Below are positions 1-44,815 of a DNA stretch of 44,815 bases, piece by piece (position 1 is the first letter of the stretch; each line of letters starts with the position of its first letter). The notes below the pieces were generated by a model. That model ran no database searches and was not told where the DNA came from. It was given only the letters and a program-made list of their open reading frames with translations. The stretch is from contig CAIZLN010000162.1 of NCBI GenBank assembly GCA_903933815.1, forward strand, positions 1-44,815. Reading direction: 5' to 3'. Source of the DNA: an uncultured Solirubrobacterales bacterium. GTDB lineage: Bacteria; Actinomycetota; Thermoleophilia; Solirubrobacterales; 70-9. Both the position numbers and the translations under genes were made by a program.

Positions 1-819
1 GGTCTCGGTAACTACGGCGTAACCAAGGTCTACCGGGCGAAGAACGTTCCGGAAGGTCTGGCGCAGCCGATCGTCGACGTGATGGCCAAGGTCATCACCG
101 ATAACGGCTACAACTACGCGCTGTTCGGCGGTGGCCTGCTCGGTTTCGAGATCGGTGCCGGACTCACGGCCCGCCTCGGTGCCGGTGTAACCATGGAAGT
201 CACCGCGGTCAAGGTGGTTGACGGCAAGCTCGTTTCCGAGCGTCCGATTCTGCAGGACTCGCAGATCGCCGACGTCGGCTATGTCAGTGAGCCGGGAATC
301 ATCATCGGACGACTCAACGCTTTCGACATCAAGGAGACAGGCGGCAGCGCCGAGGTCATTGATGTCGACATCGAGCTCTCCGAGTGGTCGACAAAGGCCG
401 AGATGGTCACCCGTGGCGAGCAGCGCGGCGCCGATGTGGACATCGAAGCAGCCGACGTGCTGATCGGTGGCGGTCGTGGACTCGGCTCTGCCGAGGGCTT
501 CGACGCCTGCGAGGAACTCGCCGGTGCCTTCGATAACGGCGCAGTTGCCGCTACCCGCGCGGTGGTTGACGCCGGCTGGTACCCCTACGCAGCCCAGATC
601 GGCCAGACCGGCAAGACGGTCGCGCCGAAGCTTTACCTGGCGGTAGGAGTTTCGGGTGCTATCCAGCACAAGGTCGGAATGATGAACTCCGAAACGATCG
701 TGGCGATCAACAAGGACGAGAACGCCCCGATCTTTGAGTTCTCCGATCTTGGCGTCGTCGGTGACCTGAACAAGATCATGCCCAAGCTGACCGAGGCCAT
801 CAAGGCCAAGCGGGGCTGA
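1..819 (+). CDS. etfA: Electron transfer flavoprotein alpha subunit (5' partial)
   Basis: The frame is open from base 1, so the N-terminus lies outside the window; 272 residues are visible, ending at TGA 817-819. The alpha subunit binds FAD and, with EtfB, carries electrons from acyl-CoA and other flavin dehydrogenases. The C-terminal half holds the family signature around LYLAVGVSGAIQH followed by KVGMMNSETIVAINKD, which forms the FAD-binding region, and the acidic stretch FEFSDLGVVGDL typical of the domain end. The upstream neighbour, outside the window, is probably etfB. The next gene downstream encodes the quinone oxidoreductase that accepts electrons from this ETF, so the pair forms a complete route to the membrane quinone pool. 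Identity is secure from the signature; assignment to the housekeeping rather than the FixB-type branch is an inference from the ETF-QO neighbour. Confidence 0.95.
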   Translation, partial: GLGNYGVTKVYRAKNVPEGLAQPIVDVMAKVITDNGYNYALFGGGLLGFEIGAGLTARLGAGVTMEVTAVKVVDGKLVSERPILQDSQIADVGYVSEPGIIIGRLNAFDIKETGGSAEVIDVDIELSEWSTKAEMVTRGEQRGADVDIEAADVLIGGGRGLGSAEGFDACEELAGAFDNGAVAATRAVVDAGWYPYAAQIGQTGKTVAPKLYLAVGVSGAIQHKVGMMNSETIVAINKDENAPIFEFSDLGVVGDLNKIMPKLTEAIKAKRG

Positions 820-843
820 GGCAGCTGTAGGCAAGGGCAACAG

Positions 844-872
844 GGAAGCGGGGGCTGGTCGCCTCCGCTTCC
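844..872 (+). terminator. Hairpin after etfA
   Basis: GGAAGCGG (844-851) pairs with CCGCTTCC (865-872). The stem extends inward with a G-U and three further pairs to a 5-nt loop (856-860), giving about 12 bp. No T-tract follows, so it may be a weak or factor-dependent terminator, or an mRNA 3'-end stabiliser. Confidence 0.5.
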
Positions 873-930
873 TGTCCGCCCGGGCCTGTCACTACGCTTT
901 AGACAACTTAATTCCTGAAAGGACCAGGCC

Positions 931-2628
931 ATGCCTCCCGTAGCGCCCTCCGAGTTTCCACCTCCGTTTGATTCCGAGAGCGTCATCTCCCGGCCGACAG
1001 ACCCGGAAGACGAGCGCATTGAAGTAGGTGCCGCCATCGTCGGTGCCGGGCCAGCCGGCATGGCCTGCGCGGTCAAGATGCTCCAGCTGCTCGAGGACCG
1101 CCCCGAGCTGGCCGAAAAGCTTGGCGAGGTTCCCGTCGCCGTGATCGAGAAGGGCAAGGTCGTCGGCGCCCACGAGATGTCAGGCGCCAACATGCGTCCT
1201 TCGGCCATGGAAGAGCTTTTCCCCGACCTTCCGAAGTCCGAGTGGCCGGTTTACCGCGAGGTCACCAAGGACGCCGTCTACCTGCTGACCGAGAAGCAGG
1301 CGCTTCCGCTCAAGCCGATGCCGCCGAACTTCAAGAACCACGGCAATTACGTCACTTCCGTTTCCAAGCTGACCCGCTTCCTCGCAGAGAAGGCCGAGGA
1401 GATGGGTGCCTACATCCTGACCGAGACCGCCGCCGACAAGCTGCTGGTCGAAGATCAGATTGTGCGTGGAATCCGCTCTGGCGACAAGGGCCGGGGCAAG
1501 GAGGGCCAGGAACTCGGCAACTTCGAGCCCGGCTCTGACGTCATGGCCAAGGCAACTGTTCTCGCTGAAGGCACGATCGGTCACCTGACCTACGCCGCTC
1601 TGGATCACTTCGACATCAACGGACTCGACCCGCAGCGTTGGGAGCTCGGCGTCAAGGAGATCTGGGAGGTCGAGGAACCTCTTGACCGGGTCATCCACAC
1701 GATGGGCTGGCCGCTCCGGAAGGCCGCCAAGTACAAGGAGTTCGGCGGTTCTTTCATCTATCCGATGGAGGACAACAAGATCTGCATCGGCCTGGTGGTC
1801 GGTCTTGACTACACCGACGCCACCCTTTCGGTCCACGACGGCCTCCAGCAGCTCAAGACACACCCCTTCATCAAGAAGATCCTCAAGGGCGGCAAGCGGG
1901 TCGGCTGGGGAGCCAAGACGATTCCGGCCGGTGGTTACTGGTCGATGCCCAAGCGCCTCGCAGTTCCCGGAATGTGCATTGCCGGTGACAATGCCGGGAT
2001 GGTCAACGTCGCCGAGCTCAAGGGCGTTCACTACGCCATGCACGCCGGCATGTTCGCCGCGGAGGCAATCGTGGACGCGCTGGAGAAGGATTCGATTGAC
2101 TTCTCGGCTTACGACGAGAAGGTCCACAACTCGCTGATTGAGAAGGATCTCTACAAGGTCCGAAACGCGAGCCAGCCGTTCACCAAGGGCTTCTTCGTCG
2201 GTGGCGCACTCGCTTCGGCGATGACCGTCACCGGGGGTCACTTCCCCGGCGGTCACTGGAAAAATCACGATGATGCCACCTACAAGATGGAAATCGGCAA
2301 GGCTGCCGACAACTATCCGGCACCGGACGGCGAGCTGACCTTCGACAAGCTGTCGTCGGTGTTCCTGACCGGTAACGCCACTCGTGACGATGCCCCGAAC
2401 CATGTGCGCATCCAGACCGAGGTTCCGCGGGAGATCGCGCAGACGTGGGTTTCGATGTGCCCCGCCCAGGTCTACGAGATCCCGGAAGACCAGCTCGCCA
2501 GCAGTGCCGAGATCGTCGATGTCCACGTGACCGCTTCCAACTGCGTTCAGTGCGGCGCGATCACAGCCAAGGGCGGGAGGCTGACCCTTCCCGAAGGAGG
2601 AGACGGGCCGCTCTACACCGAGACCTGA
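931..2628 (+). CDS. Electron transfer flavoprotein-ubiquinone oxidoreductase
   Basis: This 565-residue protein matches the usual length of ETF-QO, the membrane-associated FAD and iron-sulfur enzyme that passes electrons from reduced ETF to quinone. The N-terminus has the dinucleotide-binding motif IVGAGPAGMACAV (about residues 37-50); the middle contains GGSFIYPMEDNKICIGLV and GDNAGMVNVAELKGVHYAM, typical of the FAD and quinone domains. The start ATG has a GAAAGGA ribosome site about 8 nt upstream. The C-terminal ferredoxin-like part is unusual: Cys510, Cys538 and Cys541 are present, but the position expected for the fourth cluster ligand (CxxCxxC) is Ile544, and the following loop is a few residues shorter than in textbook members. 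The family call is secure; the cluster state is uncertain. It lies directly after etfA and before a strong terminator. Confidence 0.93.
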   Translation: MPPVAPSEFPPPFDSESVISRPTDPEDERIEVGAAIVGAGPAGMACAVKMLQLLEDRPELAEKLGEVPVAVIEKGKVVGAHEMSGANMRPSAMEELFPDLPKSEWPVYREVTKDAVYLLTEKQALPLKPMPPNFKNHGNYVTSVSKLTRFLAEKAEEMGAYILTETAADKLLVEDQIVRGIRSGDKGRGKEGQELGNFEPGSDVMAKATVLAEGTIGHLTYAALDHFDINGLDPQRWELGVKEIWEVEEPLDRVIHTMGWPLRKAAKYKEFGGSFIYPMEDNKICIGLVVGLDYTDATLSVHDGLQQLKTHPFIKKILKGGKRVGWGAKTIPAGGYWSMPKRLAVPGMCIAGDNAGMVNVAELKGVHYAMHAGMFAAEAIVDALEKDSIDFSAYDEKVHNSLIEKDLYKVRNASQPFTKGFFVGGALASAMTVTGGHFPGGHWKNHDDATYKMEIGKAADNYPAPDGELTFDKLSSVFLTGNATRDDAPNHVRIQTEVPREIAQTWVSMCPAQVYEIPEDQLASSAEIVDVHVTASNCVQCGAITAKGGRLTLPEGGDGPLYTET

Positions 2629-2668
2629 GCGGCTGGTTGAAACCCGGGCCTCAAAGGCATCAAGTGAG

Positions 2669-2703
2669 ACGGCGCGGTCTGGAGACCGCGCCGTTTCCGT
2701 TTA
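2669..2703 (+). terminator. Rho-independent terminator after ETF-QO
   Basis: A perfect 12-nt inverted repeat, ACGGCGCGGTCT (2669-2680) and AGACCGCGCCGT (2683-2694), is followed by TTCCGTTTAAT. The innermost pairs must open to form a loop. The GC-rich stem plus T-rich tail makes this the clearest terminator in the window, 40 nt after the ETF-QO stop codon. Confidence 0.85.
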
Positions 2704-2771
2704 ATGAGACCCAAACGGGGATGCCTCAAACCGGGGCGACGGTGGCCCCTGAGGCGATTACGGCAGTGAGG

Positions 2772-2963
2772 TCAGGCTGCCCGTCGAAGATCGGTGTGGT
2801 CGTCGCGGAAGCGGATGGCTTTGACATCGAAGACGGTTTCCTCTTCGATGTGCCGACGCTTCCTCGGGGGTATCGTCCACTCGTCACAGCCCTCGAAAGC
2901 AGCCGCAAAGCGCTGAGCCTTGCTGTTGCTGTGCTGAGCCTGATCGAATACCTGTCTAGCCAT
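2772..2963 (-). CDS. Hypothetical small protein (63 aa)
   Basis: This is the only gene candidate in the 548-nt stretch between ETF-QO and rpmE. On the minus strand an ATG at 2963 is preceded by GGAGAGGA about 7 nt upstream, a good ribosome site, and opens 63 codons. The product starts MARQVFDQAQ, is hydrophilic and mixed-charge, contains EWTIPPRKRRH and ends DDHTDLRRAA; it has one Cys and no membrane segment. I do not recognise the family. An upstream in-frame GTG would add seven residues but lacks the same spacing. A plus-strand frame running through the same DNA is an extension of a shadow of ETF-QO and has no start of its own. Outside this ORF and the terminator I see nothing coding in 2704-3160. 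The ribosome site is the main support. Confidence 0.4.
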   Translation of the reverse strand: MARQVFDQAQHSNSKAQRFAAAFEGCDEWTIPPRKRRHIEEETVFDVKAIRFRDDHTDLRRAA

Positions 2964-3163
2964 AGGGGAATCCTCTCCTACCACGGGTGGTTATGGGAAG
3001 TGTCTTCGCCCCGTCGGACGGAAAACCTGCCGCAAATCCCGAAGATTTCCTGATCTCGAAATCATGTCGTCCCCGGCTCGGCCGCCGGTGCACCCGATTT
3101 GTCGATCCGGCCGCCCTTCCTTGCCCCGTCGGACCCTGCCCGCTGCCACCACGACCGTTGCTC

Positions 3164-3169
3164 TAGAAT
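3164..3169 (+). promoter_or_regulatory. -10 element of rpmE, leaderless type
   Basis: TAGAAT ends 7 nt before the rpmE ATG at 3177. No purine-rich ribosome site separates them, so transcription would begin at or next to the start codon. No convincing -35 hexamer is visible. Confidence 0.6.
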
Positions 3170-3176
3170 GAGATGA

Positions 3177-3401
3177 ATGAAGGCCGAAATCCATCCTGAA
3201 TACACGATCGCCAATGTCCACTGCTCGTGTGGCAACCAGTTCTACACCCGTTCGACCAAGTCGGATCTCCATGTGGAACTGTGCTCGGCCTGTCACCCTT
3301 TCTACACCGGCAAGCAGAAGCTGGTCGACACCGGAGGTCGAGTGGAACGCTTCCAGCGCCGCGCGGCCAAGCGCGACAAAGCCGGCACCGCCGGCAGCTG
3401 A
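3177..3401 (+). CDS. rpmE: 50S ribosomal protein L31
   Basis: The 74-residue protein is ribosomal protein L31 of the zinc-binding (C+) type. It shows the expected start MKAEIHPEY, the zinc ligands Cys16, Cys18, Cys36 and Cys39, and the conserved HPFYTGKQK segment (residues 40-48), ending with a basic tail. L31 sits on the central protuberance of the large subunit and bridges it to the small subunit. Actinobacteria often also carry a zinc-free L31 paralogue under Zur control; this copy is the zinc-dependent form. It begins the conserved rpmE-prfA-prmC block. The ATG is placed 7 nt after a TAGAAT promoter hexamer, so the mRNA is probably leaderless. Confidence 0.97.
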
Positions 3402-3522
3402 TCCACCGGTTCTGTTGAGTTGCGCCGGCACCGCTCCGGCAGATCGCTTCACGAGGGTGCGCGCATGGCCGCGACCAAAGTTCGTGCCTGATGGTCGCTT
3501 CGGTCGCATGGCGCTACAGGGG

Positions 3523-3528
3523 TAGGCT
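3523..3528 (+). promoter_or_regulatory. -10 element of prfA, leaderless type
   Basis: TAGGCT ends 9 nt before the prfA ATG at 3538 and no Shine-Dalgarno sequence is present. It suggests that prfA has its own promoter in addition to any read-through from rpmE. Confidence 0.5.
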
Positions 3529-3537
3529 CCGGGATCG

Positions 3538-4602
3538 ATGATCCAGAAGCTTGCTGAACAGATAGAGATGCGCTTCGCCGAACTCGAGCGCGACATGAGC
3601 GACCCCGAGGTCATCGCCGACCGGAACCGTTATGCCGAGGTTGGTCGGGAGTACCGCCAGATATCCCCGGCGCATGAGCTCGTACTCGAGTACCGGAAGC
3701 TGGGGGACGACCTTGAGGGGGCCCGTGAGCTGATCGAAGAAGAAGACTCGGATGAAGAGCTGCGCAGAGTGGTCGAGGATGCCCCGGCGAGGCTTGCCGA
3801 GCTGGAGGAGGAAATCCGGCTGGCGATGGTCGAGTCCGACCCCAGCGACGAAAAGAATGTGATCGTCGAGATAAGGGCTGGCGCGGGTGGCGACGAAGCT
3901 GCCATCTTTGCTGGAGATCTCTACAAGATGCTCACCCGGTACGCCGCCGAGCGTGGATTTGCCACCGACATGCTCTCGCATTCGGCCGCTGAACAGGGTG
4001 GGTTCAAGGAGGTGACCTTCGAGATTCGTGGCAATGGCGCCTACTCGGTGTTCAAGTACGAGGGTGGAACCCATCGGGTTCAGCGCGTCCCCGAGACCGA
4101 GTCTCAGGGTCGAATTCACACTTCGACTGCAACCGTCGCCGTGCTTCCGGAAGCCGAGGAGGTGGAAGTCCAAATCGATCAGAACGACCTGCAGATCGAT
4201 GTCTACCGGTCATCCGGGCCTGGCGGACAGTCAGTGAACACGACTGACTCCGCCGTGAGGATCACACACAGACCGACAGGGATAACGGTTTCGATGCAGG
4301 ATGAGAAGTCTCAGCTTCAAAACAGGGAAAAGGGGATGCGCGTACTGCGGGCGAGGATCCACGAGCGCCAGCTGGCCGAGCAGCAGGCGGCGATTGCCTC
4401 TGAACGCAAGGCCCAGGTGGGCACAGGGCAGCGCTCGGAGAAGATTCGAACTTACAACTACCCTCAGGGCCGGGTCACCGACCACAGAATCAAGTTGACA
4501 TCCCATGACCTGGACGCGGTGATGAACGGTGAGCTGGGTAACTTCACGGCGGCGCTCTCGGGCGAGGAAAAGCGCCAGCTGCTCGAGGCTCAGGCCGGCT
4601 GA
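3538..4602 (+). CDS. prfA: Peptide chain release factor 1
   Basis: The 354-residue protein is class I release factor RF1, which recognises UAA and UAG and triggers hydrolysis of peptidyl-tRNA. The GGQ catalytic motif is at residues 229-231 in the context SSGPGGQSVN. The stop-codon recognition motif is the RF1-type PxT (Pro185-Glu186-Thr187 in VPETESQGRIHTS), which separates it from RF2 encoded at 30631. The N-terminal 100 residues form the usual acidic helical domain. Length is normal. The next gene, four bases on, encodes the methyltransferase that modifies the GGQ glutamine, the standard pairing. A TAGGCT hexamer lies 9 nt before the ATG. Confidence 0.97.
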   Translation: MIQKLAEQIEMRFAELERDMSDPEVIADRNRYAEVGREYRQISPAHELVLEYRKLGDDLEGARELIEEEDSDEELRRVVEDAPARLAELEEEIRLAMVESDPSDEKNVIVEIRAGAGGDEAAIFAGDLYKMLTRYAAERGFATDMLSHSAAEQGGFKEVTFEIRGNGAYSVFKYEGGTHRVQRVPETESQGRIHTSTATVAVLPEAEEVEVQIDQNDLQIDVYRSSGPGGQSVNTTDSAVRITHRPTGITVSMQDEKSQLQNREKGMRVLRARIHERQLAEQQAAIASERKAQVGTGQRSEKIRTYNYPQGRVTDHRIKLTSHDLDAVMNGELGNFTAALSGEEKRQLLEAQAG

Positions 4603-4606
4603 GCTG

Positions 4607-5461
4607 ATGGCTTCGGCGGGGGCAGGGGGTGCTTCGGCGCGGGATGCCCTCAGTGCGGCCACAGACGCATTCTCGGCGGTCGGGATTGACACCCCGAGGA
4701 TCGATGCTGAAGTCCTTCTGGCGGGCATCACCGGTCGCAGCGCGGCTGATCTGGTCGCCAACCGGGAGGAGCAGATTTCCCCAGCGGAATCACGCAGTTT
4801 CTCGGAGGCCGTGCGGAGGCGGCTGCGGCGCGAGCCGGTCGCCTACATACTCGGCAGCAAGGGCTTTCGGCACATTGACCTGGCCGTGGATGGCAGGGTT
4901 CTCATACCCCGGCCGGAGACCGAGATGCTGGTCGAGTTCGCACTTCTGGAGGAGCCGGGGTCCGTGCTTGAGCTCGGTACCGGCTCCGGAGCCGTCGCGT
5001 TGGCTGTTGCCAGTGAGATACCCGGATGTGAGGTCACCGCCGGGGATGTTTCGACCGACGCTCTTGAAGTCGCCAGGTCCAACGCCGTCCGGCTCGGACT
5101 CGCCGACAGGGTCTGCTTCTTTCATGGAACGTGGCCGACCCCGGGCACCTTCGACCTGATAGTCGCAAACCTTCCATATGTTGCCCTTGGTGATGACCTG
5201 CCGCCGGACGTGCGGGACTGGGAGCCGCCCGGTGCGCTGTTTCCCGGCGAGACCGGACTCGAGTGCTTCGAGGAGGTCATCGCGGCCCTGCCCGGATCAG
5301 GTGTTGAAGCACCGGTGATCGCCCTCGAGGTCGGCCACGGACAGGGCGAGCAGGTTGCGGCGCTTGTGCGCGGAGCCGGATTCGGTGAGACGGGAATCCA
5401 TCCGGACCTCGCCGGGCTGGAGCGGATGGTCACGGGTCGCAGGCAGACAACTTCTCCCTGA
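4607..5461 (+). CDS. prmC: Release factor glutamine methyltransferase
   Basis: This 284-residue S-adenosylmethionine-dependent enzyme methylates the glutamine of the GGQ motif of RF1 and RF2. The N-terminal helical domain (about 1-90) includes RREPVAYILGSKGF; the catalytic domain has RPETEMLVE, then the SAM-binding loop LELGTGSGAVALAVA. The active-site tetrapeptide, normally NPPY, reads Asn188-Leu189-Pro190-Tyr191, a change at the second position that keeps the catalytic Asn and Tyr. I chose the ATG at 4607 because it starts 4 nt after the prfA stop; the frame is open further upstream only inside prfA. Position next to prfA and the domain order make the assignment firm. Confidence 0.93.
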   Translation: MASAGAGGASARDALSAATDAFSAVGIDTPRIDAEVLLAGITGRSAADLVANREEQISPAESRSFSEAVRRRLRREPVAYILGSKGFRHIDLAVDGRVLIPRPETEMLVEFALLEEPGSVLELGTGSGAVALAVASEIPGCEVTAGDVSTDALEVARSNAVRLGLADRVCFFHGTWPTPGTFDLIVANLPYVALGDDLPPDVRDWEPPGALFPGETGLECFEEVIAALPGSGVEAPVIALEVGHGQGEQVAALVRGAGFGETGIHPDLAGLERMVTGRRQTTSP

Positions 5462-5473
5462 CATGATTGCCCG

Positions 5474-6100
5474 GTGAAGGTTGTCACCACTGAACTGAGT
5501 AACGGAGATGCCGCCCGGCAGGCTCTCGAGAGCTGCATCAGCAAGGGTGGCGTCGCCCTGTTTCCTTCCGATGGCGTCTACGGACTGGCCTGCGATCCAC
5601 TGAACGAGAAGGCAGTCACCCGGATCCATGAGATCAAGGGGCGCGACGACGGCAAGCCATCCGCCGTCATGTATCTGTCTCCGCTTGCGATGCGGGAACT
5701 GGTCCGTGATCTCGGCCAGCGGGTCAGCGAGGCTTTTGCACGGCTCCTGCCCGGTCCGGTGACACTGATCGTCCCCAATCCGCGGCATCGGTATCCGCTT
5801 GCCTGTCGGCAGGATCCATCCCGGCTCGGGGTGAGGGTGATTGCGGGCCCGCTGGCAGGCGTGCGCTACCCGCTGTTTCAGACGAGTGCCAATCTGAGCG
5901 GGGAGCCGACGCCATCCAGTTTTTCCGGGGTAGTGCCCGAGGTACGCGAAGCGGTTGACCTGGCGATTGATGGTGGTCAACTGAACGGGTTGCCTTCGAC
6001 TGTCGTCGACCTGACCGAACTCGACGAGAACGGCATCTGGACCGTGCTCCGCGAGGGCGGCATGAGCCGCGGTGACCTGGTTGCCGTACTGGGGCCCTGA
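5474..6100 (+). CDS. tsaC: L-threonylcarbamoyladenylate synthase (Sua5/YciO/YrdC family)
   Basis: The 208-residue protein belongs to the Sua5/YrdC family, which makes threonylcarbamoyl-AMP from threonine, bicarbonate and ATP, the first step of t6A modification of ANN-decoding tRNAs. Visible family features are FPSDGVYGLACDP near the N-terminus, the nucleotide-binding KGRDDGKPSAVMYLS, LLPGPVTLIVP, and the late motif FQTSANLSGEP. Length fits the short, single-domain form without the extra Sua5 C-terminal domain. It starts with GTG 12 nt after the prmC stop; a CATGAT hexamer 6 nt before the GTG overlaps the end of prmC and could be a weak promoter. The prfA-prmC-tsaC order is conserved in actinobacteria. 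Confidence 0.92.
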   Translation: MKVVTTELSNGDAARQALESCISKGGVALFPSDGVYGLACDPLNEKAVTRIHEIKGRDDGKPSAVMYLSPLAMRELVRDLGQRVSEAFARLLPGPVTLIVPNPRHRYPLACRQDPSRLGVRVIAGPLAGVRYPLFQTSANLSGEPTPSSFSGVVPEVREAVDLAIDGGQLNGLPSTVVDLTELDENGIWTVLREGGMSRGDLVAVLGP

Positions 6101-6160
6101 GCGACAACCGGCGACAGGTCTCGAGCCCTCCCTCCGGAAGGCAGCGTCCCGATGCTCGGG

Positions 6161-6166
6161 TAATCT
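6161..6166 (+). promoter_or_regulatory. -10 element of rpiB, leaderless type
   Basis: TAATCT ends 7 nt before the GTG at 6174. This placement supports that GTG as the true start, because the longer open frame (from 6072) would put the promoter inside the gene. Confidence 0.6.
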
Positions 6167-6173
6167 TGCCCGC

Positions 6174-6620
6174 GTGAAGATTGCCATGGCCTCAGATCAC
6201 GCAGGATTCGAGCTAAAGGAAGCCGTCAGGCAGTTCCTTGAGGGCGACGGCTATGAAGTCGTGGATGTCGGCACGCACTCTTCGGAGTCGACCGATTACC
6301 CGTCCTTTGCCGCGAAAGCGTCGGAGCTTGTCGCTGCGGGTGATTGTGATCGCGGCATACTCGTCTGTGGATCCGGGAACGGCGTGGCGATAGTTGCCAA
6401 CAAGGTCGCCGGCATCCGGGCGGTGAATGCCCATGACCGTGACGAGGCGGAAATGTGCCGCCGTCACAACGATGCCAACGTGGTCACCCTTTCCGGCCAG
6501 CGTCTCGATGTGGAACAGGCCGCACCGATTGTCGGTGCCTTTCTTGAAACCGAGTTCGAAGGTGGCAGGCATGAGCGTCGCGTCAAAGCGATCTCCGAGG
6601 TAGAGCAGCAGGGTCTTTGA
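6174..6620 (+). CDS. rpiB: Ribose-5-phosphate isomerase B
   Basis: The 148-residue protein is an RpiB/LacAB-type sugar-phosphate isomerase that interconverts ribose 5-phosphate and ribulose 5-phosphate in the pentose phosphate pathway. The N-terminus KIAMASDHAGFELK carries the conserved Asp-His pair; the catalytic cysteine is Cys65 in ILVCGSGNG, followed by the phosphate-binding stretch ANKVAGIRA and by His98 in CRRHNDANV. The frame is open from 6072, but those 34 extra residues look non-homologous and overlap tsaC; the GTG at 6174 gives the normal RpiB N-terminus and sits 7 nt after a TAATCT hexamer. RpiB followed by glyA is common in this actinobacterial block. Confidence 0.95.
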   Translation: MKIAMASDHAGFELKEAVRQFLEGDGYEVVDVGTHSSESTDYPSFAAKASELVAAGDCDRGILVCGSGNGVAIVANKVAGIRAVNAHDRDEAEMCRRHNDANVVTLSGQRLDVEQAAPIVGAFLETEFEGGRHERRVKAISEVEQQGL

Positions 6621-6655
6621 CCAGGCCCCTCGTCTGATCTGACCACCGGTATTGC

Positions 6656-6661
6656 TAGGCT
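6656..6661 (+). promoter_or_regulatory. Possible -10 element of glyA
   Basis: TAGGCT lies in the 110-nt gap between rpiB and glyA. Unlike the leaderless promoters of this window it is 69 nt upstream of the ATG, which would give a leader of roughly 60 nt containing two small hairpins. No convincing -35 hexamer at 16-18 nt. Confidence 0.4.
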
Positions 6662-6678
6662 GACAGTCTGTTCACGTT

Positions 6679-6715
6679 CCGGTAATCCGGCTCCTCAGGT
6701 GTCGGACAAATCCGA
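6679..6715 (+). other. Tandem hairpins in the glyA leader
   Basis: Two short hairpins lie between the proposed promoter and the glyA start: CCGG-TAAT-CCGG (6679-6690) and TCGGA-CAAA-TCCGA (6702-6715), the second ending 15 nt before the ATG. They do not resemble a glycine, SAM or THF riboswitch as far as I can judge. They may affect translation initiation, or be chance. Confidence 0.3.
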
Positions 6716-6730
6716 AAGGCCCATCCACGA

Positions 6731-7999
6731 ATGAGCACCCTGTCCCAGAATCTCCTAGATGCCCCTCTGGCAGATGTCGACCCCGAGGTCGCTGCCGCAC
6801 TCGACGGCGAACTGGCCCGCCAGCGCGACACACTCGAGATGATCGCCTCCGAGAACTTTGTACCGCAGGCGGTGCTCGAAGCCACCGGCTCCGTGCTGAC
6901 CAACAAGTACGCAGAGGGTTACCCGGGCCGCCGCTATTACGGCGGCTGCGATCAGGTTGACATCGTCGAGACACTGGCCATCGAGCGTGCGAAGGAACTT
7001 TTCGGTGCTGAGCACGCCAACGTCCAGCCCCACTCTGGTGCCCAGGCCAACAACGCCGTCTACATGGCCCTGCTTGAGCCCGGGGATACGATCATGGGCC
7101 TCGCGCTTGACCACGGTGGTCATCTGAGCCACGGCATGAAGCTGAACATCTCAGGCAAGCTCTACAAGGTGGTTCCGTACCACGTCTCTCGTGAGGATCA
7201 CCGGATCGACATGGACGAGGTGGCGAGGCTCGCCGAGGAGCGCCGGCCCAACCTGATCATCGCCGGTGGCTCGGCATACCCGCGCCAGATCGACTTTGCG
7301 GCATTTCGTGAAATCGCCGACTCAGTGGATGCGAAACTGATGGTCGACATGGCCCACTTCTCTGGCCTCGTGGCCGCTGGTGAGCATCCCAATCCGGTGC
7401 CCTACGCAGACGTGGTGACCAGCACGGTCCATAAGACCCTGGGTGGGCCTCGCAGCGGGATCATTCTCTGCCGTGAGGAACTCAAGGCAGACATAAACCG
7501 GGCCGTTTTTCCGGGTCAGCAGGGTGGACCCCTGATGCACGTGATCGCAGCCAAGGCCGTCGCGCTCAAGATCGCACAGAGCGAGGAGTTCGCTGAGCGC
7601 CAGCGCCGCACAGTAGCCAACGCCAGAGCGCTCGGGGCAGGCCTGATCGAAGGTGGAATCGACATCGTCACCGGAGGGACAGACGTTCATCTGGTGCTGG
7701 TCGACCTCACCTCGACCGGACTGGACGGACAGACCGGCGAGGATCGGCTCGATCAGGTCGGGATCACGGTGAACCGCAACACCATCCCGTTCGACGAGCG
7801 TTCCCCGATGAACCCCTCGGGCCTCCGGATCGGCACGTCTGCGCTGACCACTCGGGGCTTTGAGCCCGAAGACATGACCGAGATCGCGGCGATTATCGCC
7901 GCCGCCCTCTCCGATGGTTTCGCGGATCAGCGAGAGTCGCTGATCGCCCGCAGCAGGGCCCTCCTGGATCGCTACCCGCTATACCCGGGCCTCGGTTGA
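6731..7999 (+). CDS. glyA: Serine hydroxymethyltransferase
   Basis: The 422-residue PLP enzyme converts serine and tetrahydrofolate to glycine and 5,10-methylene-THF, the main source of one-carbon units. Conserved stretches include [10 protein letters not shown] near the N-terminus, [17 protein letters not shown], the substrate-binding [13 protein letters not shown], and the PLP lysine Lys235 in [13 protein letters not shown]. The late motif [10 protein letters not shown] is also present. Length is that of bacterial SHMT. The ATG at 6731 gives an N-terminus of about 20 residues before the first conserved block. It sits between rpiB and a glycosyltransferase-like gene, as in several actinobacterial ATP-synthase loci. 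Confidence 0.97.
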
Positions 8000-8039
8000 G
8001 GCTTTTCCCGGGGCCGGATCTGCCGACCCGGTCAGGTTG

Positions 8040-9047
8040 ATGAAGGTCTGGTTCGACTGCACCGCGGCGGCGCATCCCCTCGTGTTGCGGCCTGTGATCG
8101 AGCGTTTTGCCGACGAGGGCGCCGAGGTGCTGGTGACGGCCCGCGAGTATGGCCAGACTGTCGGGCTGCTCGAACTGCTCGGTATCGAGCACATTGTTGT
8201 CGGCTCTCATGGAGGCGGCTCGAGAGTCGGCAAGCTGTTTGCTCTCGGTTCCCGCTCGGCCCGCCTGTCGCGGACCATCTGGCGGTTCAGACCAGACCTC
8301 GCGGTTGGTCACGGTTCCGTTGACCTGGCGCTGGTCTCCGCCGTGTTTCAGATCCCCTCGGCTCAGCTCCAGGACTACGAGTTCGCCGGCATGCAGCGCC
8401 AGCTCGCCTTCCGGATCGCCGATCGGGTTCTGGTGCCGGATTCGATCCCGGAGGACCGAATGGCCAAAGTCGGCGCCAAGGGCAGGAAGCTGGTCCGCTA
8501 TCCGGGTCTGAAGGAGGATTACTACCTCGCTGACTTCAGCCCGAAGCCGGCTGTCCTCGACGAACTGGGTCTCGATCAGCAACGGGTGCTGGTAGTGGTC
8601 CGGCCGCCACCCGAGACCTCTGAGTACCACGCAGACAACCCTCTGTACGAGGAGGTGCTGGACCGGCTGGCTGCATCTGAAGGGGTTACGGCAGTCGTGA
8701 TTCCCCGGACTGCGGGCCAGGCTGAGCGAGCCAAGGGGCGCGGCTCTTCAAATCTGGTGATTCCCGATCACGCCATTGATGCGCAGAGCCTGATCGCCTT
8801 CAGCGACCTGGTGGTGAGCGCCGGAGGCACCATGAACCGGGAGGCGGTCGCCCTCGGAACTCCGGTTTACACGACATTCGCCGGACGCATGGGAGGGGTC
8901 GATGAAGAGCTGATCGCCGAGGGCCGGCTGAAGGTCCTGCGAGACGCGGGCGAGTTCGAACTCGTCAAGCGGAGCGACGAGGCGGGGCCGCGTGACCCTC
9001 GCGACCCACAGGTCCTCGTCGACGGCATCCTCGAGGCACTTGACTGA
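8040..9047 (+). CDS. DUF354 family glycosyltransferase-like protein
   Basis: The 335-residue protein matches the DUF354 family, proteins with a GT-B-like fold whose activity is not established. It begins KVWFDCTAAAHPLVLRPVI, continues with a region on gene-access to HGSVDLALVSAVF, and has a nucleotide-sugar-donor-like C-terminal part with LIAFSDLVVSAGGTMNREAVALGTPVYTT, which resembles the donor-binding half of MurG-like and UDP-GlcNAc epimerase-like folds. I chose ATG 8040 over the TTG three bases earlier. No ribosome site is visible. Its neighbour encodes a membrane enzyme that loads a sugar phosphate onto the polyprenyl carrier, so a role in envelope glycan synthesis is plausible but inferred. 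Confidence 0.8.
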   Translation: MKVWFDCTAAAHPLVLRPVIERFADEGAEVLVTAREYGQTVGLLELLGIEHIVVGSHGGGSRVGKLFALGSRSARLSRTIWRFRPDLAVGHGSVDLALVSAVFQIPSAQLQDYEFAGMQRQLAFRIADRVLVPDSIPEDRMAKVGAKGRKLVRYPGLKEDYYLADFSPKPAVLDELGLDQQRVLVVVRPPPETSEYHADNPLYEEVLDRLAASEGVTAVVIPRTAGQAERAKGRGSSNLVIPDHAIDAQSLIAFSDLVVSAGGTMNREAVALGTPVYTTFAGRMGGVDEELIAEGRLKVLRDAGEFELVKRSDEAGPRDPRDPQVLVDGILEALD

Positions 9048-9088
9048 CCGCGCCGCGGTCCGTCGGGCGTGAGTGAGACTCTTCCTCA

Positions 9089-10165
9089 ATGGTTGACACG
9101 TGGGATGCCGTCTTCGCCTTCGTGGCTGCGGCGCTGATCACCTGGGCGCTGGTGCCCGTGGCTGAGCGCCTGGCCGTGCGGGTTGGCGCCCTCGACCACC
9201 CGGGGCCACGAAGTCAGCACCTGGTGGCGACTCCCCGCATGTCCGGTGTCGCGATCCTCGCGGGCATTCAGATTGCCGGGTGGATCTGGCTTCCTCACAA
9301 TGTTGAGGCAACCTCGATTCTTCTCGGAGCGCTGATGGTCTGCTTCGTCGGCGCGCTGGACGATGTCTTCGATCTGCCCGCGCTGGTCAAGCTGATCGGC
9401 CAGATAGCCGCGGCGGTGATTCCGGTGGCGGGTGGGGTCCATCCCGACGCACTGACGATCCCTTTCATCGGCGGGTTCGAGCTCGGATGGACCGCCTGGC
9501 CGCTCACCGTCTTTGGAATTGTTGCCGTGATCAACATCATCAACCTGATCGACGGCATCGACGGCCTCGCGGCAGGGGTATGCGCGATTGCCGCCGTGGC
9601 AATGGCATTGATTGCACTATCGCTTGACCGGACGGAGGCCGGCATCCTTGCTGCGATCACGGCGGGGGGAGCCCTGGGTTTCCTGCGGCACGGCTTTCCT
9701 CCCGCTTCGAGTTTCATGGGTGACGCTGGATCCAACCTGCTCGGTTACATGATCGCCGTCGCCTCGATACAGGGTGCACTCAAGACTAACGCTGTGGTCG
9801 CCCTCGCCTTTCCCCTCGTGATCCTCGCCTTGCCGATCATGGATACGGCTTTCGTTGTCGCAAAGAGGATCAAGTACCGGCAGCCGATCTACCAGGCTGA
9901 CCGGTGGCACTTCCACCATCGCATGGCCAACAAGGGCTTTTCCCAGAGACGCTCACTGGCTTACCTCTACGGGTGGACCTCGGTGCTGGCACTGCTGGCC
10001 CTGGCCCTGCGGTTCGTTCCCTACAGCGATGACCGGGGCAACTTCGACCCGATCTGGACCGCGCTCATGGTCGTCGTCATCGTCGCGGCTATCGCAGTCT
10101 CGGTGTATCTGGTGATAGTGCTCGAGATCGTCAAGCTGAAGCGAAGCCAGAACACTCAGCCGTGA
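9089..10165 (+). CDS. wecA: Undecaprenyl-phosphate sugar-1-phosphate transferase (WecA/TagO/MraY family)
   Basis: The 358-residue polytopic membrane protein belongs to the WecA/TagO/MraY superfamily, which transfers a sugar phosphate, usually GlcNAc-1-phosphate, from a UDP-sugar to undecaprenyl phosphate. About ten hydrophobic segments are visible. Diagnostic cytoplasmic-loop motifs are FVGALDDVFDLP (the DDxxD-like acidic pair), NIINLIDGIDGLAAG, the catalytic FMGDAGSN and the basic RWHFHHRM, which is characteristic of WecA/TagO rather than MraY. The substrate is not provable from sequence. It occupies the slot held by rfe/wecA just before atpI in mycobacteria, and would start the lipid-linked glycan that the nucleotide-sugar genes at 18.6-25 kb could extend. 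Confidence 0.88.
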   Translation: MVDTWDAVFAFVAAALITWALVPVAERLAVRVGALDHPGPRSQHLVATPRMSGVAILAGIQIAGWIWLPHNVEATSILLGALMVCFVGALDDVFDLPALVKLIGQIAAAVIPVAGGVHPDALTIPFIGGFELGWTAWPLTVFGIVAVINIINLIDGIDGLAAGVCAIAAVAMALIALSLDRTEAGILAAITAGGALGFLRHGFPPASSFMGDAGSNLLGYMIAVASIQGALKTNAVVALAFPLVILALPIMDTAFVVAKRIKYRQPIYQADRWHFHHRMANKGFSQRRSLAYLYGWTSVLALLALALRFVPYSDDRGNFDPIWTALMVVVIVAAIAVSVYLVIVLEIVKLKRSQNTQP

Positions 10166-10257
10166 GCCACCACTTCCGGGTGACTGTTTGGCTCTGGTAA
10201 AGGGTTAGTGACGGTTGCCACCAGCCGGGCCTGAGCGCAGTCCGGGCGCCATTCGGA

Positions 10258-10263
10258 TATAGT
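10258..10263 (+). promoter_or_regulatory. -10 element of the ATP synthase operon
   Basis: TATAGT ends 9 nt before the TTG start of the first atp-operon gene. There is no Shine-Dalgarno sequence between them, and no -35 hexamer at the usual spacing. It is a candidate leaderless or very short-leader promoter for the whole operon. Confidence 0.5.
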
Positions 10264-10272
10264 CACGGTCCC

Positions 10273-10689
10273 TTGACGACGCTTGCCATAGAACGACCCC
10301 GAGAGGGCCACGGTGGCGGGCGCGGTATCGCCTTGCTCAAGTACATCGACCTTTTCCTGCTAGCTGTCGCCCTGCCGGTATTTATTCTCACCGGACTTCC
10401 AGTGCTGGGCTGGGCGGGTGCCGCCGTAGGCTGGTGTGGACAGCGCGTGATCCAGGCACTGGTCGAGGCGAGGGCCTCCCGGACCGAGGACACGAAGGGT
10501 TTCTTCCAGCTCATGGCGGGTTCGATCATCGGTCGGTCCTGGTTTCTGGTCATCTCAATCATGGTCGTGGGCCTGATCGAACAGGAGGCGGGACTGTCAG
10601 CCGCTTTGCTTTCGGCCGTCCTCTTCACTACCTATCTCGTGATCACCCTGGTGACCCGGGAATCCCCGGAAGCGGCGGACAGGACATGA
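10273..10689 (+). CDS. AtpI-like small membrane protein
   Basis: A 138-residue protein with about four hydrophobic segments (approximately residues 22-55 and 84-128) lies directly upstream of atpB and overlaps it by 4 nt. Size, topology and position match AtpI/UncI, an accessory protein proposed to help c-ring assembly or Mg2+ supply for the F1Fo ATP synthase. Sequence conservation in this family is low, and the assignment rests on context. The start is TTG, 9 nt after a TATAGT hexamer; no earlier start fits. The charged N-terminus (ERPREGHGGGRG) is probably cytoplasmic. Confidence 0.65.
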   Translation: MTTLAIERPREGHGGGRGIALLKYIDLFLLAVALPVFILTGLPVLGWAGAAVGWCGQRVIQALVEARASRTEDTKGFFQLMAGSIIGRSWFLVISIMVVGLIEQEAGLSAALLSAVLFTTYLVITLVTRESPEAADRT

Positions 10690-11600
10690 GTCCCTTGGGC
10701 CGCCGGTTCACTTTCTTTGCCTGGCTGTCAGTCATGGCGGGCATGATCCTCAGCCCCTCTACCGCCTTCGCAGCCGAGGAGTTCGATCCGGCTGATGAGT
10801 TCTCATTGCCGCCGTGGGTTTCCATCGAAGTCTTCGGGATCGACATGTCGATCAACAAGGCGGTCATCTACATCCTGATTGCCGCCGTGCTGACCACGGT
10901 CGTGGTCACGCTGATCGCTCGCAAGATGAAGGTCAGGCCGGAGAGCCGGACTCAGACCATGGTGGAGCTTGCCTACGGACTGATGAAAGACAACATCACC
11001 GACAGCAACCTCGACCCGAAGATGGCCGCTCGCTGGTTCCCGTTCATCGGAACGCTCTTCCTGTTCATCTGGTTCTCGAACATGATCGGGTACATCCCGC
11101 TGCCGTTCAACTCGACCCACACCATGAACGTCTTCGGACTGGAGGTGCCCAGCTTTGCCCTGTACGCGGCGACCGCCAACATCTCGATGCCGCTGGTTCT
11201 GGCGCTTGTCGTCTGGATCTCCTACAACGTCGAGGGGATCCGGGCCAAGGGTGTAGGCGGTTATGTACGCGGCTGGGTCCCGGCCGGGGTCGAAGGCTTC
11301 ATGGTCGGTCCGATCCTGCTGATCGAGATTCTTTCCCACTTCGTCCGACTGATCTCGCTCTCGGTACGTCTCTACGCCAACATCCTTGCCGGCCACCTCC
11401 TGCTGCTCTTCATGGGCGGCGGACTCGTTGTCCTGCTTGGCATGGGATTGGTCGGTTCGACCATCCTCGGCCTCGCAACCGGAGCCTTGGCCGTAGTCTT
11501 CTTCCTGTTCGAGATCGGCCTGGTGGCAACACTTCAGGCATTCATTTTCTGCACTTTGACCGCGATATACCTCGACGGCGCCGTCGCCGAGGAACACTAA
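10686..11600 (+). CDS. atpB: F1Fo ATP synthase subunit a
   Basis: The 304-residue membrane protein forms the proton half-channels of Fo. The essential stator arginine is Arg228 in SVRLYANILAGH, and the segments WFPFIGTLFLFIWFSNMIGYIPLP and LQAFIFCTLTAIYL match the family. ATG 10686 overlaps the previous stop (ATGA), implying translational coupling. The N-terminus is notable: MSPLGRRFTFFAWLSVM and a hydrophobic run ending STAFAAEE look like a cleavable signal peptide (n-region, h-region, AFA/AE site near residue 31), before an acidic segment that should lie outside the membrane. In many bacteria the a subunit begins without such a peptide. Function is secure; processing is inference. Confidence 0.96.
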   Translation: MSPLGRRFTFFAWLSVMAGMILSPSTAFAAEEFDPADEFSLPPWVSIEVFGIDMSINKAVIYILIAAVLTTVVVTLIARKMKVRPESRTQTMVELAYGLMKDNITDSNLDPKMAARWFPFIGTLFLFIWFSNMIGYIPLPFNSTHTMNVFGLEVPSFALYAATANISMPLVLALVVWISYNVEGIRAKGVGGYVRGWVPAGVEGFMVGPILLIEILSHFVRLISLSVRLYANILAGHLLLLFMGGGLVVLLGMGLVGSTILGLATGALAVVFFLFEIGLVATLQAFIFCTLTAIYLDGAVAEEH

Positions 11601-11894
<294 letters not shown>

Positions 11895-11898
11895 GCCA

Positions 11899-12486
11899 AT
11901 GCTCGGCGAACTGCTGAACACTGCGACGCCGCTTTTGGTAGCGGCAACCGAGGGCACCGAGGAGGGCTTGAGCCCGCTGGTCAGGGTCGTACCCGGCCTG
12001 ATGATCTGGACGATTCTGGCGTTCGGCGTCTCAATGCTCATCCTGAGGAAATACGCCTGGCCACCGATCAGCAAGATCCTGATTGAGCGTCAGGAACTGA
12101 TCAATGACTCGATCACCTCGGCTGAGAAGACCCGCTCGGAGGCTGACCTGCTGCTGGCCGATTACCGGCAGCGGCTGACTGAAGCCCGTGAGCAGGCCGA
12201 CGAGATCATCGTGCGAGCCCGCAAGGCGGCCGAGACGACCAAGTCAGAAGCGGTTTCGGCCGGACAGGAGAAGCGCGAGGAGCTGCTTGAGGCTGCCCGG
12301 CGCGACATCGAGGCTGAGACCAGGAAGGCACTTGACGACATCCGTAAGGAAGTCGCCAACCTGACCGTTCTCGCAACTGAGCAGGTAACCCGCAAGACCC
12401 TGACTGAAGCCGACCAGAAACAGCTGGTCGAAGAGGCCCTGCGCGAGGTTGATTTCTCGAGCCTCGCCGGAGACCGGAACAACTGA
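11899..12486 (+). CDS. atpF: F1Fo ATP synthase subunit b
   Basis: The 195-residue peripheral-stalk protein has one N-terminal membrane helix (about residues 30-52, MIWTILAFGVSMLILRKYAWPP) followed by a long charged coiled-coil rich in Ala, Glu and Arg up to the C-terminus, the normal b-subunit plan. It starts 4 nt after atpE. Unlike mycobacteria, where a second b-like segment is fused to delta, b and delta are separate here: atpH starts within the atpF stop codon (TGATG). Confidence 0.95.
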   Translation: MLGELLNTATPLLVAATEGTEEGLSPLVRVVPGLMIWTILAFGVSMLILRKYAWPPISKILIERQELINDSITSAEKTRSEADLLLADYRQRLTEAREQADEIIVRARKAAETTKSEAVSAGQEKREELLEAARRDIEAETRKALDDIRKEVANLTVLATEQVTRKTLTEADQKQLVEEALREVDFSSLAGDRNN

Positions 12487-13019
12487 TGGAAGAGCTGGCC
12501 CGCGTATATGCCGAGTCCCTTTTTGGCGTAGCCAAGGAAAAGGGAACGCTCGATACCGTGCGCGACCAGCTCGGTCAGTTCAGTAGCACCCTGGAGGGGA
12601 ACAAGGACCTTCAGGTCTTCTTTTTCAGTCCCTCTTTCTCTTCGAAAGAGAAGCTCGAAGGGCTCAGCCTCGCAGTCAGCGACGCCGACCCTGAACTGTT
12701 CAATTTTCTGCAACTGCTGATTGAAAAGCACCGCATGCCAGCGGTATTTCGCATAAACAGTCAGTTTGAGGAACTCTGGAAGACCGAAAACCAGAGAATC
12801 GAAGTCACCGTTACCAGCGCGATAGAGCTCGATCCGGCGATTGCCGAGCAGGTCGGTGCCGAGGTAGAGCGTCAGACGGGCAAGCAGGTCGAACTTACGA
12901 GCCGCGTTGATGAGGGCATCATCGGTGGTCTCGTGCTTCAGGTCGGGAACATGGTTCTCGACACCAGTATTCGAAATAACTTGGAGAAACTCCGCCAGAG
13001 CGTTGCTCGGGCGGCATAA
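12486..13019 (+). CDS. atpH: F1Fo ATP synthase subunit delta
   Basis: The 177-residue protein is the OSCP/delta subunit that connects the b stalk to the top of F1. The N-terminus [18 protein letters not shown] and the C-terminal [35 protein letters not shown] are family hallmarks. Length is standard, with no mycobacterial b-delta fusion. The ATG overlaps the atpF stop by one base, indicating coupled translation. Downstream, AAGGAGGATCAGAACCGAG precedes atpA. Confidence 0.96.
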
Positions 13020-13036
13020 GGAGGATCAGAACCGAG

Positions 13037-14668
13037 ATGCAGATCAAGCCAGACGAGATTGCCAGCATCCTGCGGCAGCGCATCGAGGGCATCGACCCCG
13101 GAAGTGCGGACCTGTCCGAGGTCGGCACCGTACTCTCGATCGCCGACGGAATCGCCCGCATCCACGGTCTCGACAACTGCATGTCGCTCGAGATGCTCGA
13201 CCTTCCCCATGGGGTGACGGGCCTCGCCCTGAACCTCGAGCAGGACAACGTAGGCGCCGTGCTGTTCGGCGAGTGGGAAAAGATCATCGAAGGCGACACC
13301 GTCAAGCGGACCAAGCGGTTGCTGGAGATCCCGGTAGGAGAGGAGTTCCTCGGTCGCATGGTCGACCCGCTCGGCCGCCCGTTGGATGGCAAGGGCGACA
13401 TCAATACCGGCAAGACGCGTCCAGCCGAGTTCAAGGCTCCGGGAGTCATCAGCCGGCAGCCGGTACGTGAGCCGATGCAGACGGGTATCAAGTCGATCGA
13501 CGGCATGATCCCGATTGGCCGCGGTCAGCGCGAGCTGATTATCGGCGACCGCCAGACCGGTAAGACCACGGTGGGCATCGACTCGATCATCAACAACAAG
13601 GACACCGGCGTGATTTCGGTGTATGTCGCGATCGGCCAGCGGATGGCGACCGTGGTCCAGGTGCGTGAGGTGCTCGAGGCAGCCGGCGCGATGGAGAACA
13701 CGATCATCGTTGCCGCGCCTGCTGACGAGGCCGCGCCGATCAAGTACATCGCCCCCTACGCCGGTACGGCGATGGCCGAGTACTTCCTCTACGACGGCAA
13801 GGCAGCCCTTTGCGTCTACGACGACCTCACCAAGCACGCTTACGCGTATCGTCAGATGTCCCTGCTGCTGAGGCGCCCGCCAGGACGCGAGGCTTATCCC
13901 GGCGACGTCTTCTATCTTCACTCGAGGCTGCTTGAGCGGGCCGTGAAGCTGAGCGATGAAGAGGGCGGGGGTTCGCTCACCGCTCTGCCAATCATCGAGA
14001 CGCAGGCAAACGACGTGTCGGCTTACATCCCGACCAACGTGATTTCGATCACCGACGGGCAGATTTTCCTCGAGTCCGACCTTTTCAACTCGGGCATCCG
14101 TCCGGCCATCAACGTCGGCATCTCGGTTTCCCGGGTCGGCGGTGACGCCCAGACCAAGGCGATGAAGAAGGTCGCCGGCAAGATGAAGGGTGAGCTCTCG
14201 CAGTACCGTGACCTCGCCGCCTTCGCCCAGTTCGGCTCGGAGCTTGACTCCGAGACCCAGAAAACCCTTGCCCGTGGTGAGCGGCTGGTCGAACTGCTCA
14301 AGCAGAATGAGCGGAACGCGCTCTCGGTCGCCGATCAGGTGGCTTCGATTTACGCCGGTACAGGCGGCTTCCTCGACCGGATCGCGACTGAACGCGTTCA
14401 GGAGTTCCTGGAAGGGCTGCTTATCCGGCTGCACACCGAGAACGCGGATCTGTGTGAACGGATCAACGACACCGGCCAGTTCCCCGAAGAGGACGAGAAG
14501 GAGCTTTCGGCGGTGATCAGTGGCTGGGTGGACGACTTCGGACCCGACTTCGACGACGAGGGTGAGCCGCTCGCCAAGGGTGAGTCAGACCGGGTCGAAG
14601 CTGCCCGGGCCGAGGCCCCGCGAAACGACGAGGAGAGCACCGGGGAAGAGGTTGCGGCCGCCGTCTAG
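13037..14668 (+). CDS. atpA: F1Fo ATP synthase subunit alpha
   Basis: The 543-residue non-catalytic nucleotide-binding subunit shows the P-loop GDRQTGKTT (residues 170-178, Lys176), the [10 protein letters not shown] lead-in and the AIL-family signature region [21 protein letters not shown] good ribosome site, AAGGAGG, lies about 11 nt upstream. The protein is longer than the roughly 500-residue E. coli subunit because of an acidic, probably disordered C-terminal extension from about residue 498 ([13 protein letters not shown] to the end). Extended alpha C-termini are known in mycobacteria, where they suppress ATP hydrolysis; a similar effect here is inference. Confidence 0.97.
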
Positions 14669-14701
14669 GCGCCCCGCTCCGCCCTCGAGGAAACCAGCCC
14701 C

Positions 14702-15622
14702 ATGGCCAACCGCAAAGAAGTCGCCACACAGATCGCCAGCGTCAAGAACATCCGCCAGATCACGCGCGCGATGGAGGCGGTGGCTGCCGCAAGGCTTCGC
14801 AAGGCGGAGAACCGGATCGCGCACCTGCGCCCCTACGCTCAGGCCACGCGGAACCTTACCCGCCGCGCGGCTGCCGAAGCAGGAAACATCTCGCACCTGG
14901 CAATCCTTGATGAGCGCAAAGACGTAAACCGTCTGGCGATCCTGCTCATCACAGGAGACCGTGGTCTGGCCGGTGCCTTCAACGCGAACATCATCCGTGA
15001 GGGACTCCACCTGCGCGATCAGGCGATCGAAAAGGGTCAGGAGGTCATTTTCTACGTGGTCGGCCGTCGTGGCGATGGCGCAATGACTTTTCGAAAGCAG
15101 AATATCGGCGAATCCTGGACCGGATTCACAGATCGCCCGGCCTTCACTGACGCAAGAGAGATCGGCGACGAGCTGACCTCGGCTTACATCGATGGAAGGA
15201 TCGACCGGATCGAAGTCGTTTACAACCGTTACGTTTCTCCTCTGACGCAGTACGTCCAGCAGATGACGCTGCTGCCGGTTCAGCAGGCCGAAGTGGTCGG
15301 CCAGGGCTCTGAAGAGGAAAACGGAGTCGAAGAAGAAGGTGAACTTGCCGCTGCTCACCATCACTCTCTGTGGGATTACGAACCGGAGCCGGATGAACTG
15401 CTTGCGCAGCTCATTCCTGATTACATCAATACTTCGCTTTACCGCACCCTGCTCGACTCGGCAGCATCCGAGCTTGGTGCCCGAATGACGGCGATGCGCA
15501 GCGCCGCCGACAACGCCGAAACGATGATCGACGACCTCACCCTTGAGATGAACCGGGTCAGGCAGGCGGAGATCACGCAGGAAATCCTGGAAGTCGTCGG
15601 AGGCGCGGAAGCGCTCGGCTAG
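14702..15622 (+). CDS. atpG: F1Fo ATP synthase subunit gamma
   Basis: The 306-residue central rotor shaft shows the N-terminal helix QIASVKNIRQITRAMEAVAAARLRKAE, the GDRGLAGAFN motif and the C-terminal helix SELGARMTAMRSAADNAETMI. Between about residues 193 and 222 lies a low-complexity acidic insertion (EEENGVEEEGE) ending in a His triplet (AAAHHHSLWDYEPEP), placed just before the conserved YEPEPDELL segment. A gamma loop in a comparable part of the subunit has regulatory roles in mycobacteria and chloroplasts, but this insertion differs in sequence. Start ATG is 33 nt after atpA. Confidence 0.96.
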   Translation: MANRKEVATQIASVKNIRQITRAMEAVAAARLRKAENRIAHLRPYAQATRNLTRRAAAEAGNISHLAILDERKDVNRLAILLITGDRGLAGAFNANIIREGLHLRDQAIEKGQEVIFYVVGRRGDGAMTFRKQNIGESWTGFTDRPAFTDAREIGDELTSAYIDGRIDRIEVVYNRYVSPLTQYVQQMTLLPVQQAEVVGQGSEEENGVEEEGELAAAHHHSLWDYEPEPDELLAQLIPDYINTSLYRTLLDSAASELGARMTAMRSAADNAETMIDDLTLEMNRVRQAEITQEILEVVGGAEALG

Positions 15623-17080
<1,458 letters not shown>

Positions 17081-17083
17081 GCC

Positions 17084-17500
17084 TTGGCCGGCCAGTCGAC
17101 ATTCTCGGTTGATGTCCTCACTCCTGAGGGGGAGGTTTTCGGGGGCGAGGTCGTCCAGCTCTCCACCCGCACGGTTGATGGCGAACTCGGGGTGCTGGCC
17201 AACCATGTGCCGGTTCTGGCCGGACTGAAGCCGAATCGCCTCAGGCTTCGCATTTCGGACTCCGAAGTTCATGAGTTCGCCCAGTCTCACGGTGTCCTGC
17301 AGGTTTTCGCCAACCACGCACAGGTACTGCTCGAAGAAGCGATCCCTGTCGATCAGCTCGACCTCGCTTCACTCAAGGAAGATCTGGCAGATGCGAAGCA
17401 GCGCAGCGAAGATCCCGAGGCCGGGGAGGCTGCCCTCGGGGTAGCCGAACGCGACCTTGAACGGATCACGGCTTTTATCGCTATCGCGAAGGGTGAGTAG
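17084..17500 (+). CDS. atpC: F1Fo ATP synthase subunit epsilon
   Basis: The 138-residue protein has the expected N-terminal beta-sandwich (FSVDVLTPEGEVFGGEV, LGVLANHVPVLAGL) and a C-terminal helical hairpin beginning near DLASLKEDLADAKQ. Epsilon couples the rotor to the c-ring and can inhibit ATP hydrolysis. The start is TTG, 3 nt after the atpD stop; no ATG or GTG fits. This is the last gene of the atp operon, but the next gene begins within a few bases of its stop. Confidence 0.93.
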   Translation: MAGQSTFSVDVLTPEGEVFGGEVVQLSTRTVDGELGVLANHVPVLAGLKPNRLRLRISDSEVHEFAQSHGVLQVFANHAQVLLEEAIPVDQLDLASLKEDLADAKQRSEDPEAGEAALGVAERDLERITAFIAIAKGE

Positions 17501-17503
17501 GCA

Positions 17504-18604
17504 GTCTCTGATCTGCTCGCCCTAGCGCAGCGCCTGATCGCCTATGACACCTCGCGTCCGGACGGTGTGCACGAGGCGGCGGGTTTCATCAAGGGCTGGC
17601 TCGATGCCCGGGGGATCCATGCCGTTCAGGAGGAGTGCCGCGGGCTCCCGGTGATCCGGGCCGAGTCCGGGGACGCAGACGGGATCACGGTTGTGCTCCA
17701 CGGACACGTTGACGTCGTGCCCGCTGATGAGGGGCAGTTCGATCCAGTGGTTGAGGGAGACCGTCTCATCGGTCGGGGCGCATACGACATGAAGGCTGCC
17801 CTGGCGGCCATGATGCTCGCAGTGCCGGTTCCAGGGGAAGAGATTCCGGGCCTCAGGGTCCGACTCGGAATCGTCTCCGATGAAGAGTCCGAAGAGAGCG
17901 CCAATCGCGGCAGCGATTTTCTGGTCGAGTCCGGGCTCACCGGAGACTTCGCGATTACCGGAGAGCCAACCGATCTCCATGTCGGGGTAGCAGCAAAAGG
18001 GGTGCTCGGGATACGGATCGGGGTCGGTGGGCGTTCGGCCCACGGCTCGACACCGTGGCTGGGCGATAACGCCATTCTCAGGGCCGTAGAGATGTTCCGG
18101 GCGATCGAATCGCTACCGTTTGCAAAGGAAAGCTCCGAACTGTTTGACCGCCCTTCGATCAGCCTCGGCCGAATCTGGGGTGGGGACGCGCTCAACAAGG
18201 TTCCTGACTATTGCGCCATCGACGTGGACATAAGGTTCCTGCCGCATCAGCGGCCGGAACGGATCCGGGAACAGATCCGTGCACTCGGCCCTGCCCGGAT
18301 GGAGGACATAATCGTGCTGCCTCCCGTCGATCCCGGAAGCGATTCACCGTGGGTGACACGGCTGGTCGAGGTTGTCGGCAGGCATCACGAGGCTCCCATC
18401 CTCTCGGTAGGCAGGGACGGTGCCTCCGACGCGGTCTCATTCATTCGGGCCGGAATTCCCGCAGTCGAGTTCGGGCCCAGTGGGGCGGGGCACCATGGTC
18501 CCGACGAATGGGTCTCGGTCAGCTCGCTCACGACTTACTACCGTGCGCTCAAGGAGTTCCTCGCGACAATCGCGAAACCAGCGGACCGGCAAGCTGATGA
18601 CTGA
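17504..18604 (+). CDS. M20 family metallopeptidase (DapE/ArgE-like)
   Basis: This is a zinc hydrolase of the M20 family, which includes succinyl-diaminopimelate desuccinylase and acetylornithine deacetylase. Metal-site motifs are visible: LHGHVDVVP, GRGAYDMKAALAAMM, the catalytic DEESEE, TGEPT, and GHHGPDE near the C-terminus. Substrate is not certain. The start is the oddity. The first ordinary codon in frame is GTG 17567, but family-like sequence (DLLALAQRLIAYDTSRPD) continues upstream to the TAG at 17498, with no ATG, GTG or TTG available. I place the start at GTC 17504, giving V-S-D-L-L and lying 6 nt after AAGGGTGAG; a base error turning GTG into GTC, or a small indel, would also explain it. 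It follows atpC by 3 nt and overlaps the LCP gene by 8. Confidence 0.75.
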   Translation, partial: VSDLLALAQRLIAYDTSRPDGVHEAAGFIKGWLDARGIHAVQEECRGLPVIRAESGDADGITVVLHGHVDVVPADEGQFDPVVEGDRLIGRGAYDMKAALAAMMLAVPVPGEEIPGLRVRLGIVSDEESEESANRGSDFLVESGLTGDFAITGEPTDLHVGVAAKGVLGIRIGVGGRSAHGSTPWLGDNAILRAVEMFRAIESLPFAKESSELFDRPSISLGRIWGGDALNKVPDYCAIDVDIRFLPHQRPERIREQIRALGPARMEDIIVLPPVDPGSDSPWVTRLVEVVGRHHEAPILSVGRDGASDAVSFIRAGIPAVEFGPSGAGHHGPDEWVSVSSLTTYYRALKEFLATIAKPADRQADD

Positions 18605-20717
18605 CGAAGAGCACGACGAATCAACCGAGGAGTATCTGGCGGCCGGCATCGGCGACGAGCCCGGTTCCTCGGGCGGAAGCCCCGAGGAAGGCGCCGCCCC
18701 TGACGGGGGGCCACTGGATGCAGACGAAGCCGGGGCACCGCAGGCCCGGACTCCAGCCGAAGAAACCGATCCCGTCGACGGGAACCCGCCGACCGAAGAA
18801 CTCTTTGCCCTCGAGGCGCTGATCTCCGACGAGGACGTCCCTGAACTGGATCCCGTCTTCAGGGCCGCCTTGCTCGAGAGTCCGGAGAGTGGAGTTGCTC
18901 CGGCTGCTTCCGCCGGGGAACCTCGTGTCACTGAGGGCACCGGGGCCGGGGATTCCGGTGGCTCTGTTCCGGATCAGTCCGAGGGAGTGGACCAGACGGG
19001 CGAGGAAGAGAGCAGCGACTGGTCGGAGGCAGACACGGGTTCCGGCGAGTACCTGATCACCGAAGAGCAGACCGCAATTCTCGCTGCGGCTGCGAGGAGC
19101 GAGGTTCATCAGGCGATCGAGGCAGCAAGGAGATCTGGCCAGGCCTTTGATCCTCCGCGACCACCAGCATGCGGGGACTTCGAGTCGGCACCAAAAGGCA
19201 AGAGGCTGTGGTGGCGCTTTTCCCTCGCGACGCTGATCATCGTCTTCGCATTCGCAGGAGCTACCTCTGCTTCGGTCCTTCAGGTGGTCGATGATCTGAC
19301 CAAGCGTTTTTCGGATCCGGCATTCCAGAACATCGGTGCCAACATCCTGCCCGAGAGCAACGGTGGCCCCCAGACCATCGCAATCCTTGGTTCTGATGCC
19401 CGGACCGGCGGTGGCGCCCTCGATGGTGATCCCGGTCGCTCTGACACCACGATCCTGCTCAGGCTGGACCCGGAAACCGAGCAGATCGCGATGCTGTCAA
19501 TCCCCCGGGATCTCAAGGTGGAGATTCCGGGCTACGGCACGGACAAGTTCAACGCCGCGTACAGCTATGGCGGCACAAAGCTGACCCTGCAGACGATCAA
19601 GGCGCTGACCGGGCTCCAGATCAACCATGTGGTCAATGTCGACTTTCAGGGTTTCGCCTCGGTGGTGGATGCGATCGGTTGCGTTTTCGTCGACGTGGAC
19701 CGCGAGTACTACCACTCAAACGAAGGTGTCCCCGCGTCAGAGCAGTACGCCGAAATAGACATTGACGCCGGCTACCAGAAGCTGTGCGGTGCTGACGCGC
19801 TCGAGTTCGCGCGATACCGGCATACCGACAGTGACCTCGTTAGGGCATCCCGGCAGCAGGATCTGATCGGAGAGATCCGAAACCGGCTGTCTTTTGCGGA
19901 AATAATCAATCGCCGCAATGAACTGATCGACGCGTTCGCCGACAACACCCGCTCTGATATTTCGGGATCGAAGGAGTCACTCGAGCTCCTCAAGCTGCTG
20001 TTCGATTCCCGCAGCGCGCAGGTTGTCGAGGTCAAGTTCCCGGCCACCCTGGGTCCTTCCTACGTGACGGCCACCCCCCAGGAAGTTCAAGGTGCTGTCG
20101 AGAAATTCCTTGGCTTCATGGATTCGGCCGGACCGGTCGGCACTTCCGGCGGAGGCGGCCAGGCCAGCAACGGCAACAAGAAGAACAGAGGCCCAAAGAG
20201 CCAGTCAAAGAAGAAGGACAAATCGATAGTTGCCGCCGGCGCTCCGGACAAGGAGTCGGATGAACTTGTCGATGCGGCCCAGGCCGGTCTCGAGCAGGCA
20301 ATTGTGATCGAGGGCCCTGCTCCCCGGGGCAGCTTCGATACCTGGTACACCAAGAGGCTTCCCGCCGGGGCGTATTACTCGAAGGAAAGCCGGAGCTATC
20401 ACGTTCGGGACCCTGACAAGAAAGCTCACGCCGCCTATCGCATGGTGATGGTCCTGGAGGGAGCAGACGGGGTGCATTACTTTGGACTGCAGGGCATCCG
20501 TGGCTGGGAGGACCCCCCGATACTTGAGGCGCCGCACGAAAGCATCGAGATTGCCGGCAGGGAATCCAGGGTCTACACGGAGGGGGACCGGATCCGTCTG
20601 ATCTCTTGGTTTGACGAAGGCAATACCTACTGGCTCTCCAACTCCCTGCTGCTCACACTGACAAACAACCAGATGCTGGGAATGGCGCGCGCCGCGCGCG
20701 TCTTCACACCGAACTAG
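18597..20717 (+). CDS. LytR-CpsA-Psr (LCP) family glycopolymer transferase with long acidic N-terminal tail
   Basis: LCP enzymes attach lipid-linked glycopolymers to peptidoglycan on the outer face of the membrane. The 706-residue protein has three parts. Residues 1 to about 200 form a highly acidic, Gly/Pro/Glu-rich tail that should be cytoplasmic and disordered. One membrane helix follows (about 203-228, WWRFSLATLIIVFAFAGATSA). The LCP domain (about 255-490) shows AILGSDARTGGG, GRSDTTILLRLDP, LSIPRDLKVEIPG, DKFNAAYSYGG and ALEFARYRHTDSDLVRASRQQ, with the Arg and Asp residues that bind the pyrophosphate. A Lys/Gly/Ser linker then leads to a C-terminal domain (about 570-706, FDTWYTKRLPAGAYY onward) that I do not recognise. 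ATG 18597 is inside the preceding stop region (8-nt overlap); the open frame upstream is dapE shadow. Confidence 0.9.
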   Translation: MTDEEHDESTEEYLAAGIGDEPGSSGGSPEEGAAPDGGPLDADEAGAPQARTPAEETDPVDGNPPTEELFALEALISDEDVPELDPVFRAALLESPESGVAPAASAGEPRVTEGTGAGDSGGSVPDQSEGVDQTGEEESSDWSEADTGSGEYLITEEQTAILAAAARSEVHQAIEAARRSGQAFDPPRPPACGDFESAPKGKRLWWRFSLATLIIVFAFAGATSASVLQVVDDLTKRFSDPAFQNIGANILPESNGGPQTIAILGSDARTGGGALDGDPGRSDTTILLRLDPETEQIAMLSIPRDLKVEIPGYGTDKFNAAYSYGGTKLTLQTIKALTGLQINHVVNVDFQGFASVVDAIGCVFVDVDREYYHSNEGVPASEQYAEIDIDAGYQKLCGADALEFARYRHTDSDLVRASRQQDLIGEIRNRLSFAEIINRRNELIDAFADNTRSDISGSKESLELLKLLFDSRSAQVVEVKFPATLGPSYVTATPQEVQGAVEKFLGFMDSAGPVGTSGGGGQASNGNKKNRGPKSQSKKKDKSIVAAGAPDKESDELVDAAQAGLEQAIVIEGPAPRGSFDTWYTKRLPAGAYYSKESRSYHVRDPDKKAHAAYRMVMVLEGADGVHYFGLQGIRGWEDPPILEAPHESIEIAGRESRVYTEGDRIRLISWFDEGNTYWLSNSLLLTLTNNQMLGMARAARVFTPN

Positions 20718-20731
20718 CAGGGAGAGAGCAG

Positions 20732-22036
20732 ATGGAATCCTCAGGAATGCCGCCCGTCGGCGTGATTGGCGTCGGCTGGGTCGGCCTCGTGACTGCTGCC
20801 TGTTTTGCCGAGCTCGGTCACGAGGTGTATGCCCGTGATGTCGTTCCTGAAAAGGTTGCGTCCCTGGGCCGGGGAGAGGTGACGATCCACGAGCCCGGAC
20901 TGGCTGAGCTTATTCGCAAGAACCAGAAGCGGCTTCACTTCACGACTGACATGGGTGAAGTGCTCGACAACGCCCGTCTTCTGTTCGTATGCGTGGACAC
21001 GCCGCCCACCTACTCGGGCGATGCGGATCTTTCCCGAGTGCGCTCGGTCGTCGACGATCTTGATGGTGGCGGGGGCCATGTGCTGGTGATGAAGAGCACT
21101 GTTCCCGCCGGGACGGGAGAGAAGCTCCGTACTGAATTGCCCGGGATGCCCTATGTCTCCTGTCCGGAGTTCCTCAAGGAGGGTTCCGCCGTCGAAGACT
21201 TCATGCACCCTGACCGCGTCGTGATCGGTGCCGCCCCGGGTGACGATCAGGCGGCCGATGAGGTCGCCGGGCTCTACGCGCCGCTCGGAGGTGAGGTAGT
21301 CCGGACCGATGTGTCCAGCGCCGAAATGGTCAAGCTCGCCTCGAACGCGTATCTCGCCACCCGGATCTCATTCATCAACGAAATTGCCAACGTCTGCGAG
21401 GAGGTCGGTGCCGATGTCGGTGAGGTGGCACGCGGCATGGGACTCGATGACCGAATCGGGCCACAGTTCCTGCGGCCCGGCATCGGCTTTGGCGGATCCT
21501 GTTTTCCCAAGGACGTCAGCTCCCTGAAGCTGCTGGCCGGCAACAGCGGCTATCACTTCCAGCTTCTGAACGCCGTAATTGAGGTCAATGAACTTCAGAA
21601 GCGTCGGGTAGTCAGCAAGCTCCAGCGTCACCTGGGCGATCTGGTCGGCAAACGGATCACACTTCTCGGCCTTGCCTTCAAGCCTGATACGGACGACATG
21701 CGGGAGGCATCAAGCCTCGTCCTGTCGGCTCGCCTGCGCGGTGAAGGGGCAGAGGTCGTCGCTTACGATCCCGTGGCCATGGACAACGCCAGGGGGCTGC
21801 TCCCCGGCGTTGAAATGAAGGCCTCGGCTCTGGCGGCGCTTGGCGGCTCCGACGCAGCGGTGATCGTCACCGAGTGGCCGGAATTTCTTGAGATTGACTG
21901 GGCCGGGGCGGCGGAACTGATGAATCGCCCGCTCGTGATTGACGGACGTAACTTTCTTGACGCCGAGCACCTGCGGGCCGAAGGCTTCGTTTACGAGGGC
22001 ATCGGACTTCCTGATCCCGAAGCCGAAACGGAGTAA
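20732..22036 (+). CDS. ugd: UDP-glucose/GDP-mannose 6-dehydrogenase family protein
   Basis: The 434-residue NAD-dependent sugar-nucleotide dehydrogenase oxidises C6 of a nucleotide sugar to the uronic acid in two steps. It has the N-terminal Rossmann motif GVIGVGWVGLVTAACFAELGH, the VCVDTPP and MKSTVPAGTG segments, CPEFLKEGSAVEDFMHPDR, and the catalytic Cys257 in GFGGSCFPKD; the C-terminal domain begins near LLGLAFKPDTDDMREASS. The EFLKEGSA context favours UDP-glucose (product UDP-glucuronate), but GDP-mannose cannot be excluded given the mannose-type genes downstream. GGGAGAGAG lies about 6 nt before the ATG. The next gene begins at the base after its TAA. Confidence 0.93.
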   Translation: MESSGMPPVGVIGVGWVGLVTAACFAELGHEVYARDVVPEKVASLGRGEVTIHEPGLAELIRKNQKRLHFTTDMGEVLDNARLLFVCVDTPPTYSGDADLSRVRSVVDDLDGGGGHVLVMKSTVPAGTGEKLRTELPGMPYVSCPEFLKEGSAVEDFMHPDRVVIGAAPGDDQAADEVAGLYAPLGGEVVRTDVSSAEMVKLASNAYLATRISFINEIANVCEEVGADVGEVARGMGLDDRIGPQFLRPGIGFGGSCFPKDVSSLKLLAGNSGYHFQLLNAVIEVNELQKRRVVSKLQRHLGDLVGKRITLLGLAFKPDTDDMREASSLVLSARLRGEGAEVVAYDPVAMDNARGLLPGVEMKASALAALGGSDAAVIVTEWPEFLEIDWAGAAELMNRPLVIDGRNFLDAEHLRAEGFVYEGIGLPDPEAETE

Positions 22037-23008
22037 ATGGTGCAGGCGCTGGTACTGGTCGGAGGGTTCGGAACCCGCCTTCAGCCGCTGACCACGGACA
22101 CTCCGAAACCGATTCTCGACATGGTTGGCCGGCCATTCTTCAGCTACATGATCGACTGGCTTGAAAGTCACGGGGTCGATGAAGTAATCCTCGCCTGCGG
22201 TTTTCTCCCGGATCAGATTCAGGAAGTTCTGGGAGGAGGGTCACCGCGCGGGCCGAAACTGCGCTACCTGGTCGAGCCGGAACCTCTCGGTACGGCCGGG
22301 GCGATCCGTTTCGCGGCGCCTTATCTGGCAGAACGCTTTCTCGCCCTGAACGGAGATTCTCTTGCCGACCTTGACCTGACTTCACTCTGGGAGTCTCATA
22401 TTGAGCGTGAGGCGAGGATCAGTCTTGGCCTCTACCCGATGGAAGATCCGAGTGACTTCGGCCTGGTTGAGATCGATGAGGAAGGCCTGGTACGGAGCTT
22501 CACCGAGAAGCAAACCGGGGCAGGGCAAGGACTGATCAGCGCCGGGGCCTATGTCATGGAGCACGAAGTTCTGGATCTCATCCCTGGAGGACGCAGCGTT
22601 TCGATTGAGCGAGATGTATTCCCGCTACTGGTCGACAACGGTCTCTACGGCCTGAGCCTGGACGGCTACTGGAAGGACATCGGAACTTACGACCGCTACC
22701 GTGAGGCCTGTTGGGACATCATCGAGGGCAGGGTCAAATCCGGGGTTGAACACAATGCGGAGGGCGTCTTCATCGCACCGGGGGCTGAGGTATCCAGCGA
22801 GGCGTGGATCGGGCCACGGGCCGTTATCGGCACGGGATGTCGTGTCGGGGCTGGGGCCCGGATAACCGATTCAGTTCTGCTGGAAGGCTGCAGGATCGGC
22901 GAAAACGCAAATATTCACGGTTCGATCCTTTCACCCGGCGTGACCGTCGCGGAGGATGTAGCCGTAAGAAATATGGTGCTGGGCAGAAATGAGCGCATCG
23001 ATGCTTGA
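22037..23008 (+). CDS. Sugar-phosphate nucleotidyltransferase with hexapeptide-repeat tail (first copy)
   Basis: The 323-residue enzyme has the nucleotidyltransferase signature GGFGTRLQPLTTDTPKP at residues 9-25, the metal-binding LNGDSLADLD, the FTEKQ lysine region, and DGYWKDIGTYDRY; after residue 235 it turns into left-handed beta-helix hexapeptide repeats (VFIAPGAEVSSEAWIGPRAVIG and on). This plan matches mannose-1-phosphate guanylyltransferase or glucose-1-phosphate nucleotidyltransferase of actinobacteria and archaea. Substrate base and sugar are not decided by sequence alone. It abuts ugd with no gap and overlaps the following isomerase by 20 nt, so all are probably co-translated. It is only distantly similar to the other copy at 23975. 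Confidence 0.88.
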   Translation: MVQALVLVGGFGTRLQPLTTDTPKPILDMVGRPFFSYMIDWLESHGVDEVILACGFLPDQIQEVLGGGSPRGPKLRYLVEPEPLGTAGAIRFAAPYLAERFLALNGDSLADLDLTSLWESHIEREARISLGLYPMEDPSDFGLVEIDEEGLVRSFTEKQTGAGQGLISAGAYVMEHEVLDLIPGGRSVSIERDVFPLLVDNGLYGLSLDGYWKDIGTYDRYREACWDIIEGRVKSGVEHNAEGVFIAPGAEVSSEAWIGPRAVIGTGCRVGAGARITDSVLLEGCRIGENANIHGSILSPGVTVAEDVAVRNMVLGRNERIDA

Positions 23009-23978
23009 TGACATCCTTGATATCCCCGATCACATTCGCGATGCGATCTGGAGGACCGACTCAGCCGGGTTGAAGGCACGGCCCTCAGCCGGGTTTGTGG
23101 TTTGCGGAATGGGCGGATCTGCAATCGGCGGTGAGCTTGCGGGCGGACTGCTCGGGGAGCGCCTGTCCGGTCCGTTGATGGTCGTGCGCAGCTACCGGCT
23201 GCCACGCTGGATCAACTCGGAATGGTCAGTGCTCGGATCCAGCTATTCGGGTGAGACCGAGGAGACCCTCTCCGCCTTTGGTGAAGCGGGGGAGATGGAG
23301 GCCCATCGCTGGGTCGTCGGTACCGGCGGCAGCCTGGGCGAGTACGCACGCGAACACGACCTCGGGTTCATCGGACTTCCCGGGTTCTTCCAGTCCCGGG
23401 TGACCGTTGCCTACATGACAGTGACCGCGGCGCTGCTCGCGAACCTTGCCGGGGTTGCGCCGGATGTTCGCGAGGAGTTGGCAGCCGCTGCGGACTTCCT
23501 TGACTCCTCGAAGCCTGAGTTGCTGGAGCTCGCCGCTGACCTCGCTCCCGGTATGGACGGCATGCCCCTGATAGTTCACGGGACGGGCCTGACCGTTCCG
23601 GTTGCCCGACGCTGGGCCAATCAGGTCAACGAGAACGCCAAGCAGGCTGCCTTTCCTGTCGAGATGCCTGAGGCCAATCACAATCTGATGGAGGCCTGGG
23701 CGACCGGTGATGGTGGCCTCGGCGGGGTCTTCCTGCTTGACCGTGACCAGTCCCCCCGGGAGCGCCAGCGAATCGAATTGACGGCTGAGTCGATCGCGAG
23801 GACCGGAGCCCCTGTCTTCAGCATCGATACACGAGGCGAAACGCCGTCAGAGAGGTTGTTCTGGGCCGTGATGCTTGGTGATCTCATCTCGATCAAACTC
23901 GCCGAGCAGCGGGGGGTCGACCCGCTGACGGTAAACGAGATAGTCGACTTCAAGACGAGGCTTGGAGCACACTCATGA
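22989..23978 (+). CDS. Bifunctional phosphoglucose/phosphomannose isomerase (SIS domain)
   Basis: The 329-residue protein has two SIS sugar-isomerase domains of the archaeal/actinobacterial PGI/PMI type, which interconvert glucose 6-phosphate, fructose 6-phosphate and mannose 6-phosphate. Motifs are GMGGSAIGGELAG (about 39-51), SSYSGETEETL, the helical linker, IVHGTGLTVPVARRW, and the active-site PEANHNLMEAW. The ATG is 20 nt inside the upstream gene and its stop overlaps the next ATG by 4 nt. Placed between two nucleotidyltransferases, it would supply mannose 6-phosphate for GDP-mannose synthesis; a phosphomannomutase is not in the window. Confidence 0.88.
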   Translation: MSASMLDDILDIPDHIRDAIWRTDSAGLKARPSAGFVVCGMGGSAIGGELAGGLLGERLSGPLMVVRSYRLPRWINSEWSVLGSSYSGETEETLSAFGEAGEMEAHRWVVGTGGSLGEYAREHDLGFIGLPGFFQSRVTVAYMTVTAALLANLAGVAPDVREELAAAADFLDSSKPELLELAADLAPGMDGMPLIVHGTGLTVPVARRWANQVNENAKQAAFPVEMPEANHNLMEAWATGDGGLGGVFLLDRDQSPRERQRIELTAESIARTGAPVFSIDTRGETPSERLFWAVMLGDLISIKLAEQRGVDPLTVNEIVDFKTRLGAHS

Positions 23979-24979
23979 AGGCGATGGTGCTTGCGGCCGG
24001 ACTCGGCACCAGGCTCCGTCCAATCACCTACTCGGCACCCAAACCGATGGTACCGGTGCTCAATCGCCCGGTGATGGAGCACATCATTGGTCTGCTCCAG
24101 AGGCACGGCTTCAATCAGGTGACAGCCAACCTCCACTGGTTTCCGGAGGCGATACGCGACTATTTCGGCGACGGCTCCGAGTTCGGTGTCGAGTTGAGCT
24201 ACAGCCCCGAGGAGGCCCTCCTCGGCACGGCTGGCGGCGTTCGTAACGCTTCCTCCTTCTTCGATGGTGGCTTCCTCGTTATCTCGGGCGATGCCCTGAC
24301 CGACATCGACCTGGCTGCAATGCGCGAGTTTCATGAGAGTCATGGCGGCATCGCCACGCTTGCGACCCGAAAGGTCTCCGATACAAGTCAGTTCGGCGTC
24401 GTGATAACCGACGAAGATGGCCGGATTCAGGGTTTCCAGGAGAAGCCCGACCCGGCGGAGGCTCTTTCCGATCTTGCCAACTGTGGCATTTACATGTTCA
24501 ACTCCGAGATATTTGATTTCTTTCCCGGTCCAGGCGAAAGCGTGCTGGCCTCAGACGACGACCCCGAAGGTTTTGCCGATTGGGCAATGGATGTATTCCC
24601 GGCGCTCCTCGAGGCGGGCGAGCCTTTCTACTCGTACGAGGTAGAGGCTTACTGGAATGACGTGGGAACCATCAGCGAGCTCATTCAGGGCTGCTTCGAC
24701 GGTCTCAACCGTACAGTCGACCTCGAGATCCCGGAACCAGAGCTCAAACCGGGAATCTGGTGCGCCGACGGGGTTGATCTCTCCGGCGCCGAGGTTCAGG
24801 GACCGGTCCTGATAGGACCCGACTGCATGATCGAGGCCGGCAGCGAGATCACCGGCCCGGTCGTTCTCGGTCGGGGCTGCAGGCTCGGCCGTGACGTCAG
24901 GGTTCGCGAGGCGGTCCTGCTCGAAGGCGCTGAACTCACCGATGGCTCATTCGCCGTCGGTGGAGTACTGGGCAGCTGA
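23975..24979 (+). CDS. Sugar-phosphate nucleotidyltransferase with hexapeptide-repeat tail (second copy)
   Basis: The 334-residue enzyme carries AAGLGTRLRPITYSAPKP at residues 7-24, ISGDALTDID as metal-binding aspartates, GFQEKPDPAEA, and AYWNDVGTISELIQG. A C-terminal beta-helix segment (about 265-325, SGAEVQGPVLIGPDCMIEAGSEITGPVVLG) follows. The overall plan resembles mannose-1-phosphate guanylyltransferase; GTP versus UTP or TTP use is unresolved. ATGA overlap with the isomerase gene shows coupling. It is the last gene of the LCP-ugd-nucleotidyltransferase-isomerase-nucleotidyltransferase operon. Confidence 0.88.
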   Translation: MKAMVLAAGLGTRLRPITYSAPKPMVPVLNRPVMEHIIGLLQRHGFNQVTANLHWFPEAIRDYFGDGSEFGVELSYSPEEALLGTAGGVRNASSFFDGGFLVISGDALTDIDLAAMREFHESHGGIATLATRKVSDTSQFGVVITDEDGRIQGFQEKPDPAEALSDLANCGIYMFNSEIFDFFPGPGESVLASDDDPEGFADWAMDVFPALLEAGEPFYSYEVEAYWNDVGTISELIQGCFDGLNRTVDLEIPEPELKPGIWCADGVDLSGAEVQGPVLIGPDCMIEAGSEITGPVVLGRGCRLGRDVRVREAVLLEGAELTDGSFAVGGVLGS

Positions 24980-25012
24980 CCCAGGTCCCTGACGGATCCC
25001 CCGCCCATCCGG

Positions 25013-25037
25013 CCCCGCCTTTTCAGGTCCGGGGTTT
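25013..25037 (+). terminator. Possible terminator after the nucleotide-sugar operon
   Basis: CCCCGCC (25013-25019) can pair with GG and CGGGG (25026-25034) around a TTTTCA loop with a 2-nt bulge; TTTCCCTGTCTGTTT follows. The stem is modest. It lies 34 nt after the last operon gene. Confidence 0.35.
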
Positions 25038-25103
25038 CCCTGTCTGTTTGGTACAGCTGACGGTTTCGTGAGTTTTACGAACCACACCTGAGCCCATGAC
25101 TTC

Positions 25104-25109
25104 GACAAT
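25104..25109 (+). promoter_or_regulatory. Possible -10 element of comF
   Basis: GACAAT ends 6 nt before the GTG start at 25116. It has the A2 and T6 of the consensus but lacks T1. It is weaker than the TANNNT set but placed identically, with no ribosome site. Confidence 0.35.
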
Positions 25110-25115
25110 CGGGCC

Positions 25116-25742
25116 GTGGATCCGGCTTCCGTCATCCGGTTGTTTTGCCCACCGGTGTGTGTGGCATGTCGTGCTGCCTGTGACGGGCAAGCCCGGCTTT
25201 GCCCTGGCTGCGTCCATGAATTGAACTCCGAGCGGCCGGTCTGGGGAAATCCTCCGCCCGGCATTCATCGGGCCGTCGCCAGCTTCCGCCACGAAGGGAC
25301 GGCCAGAGATCTGCTTCGGGCCTTCAAGTTCGGCCGGATGGTGGGTCTTGCATCGCTTATGGCTGGCTACATGGCCGAGCATCTGGACGGACTGGTGGCC
25401 GAAACGACCGTCGTACCCGTGCCGCCCTCCCGGCTGAGGGTCCGGATGCGCGGTTTTGATCCGGCAGCCCTGCTTGCCGGAAAGGTCTGTGAACTCGCAG
25501 CGGCACCACCGCCGGCATCCGGGGTGATATTGCGCATGGGCCACGGTCGGCAGCGGGGTCGCGGAAGGGAGGAGAGGATCGCTGCGCCGCCGATGATCAG
25601 ACCGGCTGCGCGTGTCGCGGGACCTGTTCTGCTGATCGATGACGTGATTACAACGGGAGCCACAGTCTCGGCCTGCGCGTCCGCCCTGAAGCAGTGCGGG
25701 GCCGGCCAGATCACAACGCTCAGCTTCACCCGGAGAGTCTGA
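25116..25742 (+). CDS. comF: ComF family protein (phosphoribosyltransferase fold)
   Basis: The 208-residue protein has an N-terminal four-cysteine zinc knuckle (Cys15/Cys18 and Cys29/Cys32), the double-zinc-like start of ComF, then a phosphoribosyltransferase domain with VVPVPPSRLRVRMRGFDPA and the PRPP loop LLIDDVITTGATVSA. ComF proteins are needed for DNA uptake in competent bacteria, but most carriers, including actinobacteria, are not known to be competent, and the reaction is not established. GTG 25116 is the only suitable start. comF-hpf-secA is a conserved order in actinobacteria. Confidence 0.88.
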   Translation: MDPASVIRLFCPPVCVACRAACDGQARLCPGCVHELNSERPVWGNPPPGIHRAVASFRHEGTARDLLRAFKFGRMVGLASLMAGYMAEHLDGLVAETTVVPVPPSRLRVRMRGFDPAALLAGKVCELAAAPPPASGVILRMGHGRQRGRGREERIAAPPMIRPAARVAGPVLLIDDVITTGATVSACASALKQCGAGQITTLSFTRRV

Positions 25743-25775
25743 AGGCTCCGGTCAGATCTCTTCGGAAAAACCCCC

Positions 25776-25804
25776 TTGTCGCATTGAAGGCGGCTGGCTA
25801 GGAT
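25776..25804 (+). promoter_or_regulatory. hpf promoter with -35 and -10
   Basis: TTGTCG (25776-25781) and TAGGAT (25799-25804) are separated by exactly 17 nt, the best paired promoter hexamers in the window. The start would lie near 25811, giving a leader of about 28 nt that contains AAGGAGG (25828-25834), 4 nt before the ATG. Confidence 0.65.
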
Positions 25805-25838
25805 CAGAAAAAGGTTCACAAACCCGCAAGGAGGTTCA

Positions 25839-26207
25839 ATGCAAATTGAGATCCGTGGTCGTAACGTCGAGGTGACTGACGATTTGCGCGAGCAGGTTGC
25901 CCACAGGTTCGAAGCGATCGGGAAGCAGGTTTCGCCGCTCTCGAGGGTCGAGGTTGTGGTCTATGAGGAGCAGAATCCGGCCGTGGCCAACAAGTACGTC
26001 GCCGAGGCCAAGCTGCACCTGAAAGGCGTCACGCTTCACGCCCATGAAGCCACGCCAGACATGATCCACACGGTCAATGAACTGTCCGAGGACATGCGTC
26101 GCCAGGTCAAGAGGCACCGCGAGAAGCGGCGCAAGCGCAAGGAAACCCGCCGACTGGTCCACAAGATGCAGGGCAGGCCGTCCGGGGGGGCCTCCGCGAG
26201 CCTCTGA
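25839..26207 (+). CDS. hpf: Ribosome hibernation-promoting factor, short form
   Basis: The 122-residue protein has the HPF/YfiA ribosome-binding domain (MQIEIRGRNVEVTDDLREQVAHRF, then YVAEAKLHLKGVTLHAHE and DMIHTVNELSEDMRRQVKRH), which binds between the head and body of the 30S subunit and blocks mRNA and tRNA sites under stress. Most actinobacterial HPFs are long, with a C-terminal dimerisation domain for 100S formation; here the protein ends with a strongly basic segment (KRHREKRRKRKETRR) and a short tail, and no continuing domain is found after the stop. An optimal ribosome site AAGGAGG and a full promoter suggest strong expression. It lies next to secA as is usual. Confidence 0.93.
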   Translation: MQIEIRGRNVEVTDDLREQVAHRFEAIGKQVSPLSRVEVVVYEEQNPAVANKYVAEAKLHLKGVTLHAHEATPDMIHTVNELSEDMRRQVKRHREKRRKRKETRRLVHKMQGRPSGGASASL

Positions 26208-26251
26208 AAGCTCGCGTCGGTTGCCCGGCTCGAAGACCCGGCGAGTTGATC

Positions 26252-26277
26252 AAGGAGGCCCCGCGAGGGGCCTCCTT
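26252..26277 (+). terminator. Terminator after hpf
   Basis: AAGGAGGCCCC (26252-26262) pairs perfectly with GGGGCCTCCTT (26267-26277) around a GCGA tetraloop, an 11-bp stem. A second imperfect hairpin follows (about 26294-26315, CTCCC..GACC/GGTC..GGGAG). T content after the stem is low. Together they separate hpf from secA. Confidence 0.7.
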
Positions 26278-26366
26278 CGGGTCCTGTCTGATCCTCCCGG
26301 ACCGTCGGTCGGGAGGGCCGGGCAGCCAAGGGCTCTTCCGTTCCGGTGTCGATTTCCGGCAGCGGC

Positions 26367-26372
26367 TAATCT
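26367..26372 (+). promoter_or_regulatory. -10 element of secA, leaderless type
   Basis: TAATCT ends 6 nt before the secA ATG at 26379. No Shine-Dalgarno sequence is present and no clear -35. Confidence 0.6.
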
Positions 26373-26378
26373 TGGTGG

Positions 26379-29246
26379 ATGGCCAAACAGTTAATCGACC
26401 GCGCACTCAGGCTTGGCGAGGGGCGCAAGTTCAAGACCTACCAGAAGCGGGTCGACTCGATCAACCGGATCGAGCCCGAGATGGAGATTCTTGAGGACCA
26501 CGAGCTTCGTGAAGAAGCTGACGCGCTGCGCGAGCGTGCGAAGGGCGGAGAGTCCTTTGACGACCTGCTTCCGGAATCGTTTGCGCTGACCAGGGAAGCC
26601 GCCCGCCGGACCCTCGGTGAGCGCCACTACGACGTTCAGCTGATTGGTGGCATGGTCGTGCACGACGGCGCGATCGCCGAGATGAAGACCGGTGAGGGCA
26701 AGACCCTGACCAGCACCCTGGCGATCGTGCTCAACACGCTTGCTGGCGGCAGCGTCCATGTGGTCACGGTCAACGACTACCTCTCGAAGCGGGACGCACT
26801 CTGGATGAAGCCGATTTACGACATGCTCGGCTGTTCCGTGGGGTGGATCCAGGAGGATGACCAGCCGGGTGACCGAAGGGCGAAGTACGCCTGCGACATC
26901 ACGTACGGCACCAACTCCGAGTTCGGTTTCGACTATCTGCGCGACAACATGGCCAGCTCGATCGAAAACAAGGTCCAGCGCGCCCACGACTTCGCGATCG
27001 TCGACGAAGTAGACAACATCCTGATTGATGAGGCCCGGACCCCGCTGATCATCTCCGGTGCCCCCGAGCAGGCGGCCCAGACCTATTACACCTTCGCCCG
27101 CCTTGCCAAGCAGCTCGAGGGGGTTCCCGCCAAGACCAAACTGAAGTCTCAAGGGGAGACCCGCGACACCTCCGATGCGGAGTACGACTACGAGTACGAC
27201 GAGAAGCACAAGACCGTGGCTCCGACCGAGCGCGGCGTCGAGAATGCGGAAAAGTTCCTTGGCGTAGACAACCTCTACCTTGCCGAAAACGGAAACATGG
27301 TCAACCACCTGATCCAGTCGCTCAAGGCCGAGTCCCTTTATCGCAGGGACAAGGACTACGCCGTGGTCGACGGCGAAGTGATGATCATCGACGAGTTCAC
27401 CGGCCGGATTCTGGAAGGGCGACGTTGGTCGGAGGGCCTCCATCAGGCGGTTGAGGCCAAGGAGGGGGTGGCTATCCGCGAGGAGAACCAGACCCTCGCC
27501 ACGATCACCCTCCAGAACTACTTCCGGCTCTACGAGAAGCTTTCGGGAATGACCGGTACGGCGTTGACCGAGGCGACCGAGTTCATGAAGATCTACAAGG
27601 TTCCGGTGGTCGAGGTTCCGACGAACAAGCCGACCATGCGCGATGACCAGAACGACCAGATCTTCAAGACCCGCGAGGGCAAGTGGCAGGCGGTCATCGA
27701 GGAACTGGTCGAGCGCCACAAGACCGGCCAGCCGATCCTGGTCGGCACCGTGTCGGTCGAGACCTCGGAGATGATCTCCTCCGCCCTCAAGCGGGAGGGC
27801 ATCGAGCACGTCGTGCTCAACGCCAAACCTGAATACGCCGAGCGGGAAGGCGAGACAATCGCCCAGGCGGGTCGTAAGGGTTCAGTCACGATCGCGACCA
27901 ACATGGCTGGCCGTGGCGTCGACATCAAACTCGGTGGCGATCCTGAAGGCATGGCCCACCCGATCGTTGCCAAGCGAGGACTGAACCCCGAAGACGAGGG
28001 CTACCGTGAGGCCGTAGACGAACTCGCGGCCGACCTCCGGCCCCAGTGCAAGGCCGAGGCCGAGCAGGTCCGGGAACTGGGTGGGCTTTTCATCTGTGGC
28101 ACCGAGCGGCATGAGTCCCGCCGGATCGACAACCAGCTTCGCGGCCGCGCCGGCCGCCAGGGCGACCCGGGCGCATCCCGCTTCTTCCTCTCCGCTGAAG
28201 ACGACGTGATCCGACTTTTCGCCGGTGACCGCATCTACCGCATCCTTGACCGGCTCGGACCGGTTGACGACGAAGGCAAGGAGCTGCCACTCGAGGCGAA
28301 GATGCTGACCAAGACCGTTGAGAATGCCCAGAAGAAGGTCGAGGAGCAGAACTTCCTGATCCGCAAGCGGGTCCTCGAATACGACGATGTCATGAACGAG
28401 CAGCGCCGCGTGGTCTACAAGTACCGCGGCGAGATCCTCGAGGGCCGCGACATGTCGGAAATCGCTCGCGAGGAGCTGGACGGCGTGATCGAACGTCTGG
28501 TCGACGAATACACACCCGGCGACATCATCGAAGAGTGGGACCTTCCGGAGCTGGATACCCAGCTTCACCTGATCTGGCCCTGCTCCGTGGACGTCGCCGG
28601 AATGCCCGCGCATTCCGTGGATCGGGAGGGCCTGAAGGTCGAGCTGATCGAAGATGCCCAGAAGGCCTACGAAGAGCGTGAGAGCCAGCTCGGCGAAGAG
28701 GTAATGCGCTACATCGAGCGCACCATCCTTCTCCAGGTAATCGATAACCGCTGGCGGGAGCACCTCTACGACATGGATTATCTGCGCGAGGGAATCCACC
28801 TCCGCGGTTTCGCCCAGATCGACCCTCTGGTTGCCTACAAGAACGAGGGCTACTCGATGTTCTCGGATCTGATGCACGCAATCTGGGAAGAGTTCAGCAA
28901 GCTGATCTTCAACGTTGAGGTTCAGCTCGAGCCGAATGAGGTTGAACGAGCATTCGCCGCAGTGGCCGAGGGCAACGTCGAAAATCTCGACTACTCCGGC
29001 GGTACGCTCGAGGGCCAGCCTTCGGCACTGGCCGAGGTCGCCGCAGGCAGTACGCCCGGCCCGGCCGAGACCGGTGGCATCCCGGGAGTCGTTCCGGGTG
29101 GCATGGCGAGTATCGGCGGCCAGCCGGGCAGCATCCTCGGTGGAGCGGCTGAGACCAAGGTCAATACCGAGCGCGAAAGCATCGGCCGGAACGACCCCTG
29201 CTGGTGTGGATCGGGCAAGAAGTTCAAGAAGTGTCACGGGGCCTGA
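26379..29246 (+). CDS. secA: Preprotein translocase ATPase SecA
   Basis: The 955-residue motor drives proteins through SecYEG with ATP. The Walker A motif is GEGKT at residues 105-109 in EMKTGEGKTLTS; the DEVD box, the preprotein crosslinking domain, MAGRGVDIKLGG and QLRGRAGRQGDPG of the second ATPase domain, and the helical wing/scaffold region follow in order. After a Gly/Pro-rich linker (about 885-930) the C-terminus ends in the zinc-binding SEC-C motif DPCWCGSGKKFKKCHG, so this is the full-length housekeeping SecA1 rather than the shorter SecA2. The mRNA looks leaderless. The next gene starts inside its last 16 nt. Confidence 0.98.
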   Translation: MAKQLIDRALRLGEGRKFKTYQKRVDSINRIEPEMEILEDHELREEADALRERAKGGESFDDLLPESFALTREAARRTLGERHYDVQLIGGMVVHDGAIAEMKTGEGKTLTSTLAIVLNTLAGGSVHVVTVNDYLSKRDALWMKPIYDMLGCSVGWIQEDDQPGDRRAKYACDITYGTNSEFGFDYLRDNMASSIENKVQRAHDFAIVDEVDNILIDEARTPLIISGAPEQAAQTYYTFARLAKQLEGVPAKTKLKSQGETRDTSDAEYDYEYDEKHKTVAPTERGVENAEKFLGVDNLYLAENGNMVNHLIQSLKAESLYRRDKDYAVVDGEVMIIDEFTGRILEGRRWSEGLHQAVEAKEGVAIREENQTLATITLQNYFRLYEKLSGMTGTALTEATEFMKIYKVPVVEVPTNKPTMRDDQNDQIFKTREGKWQAVIEELVERHKTGQPILVGTVSVETSEMISSALKREGIEHVVLNAKPEYAEREGETIAQAGRKGSVTIATNMAGRGVDIKLGGDPEGMAHPIVAKRGLNPEDEGYREAVDELAADLRPQCKAEAEQVRELGGLFICGTERHESRRIDNQLRGRAGRQGDPGASRFFLSAEDDVIRLFAGDRIYRILDRLGPVDDEGKELPLEAKMLTKTVENAQKKVEEQNFLIRKRVLEYDDVMNEQRRVVYKYRGEILEGRDMSEIAREELDGVIERLVDEYTPGDIIEEWDLPELDTQLHLIWPCSVDVAGMPAHSVDREGLKVELIEDAQKAYEERESQLGEEVMRYIERTILLQVIDNRWREHLYDMDYLREGIHLRGFAQIDPLVAYKNEGYSMFSDLMHAIWEEFSKLIFNVEVQLEPNEVERAFAAVAEGNVENLDYSGGTLEGQPSALAEVAAGSTPGPAETGGIPGVVPGGMASIGGQPGSILGGAAETKVNTERESIGRNDPCWCGSGKKFKKCHGA

Positions 29247-29635
29247 CGGGCTCCGCCCTCGATTTCGTCCGCGCCTTCAACGAGGGCGATCTGGCTGCCT
29301 TCAACGAGGTTCTGCACCCGGACGTAGAGATCCATTCGAATCGCGGCCTGCGGGAGGGCCGCGACGCGGCCCTTGCCTGGGCCACCCGCGCACCAGGAGG
29401 CGTCCAGCAGACGGTTGAGGTCACCGGGTCCGAAGAGAGCGACTCCGAGGTCCTCCTGAGGATCGAGCGGCATTGGCACTGGGATGAGGACGGAAGTCAC
29501 GCCGCCACCGACGAGATGGCCTGGCTGTTCGGCTTCCGCGATGGCCTGGTCAGCTCCTGGCGACCATTCGAGGACCGCACCGACGCGGTCCGCGCCTTCG
29601 AAGCCGAAGGCCCGTACTCACCCGAAACGCCCTAG
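29231..29635 (+). CDS. SnoaL-like / NTF2-fold protein
   Basis: The 134-residue protein looks like a SnoaL/NTF2-type cone fold: ALDFVRAFNEGDLAAFNEVLHPDVEIHS, a GREGRDAALAW-type helix, then an antiparallel-sheet region ending with FGFRDGLVSSWRPFEDRTDAVRAF. Such proteins may be isomerases, hydrolases or ligand-binding proteins; no function can be given. I chose GTG 29231, whose product begins just before the conserved helix; an upstream GTG (29204) lies deeper in secA. It overlaps secA by 16 nt, so it is probably co-transcribed. Its TAG lies in the same CTAG that ends the minus-strand gene. Confidence 0.7.
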   Translation: MSRGLTGSALDFVRAFNEGDLAAFNEVLHPDVEIHSNRGLREGRDAALAWATRAPGGVQQTVEVTGSEESDSEVLLRIERHWHWDEDGSHAATDEMAWLFGFRDGLVSSWRPFEDRTDAVRAFEAEGPYSPETP

Positions 29636-30564
29636 TCGCGATCCCGGTCCAGCTCGGTGTCGGCGAAGGAAAGCGGGTCTTCGACCGGTTCGAGGTGGGT
29701 GAAGATCGTCGCTTGACCCACAGCCTTCCGGAGGTCCTCCTCTACCTTTTCGGCGAAGTCGTGACCGGCCTTGACGGTCCACTCTCCGGGCACCAGAACG
29801 TGCACCGAGATGAACGAGCGCCTGCCGGACTTGCGTGTTCGCAACGCGTGGAACTCGACGGTCTCTTTCGAATACCGGTGGAGCACACTCTGCACGGCGG
29901 CCAGGTCATCCTCAGGCAGCGCCTTGTCCATCAGTCCGGACATCGAATCGCGAACGAGCGAGGATCCGGTCCGGACGATGTTTGCGGCGACGACCAGGGC
30001 GATCACCGGGTCAAGGCGCTCAAACCCGGTCAGCCAGACGAGGGCCACACCCACCACAACGCCGATCGTTGTCCAGACATCGGTCATCAGGTGCCGTCCG
30101 TCAGCCTCCAGGGTCAAGGACTGCTCCTGACGGCCGGTCCTCATGAGCAGGGTTGCAGCGCCGAGGTTGATCAGTGTCGCGGCCAGCGAGATCGCCAGAC
30201 CGATCCCGACTTCGGTCAGGCCGGCCGGATTGATCAGGCGTTCAATCGCCGCATAGGCGATGGTGAAAGCTGCCAGCAGGATCAAGGCACCTTCGAACCC
30301 GGCTGAAACGTAATCAGCCTTTTCGTGACCGTAGGCGTGGTCTTCGTCCGGCGGGCGGGTGGACCAGAGGATCACCACCAGTCCGACCAGGGCCGCGATC
30401 AGGTTGACCACGGACTCGATCGCATCCGAGAGCAGACCGACCGAGCCGGTCACGAGCCAGGCACCGGTCTTCATTGAAATTGTCACCAGCGATACGACAA
30501 TCGCGACCGAGATGATCCGGATCAACCTTTTTCGGCGGCGGCTCTCCTCACCGTTGCTGGTCAT
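29632..30564 (-). CDS. Cation diffusion facilitator family transporter
   Basis: The 310-residue membrane protein has six predicted helices followed by a cytoplasmic ferredoxin-like domain, the plan of CDF metal/proton antiporters. Visible motifs are GSVGLLSDAIESVVN in helix 2, HAYGHEKADYVS between helices 2 and 3, DGRHLMTDVWTTIGV (HxxxD) in helix 5, and the C-terminal FHALRTRKSGRRSFISVHVLVPG. In helix 2 the usual His/Asp metal ligands after the first Asp are Glu and Asn, which marks a subgroup of unknown metal preference. I use ATG 30564 (MTSNGEES); the longer open frame upstream is antisense to prfB. It points toward secA and shares the palindromic CTAG stop with the SnoaL-like gene. Zn, Fe or Mn could be the substrate. 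Confidence 0.88.
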   Translation of the reverse strand: MTSNGEESRRRKRLIRIISVAIVVSLVTISMKTGAWLVTGSVGLLSDAIESVVNLIAALVGLVVILWSTRPPDEDHAYGHEKADYVSAGFEGALILLAAFTIAYAAIERLINPAGLTEVGIGLAISLAATLINLGAATLLMRTGRQEQSLTLEADGRHLMTDVWTTIGVVVGVALVWLTGFERLDPVIALVVAANIVRTGSSLVRDSMSGLMDKALPEDDLAAVQSVLHRYSKETVEFHALRTRKSGRRSFISVHVLVPGEWTVKAGHDFAEKVEEDLRKAVGQATIFTHLEPVEDPLSFADTELDRDRD

Positions 30565-30618
30565 CCTGTGAATACTCCCAGAGCGCATCCGGGCGGCGTA
30601 GTGACGGCGTCCATCAAA

Positions 30619-30624
30619 TAGTCT
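30619..30624 (+). promoter_or_regulatory. -10 element of prfB, leaderless type
   Basis: TAGTCT ends 6 nt before the prfB GTG at 30631; no ribosome site is present. Confidence 0.6.
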
Positions 30625-30630
30625 GGGCCA

Positions 30631-31734
30631 GTGGCAGAGACATCGAACATCGACTCCGTTCCGGCCCGGATCATCTCGATCTCGGAGAACCTGAGCCTGC
30701 TCGGCGAGTACCTCGATCTGAATGAACTCGAGCGGGAGATAGAACGGCTGGAGAATGAAATGCAGCAGCCGGGATTCTGGGATGAACAGGACGTCGCGGC
30801 CTCGGTCTCGGCAGAGCATTCCCGAGCCCAGAAGAAATTGACCGACTTCCGCTCGCTGGAAGCCGAGGCAGCCGACCTCTCCGACATGGCTGAAATGGCA
30901 GAGACCGATACCGAGATGGCGGCCGAGCTGACCGGACAGCTCGAGTCCATTGAAAGCCGCCTTGAGGCGCTCGAGGAGGCGAGGCTGTTCAGCGGCGAGT
31001 ACGACTCGGGAGATGCTCTGGTCACCGTTCATGCCGGCGCTGGCGGTACTGACTCCCAGGACTGGGCCGAGATCCTGCTCAGGATGTACCTGCGCTGGGC
31101 CGAGCGCCGGGGCTTCAAGGTCGAGATGAAGGAGGCCTCCGAGGGCGACGAGGCCGGCCTCAAGTCGGCCACCTTCCTGCTGCGGGGCGAGAACGCCTAC
31201 GGACTTGTCGCGGCCGAGCGTGGAGTGCATCGCCTGGTCCGGATCTCGCCCTTTGACTCTTCGGCACGGCGCCATACGAGCTTCGCCCAGGTTGACGTGG
31301 CCCCGGTAGTTGATGAAACCGTGGACATTGACATTGACGACAAGGACCTAAGGGTCGATACCTACCGGGCCTCCGGCGCGGGCGGACAGCACGTCAACAA
31401 GACTGACTCGGCCGTGCGCATCACCCATGAGCCGACCGGGGTGGTGGTGCAGTGCCAGAACGAACGCTCCCAGACTCAGAACAAGGCGGTCGCAATGGAC
31501 ATGCTGCGCTCGAAGCTGATCGAGCTGGAGGAACGCAAGCGCACTGAGGCCGTCAACAAGGAGCGCGGCGAGGTCCAGGATGTTGCCTGGGGTTCCCAGA
31601 TACGCAGCTACGTGCTTCATCCGTACACGATGGTCAAGGATCATCGGACCGATTACGAAGTCGGCGATACACAGCGTGTGCTCGACGGAGACATCGACGG
31701 CTTCATCCGCGAGTACCTGAACCGGACGGTCTGA
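30631..31734 (+). CDS. prfB: Peptide chain release factor 2
   Basis: The 367-residue class I release factor recognises UGA and UAA: it has the RF2-type SPF motif (Ser206-Pro207-Phe208 in RISPFDSSARRHTS) and the GGQ motif at 251-253 (SGAGGQHVNKTDS). In many bacteria prfB needs a programmed +1 frameshift at CUU-UGA-C near codon 25; here the equivalent place reads GEYLDL in one open frame (TAC CTC GAT), so no frameshift autoregulation exists. The GTG start lies 6 nt after TAGTCT, implying a leaderless mRNA, and fits the usual RF2 length. Upstream it is divergent from the cation-efflux gene. Confidence 0.97.
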   Translation: MAETSNIDSVPARIISISENLSLLGEYLDLNELEREIERLENEMQQPGFWDEQDVAASVSAEHSRAQKKLTDFRSLEAEAADLSDMAEMAETDTEMAAELTGQLESIESRLEALEEARLFSGEYDSGDALVTVHAGAGGTDSQDWAEILLRMYLRWAERRGFKVEMKEASEGDEAGLKSATFLLRGENAYGLVAAERGVHRLVRISPFDSSARRHTSFAQVDVAPVVDETVDIDIDDKDLRVDTYRASGAGGQHVNKTDSAVRITHEPTGVVVQCQNERSQTQNKAVAMDMLRSKLIELEERKRTEAVNKERGEVQDVAWGSQIRSYVLHPYTMVKDHRTDYEVGDTQRVLDGDIDGFIREYLNRTV

Positions 31735-31787
31735 GTTCCAAAGGCTGCGGGTGCGACCTGGCCAGTCGTTCGATCTCCTCGGTTCTC

Positions 31788-31793
31788 TAGGGT
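31788..31793 (+). promoter_or_regulatory. -10 element of nadC, leaderless type
   Basis: TAGGGT ends 7 nt before ATG 31801. It favours that ATG over the in-frame GTG at 31795, which would start only 1 nt after the hexamer. Confidence 0.55.
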
Positions 31794-31800
31794 CGTGGGC

Positions 31801-32649
31801 ATGAGTGAGCTCCCCTCGGGAACTGTCGAGCTGATTTCGCGCGCCCTGGAAGAGGACCTTGGTCCGGGAGATGTGACGGCCGAGGCGACCGTGCCGGCCG
31901 GGATGATGGCGAGCGCGCGGATACTGCTGAAGCAGCCTGGGGTCGTATTCGGCCTTGACATCGTCGAGGAGGTCTTCCGTCAGACAGGGGCATCCGGCAC
32001 TGACCGGATCGTGGCTGAAGGGTGCTGGACCGAAACGGTCCCTGTTGATGTCGCCCTGGTGCACGGACCGGCCCGTGCGATCCTGGCCGGCGAGCGTGTC
32101 GCCCTGAACTTTCTGGGTCACCTTTCCGGGGTTTCCACGCTTACCTCGCGCTTCGTCAGCTCGGTTGCAGGTACAGGAGTCCGGATACTTGACACCCGCA
32201 AGACAACCCCGGGAATGAGGCTGCTCGAGAAGGAGGCGGTCTCCCGTGGCGGGGGATTCAACCACCGGATCGGTCTGTACGACGCCGTGTTGATCAAGGA
32301 AAACCACATCGCCGTGGCAGGCGGGATCAGCAAGGCGGTGGAGGCGTGCCGTCAGGCCAGACCCGGGTTCATGATCGAGGTCGAGGCGGAGACTGCCGGG
32401 CAGGTGGAGGAGGCGATCGCGAGCGGTGCCGATCGGATTCTCCTCGACAACATGACCGTTGAGCAAATGGCAGCCGCGGTGGCCGCCCGCGATAAAGCAG
32501 GTGCCAGGCCAGAGCTTGAGGCATCCGGCGGGATCGACCTCTCGAACGTTCGCGCAGCAGCCGGTACGGGAGTTGACTTCATCTCGATCGGTTCCCTGAC
32601 CCATTCAGCCCCGGTACTTGACTTCAGCATGCTCGTCGAGCCTGCCTGA
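31801..32649 (+). CDS. nadC: Nicotinate-nucleotide pyrophosphorylase (carboxylating)
   Basis: The 282-residue enzyme converts quinolinate and PRPP to nicotinate mononucleotide, CO2 and pyrophosphate in NAD synthesis. Family hallmarks are EDLGPGDVTAEATV at the start, GERVALNFLGHLSGVSTLT, the active-site RILDTRKTTPGMR, GGGFNHRIGLYDAVLIKENH, the EVEAET strand and the late ASGGIDLSNVRAAA and DFISIGSLTHSA. Length is normal. The ATG is chosen from the promoter spacing. nadA, which makes the substrate, is 1.7 kb downstream beyond an MFS gene; nadB is absent from the window. Confidence 0.96.
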   Translation: MSELPSGTVELISRALEEDLGPGDVTAEATVPAGMMASARILLKQPGVVFGLDIVEEVFRQTGASGTDRIVAEGCWTETVPVDVALVHGPARAILAGERVALNFLGHLSGVSTLTSRFVSSVAGTGVRILDTRKTTPGMRLLEKEAVSRGGGFNHRIGLYDAVLIKENHIAVAGGISKAVEACRQARPGFMIEVEAETAGQVEEAIASGADRILLDNMTVEQMAAAVAARDKAGARPELEASGGIDLSNVRAAAGTGVDFISIGSLTHSAPVLDFSMLVEPA

Positions 32650-32708
32650 TCGACCCCCCAGTCCGGTCCTCTTCACTCTTTGTAAACAGGAACTGCGGGC
32701 ATCAGCCC

Positions 32709-32714
32709 TAGTCT
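32709..32714 (+). promoter_or_regulatory. -10 element of the MFS gene, leaderless type
   Basis: TAGTCT ends 7 nt before ATG 32722; no ribosome site. It shows the transporter gene is likely transcribed separately from nadC. Confidence 0.6.
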
Positions 32715-32721
32715 GGCGTCA

Positions 32722-34200
32722 ATGACTGCGGGTTCAACGCCAGAGGCCGACACGGATTCAGGGAAACTGCGCCTGCCGCTTGGGATTGCCCTTGACAGAG
32801 CAAAGTTTGGCCGTCTCCACCGTGCCTTCTGGATGCTGGCGGCCCTCGGGATCATGCTTGACGGGTTTGACTTCTTCATCATCGGGGTCGCAAATCCCCT
32901 GATTGCCAAGGACTTTGGCGCTTCGGCGGCGGAGACCGGTCTGATCTCGGCGGCAGCCATTCTCGGGGCTGTCTTTGGTGCCGGGCTGCTCGGTCCGCTG
33001 GGTGACCGGATCGGCAGGAAGAAGATCTTTCGCTTCGACCTGATCCTGTTCGTAGTCTTCTCACTGCTTTGCATCGTCGCCTGGGACGTCTGGTCGCTGG
33101 TCTTCTTTCGCTTCATGCTGGGTGTCGCAGTCGGACTCGACTACCCGATCGCCGCCAGTTACATGGCCGAAATCCTGCCAAGCAAAGGCCGGGGACGCTG
33201 GCTGGTCGCCGGCTTCGCGATGCAGGCGGTGGGCATCCTGCTGGGAGCCGTCGTTGGCGTGGTTGTCCTGAGCCTGCTGCCGGAGGTCTTTTCATGGAGG
33301 GTGATGCTGGGCTTCGGAGTAATCCCGGCGCTGGTAATCATCTTTCTGCGTCGCGGAGTGCCGGAAAGCCCAAGGTGGCTGGCCCAGAACGGTCACGAGG
33401 AGGAGGCGGTCGAGGTTGCCGAGAAGCTCGCTGGCTGCCCGGTCGAGGTCACTGCGGAGGACCGCAGGCGAAGCGCCCCGGTTCCCGAAGGGCTCAAGGC
33501 CTTCATCCAGCCGGCGCTGTTCAAGCGCAACATGATCAGGCGCACGATTTTCACGGCCGGACCGTGGTTTCTCATGGACATCGCCACTTATGGCGTCGGC
33601 ATCTTCACTCCGACCCTGATCGCTGCGATGGTCGTCAGCGGTGCTGACACAACCTTCATTGCCGATGACCTCGCATCGATAGAAGCGACCGCCCTGCTCG
33701 ACATCTTCCTGCCCGTCGGCTTCGCGATCGCAATCCTCCTGGTTGACAGGGCAGGGCGCATTCCACTCCAGTTGACCGGCTTCGCCGGAATGACTGTCGC
33801 TCTCTGCCTGCTGGCAGTCGCAGAGTTGCTGCCGGGTGGCGCAGATTCTCACCTGGCCCTGGTGCTGGTCGGCTTCGCTTTGTTCAACACATTCATGAAT
33901 GCCGGACCGAACGCGACCACATTTGCCTTGCCAGCCGAGGTATTTCCGTCTGACATCCGCGCTGCCGGTCACGGTTTCGCTGCGGCTTGCGCCAAGCTCG
34001 GTGCGGCCATCGGCGTCTTCTTCTTTCCGATCCTCCTCAATGACATCGGTACAGCAGCGCTTCTTTTCGTTGTGGCAGGCTGCACCACGCTTGGCTTCGC
34101 GATCACTGCGATCTTCAGAATCGAGCCCAAGGGCCGGTCTCTCGACGAGGTATCGGGGCAGCAGGCGGCTTCGATCGCAGCCCGGATGACACCGCCCTGA
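32722..34200 (+). CDS. MFS transporter
   Basis: The 492-residue protein has about twelve hydrophobic segments and the major facilitator signature GDRIGRKKIF in loop 2-3, with LDGFDFFIIGVANPLI in helix 1 and RFMLGVAVGLDYPIAASYMAE in helix 4. The late segment GPNATTFALPAEVFPSDIRAAGHGFAAACAKLGA resembles the phosphate:H+ symporter branch, where GPN-TTF and PAEVFP are typical, though related branches for organic acids share part of it. PESPRW and the central loop after helix 6 are also typical of the sugar-porter-like clan. Substrate is open: phosphate or a small organic anion such as nicotinate/quinolinate given its neighbours. It sits between nadC and nadA, each with its own promoter. Confidence 0.85.
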   Translation: MTAGSTPEADTDSGKLRLPLGIALDRAKFGRLHRAFWMLAALGIMLDGFDFFIIGVANPLIAKDFGASAAETGLISAAAILGAVFGAGLLGPLGDRIGRKKIFRFDLILFVVFSLLCIVAWDVWSLVFFRFMLGVAVGLDYPIAASYMAEILPSKGRGRWLVAGFAMQAVGILLGAVVGVVVLSLLPEVFSWRVMLGFGVIPALVIIFLRRGVPESPRWLAQNGHEEEAVEVAEKLAGCPVEVTAEDRRRSAPVPEGLKAFIQPALFKRNMIRRTIFTAGPWFLMDIATYGVGIFTPTLIAAMVVSGADTTFIADDLASIEATALLDIFLPVGFAIAILLVDRAGRIPLQLTGFAGMTVALCLLAVAELLPGGADSHLALVLVGFALFNTFMNAGPNATTFALPAEVFPSDIRAAGHGFAAACAKLGAAIGVFFFPILLNDIGTAALLFVVAGCTTLGFAITAIFRIEPKGRSLDEVSGQQAASIAARMTPP

Positions 34201-34317
34201 ATGATCAGGGTCATGGGAGCAACACGGGCAGCTCTGGCCATCCCCACGGAATCTCTCTCTGCCCGTAGCACCCGGGGAGGCCAGGCTGATGCTGCGACCG
34301 GGCGCGTCGGGGAAGCG

Positions 34318-34323
34318 TAGAAT
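34318..34323 (+). promoter_or_regulatory. -10 element of nadA, leaderless type
   Basis: TAGAAT ends 6 nt before ATG 34330; no ribosome site. A GCGACC hexamer 18 nt upstream is a weak possible -35. Confidence 0.6.
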
Positions 34324-34329
34324 CGGATC

Positions 34330-35367
34330 ATGGCGATGAAGGAACTTCCGGTGGTGCCCTCGGGCATGGCGGCTCAGTTGGAGCCGGTTGTCATTGAGGA
34401 GCTCAGTAGAGAGATTCGTGAACTGGCCAAGGCCAGGGACGCGGTAATCCTTGCCCATAACTATGAGGTCCCGGAGATCCAGGACGTAGCTGACTTCACC
34501 GGTGACTCGCTTGGGCTGTCCAGGCAGGCGGCTGCGACGGAGGCCTCGGTGGTCGCCTTCTGCGGAGTTCACTTCATGGCCGAGACTGCCTCGATCCTCT
34601 CCCCCGAGAAGAAGATCCTGATCCCCGATCTCGATGCCGGCTGCTCACTGGCCGACTCGATCAACGCAGACCAGCTTCGCGACTGGAAAGCGAAGTACCC
34701 GGGCGCGATGGTGGTCATGTACGTCAACACCTCGGCTGAGGTAAAGGCGGAAACCGACTACTGCTGCACTTCATCCAACGCCGTCAAGGTGGTGGAGCAC
34801 ATCTGGGCTGAACACGGGGAGGACACCGAGATCCTGTTCGGGCCAGACATGTGGCTCGGTCAGTTTGTCGCCCGTGAGACCGGATTGAGCGAGGCCCCGG
34901 AACGCTCGGCCCGGTTCCACGTCTGGGACGGCGAGTGCCATGTCCATGCCGGAATTCGGCCCGAAGACATCCGGCGAACCCGGGAGGAGAACCCCGGTGC
35001 CGAGTTTCTGATTCATCCCGAGTGTGGTTGCGCGACCCAGGCAATGGAGTACGTCGCCTCTGGCGAAATCGACCCGGAAGGCGTGCACATGCTCTCGACC
35101 TCCCAGATGATCGATTACGTCAAGGAGCGACCCCAAGGCAGTTTCGTGATCGCCACCGAGAACAGTATGCTCTACCCGATCAGCAAGGTAGCGCCGGAGG
35201 CTGATCTGATCGAGGCTAACCGAATGGCCTTCTGCAAGTACATGAAGATGATCACTCTTCCCAAATTGCGCGACTCGCTACGGGACCTCAAGTTCGAAGT
35301 CAAGGTCGAGGATGACCTGGCCGAGAGGGCCCTCCTGCCGATCGAACGCATGGTCTCGATCGGCTGA
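34330..35367 (+). CDS. nadA: Quinolinate synthase
   Basis: The 345-residue [4Fe-4S] enzyme condenses iminoaspartate with dihydroxyacetone phosphate to form quinolinate. The likely cluster ligands are Cys78 (FCGVHFMAET), Cys203 (GECHVHAG) and Cys302 (FCKYMKMITL); the substrate-binding AHNYEVPEIQD and DFTGDSLGLS near the N-terminus and IHPECGCATQ are also conserved. Several further cysteines (105, 145, 146, 232, 234) are present. Its partner nadC is nearby, but L-aspartate oxidase nadB is not, so either it is elsewhere or an aspartate dehydrogenase supplies iminoaspartate. cydA begins 3 nt after its stop. Confidence 0.96.
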   Translation: MAMKELPVVPSGMAAQLEPVVIEELSREIRELAKARDAVILAHNYEVPEIQDVADFTGDSLGLSRQAAATEASVVAFCGVHFMAETASILSPEKKILIPDLDAGCSLADSINADQLRDWKAKYPGAMVVMYVNTSAEVKAETDYCCTSSNAVKVVEHIWAEHGEDTEILFGPDMWLGQFVARETGLSEAPERSARFHVWDGECHVHAGIRPEDIRRTREENPGAEFLIHPECGCATQAMEYVASGEIDPEGVHMLSTSQMIDYVKERPQGSFVIATENSMLYPISKVAPEADLIEANRMAFCKYMKMITLPKLRDSLRDLKFEVKVEDDLAERALLPIERMVSIG

Positions 35368-35370
35368 TAC

Positions 35371-36825
35371 TTGATCGACCTGCTGGCCGCTGCCACCCAA
35401 GTTTTTCCTGTCTCTGACGCCTTTCCCACGGTTGATCAGGACTACCTGCTTCAGGCCCGCCAGATGCAGGCGCTGTCGTTTGCGATGCACATCCCGCTGG
35501 TCTGTTTCGGGGTCGCGTTTCCGGCGATGGTGATCTTCATGGAGTGGCTCGGGATGCGCACCGGCAAGGCCCATTACACGGCGATCGCCCGGCGCTGGTC
35601 GAAGGTGATGATCACGCTGTTCGCCGCCGGGGTGGTCACCGGAACCCTGCTCAGCTTCGAACTGGGCATCCTCTGGCCGGGATTCATGTCCGCCTTCAGC
35701 GATGTCTTCGGTCTGGCCTTCGGCCTCGAGGGCTTCTCCTTCTTTATCGAGGCGATCTTCATCGCGATCTACGTCTACGGATGGGACAAGCTGTCGCCGG
35801 TGAAACATATGCTCACCGGAATCCCGGTGATGGTGACCGGTCTGACGGGCTCTTTTTTCGTGATCTCGGTCAATGCCTGGATGAACAATCCGTCAGGCTT
35901 TGACGTCGTCAACGGGGAGGTAACGAACGTCCAGCCGTGGGCTGCCCTGTTTGGCAACGGACATCTCTGGCCGCAGTTGACACACATGTATCTGGCCGCC
36001 TTCATCGTGGTCGGCTTCCTGGTCGCAGGGGTCTACTCGGTCGCCTGGCTCAAGGGCCGTCGGGGGGCATACTTCCGGACCGCGATGGTCATTCCCCTGG
36101 CGATCGCCTGTCTTGCTGCTCCGACTCAGATTCTGATCGGGGACTGGTCGGCCCGGACCGTTGCTGAGGACCAGCCGATCAAGCTGGCCTCTTTTGAAGG
36201 CCTTTACGAGACGACCCGGGGGGCTCCCGAGACGATCCTGGGCTGGTACACCGAGGAGAACACCATCATCTTCGGGATCGAGATCCCGAAGATGCTCTCC
36301 CTGCTCGCCTACCACGACCCGAATGCCACAGTCCAGGGCCTCGAGACCGTTCCTCCGGAGGACCGTCCGCCGGTCAATGTCGTCCGGATTTCCTTTCAGA
36401 CGATGGTCGGCATCGGAACAATGCTTGTCGCCCTTGCGGCGTGGTTTCTTTTCGTCTGGTGGCGGAAGAAGCGCCTGCCGGAGTCGAAATGGTTCTACCG
36501 CGCGGTGATAGCCGCGGGGCCTGCCGCGGTAGTTGCCTTGATTGCCGGGTGGGTTACGACCGAGGTCGGCCGTCAGCCCTGGGTCGTTTATGGAGTGATG
36601 AGGACAGAGGAGGCAGTTTCGGGCGCTGACGGGATCGTTTTCGGTTACGCGGCGCTGGCGCTGGTCTACGGCGCGTTGATAGTCGCCACACTCTGGGTCC
36701 TGCGCAAGCTGGCCCGTACTCCCCTGCCGCCGGAGATCGCCGCCCTCGAGCCCGGTTTCGGAGCTGACGCAGGAGCCGTCTCAGGAGATGGTTCAAAGGA
36801 GGGGGGCCGCAGTGGAACTGTCTGA
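35371..36825 (+). CDS. cydA: Cytochrome bd-type quinol oxidase subunit I
   Basis: The 484-residue membrane subunit carries the haems of the bd-type terminal oxidase, which reduces O2 with quinol electrons without pumping protons. The haem-ligand histidine near the N-terminus is His40 (FAMHIPLVCFG), and the glutamates of the FGLEGFSFFIEAIF helix, the WAALFGNGHLWPQLTHMY region with the second His, and GRQPWVVYGVMRT near the C-terminus are present. The quinol-binding Q-loop is short, as in the CIO-like branch. Start is TTG 35371, just 3 nt after nadA, with no good ribosome site; coupling to nadA is likely. Together with cydB it gives high oxygen affinity or cyanide-tolerant respiration. cydDC is not present. 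Confidence 0.94.
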   Translation: MIDLLAAATQVFPVSDAFPTVDQDYLLQARQMQALSFAMHIPLVCFGVAFPAMVIFMEWLGMRTGKAHYTAIARRWSKVMITLFAAGVVTGTLLSFELGILWPGFMSAFSDVFGLAFGLEGFSFFIEAIFIAIYVYGWDKLSPVKHMLTGIPVMVTGLTGSFFVISVNAWMNNPSGFDVVNGEVTNVQPWAALFGNGHLWPQLTHMYLAAFIVVGFLVAGVYSVAWLKGRRGAYFRTAMVIPLAIACLAAPTQILIGDWSARTVAEDQPIKLASFEGLYETTRGAPETILGWYTEENTIIFGIEIPKMLSLLAYHDPNATVQGLETVPPEDRPPVNVVRISFQTMVGIGTMLVALAAWFLFVWWRKKRLPESKWFYRAVIAAGPAAVVALIAGWVTTEVGRQPWVVYGVMRTEEAVSGADGIVFGYAALALVYGALIVATLWVLRKLARTPLPPEIAALEPGFGADAGAVSGDGSKEGGRSGTV

Positions 36826-38059
36826 CGTACCGGCAGTCATCATGCTCGTAGGCATCGCTGCCTATGTGGTCCTCGCCGGCGCTGACTTCGGCTCGCCTTT
36901 CTGGGTCCTGACCGCTCACGGCGAGCGCGCGCGGCAGATCCGTGAACAGACTCACAACTCGATGGCACCGGTCTGGGAAGCCAACCACGTCTGGCTGATC
37001 TTCGTGCTGGTCGTTTGCTGGACCGCTTACCCGGAGGTTTTCGCTTCAATCTTCTCGACCCTGTGGATACCTCTGATTCTCGCCTGTCTGGGGATCATCA
37101 TGCGTGCAGTCGGTTACGTAGTCGGCGACTACGCTAAACGGGACTGGGTCACATGGCTGGCAACCGTGGCGTCTTTCATAACCCCTTTCATGCTTGGCGC
37201 GGTGATCGGAGCCGTGGTGTCCGGACGGGTGCCTATCGGAAATGCTCAGGGAGAAATCATCTCGAGCTGGCTCAACCCGACGTCAATCATGATCGGGCTC
37301 GTTGCGGTGACTCTCTGCGCCTACCTGGCAGCGGTCTATCTTGCGGCCGACGCAAACCGAAAGGGCCTTTCCGATCTCGCCTCAGCATTCAGGGTGCGTG
37401 GTCTCGCTGCGGGGCTGGTGACCGGACTGGTTGCGGCGGGTGGTGTGTTCGTGCTGCAGGGTGACAGCGAACTCGTCTACGAGGGACTGACCAGCGGTCT
37501 GGGTCTGGTTGATCTGGCTGTATCGGCAGCGGCCGGACTGCTTACCATCGTCCTTCTCTGGGGCCGGAAGTTTGCGGCCGCACGCTACACCGCAGCGGCA
37601 GCCGTGGTTACGGTCGTCGCCGGGTGGGGGATAGCCCAGTCGCCCTACATTCTGCCGCCTGCCCTGACGGTCCAGGAGGCAGCGGCTGCTGACAATGTCC
37701 TGATCGGGCTGATGGTGTCCATTGCGATCGGCCTGCTGATTCTGGTTCCCTCGCTGATCCTCCTTTACGGACTGGTGCTGCAGGGGCGATTTGATCCGGC
37801 AGAAGGTGAAACCCCGGACCGCCCGGAGCAGGCCGCTGGATTCAACGCTGGTGATCTCGACCCTCTCGGCCCACCGAAACGACGTTCCGTGGTCACGACG
37901 ATTGTCGTCGCCGCCTCAGGCGCGCTGATGAGCCTTGCCTTTGACGGTGGCATCGGGCTTTATCTCGGCATAGCCATGGTGCTCGGTTCGCTGGCTACGG
38001 GTTGCGTTCTGCTCGCCTTTTCACTGACTAGCCGGCTGGATCAGGCCGAGGAGGGCTAA
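36812..38059 (+). CDS. cydB: Cytochrome bd-type quinol oxidase subunit II
   Basis: The 415-residue membrane subunit scaffolds CydA. The N-terminus LSDVPAVIMLVGIAAYVVLAGADFGSPFW and the conserved APVWEANHVWLIFVLVVCWTAYPEVFA match CydB. I chose GTG 36812, which lies 9 nt after the strong ribosome site AAAGGAGG (36795-36802) and 14 nt inside cydA; the upstream GTG/ATG at 36788 precedes that site. Typical CydB ends soon after the LILLYGLVLQGRF segment, but here a hydrophilic linker (about 322-352) leads to two extra hydrophobic helices (about 357-376 and 380-402). Their role is unknown; a small third subunit fused to CydB is one idea. Confidence 0.93.
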   Translation: MELSDVPAVIMLVGIAAYVVLAGADFGSPFWVLTAHGERARQIREQTHNSMAPVWEANHVWLIFVLVVCWTAYPEVFASIFSTLWIPLILACLGIIMRAVGYVVGDYAKRDWVTWLATVASFITPFMLGAVIGAVVSGRVPIGNAQGEIISSWLNPTSIMIGLVAVTLCAYLAAVYLAADANRKGLSDLASAFRVRGLAAGLVTGLVAAGGVFVLQGDSELVYEGLTSGLGLVDLAVSAAAGLLTIVLLWGRKFAAARYTAAAAVVTVVAGWGIAQSPYILPPALTVQEAAAADNVLIGLMVSIAIGLLILVPSLILLYGLVLQGRFDPAEGETPDRPEQAAGFNAGDLDPLGPPKRRSVVTTIVVAASGALMSLAFDGGIGLYLGIAMVLGSLATGCVLLAFSLTSRLDQAEEG

Positions 38060-38399
38060 GCCCGCCGCTGCCGGATCCGTTGCCCTGGGCAGCGCCGCCG
38101 TCTCGCTGTGAGCCGTTCGACTGGGCCGGTCCGCCTGGTCGGTCGGAGATGGTGTCGTCCGGGGCACCGGGATACCGATCGCCAGCGCTGTCAGGGGCAC
38201 CACCAGTGGCACCGGTCGCCCCGTCAGTACCTGGAAGCCCCTGCAGGCCAGTGGCCTCCGTTGGTCCCGTCGCCCCTGCTTCGGGCGACGGACTGCCACC
38301 ATCACCACCGCAGGCGCTGAGGATAGTGCCGGCGATGACGGCGGCGGTCGCGACTGTGACGATTTTCCCCAATCGGCTTATGTCCGGATTGTGACCCAT
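38028..38399 (-). CDS. Small lipoprotein with collagen-like triplets
   Basis: The 123-residue product has a lipoprotein signal: basic n-region, hydrophobic run GKIVTVATAAVIAGTI, and lipobox Leu27-Ser-Ala-Cys30. The mature part is low-complexity, rich in Gly, Pro, Ser, Asp and Thr. Residues 42-68 form nine Gly-X-Y-like triplets (Gly in eight of nine, Glu at 48), for example GLQGLPGTDGATGATG, which resembles short collagen-like repeats. No enzymatic domain is visible. ATG 38399 is chosen because it gives the lipoprotein signal; the open frame upstream has no ribosome site. It converges with cydB and overlaps its 3' end by 32 nt. No promoter hexamer was found near the start. Confidence 0.65.
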   Translation of the reverse strand: MGHNPDISRLGKIVTVATAAVIAGTILSACGGDGGSPSPEAGATGPTEATGLQGLPGTDGATGATGGAPDSAGDRYPGAPDDTISDRPGGPAQSNGSQRDGGAAQGNGSGSGGLSPPRPDPAG

Positions 38400-38427
38400 C
38401 AGGCAGGGCCGCGCCATGGCAACAGGT

Positions 38428-39624
38428 TCAACGGTTGACCCAGACGTCAATGCGCTGGCCGATCGGGGCGAGCCAGCCCTGCGGCAGGCTCGAACTGTTG
38501 ATCCGCCCGGGCTGGCCGAAACGGAACCTCTCCCGCCGGACAGTGCCGAGAATGCACCCGGCCCTGTCAAGCCTGCCCCTCGATTGAGCAACCGTTTGGC
38601 CTGTCAATCCGGGGACCCTGCACCAGCTCGGCCTCAGGCGGGGGATGCCACCGAAGCCCACCGGGTTGACCCCTGATTCCCGAAGTGAGACCCGACGCAC
38701 CCAGGCCCGGACGGCGCGACCGGAAACTCTGGTGTCAACGGAGGGCAGGGCCGGGTCACAGTAGGCATCACCGAAGCTGGTGAGACCGACCAGTCTCCAG
38801 CCGCTGCTGACCCGGGCGACCATCGGGCCGCCGCTGTCACCGAAGCAGGTCGATGTACTGCCCGCCGGACCCCCGAGGCAGATCATCGTCAGCGGACTGT
38901 AGAAGCGGCCGTTATCCCGACGGCAAACAGCATCGGGAAGAACCACCTGGGTTATAAGGCGGAGAACGTTGCTGGAGGTTTGCCCGAACGGGGTGGTTAC
39001 GCCCCAGCCGGTGGTCTTGACCGGCATTCCTGCCGCGAAGCTCGAGATCTCGCCTGCCCCGGCAAGCTTGATCGGCTGACCGGGAATATCGCGTTTCAGC
39101 TTCAACAAGGCTACGTCCCACCAGGGATTTCGGCTGCTCTCTTCAAACCTCGGCACCCCGTTGCGGGAGTACGGAAGAATGCGTTTGCTCACGTACGAGC
39201 TGCCGCCGGTACCGCTGTCCAGCCAGGTCCGGCCGCCAATCACCTCGATCCGTCGCAGGAGCGGGCGACCGAGGCCGGCCACGCAATGTGCTGCCGTGAT
39301 CACAAGGTCGGAGGCGACCAGTGAGCCACCGCAGAAAGTCCGCTTTCGGGTTGGGGCGCCGTAGCCCGGTCCGCCAAAGGACAGGGCGACCTGCCAGGGC
39401 CAGTCACGGATGCGGGTTGCCTTGCCGTTGATCATGCTTACGGCCGCACCGGAATCTGCGGAAGTATCGGTGGCGGCTTGCGATGGTGAGGCCTGGGCAG
39501 CGGCCGGGCCCCCCGCAGCGATCAACAGCAGGGTCAGCAGGAATCCGGAGTGCACCAGTAGAGACCGGAATCGGCCTGGTTGAAAGGGAACGGTCACCAT
39601 CGCATCGTATCCATTACGATTCAT
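38428..39624 (-). CDS. Secreted S1 family serine protease with C-terminal PASTA-like domain
   Basis: The 398-residue protein has a signal peptide (about 1-45, with LLTLLLIAAGGPAAAQA), an S1/chymotrypsin domain, and a C-terminal segment (about 330-398, CRVPGLTGQTVAQSRGRLDRAGC) like a PASTA domain. The catalytic triad is His113 (ITAAHC), Asp170 (WWDVALLKL) and Ser264 (CFGDSGGPM). The residue at the S1 pocket base, six before the serine, is Ser258 not Asp, which predicts chymotrypsin-like rather than Arg/Lys specificity. I chose ATG 39624 since it lies 6 nt after a TAGCAT hexamer; an alternative ATG is 39600. PASTA-like tails bind cell-wall muropeptides or glycans, so the protease may stay near the wall. 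It is divergent from ftsE. Confidence 0.85.
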   Translation of the reverse strand: MNRNGYDAMVTVPFQPGRFRSLLVHSGFLLTLLLIAAGGPAAAQASPSQAATDTSADSGAAVSMINGKATRIRDWPWQVALSFGGPGYGAPTRKRTFCGGSLVASDLVITAAHCVAGLGRPLLRRIEVIGGRTWLDSGTGGSSYVSKRILPYSRNGVPRFEESSRNPWWDVALLKLKRDIPGQPIKLAGAGEISSFAAGMPVKTTGWGVTTPFGQTSSNVLRLITQVVLPDAVCRRDNGRFYSPLTMICLGGPAGSTSTCFGDSGGPMVARVSSGWRLVGLTSFGDAYCDPALPSVDTRVSGRAVRAWVRRVSLRESGVNPVGFGGIPRLRPSWCRVPGLTGQTVAQSRGRLDRAGCILGTVRRERFRFGQPGRINSSSLPQGWLAPIGQRIDVWVNR

Positions 39625-39637
39625 TAGCAAATGCTAA
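39624..39637. promoter_or_regulatory. Palindrome overlapping the divergent promoters of the S1 protease and ftsE
   Basis: TTAGCA-AA-TGCTAA is a perfect 6-bp inverted repeat in one of the most AT-rich spots of the window. It covers the minus-strand -10 TAGCAT (39631-39636) 6 nt from the protease ATG, and touches a plus-strand TAAGAT (39635-39640) that could serve ftsE. Such a position would suit a repressor operator acting on both genes. It shares its ends with the CIRCE element but lacks the rest of it. Confidence 0.45.
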
Positions 39638-39640
39638 GAT
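39635..39640 (+). promoter_or_regulatory. Possible -10 element of ftsE
   Basis: TAAGAT would start transcription near 39647, giving a leader of about 60 nt before the ftsE GTG. No -35 match is seen at 16-18 nt. It overlaps by two bases the -10 on the other strand. Confidence 0.35.
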
Positions 39641-39708
39641 TTTGCTCGCATTACCTGAATCGACTTCCGGGGTGATTCTTCCCGACAGAAGGAATCAGGC
39701 AACTCCCA

Positions 39709-40587
39709 GTGAATAGGCGAGACCAGATGGCATTCGGAAAGAAGAAGCGAAAGCAGCAGGTGGAGAACACCCTTGCGCAGGCCCGTGAGCGCAAGCTTTC
39801 CGAGCGCCCACGCAAGGGTGGGGCTCCGATAATCGAGATGCGAGACGTCAGCAAGGTCTACTCGGGCGGCCATCTTGCTCTTGATCGAGTCTCGCTCGCG
39901 GTAAACCGCGGAGATTTCGTCTTCCTGGTGGGACCAACCGGTTGCGGGAAGTCGACACTCATCAAGCTGCTGATTCGCGAGCTGGAGCCGACCGACGGCA
40001 CCGTTTCGATCGCTGGCAGGGATGTCGGCCAGCTTTCCGAGAAGAAGATCCCGCAGCTTCGTCGAAACATCGGCACTGTCTTTCAGGATTTCAAGCTTCT
40101 TCCGAGCCGTACTGTCTACGACAACGTTGCGTACGCCCTCCAGGTAATCGGCGCTTCGCGCGCCGAAATCCGGCAGAAGGTTCCCGAGACCCTCCGGCTG
40201 GTGGGCCTCTCGACCAAGCTCCACAACTACCCGGACGAACTCTCCGGAGGTGAGCAACAGCGAGTTTCAGTGGCCCGCGCGTTTGTCAACCACCCACCAC
40301 TGCTCCTTGCCGATGAGCCGAGCGGAAACCTCGATCCCGTCACCTCGGTCGGGATCATGCAGCTGCTGTACCGGATCAACAAGACCGGAACCACCGTGGT
40401 GGTGGTGACTCATGACCGCGAGATGGTTGACCGCATGCGCCGCCGCGTGATCGAACTGTACGAAGGAAGGGTCATCCGCGACGAGGTTGCCGGCGGATAC
40501 ACGGAAGAGTCGACCACTGAGTTTGGCGTGCGGATGCGCGCTGAAATGGGCGTCGGCCTTGAAGGTCACTCGAACGGAGTCCACTGA
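39709..40587 (+). CDS. ftsE: Cell division ATP-binding protein FtsE
   Basis: The 292-residue ABC ATPase partners FtsX to control peptidoglycan hydrolases at the division or elongation site. The ATPase has Walker [10 protein letters not shown] (Gly75 to Thr83, Lys81), Q-loop [10 protein letters not shown], signature [10 protein letters not shown], Walker [10 protein letters not shown] and VVVVTHD. About 40 extra residues precede the ABC domain (basic, Lys/Arg/Gln-rich, [23 protein letters not shown]), unlike minimal FtsE of about 225; the C-terminal tail is also longer. Start is GTG 39709 or ATG 39727 (six codons later); neither has a strong ribosome site. ftsX begins within its stop codon. 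Confidence 0.95.
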
Positions 40588-41495
40588 TGGGAAGGATCTT
40601 CTTCTTCACCGGCGAGGCGCTGCGTGCCATGAGGCGCAACATCGCACCGACCACGGCAGCTGTCGTCACCACTGTCCTTACAGCGATCCTTATCGGTGTG
40701 CTGGTCCCGATCTTCCAGACCACCCAGAGCAAGAGCGCCGAGGTCAGAAGTCAGCTCGAACTCCGGGTGTTCCTCTTCGACGACGCGACCGGAAGCGAAG
40801 TCAACTCGCTCCAGTCCGATATCCAGGCGATCCCGAATGTCAGGGAGGTCGAATACCTGAGCAAGGCCGACGCTCTGGCCGAGTTCAGGCGGGATTACGG
40901 CCAGGAGAATCGCGACGTGCTCAAGGAACTGCGCGGGAACCCGCTTCCGGCGAACTTCATAGTCAGACCCGACGACGCCGCCAACCTCGATGCTATCCGG
41001 GCAGCAATTCAGCCGCCCAACGCAAGTGGCAAGCCGACTTATCTCTCGCCGATAGTCCAGCAGGTAGACAACCGGCAGGCGACGGCGAACAAGATTGAAG
41101 AGGTAACCGGAGCACTGAAGCTGGTGCTGACCGTGATCACCGCTCTGCTGATCGTTGCTTCACTGCTTCTGATCGGCAACACCATCCGTCTGTCGATCTA
41201 CACCCGTCGCCGGGAGATCGAGGTCATGCGGCTTGTCGGGGCGACCCGCTGGTTCATACGCTGGCCATTTGTGATCGAAGGCGTAGTCGTAGGCGTGCTG
41301 GGAGGGGCGATTGCGATAATCGTCCTGTGGATAGGCAAGGTCACCGTGGTGGATCCGCTCGCCGACAGCTTTGCGCTGATGCAGGCGCAGGACTCGATGT
41401 CCTTCGTCGTGCTGGGCGCATGCCTGTTTGCTGCGGCGATTCTCGTCTCCACAATCGGTTCCGGCATCACGCTGCGACGCTTCCTGAAGATCTGA
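40587..41495 (+). CDS. ftsX: Cell division protein FtsX
   Basis: The 302-residue permease-like protein has an N-terminal membrane helix (about 20-42), a large extracellular domain (about 45-165), and three more helices (about 175-195, 225-250, 268-292), the four-helix FtsX plan. The extracellular loop is where FtsX contacts hydrolases or their activators such as RipC or PcsB; the motifs LRVFLFDDATGSE, VEYLSKADALAEF and NPLPANFIVRP are typical. LVGATRWFIRWPFVIEGVVVGVLGG is the conserved C-terminal permease segment. The ATG overlaps the ftsE stop by one base (TGATG). Confidence 0.95.
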   Translation: MGRIFFFTGEALRAMRRNIAPTTAAVVTTVLTAILIGVLVPIFQTTQSKSAEVRSQLELRVFLFDDATGSEVNSLQSDIQAIPNVREVEYLSKADALAEFRRDYGQENRDVLKELRGNPLPANFIVRPDDAANLDAIRAAIQPPNASGKPTYLSPIVQQVDNRQATANKIEEVTGALKLVLTVITALLIVASLLLIGNTIRLSIYTRRREIEVMRLVGATRWFIRWPFVIEGVVVGVLGGAIAIIVLWIGKVTVVDPLADSFALMQAQDSMSFVVLGACLFAAAILVSTIGSGITLRRFLKI

Positions 41496-41529
41496 TCTCC
41501 CGATCAATGTGTGACGGGCAGGCAGTGCC

Positions 41530-42738
41530 TTGAGGACAGCCTGGGCTTTCCTGGCGACCGCGCTGGTCGCTCTGCTCGCCGGGATGTGGATCGGTGGCCA
41601 CCCCCGGAATCTGCCGGACGGAATCCGTGACGTTTTTGTGCAGTCAGGCATAGCCCCGGAGGTATCCCCCTCTGACGATGCCCTGAGCGTGATCGAGAGT
41701 TATTACTTCCGCAAAACCGATCAGGCCCGGATTGAGGACGCCTCAATCCGTGGCATGGTCAGTCAGTTGCGCCGGCAGTACGACGACCGCTTCTCCCATT
41801 ACTTCGACGCCGAGGAACTCGCCAGTTTCAACGAGGCGATCGAGGGCAGCTTCAGCGGAGTTGGGATGACGGTAGGGCAAAGCGACGAGAGCGGAATCCG
41901 TATTGGAAGCGTCTTCAACCGCTCGCCGGCTGATCGGGCCGGGCTGAGGGCAGGGGACGTGATCGTGGAGGTAGACGGCGAGTCGATTCTCGGCCAGAAC
42001 ACTGACCTTGCTGTGGCGATGATCAAGGGTCCCGAGGGGACCGAAGTGACCCTGGGAGTGCGCGTTCAGGGTAGGGGCGAATCACGTCGCTTCCGGTTGA
42101 CACGGGAAGAGATCTCGGTGCCGGTTACTTCGAGCCGGGTAAGGAAGGTAGGCGGACTCAAGCTGGGCTACGTCCGCCTGACGACTTTCAGTGAAGGTGC
42201 CAGCGTTGCGCTCGGCCGGGCGGTGAAGAGAGTTCGTGACAAGGGCGCCGTGGGGATCGTCCTCGATCTCAGGGCCAATGGCGGTGGCCTGTTGCCCGAA
42301 GCAGTCCTGACTTCCAGTCTGTTCATCCCCGAGGGCGACACCGTGGTTGAGACCCGGTCTCGAACTCAGGGCAACCAGGTTTATAAGGCGGTCGGCGGTG
42401 ACCTGGATCCCCCGCCAATGGTGGTCCTCGTAAACCGTGACACCGCATCTGCGGCCGAGATCCTCGCCGCGGCCCTGCAGACCAGCAATGATGACCCGGT
42501 GGTCGGAACCAGAACCTATGGCAAGGGTGTCTTCCAGCAGGTGATCGGTCTCGACAACGGAGGCGCGCTGGATCTGACCGTGGGCGAGTTTCTGACGGCT
42601 GAAGGAGTGTCTCTGGCGGGCCGTGGACTCAAGCCCGACGTCTTCTCGCCGAGCCGCCCGGCCGCCAGAACTGATCTTCAGCTGGAACGCGCTTTCGAAG
42701 TTCTGGGCGGCGAAGTTGCTGCCGCCGAAGGCTCCTGA
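41530..42738 (+). CDS. ctpA: S41 family C-terminal processing protease
   Basis: The 402-residue protein has an N-terminal signal/anchor (about 1-20), an N-terminal helical region, a PDZ domain (about 115-195, GVGMTVGQSDESGIRIGSVF and SPADRAGLRAGDVIVEVDG) and the S41 catalytic domain. The catalytic pair is Ser307 (RDTASAAEILAAAL) and Lys332 (TYGKGVFQQV), with the usual 25-residue spacing. Start is TTG 41530 with no strong ribosome site. Such proteases act on the C-termini of envelope proteins. The ftsE-ftsX-S41-smpB order is known in Streptomyces; here the RNB gene is between. Its stop overlaps the next ATG by one base. Confidence 0.93.
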   Translation: MRTAWAFLATALVALLAGMWIGGHPRNLPDGIRDVFVQSGIAPEVSPSDDALSVIESYYFRKTDQARIEDASIRGMVSQLRRQYDDRFSHYFDAEELASFNEAIEGSFSGVGMTVGQSDESGIRIGSVFNRSPADRAGLRAGDVIVEVDGESILGQNTDLAVAMIKGPEGTEVTLGVRVQGRGESRRFRLTREEISVPVTSSRVRKVGGLKLGYVRLTTFSEGASVALGRAVKRVRDKGAVGIVLDLRANGGGLLPEAVLTSSLFIPEGDTVVETRSRTQGNQVYKAVGGDLDPPPMVVLVNRDTASAAEILAAALQTSNDDPVVGTRTYGKGVFQQVIGLDNGGALDLTVGEFLTAEGVSLAGRGLKPDVFSPSRPAARTDLQLERAFEVLGGEVAAAEGS

Positions 42739-44468
42739 TGGCCTCGGGCGGGCGCAGGGGCGAGCGTCATGTCGCACTACTGGAGAAGAGGGGCCGTTTC
42801 ACCGTCGCCCGACCGCTCTTTGAACCCGGTGAACAGGTCGCGATGGACCGCAAGATCAGGTTCCGGGAGCGGCAGATCGCCTGGGTCGAGTTTCGCGGTG
42901 GACGGGCCCGGCTGCTCCGGGATCTCGGTCGGGTCGATAACGCAACCGATGTCTGCGAGGCGCTGGCCCTGGAGCGGCTGAAGCGACGTGGCTTTTCGGG
43001 GGCAATCGAGGCCGAGGCCGAGGCTGCTGCGCTGGCGCCTGAATCCGAGGTTGAACGGAGAGACCTCACCGGCCTGCCGACCTTCACCGTGGACCCCGCC
43101 ACAGCCCGTGACTTTGATGACGCAGTCTCCGCCGAGATCGAAGGGGATTCGGTCAGGCTGTGGATTCATATCGCCGATGTCGCCGCATACGTCCGGCCCG
43201 GCTCAAATCTTGAAGCCCTGGCCTGGCAGCGTGCGAACAGCGTCTATGTGCCAACTTCGGTGGAGCCAATGCTGCCGAAGGTGCTCAGCGCGGGTGTGTG
43301 TTCGCTCTCGCCCGGGGAGGAACGGCTGGCCGTCACTACGGAGATTCTCCTCTCCGGCTCGGGCGAGGTCAGCTCGGTTTCCTTCTACCGCAGCCGGATC
43401 GTTTCTGATGCAAGGCTCGACTACGAGCAGCTCGACCGGATCTTTGATGGCAGTGAGGGTCCACCCGAGCGCGTCGGCGAACAGATCCGGCTTGCCCGGG
43501 CGGCCGCTGGTGCTCTCGCTGAGCGAAAGCAGTCAGGACGTCTGGAGGTAACGTCGAACGAACCGGGGTTCACGTTCGACGGCAACGGGAACGTCACTTC
43601 CGCCACGGCTGACCTGCAGACCGAAGCCCACCGTCTGATCGAGCACCTGATGGTTCTGGTCAACGAACAGGTCGCCGGCCTGCTTGAACAGCAGAGAACG
43701 CCGACCCTGTACCGGGTCCATGAGCAGCCCGATCCCGACCGGATCGCGCGGCTCGCAGGTCAGCTGGCCTCACTGAACCTGCCCGCACCGGCGGTAGCCG
43801 ATGGCATGGGGCCGGGAGCGGCGGGGCAGTTTGCAGTTGAGGCGTCACGGACTGTCGCCGCCGAAGCCGCGCGCAGGGGGCACGGGGCAGTCCCGTTCGG
43901 TTCGTTGATTTTGCGGTCACTCAAGCCCGCGCGCTACTCAGCTCGCAACCTCGGCCACGCTGGCCTGGGAAGCGAGGCCTACTGCCACTTCACATCACCG
44001 ATACGCAGGTTTCCGGACCTTCTGGTTCACCGCGGGCTGCTTTCCGAGGTCGGGGGAGGGGAGGAGGCTCCCGATCCGGGCGAGGTCGAGAGCTCGGCCA
44101 GCCATTGCTCGGACCGGGAGCGTGAGGCATCCCGGCTCGAGCGCGACGCCGATGACATCTGTGCTGCTTTTCTGCTTGAGCGGGAGCTGTTCGAGCACGG
44201 CTGGGACTCCAGCTTCGAAGGTGAGGTTTCAGGTGTGATCGGTGCCGGTGCCTTCATCACCTTCGGCGGTGAGCTGGGGGACGTATACGAGGGCTTCATT
44301 CCGGTCCGTCGCATGCGCGGTGACCGTTACGACCTGAACGAAGAAGAGACCGCTCTGATTGGCGGTCGCAGTGGCAAGGCTGTGAGGTTCGGTGACCCGG
44401 TAACGGTGACGGTTCAAAAGGTTGATCCCGTGCGCGGGCGGGTAGACCTCGATCCGGTCGGGCGCTGA
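42738..44468 (+). CDS. RNB domain exoribonuclease (RNase II/R-like)
   Basis: The 576-residue protein has the RNB catalytic domain (about 105-430) with the metal-binding TARDFDDAVS (Asp125, Asp127, Asp128), LWIHIADVAAYVRPGS, the RANSVYVPTSVEPMLP segment and the late YCHFTSPIRRFPDLLVHR. A C-terminal S1-like RNA-binding domain follows (about 495-575). It is shorter than RNase R because the N-terminal cold-shock/helix-turn-helix part is reduced to about 100 residues (MASGGRRGERHVALLEKRG onward). RNase R works with the trans-translation system, and smpB is the next gene. The assignment to RNase R rather than RNase II is inference. ATG overlaps the ctpA stop. Confidence 0.9.
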   Translation: MASGGRRGERHVALLEKRGRFTVARPLFEPGEQVAMDRKIRFRERQIAWVEFRGGRARLLRDLGRVDNATDVCEALALERLKRRGFSGAIEAEAEAAALAPESEVERRDLTGLPTFTVDPATARDFDDAVSAEIEGDSVRLWIHIADVAAYVRPGSNLEALAWQRANSVYVPTSVEPMLPKVLSAGVCSLSPGEERLAVTTEILLSGSGEVSSVSFYRSRIVSDARLDYEQLDRIFDGSEGPPERVGEQIRLARAAAGALAERKQSGRLEVTSNEPGFTFDGNGNVTSATADLQTEAHRLIEHLMVLVNEQVAGLLEQQRTPTLYRVHEQPDPDRIARLAGQLASLNLPAPAVADGMGPGAAGQFAVEASRTVAAEAARRGHGAVPFGSLILRSLKPARYSARNLGHAGLGSEAYCHFTSPIRRFPDLLVHRGLLSEVGGGEEAPDPGEVESSASHCSDREREASRLERDADDICAAFLLERELFEHGWDSSFEGEVSGVIGAGAFITFGGELGDVYEGFIPVRRMRGDRYDLNEEETALIGGRSGKAVRFGDPVTVTVQKVDPVRGRVDLDPVGR

Positions 44469-44472
44469 CCTT

Positions 44473-44494
44473 CAGGGCCGGAGCAGCAGCCCTG
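44473..44494 (+). other. Small inverted repeat between the RNB gene and smpB
   Basis: CAGGGC (44473-44478) pairs with GCCCTG (44489-44494) with a 10-nt loop and no T-tract. A weak terminator or chance. Confidence 0.25.
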
Positions 44495-44539
44495 TGCGCA
44501 GTGGTGCGACTGAATTTCCCGGACGGGCGCCACAGAGAC

Positions 44540-44545
44540 TAGATT
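44540..44545 (+). promoter_or_regulatory. -10 element of smpB, leaderless type
   Basis: TAGATT ends 8 nt before ATG 44554; there is no ribosome site. Confidence 0.55.
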
Positions 44546-44553
44546 GGACGGCC

Positions 44554-44815
44554 ATGGGGAAGAAGAACAAGAAGAAACGCGCACCAGCCTCCGGCGATGT
44601 CGCGACCAATCGGCGCGCACGACAGAAGTTCGAGCTGATCGAGAAGATGGAAGCCGGAATAGTTCTCACCGGCACCGAGGTAAAGGCACTGCGCGAAGGT
44701 AACGCCCAGATGGTGGACTCGTACGCGACGGTTGAGGACGGCGAAGTCTGGCTCAGAAACCTCCACATTCCGCCTTACGCCCCTGCCACCATCAACAATC
44801 ATGAGCCGGAGAGAC
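44554..44815 (+). CDS. smpB: SsrA-binding protein SmpB (3' partial)
   Basis: The first 87 codons are visible and the gene runs off the window. SmpB binds tmRNA and delivers it to stalled ribosomes. After a basic, Lys-rich start (MGKKNKKKRAPA) the sequence matches the family: NRRARQKFELIEKMEAGIVL, GTEVKALREGNAQMVDSYA, and LRNLHIPPYAPAT. It is placed after an RNB nuclease and the ftsEX-ctpA group, matching the Streptomyces order. A TAGATT hexamer 8 nt before the ATG suggests separate leaderless transcription. The ssrA gene is often close by but would be outside the window. Confidence 0.96.
   Translation, partial: MGKKNKKKRAPASGDVATNRRARQKFELIEKMEAGIVLTGTEVKALREGNAQMVDSYATVEDGEVWLRNLHIPPYAPATINNHEPER

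What the first reader, a model, noticed from the sequence alone, without database searches (positions are those of the whole stretch)
2458..2628. ETF-QO lacks one of the four cluster cysteines
Well-studied ETF-QO proteins bind a [4Fe-4S] cluster by one Cys followed about 25 residues later by CxxCxxC. Here Cys510, Cys538 and Cys541 are present but the fourth position is Ile544, and the next loop is shorter. The rest of the protein is ordinary and the reading frame is intact, so it does not look like a decayed gene. The enzyme may carry a [3Fe-4S] cluster, use another ligand, or work with flavin alone, which would change the electron path from ETF to quinone (probably menaquinone here).
Basis: partly seen in the sequence, partly recalled or inferred. 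Interest (0 to 1): 0.55.

Follow-up and report, generated by a model that had tools for sequence, protein, structure and literature searches.

The report
Three-cysteine ETF-quinone oxidoreductase subfamily
This bacterial enzyme, which should pass electrons from fatty-acid breakdown to the respiratory chain, belongs to an old and strictly conserved subfamily that keeps only three of the four cysteines its known relatives use to hold an iron-sulfur cluster, so it probably carries a different cluster rather than being a broken gene.

Summary
ORF 931-2628 (+) encodes a full-length ETF-quinone oxidoreductase with C510, C538 and C541 and with Ile544 where the fourth cluster cysteine sits. The loop after it is four residues shorter. 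The change is fixed across the window's class: the three-Cys motif occurs in 235 of 300 genomes and the four-Cys motif in 6 of 300, all in one family, with no genome holding both. The three-Cys form also occurs in two further phylum-level groups. On a tree built without the cluster region it is one side of a branch (100/100). In 86 diverse members the three cysteines are invariant, and the CxxCGAI segment is the most conserved 26-residue stretch of the protein. Its gene usually follows etfA. The AlphaFold model matches porcine ETF-QO over its whole length. I read it as a working ETF:menaquinone oxidoreductase whose three cysteines still bind an Fe-S cluster, most likely [3Fe-4S]. A [4Fe-4S] cluster with a non-Cys or water ligand is the main rival. 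Flavin alone is unlikely, because nothing would then keep the cysteines. The cluster type is inferred; no tool here can detect iron. New variant of a known kind.

The parts
931..2628 (+). ETF-quinone oxidoreductase gene, 565 aa, three-cysteine (CxxCGAI) subfamily
   Evidence: ORF; Pfam ETFQO_UQ-bd and Fer4_ETF_QO; porcine ETF-QO 2gmh E 2.7e-88; model aligned to 2gmh Z 45.5 over 526 residues
2458..2460 (+). Cys510 codon, first cluster ligand (CPAQVYE)
   Evidence: Cys in 86 of 86 aligned members
2539..2616 (+). Residues 537-562, NCVQCGAITAKGGRLTLPEGGDGPLY, cluster loop and C-terminal tail
   Evidence: most conserved of all 540 windows of 26 residues, mean 0.936 against 0.69 overall
2542..2544 (+). 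Cys538 codon, cluster ligand
   Evidence: 86 of 86
2551..2553 (+). Cys541 codon, cluster ligand
   Evidence: 86 of 86
2557..2559 (+). Ala543 codon, at the place of Thr (pig T558) of the four-Cys form
   Evidence: Ala in 86 of 86; Thr in 11 of 11 four-Cys proteins
2560..2562 (+). Ile544 codon, at the place of the fourth cluster Cys
   Evidence: Ile 85, Thr 1 of 86; Cys in 11 of 11 four-Cys proteins
2374..2388 (+). Residues 482-486 (N482, R485, D486 conserved), subfamily-specific
   Evidence: N482 and R485 86 of 86, D486 84 of 86; four-Cys proteins have T/A, E/D and E/H there
79..819 (+). etfA (ETF alpha), cut at its 5' end by the start of the window; likely electron donor subunit
   Evidence: Pfam ETF_alpha and ETF; etfA directly upstream in 92 of 102 subfamily loci with at least 900 nt upstream

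Best explanation
The gene encodes a working ETF:menaquinone oxidoreductase of a distinct ETF-QO subfamily. Reduced ETF, whose alpha subunit is encoded just upstream, gives electrons to it; they pass to the enzyme's FAD and on to menaquinone in the membrane. The C-terminal ferredoxin-like domain still holds an Fe-S cluster, but with three cysteines (C510, C538, C541): most likely a [3Fe-4S] cluster, with Ile544 filling the corner where the fourth iron and its Cys would sit, and the following loop shortened by four residues to match. Shown: sequence, predicted fold, subfamily-wide conservation, gene neighbourhood, MenD. Inferred: that a cluster is bound, that it is [3Fe-4S], the order of electron transfer, and menaquinone as acceptor.
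For: Three Cys 86 of 86 while no other Cys column exceeds 58 of 86, and the site is the most conserved window. Ile at the missing place 85 of 86. Fixed class-wide: three-Cys motif in 235 of 300 genomes, four-Cys motif in 6 of 300. One branch on a tree without the cluster columns. Fold as porcine ETF-QO, Z 45.5, model 13..565, mean pLDDT 94. etfA upstream in 92 of 102. No gained Cys or His. Precedent: FrdB holds [3Fe-4S] by three Cys, two from a CxxCxxC-like loop and one from elsewhere (C204, C210, C158; PMC1459171, passages). MenD at 387 bits.
Against: No experiment and no metal-aware model. In FrdB (C204, C210) the middle place of the loop is the one without a Cys ligand; here it is the third, so the precedent is not exact. 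Three Cys can also hold a [4Fe-4S] cluster with an open iron, or a zinc ion. D486 (84 of 86) and R485 (86 of 86) are conserved and their distance to the site was not measured, since no coordinates were available. In 10 of 102 loci EtfA was not found next to the gene, nor in L089, the locus from another phylum-level group with 5 kb upstream.
Confidence: 0.5

Rival explanations
1. The site holds a [4Fe-4S] cluster with three Cys and a fourth ligand that is not Cys: water or hydroxide, Thr/Asn/Ser545, Asp486 or Arg485.
For: Position 545 is T, N or S in 86 of 86. R485 86 of 86 and D486 84 of 86 are conserved in the subfamily. From recall: aconitase and radical SAM enzymes hold such clusters, and biotin synthase has an Arg ligand on its [2Fe-2S] cluster.
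Against: No newly gained Cys or His; D486 is Glu in 10 of 11 four-Cys proteins, so an acid there is not new. 545 varies among T, N and S. An aliphatic residue fixed at the missing place suits an empty corner better (inference).
Confidence: 0.25
2. No cluster; electrons go from ETF straight to FAD and quinone, and the cysteines serve structure, a disulfide or a zinc site.
For: One ligand is missing, and the Thr of the four-Cys form is Ala. FixC is a related flavoprotein without this domain: 7koe FixC aligns only to model residues 28..434.
Against: The whole ferredoxin-like domain is kept and its cluster loop is the most conserved window. In studied ETF-QO the electrons from ETF are described as entering through the cluster (PMC12542620, passage).
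Confidence: 0.15
3. Decayed or mis-assembled gene.
For: None found beyond the missing Cys.
Against: Intact frame; 235 of 300 class genomes carry the same motif; conservation is highest at the site.
Confidence: 0.01

Closest known systems
Four-Cys ETF-QO (porcine ETF-QO, PDB 2gmh; Pfam PF05187 and PF21162)
   Same: FAD and quinone-binding domains, C-terminal ferredoxin-like domain, full-length fold (Z 45.5, 36% identity in the structural alignment), CPAxVYE and NCx(H/Q)C parts
   Different: Fourth Cys is Ile, preceding Thr is Ala, Lys is Gly, loop to PEGG four residues shorter, His before the second loop Cys mostly Gln
FixC/FixX (PDB 7koe_C)
   Same: Shared flavoprotein fold over model residues 28..434; both act with ETF-like subunits
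   Different: FixX is a separate ferredoxin with two [4Fe-4S] motifs (PMC6085437, passage); here one fused domain with three Cys
Mycobacterial EtfD
   Same: Proposed ETF:menaquinone oxidoreductase in actinobacteria; reported to carry a linear [3Fe-4S] cluster (PMC13083937, passages)
   Different: That paper states EtfD is not homologous to mammalian ETF-QO; no CCG domain appears among this protein's Pfam matches
[3Fe-4S] site of fumarate reductase FrdB
   Same: Three Cys, two from a CxxCxxC-like loop and one from elsewhere (PMC1459171, passages)
   Different: No homology claimed; there the middle place of the loop lacks a Cys ligand, here the last

Membership tests
ETF-QO (PF05187 / PF21162) | FAD-binding and quinone-binding domains | tested here: met
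   ETFQO_UQ-bd 93.3 bits (cut-off 27.7), DAO 34 bits (cut-off 27.9); 2gmh alignment over residues 31-563
ETF-QO (PF05187 / PF21162) | C-terminal Fer4_ETF_QO domain | tested here: met
   48 bits, cut-off 24; lower than the 131-142 bits of the four-Cys proteins of the same class
ETF-QO (PF05187 / PF21162) | Four cluster cysteines (Cys plus CxxCxxC) | tested here: not met
   Ile544 for the last Cys. It is therefore filed as a distinct subfamily, not as a [4Fe-4S] ETF-QO of the known kind
ETF-QO (PF05187 / PF21162) | Whole fold of ETF-QO | tested here: met
   Predicted model: Z 45.5, rmsd 2.2, 526 aligned; TM 0.86/0.84
ETF-QO (PF05187 / PF21162) | Electron transfer from ETF to quinone | not testable with these tools
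   Only the neighbourhood: etfA upstream
[3Fe-4S] protein | Three conserved Cys ligands with no Cys at the fourth place | tested here: met
   86 of 86 for each Cys; Ile or Thr at the fourth place
[3Fe-4S] protein | Three-iron cluster by EPR, iron content or structure | not testable with these tools
   Needs protein
EtfD | CCG domains (with transmembrane helices) | tested here: not met
   No CCG domain among the Pfam matches; best fold match is ETF-QO. Transmembrane helices were not tested
FixC | Flavoprotein without an own ferredoxin-like domain, working with a separate FixX | tested here: not met
   Fused C-terminal domain; FixC NCBIfam model 95.8 bits against a cut-off of 610

The most novel reading that the evidence does not exclude
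A whole ancient branch of ETF-quinone oxidoreductases, in at least three phylum-level groups, has exchanged the ordinary four-Cys [4Fe-4S] site for a three-cysteine cluster ([3Fe-4S], or [4Fe-4S] with an unusual ligand), together with the Thr-to-Ala change and the shorter loop, as a fixed re-tuning of the step from ETF to menaquinone.
Probability: 0.5. Interest if true: 0.6.

Novelty: new variant of a known kind. Interest (0 to 1): 0.5.

Why it matters
In the studied enzymes the cluster is described as the place where electrons from ETF enter (PMC12542620, passage), and all 11 four-Cys proteins compared here keep the same CxxCxxC loop. A natural subfamily with three cysteines gives a ready test of what the cluster does, and of how ETF-QO is adapted to menaquinone instead of ubiquinone. 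It also means that automatic annotation of these genes as [4Fe-4S] ETF-ubiquinone oxidoreductases may name the wrong cofactor and quinone.

Tried and rejected
Unique to one assembly or decay: rejected. A replacement Cys or His: searched by comparing 86 three-Cys with 11 four-Cys proteins; none gained; only N482, R485, D486 and Q540 are polar and subfamily-specific in the C-terminal part. Measuring distances from the model to candidate ligands: not possible, no coordinates are handed out. Menaquinone by the futalosine route: PF02621 not found in the genome; MenD found. The 'Acidobacteriota' title of L098: the phylum of its genome (G440) returned the same class sequences again, so it is not counted as another phylum. 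The titles 'Burkholderiales' (L109) and 'Acidimicrobiia' (L065) were not checked and are not counted either. Structure and mutant papers on ETF-QO that I remembered were not held under the identifiers I tried. Fold search: chains other than ETF-QO match only the flavin part of the model in the rows listed, which says nothing about the C-terminal domain.

Results that weaken the reading: EtfA was not found near the gene in 10 of 102 loci and in L089, whose neighbours are a thioredoxin-like protein, a transglycosylase, a chorismate-binding enzyme and an aminotransferase. One member (L074) has Thr instead of Ile and no EtfA found in 5 kb upstream; a second copy with Thr occurs in genome G540. 59 of 300 class genomes show neither motif; some of them (families f5, f84 and part of f6) have only short or weak PF05187 matches. 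The exact DNA patterns miss any genome whose motif varies.

Full report
What is there. The window's ORF 931-2628 (+) is an intact 565-residue ETF-quinone oxidoreductase, with the quinone-binding and Fer4_ETF_QO domains of that family and porcine ETF-QO as the closest solved protein (E 2.7e-88). C510, C538 and C541 are present and position 544 is Ile. In the alignment with pig the Ile falls on the last Cys of CxxCxxC, Ala543 on the Thr before it, and the loop to PEGG is four residues shorter.

Is it general? The family search found the protein in 44 of 50 genomes, and the scan of named genomes kept 80 loci, most of them titled Solirubrobacterales, Thermoleophilia or Actinobacteria/Actinomycetota. 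I read the C-terminal motif in every locus held at that stage: of 220 loci, 203 have GAI after CxxC, 1 has GAT, 9 have KTC (the four-Cys form) and 7 show no motif in the part read; collapsed to unique proteins, 149, 1, 6 and 7 (motifs listed). With exact DNA patterns, 235 of 300 genomes of the class carry the three-Cys motif and 6 of the same 300 the four-Cys motif; the six lie in one family (f6) and none of them has the three-Cys motif. Among 396 genomes spread over the phylum, the listed matches that reach the C-terminal domain are all in the window's class (only up to three candidates per genome were scored there and the list is cut at its weak end).

Beyond the class. The genome behind L103 (record titled Calditrichaeota J042) belongs to a different phylum-level group with 36 genomes searched: 4 have the domain, all four three-Cys, and three of these keep the His of the four-Cys form (NC[VI]HCGAI). 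The genome behind L089 (bacterium HR37) belongs to another group with 53 genomes searched: 11 have the domain, all three-Cys. The tool does not name these groups. On a tree of 44 proteins from which the cluster region was cut, the 36 three-Cys rows are one side of a branch with support 100/100, and the 12 rows from outside the class form their own supported set (99/96) among them. The rows were chosen by hand, and the root was put on proteobacterial proteins.

Is the site in use? In 86 three-Cys proteins (the other 85 are 53-80% identical to the window's) each of the three cysteines is found in 86 of 86. The window's other cysteines are kept in 58, 16 and 6 of 86, and no other column has Cys in more than 58. 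Residues 537-562 form the most conserved of all 540 windows of that length (mean 0.936, whole protein 0.69). A relic would not look like this. The alignment was built from 86 of the 99 three-Cys representatives.

What replaces the fourth ligand? Against 11 four-Cys proteins the subfamily-specific conserved residues in the C-terminal part are N482, R485, D486, W506, M509, Q540, G542, A543, I544, A546, G548, G549 and L551. There is no gained Cys or His. D486 stands where 10 of 11 four-Cys proteins have Glu. Position 545 is T, N or S. So no obvious substitute exists, although water, D486, R485 or position 545 cannot be excluded without distances.

Structure. AlphaFold2 with the subfamily alignment gives mean pLDDT 94 and pTM 0.94. 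The model aligns with porcine ETF-QO over residues 13..565, Z 45.5, rmsd 2.2 A, 526 residues (Foldseek TM 0.86/0.84). FixC (7koe) matches only residues 28..434.

Context. etfA lies just upstream in the window (79-819, cut by the window's edge). In 92 of 102 unique subfamily loci with at least 900 nt upstream an EtfA match lies directly upstream on the same strand; in 10 it was not found. The four-Cys loci L137 and L138 of the same class have EtfA in the same place, and in L137 Pfam finds two ETF-domain genes there, the second with the ETF_alpha domain, so the two forms look interchangeable in position. The genome has MenD (387 bits, cut-off 244) and not the futalosine enzyme family PF02621; Solirubrobacter species are reported to have MK-7(H4) (PMC10722151, passages). 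The acceptor is therefore probably menaquinone.

How it probably works. ETF gives electrons to the enzyme; they pass through cluster and FAD to menaquinone. I think the three cysteines hold a [3Fe-4S] cluster, with Ile544 in the vacant corner. The nearest documented parallel is the [3Fe-4S] site of fumarate reductase, held by two cysteines of a CxxCxxC-like loop and one from elsewhere (PMC1459171, passages); the vacant place differs (middle there, last here). From recall, not from a call: in a bacterial four-Cys ETF-QO, replacing the Thr that here is always Ala lowered the cluster's potential, which would suit menaquinone. Shares: [3Fe-4S] about 0.5, [4Fe-4S] with another ligand about 0.25, no Fe-S cluster about 0.15, something else the rest.

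Novelty. Seven full-text searches on this subject in the open-licence PubMed Central library gave listings in which I saw no paper on a three-cysteine ETF-QO; three further searches were on side questions. I read passages of five papers. Most subscription papers are not held, so this is weak evidence of absence. I rate it a new variant of a known kind.

Noticed in passing
L137, L139, L164 (four-Cys ETF-QO of family f6): These four-Cys proteins carry three further cysteines shortly before CPAxVY (C-x3-C-x7-C, then x3 to the cluster Cys), absent at those places from the three plasmid-borne proteins in the alignment; they may hold a second metal site, as in FixX-like ferredoxins.
   Followed up: no
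L074; genome G540 C28:16995-17018: A rarer copy has Thr instead of Ile at the vacant place (NCVQCGAT). For L074 no EtfA was found within 5 kb upstream; G540 holds both an Ile and a Thr copy.
   Followed up: partly
L134, L135, L141-L144, L148, L149, L152: Three-Cys ETF-QO genes without a detectable EtfA directly upstream, so the operon was probably split in some families.
   Followed up: partly
window 3538-9047: Downstream lie ordinary housekeeping genes: release factor 1, PrmC, Sua5/YrdC, RpiB-type isomerase, serine hydroxymethyltransferase, a DUF354 protein.
   Followed up: yes
window 13037-15622 and 26379-29246: ATP synthase alpha and gamma subunits, and SecA further on; nothing unusual.
   Followed up: no
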